Below, piece by piece: positions 1 through 10,389 of a stretch of DNA of 10,389 bases. Source of the DNA: Oscillospiraceae bacterium (GTDB taxonomy: Bacteria; Bacillota_A; Clostridia; Oscillospirales; Oscillospiraceae); NCBI GenBank assembly GCA_017411665.1, contig JAFQPT010000021.1, positions 1 to 10,389 on the forward strand, given 5' to 3'. Made by a program: the position numbers and the translations under genes. How positions within the stretch are numbered: the first letter of the stretch is position 1; every line of letters starts with the position of its first letter. Below the pieces are notes generated by a model that searched no databases, was not told where the DNA came from, and saw nothing but the letters and a program-made list of their open reading frames with translations.

Positions 1-755
1 AAATCGACAAGATTGGCATCGGTCGCCGCATCGTGAGAAAGAAGACCGAAAACACCGACGACGGCTACCGCGCTTCCGTGGAGACCAGCCAGATTGAGTA
101 CGCTACCACCGCGATTCGCCTGCCTTGGGAAATCACTGAGGAGACCCTGCGCGAGAATATCGAGGGGCAGCACCTTGAGGAAAGCATCACCAACCTCATG
201 ACTACTCAGCTTGGCATCGACCTCGAAGACCTGTACCTGAACGGCGACGAAGATACTGCTGAGGATGCAGAGGACTACGACTTCCTGAAAATCAACGATG
301 GCTGGATTAAGCAGATTAAGAACGGCGGTCACGTGCTGGACGCTTCCGGCGAGACCGAGATGAGCCTCGACCTGTTCTATAGCGCCCTGCAGCAGATACC
401 CAACAAGTACAACAACGGCAAGCTGCGCTGGCTGATGAGCCCTCACAGAGCGCAGCAGTGGGAGCTGTTTTTGCTTAACAAGGTTATCGGCGCAGGCGGC
501 GCAGTGCCCGACAGCATCTACACCGCTCCCGCAAAGATTCCCGCCATCGAGTGCCCTTCCCTCGGCGATGATGTCATCATCCTGACCGACCCCAAAAACC
601 TTGTCGTAGTCAACACCTATAGCGTGAAGATTCGCAAAACCATCGAGGGCAAAGAGGCCATCATGATGGATAAGCGTTTCTACGTGACCCATCTGGACTA
701 CGACCCCATCATCGAGGAATTGGACGCTACTGGTATTATCACCGGTCTCGTTTAA
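1..755 (+). CDS. Phage major capsid protein, HK97-like fold, 5' end cut off (YqbE/XkdG-like)
   Basis: This is the main shell protein of the phage head. The reading frame is open from base 3 (first full codon Ile) to the TAA at 753-755, giving 250 visible residues. The true start lies upstream, because the in-frame GTG at 33 sits inside conserved-looking sequence and has no ribosome binding site. Family-typical stretches include RLPWEITEETLREN near visible residue 40, a Q-LGIDLEDLYLNGDE segment near 65-80, LRWLMSPHRAQQWE in the middle, and a C-terminal run with VIILTDPKNLVV and DKRFYVTHLDYDP. From the usual family size of about 300 residues, I infer that roughly 50-60 N-terminal residues are missing. 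It is followed 14 bases later by the next head gene. The capsid call is secure from sequence and from the connector genes behind it. The match to the skin/PBSX capsid rests on gene order as well as sequence feel. Confidence 0.9.
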   Translation, partial: IDKIGIGRRIVRKKTENTDDGYRASVETSQIEYATTAIRLPWEITEETLRENIEGQHLEESITNLMTTQLGIDLEDLYLNGDEDTAEDAEDYDFLKINDGWIKQIKNGGHVLDASGETEMSLDLFYSALQQIPNKYNNGKLRWLMSPHRAQQWELFLLNKVIGAGGAVPDSIYTAPAKIPAIECPSLGDDVIILTDPKNLVVVNTYSVKIRKTIEGKEAIMMDKRFYVTHLDYDPIIEELDATGIITGLV

Positions 756-769
756 TCAGGAGGCAAATT

Positions 770-1195
770 ATGAGTTATCACCTTAAACTCACCAAAGGGC
801 TTTCGTATTCTGGTATCGTGACCGCAAGCAAGAAGAAACCGGATGTGTACGTCGATAACAAGACAATTGCTGACAAGGCTATTGCCACTGGCTATTTCAA
901 GCTTGTCGCAGAGGACGACAGCAGCGTCGATAATGCCGGAAACGACAGCACAAGCGACGAATTTCCTGACGGCATCTTTGGGGAGGCAGAAGACGACAGC
1001 GCTGGCGGCAAGACCATCGACAAGATGACCGCCTCTGAACTTGAAACCTTTGCCGCCTATAAGGGCGTGAGCCTGAAAGGCATCAGAGGCAAGGATAAGG
1101 TCATCGAAAAGCTGCGCGAGGCACTTGGAGAGGAGACTATCAGCGGCATCATCGCGTATGGTAGCCCCACTATGGTCGAGCTCCAGGACGAATAA
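770..1195 (+). CDS. YqbF-like small head protein with C-terminal HeH (helix-extension-helix) domain
   Basis: A 141-residue protein with an AGGAGG site at 758-763, six bases before the ATG. Three parts are visible. Residues 1-48 form a compact domain (YHLKLTKGLSYSGIV, then a basic KKK, then YFKLVAED). Residues 49-83 are an acidic, Ser/Asp/Gly-rich linker. Residues 84-125 look like a HeH/SAP-type fold, with the pattern MTASELETFAAYKGVSLKG followed by KDKVIEKLREALG. HeH domains are known as small nucleic-acid-binding folds. B. subtilis YqbF has an N-terminal domain plus HeH and sits at this same position between capsid and connector genes. The exact role is not known to me; contact with packaged DNA or a head accessory role is inference. 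The last 16 residues, after the HeH region, are not explained by either domain. Confidence 0.72.
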   Translation: MSYHLKLTKGLSYSGIVTASKKKPDVYVDNKTIADKAIATGYFKLVAEDDSSVDNAGNDSTSDEFPDGIFGEAEDDSAGGKTIDKMTASELETFAAYKGVSLKGIRGKDKVIEKLREALGEETISGIIAYGSPTMVELQDE

Positions 1196-1210
1196 AGGAG
1201 GGCGAACGGC

Positions 1211-1606
1211 ATGGCAGAAAGACCGTGGGTGACACCGGCGGAAGTCAGAGAGTATTCCGACTACGCACCGGTGCAGCAGCGAAACGACCATAAGCTCGCT
1301 TTCGACATTGCGAGAGCGGAGCAATACGTCATATCCTACACCAACAATGATTTTGCTGATGCCGAGACGATTCCTGAGCCCGTAAAGACCGCCGTTATTC
1401 TCTTAGCAGAGGCGTATGCGTACAATGCAGGCGCGGATGCAAAGAGCGGCGGCAAGCGTGTAAAAAGCGAGACATTCGACGATTACAGCTACACGGCGGA
1501 CGACGTTTACATCAGCATCGACGGTCTCGGCGTGAATATCCTGCTTGACCCCTACGTAAAGGTCGCGACCCGGAACGGCGTGACGCTACGCATGAGGAGA
1601 CTTTGA
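1211..1606 (+). CDS. Head-tail connector (adaptor) protein, YqbG-like (DUF3199)
   Basis: A 131-residue protein with AGGAGG at 1196-1201, immediately after the previous TAA. It begins with WVTPAEVREYSDYAPV, then an alpha-helical core (LAFDIARAEQYVISYTNNDF, then VKTAVILLAEAYAYNAG). It continues with SETFDDYSYTADD and a C-terminal strand region. This layout, with a PAEV start, an acidic helix ending in YTN and an AEAYAY helix, matches YqbG, whose fold resembles the connector proteins HK97 gp6 and SPP1 gp15. Such proteins form the ring docked under the portal and provide the platform for the stopper. The neighbours on both sides fit: capsid genes before, stopper after. No membrane segment or signal peptide is visible. 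Confidence 0.8.
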   Translation: MAERPWVTPAEVREYSDYAPVQQRNDHKLAFDIARAEQYVISYTNNDFADAETIPEPVKTAVILLAEAYAYNAGADAKSGGKRVKSETFDDYSYTADDVYISIDGLGVNILLDPYVKVATRNGVTLRMRRL

Positions 1607-1622
1607 GAGAGGAGGCGGAGAC

Positions 1623-1988
1623 ATGAGCATAGAGAACTTTTTCGACCACACGTGCGACATCTACCACGTTGAGAGCGAGGATGTTTCGCCCGGCTTCGGC
1701 CTACCTGCCTCCCCCGTCTTTTCATACAGAAACGAGCCGGACGAAGCAGCGGTGCCGTGCCACTTCGGCGTGCGGTCTATGAGCGTGACCATTACGCAGA
1801 CGGAGCCCGCAAACATGATGGACGCAAAAATCAAGCTCACGCTGCCAATCGGAACGGACATACGGATGAACGACAAAATCGTTTGGCTAGAGACCGGGAT
1901 GGAGTACACAGCGGAGTTTCCTCGAAACGTGAGGAAGCATCACCTCTTTGTTTACATCAAGAGGACAGATGCACAGAGGCCGCTCTAA
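1623..1988 (+). CDS. Head closure / stopper-type protein, YqbH/XkdH-like (DUF3599)
   Basis: A 121-residue protein with AGGAGG at 1610-1615, seven bases before the ATG. It opens with IENFFDHTCDIYHVESEDVSPGFGLP, a start typical of phage head-tail joining proteins in which DTCDIY begins a small beta-barrel. Later landmarks are AVPCHFGV, an MDAKIKLTLP strand, and the DIRMNDKIVW turn followed by the EYTAEFPRNVRKHHLFVYIKR end. By position between connector and XkdI homologues it should correspond to YqbH/XkdH, the counterpart of the SPP1 gp16 stopper that seals the filled head. The stopper role is inferred from family and order. Its TAA overlaps the next start as TAATG (1986-1990), so the two genes are probably translationally coupled. 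Confidence 0.75.
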   Translation: MSIENFFDHTCDIYHVESEDVSPGFGLPASPVFSYRNEPDEAAVPCHFGVRSMSVTITQTEPANMMDAKIKLTLPIGTDIRMNDKIVWLETGMEYTAEFPRNVRKHHLFVYIKRTDAQRPL

Positions 1989-2506
1989 TGGGCAATCACG
2001 TCAACTTCGACCTCTCACAATTCAGGCAGTTCTTTGCGGAGCTCAGTAAAGCCGCCAAAGGCGACTTCAAGCGCGTGCTCGGACTGTTTTTGGAGGGGCT
2101 TGGAAATGAGTTTTTGCGCATCCTTGAGGATGAAATCGTCAGGCGGGAGGTTTTAGACACGCGCCTACTGCTCAACAGCTTCCACAAGGGCAGCGAGGAC
2201 GGTGTGTGGCTGCTGGACGTTGACGGCCTCACCCTTGAGGTCGGCACCAGCATTGAGTACGCAGGATATGTAAACGACGGGCACTGGACAAATGAGCAAG
2301 GCCAGTCAGGGCGATGGGTACCCGGCAGATGGGAGGGCGACCGCTTTATTTACGAGCCGGGCGCAGATACAGGAATGTACCTCAAGCAGAAATGGGTACC
2401 CGGTAAGCATTATTGGGAGAGCGCGTTGAGGATCCTCGATGCGATCTTCCCCAAGCTACTTGAAGCAAAATTGCAACAGTGGATTGACGAATATTTTGGA
2501 ACATAG
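1988..2506 (+). CDS. HK97 gp10-like head-tail joining / tail completion protein, YqbI/XkdI-like
   Basis: A 172-residue protein. The frame is open upstream to 1757, but I place the start at the ATG at 1988. It forms a TAATG overlap with the previous stop, has AGAGG at 1975-1979 eight bases ahead, and gives a protein starting MGNHVNFDLSQF; the longer version would read across the stopper gene. The family signature is at residues 56-68, VLDTRLLLNSFHKG, equivalent to the VDTGRLRNSW motif of HK97 gp10-like proteins. It is followed by a strand and loop with two WVPG repeats (residues 110 and 136) around MYLKQK, then a C-terminal amphipathic helix rich in Leu, Lys and Ile. Such proteins act at the head-tail junction during tail maturation. 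The middle of the motif has R instead of the usual G, which I regard as tolerated variation. Confidence 0.78.
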   Translation: MGNHVNFDLSQFRQFFAELSKAAKGDFKRVLGLFLEGLGNEFLRILEDEIVRREVLDTRLLLNSFHKGSEDGVWLLDVDGLTLEVGTSIEYAGYVNDGHWTNEQGQSGRWVPGRWEGDRFIYEPGADTGMYLKQKWVPGKHYWESALRILDAIFPKLLEAKLQQWIDEYFGT

Positions 2507-2527
2507 CAGAAAGCGAGGTGATTCGCC

Positions 2528-2980
2528 ATGACGCTCGAACAGGAAGTTGCAAGCATTATGGCATTTGCTCTGCGGAGCGCGGGAAATCCCTCGCCGTACT
2601 ACTACGACGTGCCGGAGCAGTTCGAATTCCCGGCCATGTATTTCCCGCAGCCCGAGATAGTCACACGCGGAGAGACGTTCCGTACTTACGCATCGGATTA
2701 CGCATGGTACATCAACGTCATGTGCAAGACGACGGAGGAGGCCCACGAAATCGGGCTCGGTGTGCTCACGAAATTGAAACAGGCACGGAATCTCGTTCCC
2801 ATAATCGACGGTGGTGGCTCGGAAACGGGCACAAAACTGAGGTTGAAAGATCCGATGCTCAAGAAGATTGACACCGGCGTAGTGCAGCTTACGATTGAGT
2901 GGACTAGCCGCAGACCATACGACGCGGAAGATGTGCTCAAGACGCAGCGTTTCTTCGTGGAGCATGATATCAAGAAATAA
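2528..2980 (+). CDS. Tail terminator / completion protein, YqbJ/XkdJ-like
   Basis: A 150-residue soluble protein with GAGGTG at 2515-2520, seven bases before the ATG. It shows the mixed alpha/beta plan expected of tail terminators: an N-terminal helix (EQEVASIMAFALRS), YYYDVPEQFEFPAMYFPQPEI, a long strand SDYAWYINVMCKTTEEAHEIGLGVLTKLKQARN, then LRLKDPMLKKIDTGVVQLTIEWTSRRPY. The pairing of a PAMYFPQP strand with a final VVQLTIEWTSRR strand is what I recognise from the XkdJ group. These proteins cap the finished tail tube and provide the joining face to the head. The functional assignment rests mainly on family and position, after the gp10-like gene and before sheath and tube. No abnormality is seen. 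Confidence 0.65.
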   Translation: MTLEQEVASIMAFALRSAGNPSPYYYDVPEQFEFPAMYFPQPEIVTRGETFRTYASDYAWYINVMCKTTEEAHEIGLGVLTKLKQARNLVPIIDGGGSETGTKLRLKDPMLKKIDTGVVQLTIEWTSRRPYDAEDVLKTQRFFVEHDIKK

Positions 2981-2991
2981 GGAGGACAGTT

Positions 2992-3231
2992 ATGGCAAAC
3001 AAGAGTACAAATGCCAGCACAGTGTCGGTGCTGGAAAATGAACAGGCGCAGTCCGTAACCGCACAGTTGGGCAAGAAAATCCCTATCGCGAAGCTGCGTA
3101 GGAGTTGCGTCACTCTGTTTGGCGTTACACCAAGCACTTTCGATGGTGCAACTATTGGCTTGACTGGCAGTTATACCGTCGATGAAATCAAGACCATTCT
3201 CAAGAAATGGCTCAACAAGGAGGTTAAATAA
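2992..3231 (+). CDS. Small conserved phage protein, YqzN/YkzM-like
   Basis: A 79-residue protein with AGGAGG at 2980-2985, six bases before the ATG. The first 25 residues are polar and probably flexible. The conserved-looking core is residues 27-78: KKIPIAKLRRSCVTLFGV, then FDGATIGL, then SYTVDEIKTILKKWLNKEV. This pattern, a Leu/Arg/Cys helix leading to LFGV, a short Gly-rich turn, then a YTVDEIK helix ending in a basic WLNKE, matches small proteins encoded just before the tail sheath in skin (YqzN) and PBSX (YkzM). The molecular role is unknown to me. Its last codons contain the ribosome binding site of the sheath gene (AAGGAGG at 3217-3223), so the two are tightly linked. It is easily missed because of its size, but start, spacing and family pattern all support a real gene. 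Confidence 0.7.
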   Translation: MANKSTNASTVSVLENEQAQSVTAQLGKKIPIAKLRRSCVTLFGVTPSTFDGATIGLTGSYTVDEIKTILKKWLNKEVK

Positions 3232-3233
3232 CA

Positions 3234-4577
3234 ATGGCTGGCGGAACTTTTGATAAGCTGGTCGGCAAGGTCAGACCCGGTACGTACATCAATTTTGAGA
3301 CGACGGGAACAGATATTGTTGGCAGCAGCGAACGCGGCACAGTCATTCTGCCGCTTATCAATTTTGGATATGGTCCTGCGGGAGAGTTTATCACCATCAA
3401 CAACTCTGCGCCGGACGCGAACTACAGTAAGCTCGGATACAGCGTTTACGAGACTCCCTTGCTGCTCGTAAAAGAGGCCATGAAGAACGCAAAGACCGTA
3501 ATCGTCTATATCCCAGCGCAGGGCGCGAAGGCTACGGCGACCGTGGAGAATCCCGCCATTACCGCGAAAGCGATGTACGGCGGCAGTCGCGGTAACGATC
3601 TTGCTTTCGACTGCGTCCCCAATGAAATAGGGGGCTACGATGTGAACGTCTACCTCGACAATGCGCTGGTAGAAACCCATGAGGGGCTTGCCACCATTGG
3701 CGACCTCATCGCCGTCGGCTCTGCGTGGATTGCATTCCAAGGAGATGCAGAGACGGAGCTGACTGAGTTCTCTGCTATCAGCCTTACCGGAGGCACGGAC
3801 GGCAGCGCGACCACTCAGGATATTGCTACTTTCCTTGACGCGTCAGAGGCGCAGGTGTGGAATACAATGGCATTCCCCGTGAACTCCACAGATGAGAGCG
3901 GTCTACTCGCCGCAGCAACCAGCAAAATCAAGTATCTGCGCGAGGATGTTGGCAAGTATCGCAAGCTCGTCGTCGCCAACTACGTGTGCGACTATGAGGG
4001 AGTTATAAACGTCGTGAACAGCTACAAGCTGGCAGATGGCACGGAACTCACCACCGAACAGGCGACCGCATGGGTAGCCGGAGCTGACGCAGGCGCAGAC
4101 TGCGTGACATCTAACACTTATAAAGTCGTAGAGAACGCAAGCGATATTATCGGTCTGATGTCTCACGCGGAGGCGGTTGCGGCTATCAACGCGGGCAAGT
4201 TCTTCTTCTCCTTTAACGAGAGGACGGAAGTCGCTGTCGAGTATGACATCAACTCCCTGACCACCTTTGATAACAAGGCAAAGAGTTGGCACAAGAACCG
4301 CGTACTGCGCGTGTTGGACAGCTTCGGCGAGAGATGCGTCCTGAACTTCCCCCCGAATAAGTACGACAACAACGATGTTGGTTGGGACATCATGGAGGGC
4401 ATCGGCAAGAGCATCCTCAAGATTTTCCTTGAAATGGGAGCTATCACCGAAGTGGACTACGACAACGACTTTCTCGTTGACCGCGAGAACAGCCACGGCG
4501 ACGAGACCTATTTCAACGTCGGCATCAAGCCCGTAGATAGCGCAGAAAAGCTGTTCTTCACTATTACCACAAGATAA
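3234..4577 (+). CDS. Contractile tail sheath protein, YqbK/XkdK-like
   Basis: A 447-residue sheath subunit that polymerises around the tail tube and contracts on infection. The ribosome binding site AAGGAGG (3217-3223) lies inside the preceding gene, ten bases before the ATG. The N-terminal domain begins AGGTFDKLVGKVRPGTYINFE and contains GSSERGTVILPL. The core carries the sheath-family SLTGGTDGS loop (about residues 183-191), followed by DIATFLDASEAQVWNTMAFPV. The C-terminal domain includes KSWHKNRVLRVLDSFGERC, ILKIFLEMGAITEVDYDND and FNVGIKPVDSAEKLFFTI, typical of the sheath C-terminal arm that interlocks with neighbouring subunits. XkdK is of similar length (about 466). A sheath followed directly by an XkdM-type tube gene makes the contractile tail certain in type, though contractility itself is inferred. 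No frameshift or internal stop is seen. Confidence 0.95.
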   Translation: MAGGTFDKLVGKVRPGTYINFETTGTDIVGSSERGTVILPLINFGYGPAGEFITINNSAPDANYSKLGYSVYETPLLLVKEAMKNAKTVIVYIPAQGAKATATVENPAITAKAMYGGSRGNDLAFDCVPNEIGGYDVNVYLDNALVETHEGLATIGDLIAVGSAWIAFQGDAETELTEFSAISLTGGTDGSATTQDIATFLDASEAQVWNTMAFPVNSTDESGLLAAATSKIKYLREDVGKYRKLVVANYVCDYEGVINVVNSYKLADGTELTTEQATAWVAGADAGADCVTSNTYKVVENASDIIGLMSHAEAVAAINAGKFFFSFNERTEVAVEYDINSLTTFDNKAKSWHKNRVLRVLDSFGERCVLNFPPNKYDNNDVGWDIMEGIGKSILKIFLEMGAITEVDYDNDFLVDRENSHGDETYFNVGIKPVDSAEKLFFTITTR

Positions 4578-4593
4578 CAGGAGGCAGAAAGAT

Positions 4594-5028
4594 ATGGCTA
4601 TGGAATACAACAAAAGCCCTATTTCCCTCCGTGAGGGAAAGATTTTCATTGACGGTATCGAGTGCGTCGACAGCGTGAAGTGTGAAATCAAGTACACTCC
4701 AGACGTATGGACAGGCAGACAGCTTGGAGAGCGCACTCCGAGTTCCCGTTGGCTCGGAGTGGCCATCACCGGCACTATCACTCGCAGACGCAGCACCCCG
4801 TGGCTCAAGGAGGCTATTGCTAAGTATCAGAAAAGCAAGGCAACGCCAGAATTCACTATCCAGGGCATTATGGACGATAGAAACAGCGACTACTACGCAG
4901 ATAACGGCAGCGAGACCGTGACCTGCGTGGGCTGCGTCCTCACCGGAGATCTGAATCTCATCAATCTCGACAGCGCAGGCGATGTCTTGGATGACGCAAT
5001 TTCGTTCAACGCTAAGGACATCGTTTAA
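4594..5028 (+). CDS. Tail tube protein, YqbM/XkdM-like (DUF2001)
   Basis: A 144-residue subunit of the inner tail tube, about the usual size for XkdM. AGGAGG at 4579-4584 is nine bases before the ATG at 4594; a second ATG at 4600 is possible, but its spacing is worse. Family features are the N-terminal SLREGKIFIDGIECVDSVKCEI strand-turn-strand, WTGRQLGERTPSSRWLG, AITGTITRRRSTPWLKE, the PEFTIQGIMDDRNSDYYADNG segment, and a C-terminal CVLTGDLNLINLDSAGDVLDD ending in AKDIV. The two Cys of CVGCV (about residues 109-112) are close together, with no obvious metal site around them. Sheath and tube adjacent in this order is standard for skin/PBSX-type tails. A strong RNA hairpin follows the stop and may set transcript level or stability (described separately). 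Confidence 0.92.
   Translation: MAMEYNKSPISLREGKIFIDGIECVDSVKCEIKYTPDVWTGRQLGERTPSSRWLGVAITGTITRRRSTPWLKEAIAKYQKSKATPEFTIQGIMDDRNSDYYADNGSETVTCVGCVLTGDLNLINLDSAGDVLDDAISFNAKDIV
4734..4761 (+). repeat. 9-bp perfect inverted repeat inside the tail tube gene
   Basis: CACTCCGAG at 4734-4742 is the exact reverse complement of CTCGGAGTG at 4753-4761, with a ten-base loop. The sequence is coding (RTPSSRWLGV), so codon constraint may explain part of it. An mRNA hairpin here is plausible but unproven. Confidence 0.4.
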
Positions 5029-5034
5029 ACAGGC

Positions 5035-5063
5035 GGGCCTCGTTTCCTATTGGAGCGAGGCCT
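5035..5063 (+). terminator. Strong hairpin after the tail tube gene (possible attenuator or mRNA-stabilising stem)
   Basis: The RNA can form a 12-bp stem between 5035-5046 and 5052-5063. Its core is a perfect seven-pair GGCCTCG/CGAGGCC stem, extended by G-U, U-A and C-G pairs around a five-base loop (CTATT). It starts seven bases after the tube stop codon and ends 37 bases before the chaperone start. The following bases (ACTGCATTTCTACC) lack a clean run of T, so a classical factor-independent terminator is not fully met. A partial attenuator, an RNase barrier protecting the sheath and tube transcript, or a processing site are alternatives. The position suits a step-down between abundant sheath/tube subunits and scarce chaperone and tape measure; that is inference. 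Confidence 0.5.
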
Positions 5064-5099
5064 ACTGCATTTCTACCATACCGATAAGGAGAACTGACA

Positions 5100-5561
5100 A
5101 TGGCAAGAGATTTGAAATACTTTATGCGCGACCGCGAGGAGCAAATCATCACTGTCCCCGGCCCCGCCACTTTCGTTGATGAGAACGGAGAAGTCATCGA
5201 GCTCGAAGTCCGTGTCCTCAGCAATGCGGAAATTCAGAAAATCAACAACAACTACCGCAAGCGCAGCATCGCCACTGACAAAAAGGGGCAGCCCTACATC
5301 GCCAACGGCGAAGTCGTTTACAAGACTGAAAAGGACAGCGCAAAGGCGGCACGCCATATCATCGCGGAAGCGCTTGTTTACCCCAATCTCAAGGACGAAG
5401 AGATGATGGAGTTCTACAAGTGCGTGGACTTCACCGATATGCCTCAGCTCGTATTCTCCCGCGCGGACGAATACGCACAGGTGACAAGAGCTGTATTCAC
5501 TGCCCTCGGCCTCATCGACGGAGTTCCCGATGAGGCAGTTATCGGGGAAATAAAAAACTAA
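5100..5561 (+). CDS. Tail assembly chaperone, YqbN/XkdN-like (zero-frame product)
   Basis: A 153-residue protein with AAGGAG at 5086-5091, eight bases before the ATG. It starts ARDLKYFMRDREEQIITVPGPATFVDENG. It continues with a beta region (VIELEVRVLSNAEIQKINNNYRKR) and an alpha-helical second half (KDSAKAARHIIAEALVYPNLKDEEMMEFY, then VFSRADEYAQVTRAVFTALGL), ending in GEIKN. XkdN-family proteins are the myophage counterpart of lambda gpG: they hold the tape measure and help tube subunits polymerise, and are not part of the finished virion. The final codons ATA AAA AAC form an in-phase slippery heptamer directly before the TAA, with a second in-frame stop (TAG) right after. The protein is therefore probably also made in a longer -1 form. 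The gene sits just before the tape measure, the fixed position of tail chaperones. Confidence 0.88.
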   Translation: MARDLKYFMRDREEQIITVPGPATFVDENGEVIELEVRVLSNAEIQKINNNYRKRSIATDKKGQPYIANGEVVYKTEKDSAKAARHIIAEALVYPNLKDEEMMEFYKCVDFTDMPQLVFSRADEYAQVTRAVFTALGLIDGVPDEAVIGEIKN

Positions 5562-5575
5562 TAGCCCGCACGGGC
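5552..5575 (+). promoter_or_regulatory. Candidate programmed -1 ribosomal frameshift site with short downstream hairpin
   Basis: A AAA AAC at 5552-5558 is a textbook X XXY YYZ heptamer, and it is phased correctly: zero-frame codons are ATA (5550), AAA (5553) and AAC (5556), followed by the TAA stop. Five bases downstream begins a GC stem, GCCC at 5564-5567 with GGGC at 5572-5575 around GCAC, a suitable spacing for a stimulator though the stem is short. A GGGG at 5544-5547 is too near, and not Shine-Dalgarno-like enough, to count as an upstream stimulator. Shifting by -1 opens a 61-codon frame to 5743. Confidence 0.75.
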
Positions 5576-5743
5576 AGCAACGAATATTGGGCGCACACCC
5601 TTTGGCAGCGGCACCACCTGAGAATGGAGGATTTCGCCGCCATGCCAAGACAGCGACAGCTCTTTTACATAGCGTCGGAGCTGACCGAATCGGAGCACCC
5701 GTGCAGGCTTGACACCATCAAACTGAGAGGAGGCGGAAAATAA
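5558..5743 (+). CDS. -1 frame extension of the tail assembly chaperone (GT-like second part)
   Basis: After a -1 slip at the heptamer, the frame from CTA at 5558 stays open for 61 codons to the TAA at 5741-5743. The full fusion would be 214 residues. The extension reads LIARTGSNEYWAHTLWQRHH, then LRMEDFAAMPRQRQLFYIAS and a basic C-terminal tail ending in RGGGK. The pattern of an aromatic YW helix, an L-x-MEDF-xx-MP segment and a following IAS-ELTE helix resembles the short second chaperone domains (gpT-like) fused by frameshift in many tailed phages. The only internal ATGs (5624 and 5651) have no convincing ribosome binding site, so independent translation is unlikely. It fills the gap between chaperone and tape measure completely, and its stop overlaps the tape measure start as TAATG. 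In lambda the T part binds tube subunits while G binds the tape measure; transfer of that role here is inference. Confidence 0.75.
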   Translation, partial: LIARTGSNEYWAHTLWQRHHLRMEDFAAMPRQRQLFYIASELTESEHPCRLDTIKLRGGGK

Positions 5744-8700
5744 TGGCGGCACAACTCACTGCCATTTTTGAGCTGATAGACAAAATGTCAGACAAAATGG
5801 ATGCAATTGCTACCAGCGGCAGCGGAGCCGTAGATCAATGGCAACGAGCCGAAAACGTCGCTGATTCCGCCTTTGATGCAGCAACAAAAGGCGTAGCGGG
5901 CGTGGCGCAAACAGCGCGGAGCCTCGGCGACACGCTAGAAGATACCGTACAGTCTTTTGACACAGCAGCAGATGCGACGGAGTATTGGACTGCAGCTATC
6001 GGTAATTACGACAAGTCCGCACTGGAAGCCATCTATACCACAGAGGAACTTGTGAAAATGGGCTTCAAAACGGAGGAGGCTCTCGAAGCGGAGGCTGCAG
6101 CAGCAAGGAAAGCAGAGGAAACCCTCGAAAACCTTGACAAACAGAGCGAGGAGACCAGCGACGGTCAAGAGGAGATGGGTGACAAAGGTGCGGATGCGCT
6201 GGCGCAGATCTCTAGCGCACTCGCAGCGGCAGGCATTGTTGAGGGCTTGCAGGAAATCGCGCAGGCTGCTTACGACCTCGCGGACAGCTTTACAGAGGCA
6301 GAGAAAGTAATCATCGGCGCAACGGGCGCGACCGGGAAAGAGCTTGATTCGCTGATGGAAAGCGCAACGACCGTGTTCGCGGATTCCCATGCGGAGAACC
6401 TTTACGACGTTGCCGCTGGTATGGCGGCAGTACAAAAGGCGACGGGCCTCGCCGGGGATGAGCTTGAGGCAGCAACGAACGCGGGCCTCGCGCTGAACGA
6501 CGTGCTCGGCTACGAGGTATCGCAGACGGCACGAACGGCAAGCTCCCTGATGAAGAACTTTGGCATCTCGGCAGAGGAAGCATACAACATCATCACGGTC
6601 GGCGCACAGAGCGGAGCCGATAAGAACGGCGACCTGCTCGACGTGCTCAACGAATACGCAGCGCATTACTCCGCGCTCGGCCTCTCCGCAGATGAGTTCT
6701 TAATCAGCCTGATAAACGGCGCGGAGGCTGGCGTGTTCTCGGTCGATAAGGTCGGCGATGCCGTCAAGGAGTTCAACATCAGAGCGAAAGACGGCAGCGA
6801 AACCAGCGCGGAGGCGTTTGAAAGCCTCGGAATGAACGCGGAGGAAATGACCGCTCGCTTTGCGGCGGGCAGCGATACCGCAAGCGCAGCATTTTTCGAG
6901 GTCGTTTCGGCACTGAACGCGATGGACGACCCGATACAGAAAAACGCAGCAGCCGTCGGTCTGTTCGGCACGATGTATGAAGACCTTGAGGCCAATATCC
7001 TCCCCGTGCTCAACAGCGTGGAGGGCGGGACACTTGACGTAAACAATGCGCTCAAGACCGTCACGGAGGAAGCGAAATCGCTGAATGATAACTGGCAGGA
7101 AGCAAGCAACTCCGTCTCCACCGCATTTACAAGCGCGGTGGAACCGGCGGTAAGCGGACTGTCTAACGGAGTGGCAGGCGTGGTGAAAAGCGTCGGCGAC
7201 TTCCTACAGGAACACCCCGCCGTCACAAAGGCGATTACAGCCATCGGCGTTGGACTTGCGGCGGTAGTCATTGGCATTACCGGCGTAGTGTTCGTGACGC
7301 AGGTAGCGATACCGGCGGTCACAGCCTTTGGCGTGGCACTGAACGCTGCACTCGGCCCGATTGGATGGGTAGCACTTGCGGTCACCGGCGTAGTAGCCGC
7401 CGTGGGTGCGCTGATAGCCCTTTTCCAAGAGGAGGAAACCGAATACGACACGTGGACGGCGACCACAAAGGCGCAGTATGACGCGCTGCAAGACCTCAAT
7501 TCCGAGTACGAGGAGGCTTGCGACACATACGGAGAGACAAGCGAGGAAGCACTACGGCTCAAGTACGAGATGGACGAACTGAACGCCTCTTTTGAGGCGA
7601 ACAAAATGACCGTCGAGGAGTTTGTCGAGCAGTGCAACGCGCTTGTTGAAAGTCATAATGAGCTCGCGCAGGGCTATGCGGAGAACACGGCAGCAATCCG
7701 AGAGGAAGAAGTCGGCTCCCTCGCCCTCATCCAAAAGCTCGAAGATTTGGCAACGTCGACGGAGCAGACAGCAGCGACGCAGATGCAGATGCAGAGCATC
7801 GTCGACACGCTCAACGAAAAGTACCCCGACCTTGCACTCAGCATCGCGGATGTCACGGAGAACACCGACGCGATGGTGGAATCCCTTAAAAAGGCCGCTG
7901 AGGAGCAGGCAAAGCAGGAACAGTACCAAGAGAGCTACGATACCTACGTGCAGCTCTTGAAAGAACAGGCACTACTCGAAGAACAGATAGCAGCCGCGAC
8001 CGAAAACGTCCGCCTCGAACAAGAGAGGATGGACGGCATGAGCGGATGGGATCACTTTTGGTCTGCCGGAGAGTGGGACGACCTCGAATCCTACGAGACC
8101 GCGCTCGCCGACCTCGAAGCGGCACTCGCGGAAAACCAGCAGATGCAGCAGGAATGCGAAAGCACCATGCAGGAATACGCGGACGCAACAGCGGAGGCGG
8201 CAGAGGCCACCGTCAGCTACGAGGATGCGGTCAGCGACGCTATTTCCTCCGTGCAAGAGGAGATGGATGAGCTGTGCGCAGCCTACGACGAAGCCTACGA
8301 AGCGGCACGCAGCAGCATTGACGGGCAAATCGGTCTGTTCGACACGATGGCTACGGAGACGGAAACATCCATCACGGATATGCAGAACGCTTTCCAGAGC
8401 CAAATCGACTATTTGAACACGTACACCGAAAACCTCCGCAAGGCTGCGGATTACGGGCTCGACGAGGGCTTGATAGCATCCTTGTCCGACGGCAGTGAGG
8501 AAAGCGCAGGTTATCTGAATGCCATCATTGAGAACATCGAGCAGCTTGGCGATTCCAGCGCAGAGGCGCAGCAATTCGTCGATGACTTCAACACCTCGTT
8601 CCAAGAGGTCGAGCGGGCAAAGGACGAATTTGCGACGACCGTTGCAACGATGGAGACCGATTTTGATGCAAAGATGGCAGAGATCGAGGGACGGCTCGAC

Positions 8701-9276
8701 GAAGCAATCGATAACATGAGCATGGAGGAAGAGGCAGCCGCAGCAGCCAAAGAAACGATGGCGGCATACACACAGGCCATCAGAGACGGCACTGCGAACG
8801 CGGTCAGTGCGGCAGAGAGTGCAGCAGCGGCAGTTGCGGCGGCACTTAACACCTCCTACGCCGGCGGCGTGACTACGACCGTCGCAGGATACGCATCTGG
8901 TACAACAAACGCTGAGGACGTGTTCGTCGCAGGAGAAGACGGACCAGAGCTCATCGTCGGAGCGGGCGGAAGCACCGTGTTCCCGGCGGATGAAACCAAT
9001 CGCATCATCAAGGCTGTTACCGGGGAACGCGGAGGCACATATACACCTCCCGGCGGTTACGGCGTTGACAATGTTGAGACCGAAACCAGCGGTGGCGGAG
9101 AGACCACGAAAAAGGTGGTGCTTGCCATCGAGGGCAAAGGCAACATCGAATTGACAGGTGGAAAGGCAGACGAAGAATCGCTACTTGAGTTCCTCTACGA
9201 ATACCTCAAGCCGGTGTTGTCCCAAATCCTCACACAGGAGATATTTGAGGAGGGAGACATGAGCTATGAATACTAA
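5743..9276 (+). CDS. Tail tape measure protein (TP901-type, YqbO/XkdO-like)
   Basis: A 1177-residue protein that sets tail length and is ejected with the DNA. AGGAGG at 5728-5733 is nine bases before the ATG, which overlaps the preceding -1-frame stop. Residues 1-185 are helical and acidic. Residues about 190-425 form the TP901-type core (IIGATGATGKELDSLMESA, then MAAVQKATGLAGDELEAATN, then MKNFGISAEEAYNIITVGAQ). Residues about 496-561 are strongly hydrophobic (GVGLAAVVIGITGVVFV and WVALAVTGVVAAVGALIALF), two or three likely membrane-inserting segments. Residues about 565-1030 are long acidic coiled-coil stretches. Near 1050-1089 is the ASGTTNAEDVFVAGEDGPEL segment common near tape measure C-termini. 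No peptidase or lysozyme motif is visible. At the usual 0.15 nm per residue, the tail would be about 175 nm. Its last 11 bases overlap the next gene. Confidence 0.95.
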   Translation: MAAQLTAIFELIDKMSDKMDAIATSGSGAVDQWQRAENVADSAFDAATKGVAGVAQTARSLGDTLEDTVQSFDTAADATEYWTAAIGNYDKSALEAIYTTEELVKMGFKTEEALEAEAAAARKAEETLENLDKQSEETSDGQEEMGDKGADALAQISSALAAAGIVEGLQEIAQAAYDLADSFTEAEKVIIGATGATGKELDSLMESATTVFADSHAENLYDVAAGMAAVQKATGLAGDELEAATNAGLALNDVLGYEVSQTARTASSLMKNFGISAEEAYNIITVGAQSGADKNGDLLDVLNEYAAHYSALGLSADEFLISLINGAEAGVFSVDKVGDAVKEFNIRAKDGSETSAEAFESLGMNAEEMTARFAAGSDTASAAFFEVVSALNAMDDPIQKNAAAVGLFGTMYEDLEANILPVLNSVEGGTLDVNNALKTVTEEAKSLNDNWQEASNSVSTAFTSAVEPAVSGLSNGVAGVVKSVGDFLQEHPAVTKAITAIGVGLAAVVIGITGVVFVTQVAIPAVTAFGVALNAALGPIGWVALAVTGVVAAVGALIALFQEEETEYDTWTATTKAQYDALQDLNSEYEEACDTYGETSEEALRLKYEMDELNASFEANKMTVEEFVEQCNALVESHNELAQGYAENTAAIREEEVGSLALIQKLEDLATSTEQTAATQMQMQSIVDTLNEKYPDLALSIADVTENTDAMVESLKKAAEEQAKQEQYQESYDTYVQLLKEQALLEEQIAAATENVRLEQERMDGMSGWDHFWSAGEWDDLESYETALADLEAALAENQQMQQECESTMQEYADATAEAAEATVSYEDAVSDAISSVQEEMDELCAAYDEAYEAARSSIDGQIGLFDTMATETETSITDMQNAFQSQIDYLNTYTENLRKAADYGLDEGLIASLSDGSEESAGYLNAIIENIEQLGDSSAEAQQFVDDFNTSFQEVERAKDEFATTVATMETDFDAKMAEIEGRLDEAIDNMSMEEEAAAAAKETMAAYTQAIRDGTANAVSAAESAAAAVAAALNTSYAGGVTTTVAGYASGTTNAEDVFVAGEDGPELIVGAGGSTVFPADETNRIIKAVTGERGGTYTPPGGYGVDNVETETSGGGETTKKVVLAIEGKGNIELTGGKADEESLLEFLYEYLKPVLSQILTQEIFEEGDMSYEY

Positions 9277-9931
9277 ATACCAAATGTGGCTGACGCATAA
9301 TGCAGAGGCTGAAAAGCTCCGCATCCCCGTACTTCCTGAAAAGTTTGGCGTTAGTATCGGAAGCAAAAATTCCACTGTTGACGTGGTGGGCTTGGGTGAG
9401 ATTGTTATAAAGCAATCTCGTCCGGCCTACCAATTTTCTTTTAGCAGTTTCTTTCCGGCGCAGAGCTTCCCGGGCCTGATGGTGAGCAGCATCACGCCGC
9501 CTCTCGATTGCGTGGAGAAAATCAAGAGCTGGATAGAGAGTGACAAGCCCATACATTTGATTATTACGGACGTGGATGTAGATGTTTACTGCACGATCGA
9601 GAAGTTTAGCTACTACGAGCAAGGTGGAGATGTCGGAACCATCTATTACGATATGACCGTTAAAGAGTACAGAGAAGTTACGGTGAGAAAGGTCACGGTA
9701 GATACGCCTACAGCGACAGCGACCATCGAGAAGACCGAGACGCGCGTAGACAACACCACCACACCTCAGACCTACACGGTCAAAAACGGTGATTGCTTGT
9801 GGAATATCGCAAAAAAATTCTATGGGAATGGCGCTAAGTATACGGTGATTTACAATGCGAACAAGAACGTAATCGGGAACAATCCAAATCTGATTTACGC
9901 AGGGCAAGTGCTGGCGATCCCAGAGGCATAA
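9266..9931 (+). CDS. LysM-domain baseplate/hub protein, YqbP/XkdP-like
   Basis: A 221-residue protein starting inside the end of the tape measure gene (overlap 9266-9276), behind a purine-rich GAGGAGGGAG at 9247-9256. The N-terminal domain, residues 1-143, has the XkdP pattern: MNTKYQMWLTHNAEAEKLRI, PVLPEKFGV, GLGEIVIKQSRPAYQFSFSSFFP, and WIESDKPIHLIITDVDVDVYCTIEKFSYYEQGGD followed by YYDMTVKEYREV. A Thr-rich linker (about 144-169) leads to one LysM domain at residues 170-220 (YTVKNGDCLWNIAKKFYGNG, then YNANKNVIGNNPNLIYAGQVLAIP). LysM domains bind peptidoglycan or, in T4 gp53-like baseplate proteins, join hub and wedge. In this family the protein sits at the tube tip next to the hub. No catalytic wall-hydrolase motif is visible. 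Confidence 0.9.
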   Translation: MNTKYQMWLTHNAEAEKLRIPVLPEKFGVSIGSKNSTVDVVGLGEIVIKQSRPAYQFSFSSFFPAQSFPGLMVSSITPPLDCVEKIKSWIESDKPIHLIITDVDVDVYCTIEKFSYYEQGGDVGTIYYDMTVKEYREVTVRKVTVDTPTATATIEKTETRVDNTTTPQTYTVKNGDCLWNIAKKFYGNGAKYTVIYNANKNVIGNNPNLIYAGQVLAIPEA

Positions 9932-9944
9932 AGGAGGGAGTACG

Positions 9945-10389
9945 ATGGCAAAGGGAATCAGTCTGACGATATACAAAAACGGTGAATCGTCGGGCATAGA
10001 TATCACACAGCTTGTCGAAACCATCAAGTGGGCAGGTCGCAGAGGGAGCCCGACGCGGACACTTACGATCAGCTTATTGGATGACGATGGCTACAAGCAT
10101 GAGCGGAGTGGTATAGATATTGAGCAGGGCTGGCAGTGCATATTCAAGCACAACGGTAGGGAACTGTTTCGTGGCATCTTTATGACGCAGGGAAATAGCA
10201 ACAGCAAGACAAGCGAATACAAAGCGTATGACAACGGCATATACCTCAGCAACAACCGAGACACGTTTGTTTATGAAAGCAAGACGGCAACAGACGTGTT
10301 CTACGATGTATGCACCCGCTTCGGCCTGCCAACCGGCGATGTAGCTGCATGCAGCTACATCGCCGGTTGGCAGGCCGAAGCGGGTGCAT
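9945..10389 (+). CDS. Baseplate hub protein, YqbQ/XkdQ-like (T4 gp27 type), 3' end missing and terminal part unreliable
   Basis: A frame starting at ATG 9945 behind AGGAGGG (9932-9938) stays open to the window edge. The N-terminal 135 codons read MAKGISLTIYKNGESSGIDI, TQLVETIKWAGRRGSPTRTL, then SLLDDDGYKHERSGIDIEQG, WQCIFKHNGRELFRGIFMTQ and DVFYDVCTRFGLPTGDVAA. This matches the start of XkdQ hubs: an opening beta domain with R-x-L-T, a FRGIF strand and a TDVFYDVC-RFGLP helix. XkdQ is about 325 residues, so well over half is absent. Bases 10350-10389 are an exact reverse complement of the 40 bases before them, so the residues after about 135 (CSYIAGWQAEAGA) are very probably not native. The hub is expected to lie under the tube, beside the LysM protein. 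Confidence 0.85.
   Translation, partial: MAKGISLTIYKNGESSGIDITQLVETIKWAGRRGSPTRTLTISLLDDDGYKHERSGIDIEQGWQCIFKHNGRELFRGIFMTQGNSNSKTSEYKAYDNGIYLSNNRDTFVYESKTATDVFYDVCTRFGLPTGDVAACSYIAGWQAEAGA
10310..10389. repeat. 80-bp perfect palindrome without loop at the sequence end
   Basis: Bases 10350-10389 are the exact reverse complement of 10310-10349, with no loop and no mismatch; the axis lies between 10349 and 10350 inside the small palindrome GTAGCTGCATGCAGCTAC. The symmetry reaches the last base, so the arms may be longer outside the window. The left arm continues the hub gene naturally (CTRFGLPTGDVAA), while the right arm only mirrors it. A fold-back chimera or assembly end artefact is the most likely source. 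Confidence 0.95.

Follow-up and report, generated by a model that had tools for sequence, protein, structure and literature searches.

A putative programmed −1 ribosomal frameshift site pinned to the xkdN stop codon in contractile-tail phages and prophages of Bacillota

Introduction

The tail-chaperone frameshift of phage lambda, which yields gpG and gpGT, was reportedly recognized as conserved by Xu, Hendrix, and Duda in 2004. It is described as broadly conserved among long-tailed phages such as P2; lambda G is held to coat the tape measure protein and GT to recruit the tube protein, and the archaeal virus HCTV-2 is listed as using the slippery heptamer A_AAA_AAC (PMC5009743). The contractile phage G is also credited with a frameshifted tail chaperone (PMC8570332), Paenibacillus phage Dragolir possibly uses A_AAA_AAC (PMC6003738), and a supplementary list of frameshift clusters accompanies PMC3711429. 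Within the SEA-PHAGES set, the reported distance from slip site to stop averages 26 nt (PMC10885494). Work in Escherichia coli ranks A_AAA_AAC low (PMC4066793), and the A6C frameshift of IS1 insA-insB′ is given as a low-rate −1 fusion of about 2% (PMC12428005, PMC4066793).

Here, we analyze a 10,389-nt stretch of DNA (the window; contig JAFQPT010000021.1 of an Oscillospiraceae bacterium), in which a contractile-tail phage module forms part of a 1.63-Mb assembly. As in lambda, a chaperone gene precedes the tape measure gene, a −1 slip is predicted near the chaperone 3′ end, and the extension domain is short. Unlike lambda gpG/gpGT, the chaperone belongs to the XkdN family of PBSX-type contractile tails, in which A_AAA_AAC is used almost exclusively, and the site lies 0 or 3 nt from the stop, compared with the mean of 26 nt reported for the SEA-PHAGES set (PMC10885494). 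Our search of CC-licensed literature returned no description of an XkdN frameshift; an earlier mention, for example for PBSX-type phages, is possible.

Results

The xkdN locus and its slippery site

The module reads from a sheath gene (3234-4577), upstream of the tube gene, through an XkdM-like tail tube protein (4594..5028; PF09393, phrog_365) and xkdN (5100..5561; 153 aa plus stop) to the tail tape measure protein (5743..9276; PF10145, phrog_1272), the last three on the + strand. The chaperone matches the PF08890 Phage_TAC_5 (XkdN) profile at 52.1 bits against a cut-off of 27, and its gene sits between tube and tape measure genes, as those of G/GT-type chaperones do. A chaperone-like fold is supported by the XkdN model, which matches YqbN (3KLU); the HK97 tail assembly chaperone (2OB9) is a weaker match. 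Further downstream, an open reading frame (ORF) at 9266-9931 overlaps the tape measure end by 11 bases, has phrog_380 (labelled endolysin) as its best PHROG match, and contains, well ahead of its stop, an A_AAA_AAA in phase at 9811.

The zero frame of xkdN ends ATA (5550-5552), AAA (5553-5555), AAC (5556-5558), TAA (5559-5561), so that the + strand heptamer A AAA AAC (5552..5558) stands in the phase X_XXY_YYZ, with AAA AAC as P- and A-site codons and the stop adjoining it (N=0). These codons, and their position directly before the chaperone stop, had been pointed out in the initial annotation and are borne out, as are the predicted product lengths of 153 and 214 residues. No second A_AAA_AAC was found among 12 + strand ORFs checked (the ORF ending at 2506 was left out).

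After a TGA at 5531-5533, the −1 frame opens at 5534. Translated from 5558, it gives the 61-residue extension LIARTGSNEYWAHTLWQRHHLRMEDFAAMPRQRQLFYIASELTESEHPCRLDTIKLRGGGK (5558..5743, + strand), whose TAA at 5741-5743 shares its last A with the first base of the tape measure ATG (5743). The uninterrupted −1 frame over 5558-5743 with no usable start, also seen in the initial annotation, is confirmed, as ATG, GTG, and TTG are absent from the overlap and from the first 10 codons beyond it; the first in-frame ATG, at 5624, corresponds to residue 23. On the basis of the comparisons below, we consider the end of xkdN to be a programmed −1 ribosomal frameshift site giving chaperones of 153 and 214 aa, with a probability of about 0.93.

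The signal across the XkdN family

To determine how the site is distributed, we surveyed viral contigs, bacterial genomes, and phage records. Searching viral contigs with XkdN retrieved 14 loci and searching genome contigs one more (L001-L003 and L006-L007 include copies; L011 lacks the 3′ end). Among the close loci with a 3′ end, 13 of 14 close with AAA AAC and an immediately adjoining stop, the other (L015) with AAA AAA TAA. A profile search of viral contigs found 83 loci, of which 80 were kept; after L080, which has no stop, was dropped, all 79 carried A_AAA_AAC, at N=0 in 55 and at N=3, with one sense codon between heptamer and stop, in 24. The PF08890 search covered 391 genomes of the class (51 matched) and 398 of the phylum (51 matched); five places below the cut-off were dropped (three per search, one of them common to both), and two contig-edge places above it from the phylum search (G709) were left out. 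The 128 genome places above the cut-off, besides the window, comprised A_AAA_AAC at N=0 (101) and N=3 (14), A_AAA_AAA (7), A_AAA_AAT (1), A_AAA_AAG (1), and four places with no near-stop site (L142, L180, L230, and L236). Fifteen further phage records had the site at N=0 in 13 and N=3 in 1, Streptococcus phage EJ-1 being the exception. For PBSX-like phages, the xkdN end of PBP180 was inspected. A_AAA_AAC also occurs at N=0 or 3 in Jimmer1, MissE2, Javan336, and KC5a, four later records outside the census below, and at N=3 in Dulem virus 37, the one relative recovered by tblastn of phage records with the window XkdN and extension.

Searches centered on the window itself were narrower in yield. 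Its XkdN found only its own locus in 103 genomes of its family, plasmids gave no near match to positions 4400-6200, and Rfam gave no match at gathering score.

Viral contigs, genome loci, and phage records were merged at 80% identity into a census of 158 representatives, 37 near the window and 121 far, in which EJ-1, itself without a site, also represents the similar MismyG, which has one. A site was present in 154 of the 158: A_AAA_AAC in 146, A_AAA_AAA in 6, and AAT and AAG variants in one each. It lay at N=0 in 136 and N=3 in 18, followed by TAA (101), TGA (45), or TAG (8). The heptamer, which the initial annotation had taken for a less usual choice, is instead what sampled members of the XkdN family use as a rule; its place on the last sense codon reflects a family trait, with 0 or 3 nt to the stop in 154/158. 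The prediction that heptamer and open −1 frame would recur in relatives withstood this attempt at refutation, both being kept.

The four representatives without a near-stop signal are L142, L180, L236, and EJ-1. L142 alone carries A_AAA_AAG at a distance from the stop (54 nt), nearer the spacing reported for other tail chaperones. In EJ-1 (L160, 1001-1597), XkdN and extension form one continuous ORF of 198 aa; the very similar MismyG (L165) keeps the two-frame form, so that EJ-1 represents either a natural fusion or a sequencing difference.

Selection on the slippery signal

The last codon, where it encodes Asn, is AAC in 146 of 147 representatives, whereas the same ORFs elsewhere use AAC 433 and AAT 482 times. 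The codon before AAA AAN (n = 154) is GCA in 97, ATA in 23, GTA in 21, CTA in 7, AAA in 5, and TCA in 1, against background shares for GCA, ATA, GTA, and CTA in their sets of 29, 22, 25, and 8% (CTA within CTN only); this bias, unlike that for Asn, arises partly by construction, loci without that A having been counted as site-less. As a control, we examined the remaining stop-to-stop ORFs of 100 codons or more on the + strand of the 37 near loci: none of these 385 ends with A_AAA_AAN 0 or 3 nt before the stop, while all 37 XkdN ORFs do. Judged from these codon comparisons, the slippery signal is selected as RNA.

Alternatively, the shift could arise in RNA polymerase, by transcriptional slippage on the A run. 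Such slippage is plausible at seven genome loci (5/158 representatives), where a nine-A run, GTT/ATT AAA AAA AAA TAG/TAA, occurs. The run in the window, as in most relatives, comprises only six A before a C, and six-A runs are shorter than those usually held to slip in transcription. Selection further keeps the final C and the distance to the stop, and far relatives have a downstream stem-loop. We therefore reject polymerase slippage for the window, where we judge it very unlikely, and retain it for the nine-A loci. These loci, in which the run replaces A_AAA_AAC at the XkdN end, are L175, L177, L179, L185, L186, L224, and L229.

Coding and conservation of the −1 extension

Among 220 loci with a site, copies included, all 217 complete extensions are 47-82 aa long; the remaining three run off the contig. 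Synonymous-biased change in the −1 frame, anticipated in the initial annotation, was detected at a pN/pS of 0.39 (666 pairs) versus 0.35 for XkdN itself, with synonymous differences near saturation (median pS 0.81). The three codon positions of the −1 frame vary at 0.36, 0.31, and 0.58, the third being most variable. Comparison by hhalign shows the near and far alignments of the extension to be homologous (probability 96.7, E 3.3e-10). That the −1 frame might be a relic or a chance open frame with no product is thus hard to reconcile with the at least 47 residues kept in 217/217 extensions, with purifying selection similar to that on XkdN, and with homology across the family; we give it a negligible probability. 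On comparison of relatives, both the signal and the −1 coding prove conserved.

The extension could also be encoded by an independent small gene that has a start of its own, or be translated by re-initiation past the xkdN stop. Truncated "hypothetical protein" ORFs are indeed called inside it, in the same frame and with the same stop, in 6 of 17 annotated records, and ATG, GTG, or TTG occurs in the overlap or the first 10 codons in 47/153 representatives. Such a codon is absent, however, from the window and from 106/153 representatives, with ATG found in only 27/153, and the conserved near-set residues L1, I2, G6, W11, and H13 lie ahead of the called starts. Independent initiation, moreover, would not prefer AAC to AAT in the preceding codon. 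Given the start-codon survey and the annotated ORFs, we reject an independent start as extremely unlikely.

The window extension is modeled as three helices (mean pLDDT 87.2). A protein database search with it found three relatives, unnamed or hypothetical. Pfam, searched with the extension alignment, gave only single weak matches to other alignment members, NCBIfam weak matches only, and a sequence search of solved structures one designed barrel (E 0.0012). Because BFVD and PDB yielded no convincing fold match, its kinship with lambda T is one of position alone, and we call the extension T-like by position.

Candidate stimulatory elements

A GC hairpin five bases downstream of the heptamer, noted at the outset, is present (GCCC-GCAC-GGGC, 4 bp, 5564..5575, + strand), and 19 nt spanning it have a folding energy of −7.4 kcal/mol (z −1.83). 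The hairpin is not conserved: of the 31 near N=0 representatives, window included, 16 form at least three of its four pairs, and it would be weak or accessory. The 52-nt region of the window folds no better than shuffles (z +0.22), and 50 nt at offset +4 reveal no strong downstream structure (z +0.56). A strong stem-loop in the window's clade was rejected, given a mean z of +0.14 at offset +4 over 37 near representatives.

For far relatives, folding was far more stable than in shuffled sequences just downstream of the heptamer: 50 nt from offset +4 gave a mean z of −2.05 (n = 116) and −1.94 at +7; values elsewhere were −0.17 (−120), −0.07 (−60), −0.54 (20), −0.31 (60), and +0.01 (110). Long stem-loops, with arms pairing extension codons, lie ~7-50 nt past the heptamer in L126, L097, L105, L109, and other far relatives, and sequences with Cys and those with Ala at residue 15 tend toward stems in registers one base apart. 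Column-wise covariation excess was weak over 45 ungapped far sequences because the stems occupy two registers. Splitting by residue 15, which left out 5 of the 45 and used registers picked after inspection, gave paired fractions of 0.784 (19 sequences) and 0.794 (21); the highest values on sliding were 0.614 and 0.534, respectively. An arm-swap control reached the value of the first class in 464/2000 and that of the second in 0/2000, which supports stem-loop covariation in one class only.

Upstream, the near clade exhibits a Shine-Dalgarno-like peak (mean −5.28 kcal/mol, 9-mers at offset −20) whose 9-mers start ~22 to 18 nt before the heptamer. In the near set, GAG outnumbers GAA 30:7 at codons −5 to −7 (background 244:209; p 0.0016, uncorrected for positions scanned), compared with 39:38 in far relatives (p 0.20); at codons −1 and −2, GAA prevails over GAG by 30:3 (near) and 111:21 (far). 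The window's own match, GAGG (5532..5535, + strand), is weak and lies roughly at the position of the stronger GAGGAGG of many clade members. We regard this near-clade signal as modest and post hoc.

Discussion

Under programmed −1 frameshifting, most ribosomes would read AAA AAC and terminate at TAA, giving the 153-aa XkdN, while a minority would shift backward by one base on A AAA AAC, re-pair onto AAA AAA, and continue CTA ATA GCC, producing XkdN plus the three-helix extension. By analogy with lambda G, the short form would coat the tape measure protein, the likely partner of XkdN; as with lambda GT, a few long forms would connect to the tail tube protein, with which the extension probably pairs, and start tube assembly. 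That slippage takes place in the cell, its rate, and these roles are what we infer. Weighing against the frameshift are the reported inefficiency of A_AAA_AAC in E. coli (PMC4066793), the window's poor downstream structure and weak Shine-Dalgarno-like match, the lack of a convincing fold match for the extension, the four site-less representatives, and the near-saturated synonymous differences. Virion mass spectrometry of the Clostridioides difficile phage phiCD508, as presented in PMC11948020, missed both the XkdN-like gp57 and the small gp58.

The locus shares with G/GT-type systems the in-phase heptamer and the conserved overlapping −1 frame. It resembles IS1 insA-insB′ in having A_AAA_AAC near the end of the first frame, but that frameshift regulates a transposase and the genes here are tail genes; the heptamer is all they have in common, and no transposase gene pair places the locus in the IS1 type.

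The host assembly encodes a tRNA-guanine transglycosylase together with tRNA-Asn GUU and tRNA-Lys UUU and CUU (30 of 43 tRNA loci examined). One might speculate that a separate tRNA-Lys CUU could lower AAG slipperiness here.

A tentative and rather unlikely idea is that frameshifting is coupled to termination, the stop codon itself being a positive element and a slow or contested stop prompting the slip. The tRNA-Asn would then sit on AAC while the stop occupies the A site (N=0) or the position immediately behind it (N=3), and the window's clade would rely on the stop and an upstream Shine-Dalgarno-like pause, not on the downstream stem-loop of distant relatives. Counting against this coupling, 18 of 154 sites lie at N=3, so that the A site need not hold a stop. 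If it were true, the long-to-short ratio would follow release-factor activity.

Frameshifted tail chaperones, in contractile tails too, and A_AAA_AAC in single phages were already known. As far as we searched, three points are new: the arrangement holds as a rule across the XkdN family, its heptamer is almost exclusively A_AAA_AAC, and the stop follows at a fixed 0 or 3 nt. Gene annotations examined do not show the frameshift. The family-wide rule suggests that xkdN and extension genes are incompletely annotated in these records and that the chaperone machine includes several short PHROG families whose function is unknown. For recoding research, the family offers a large natural series with alternative stimulators around a site that is weak by E. 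coli work, and PBSX of Bacillus subtilis 168 would allow a test of the G/GT model in a contractile tail. Collectively, a guess about one prophage becomes a family-wide rule for XkdN. In PBSX-type phages and defective prophages, all named hosts of which belong to Bacillota, a single fixed 7-base site anchored at the stop appears to yield two tail chaperones.
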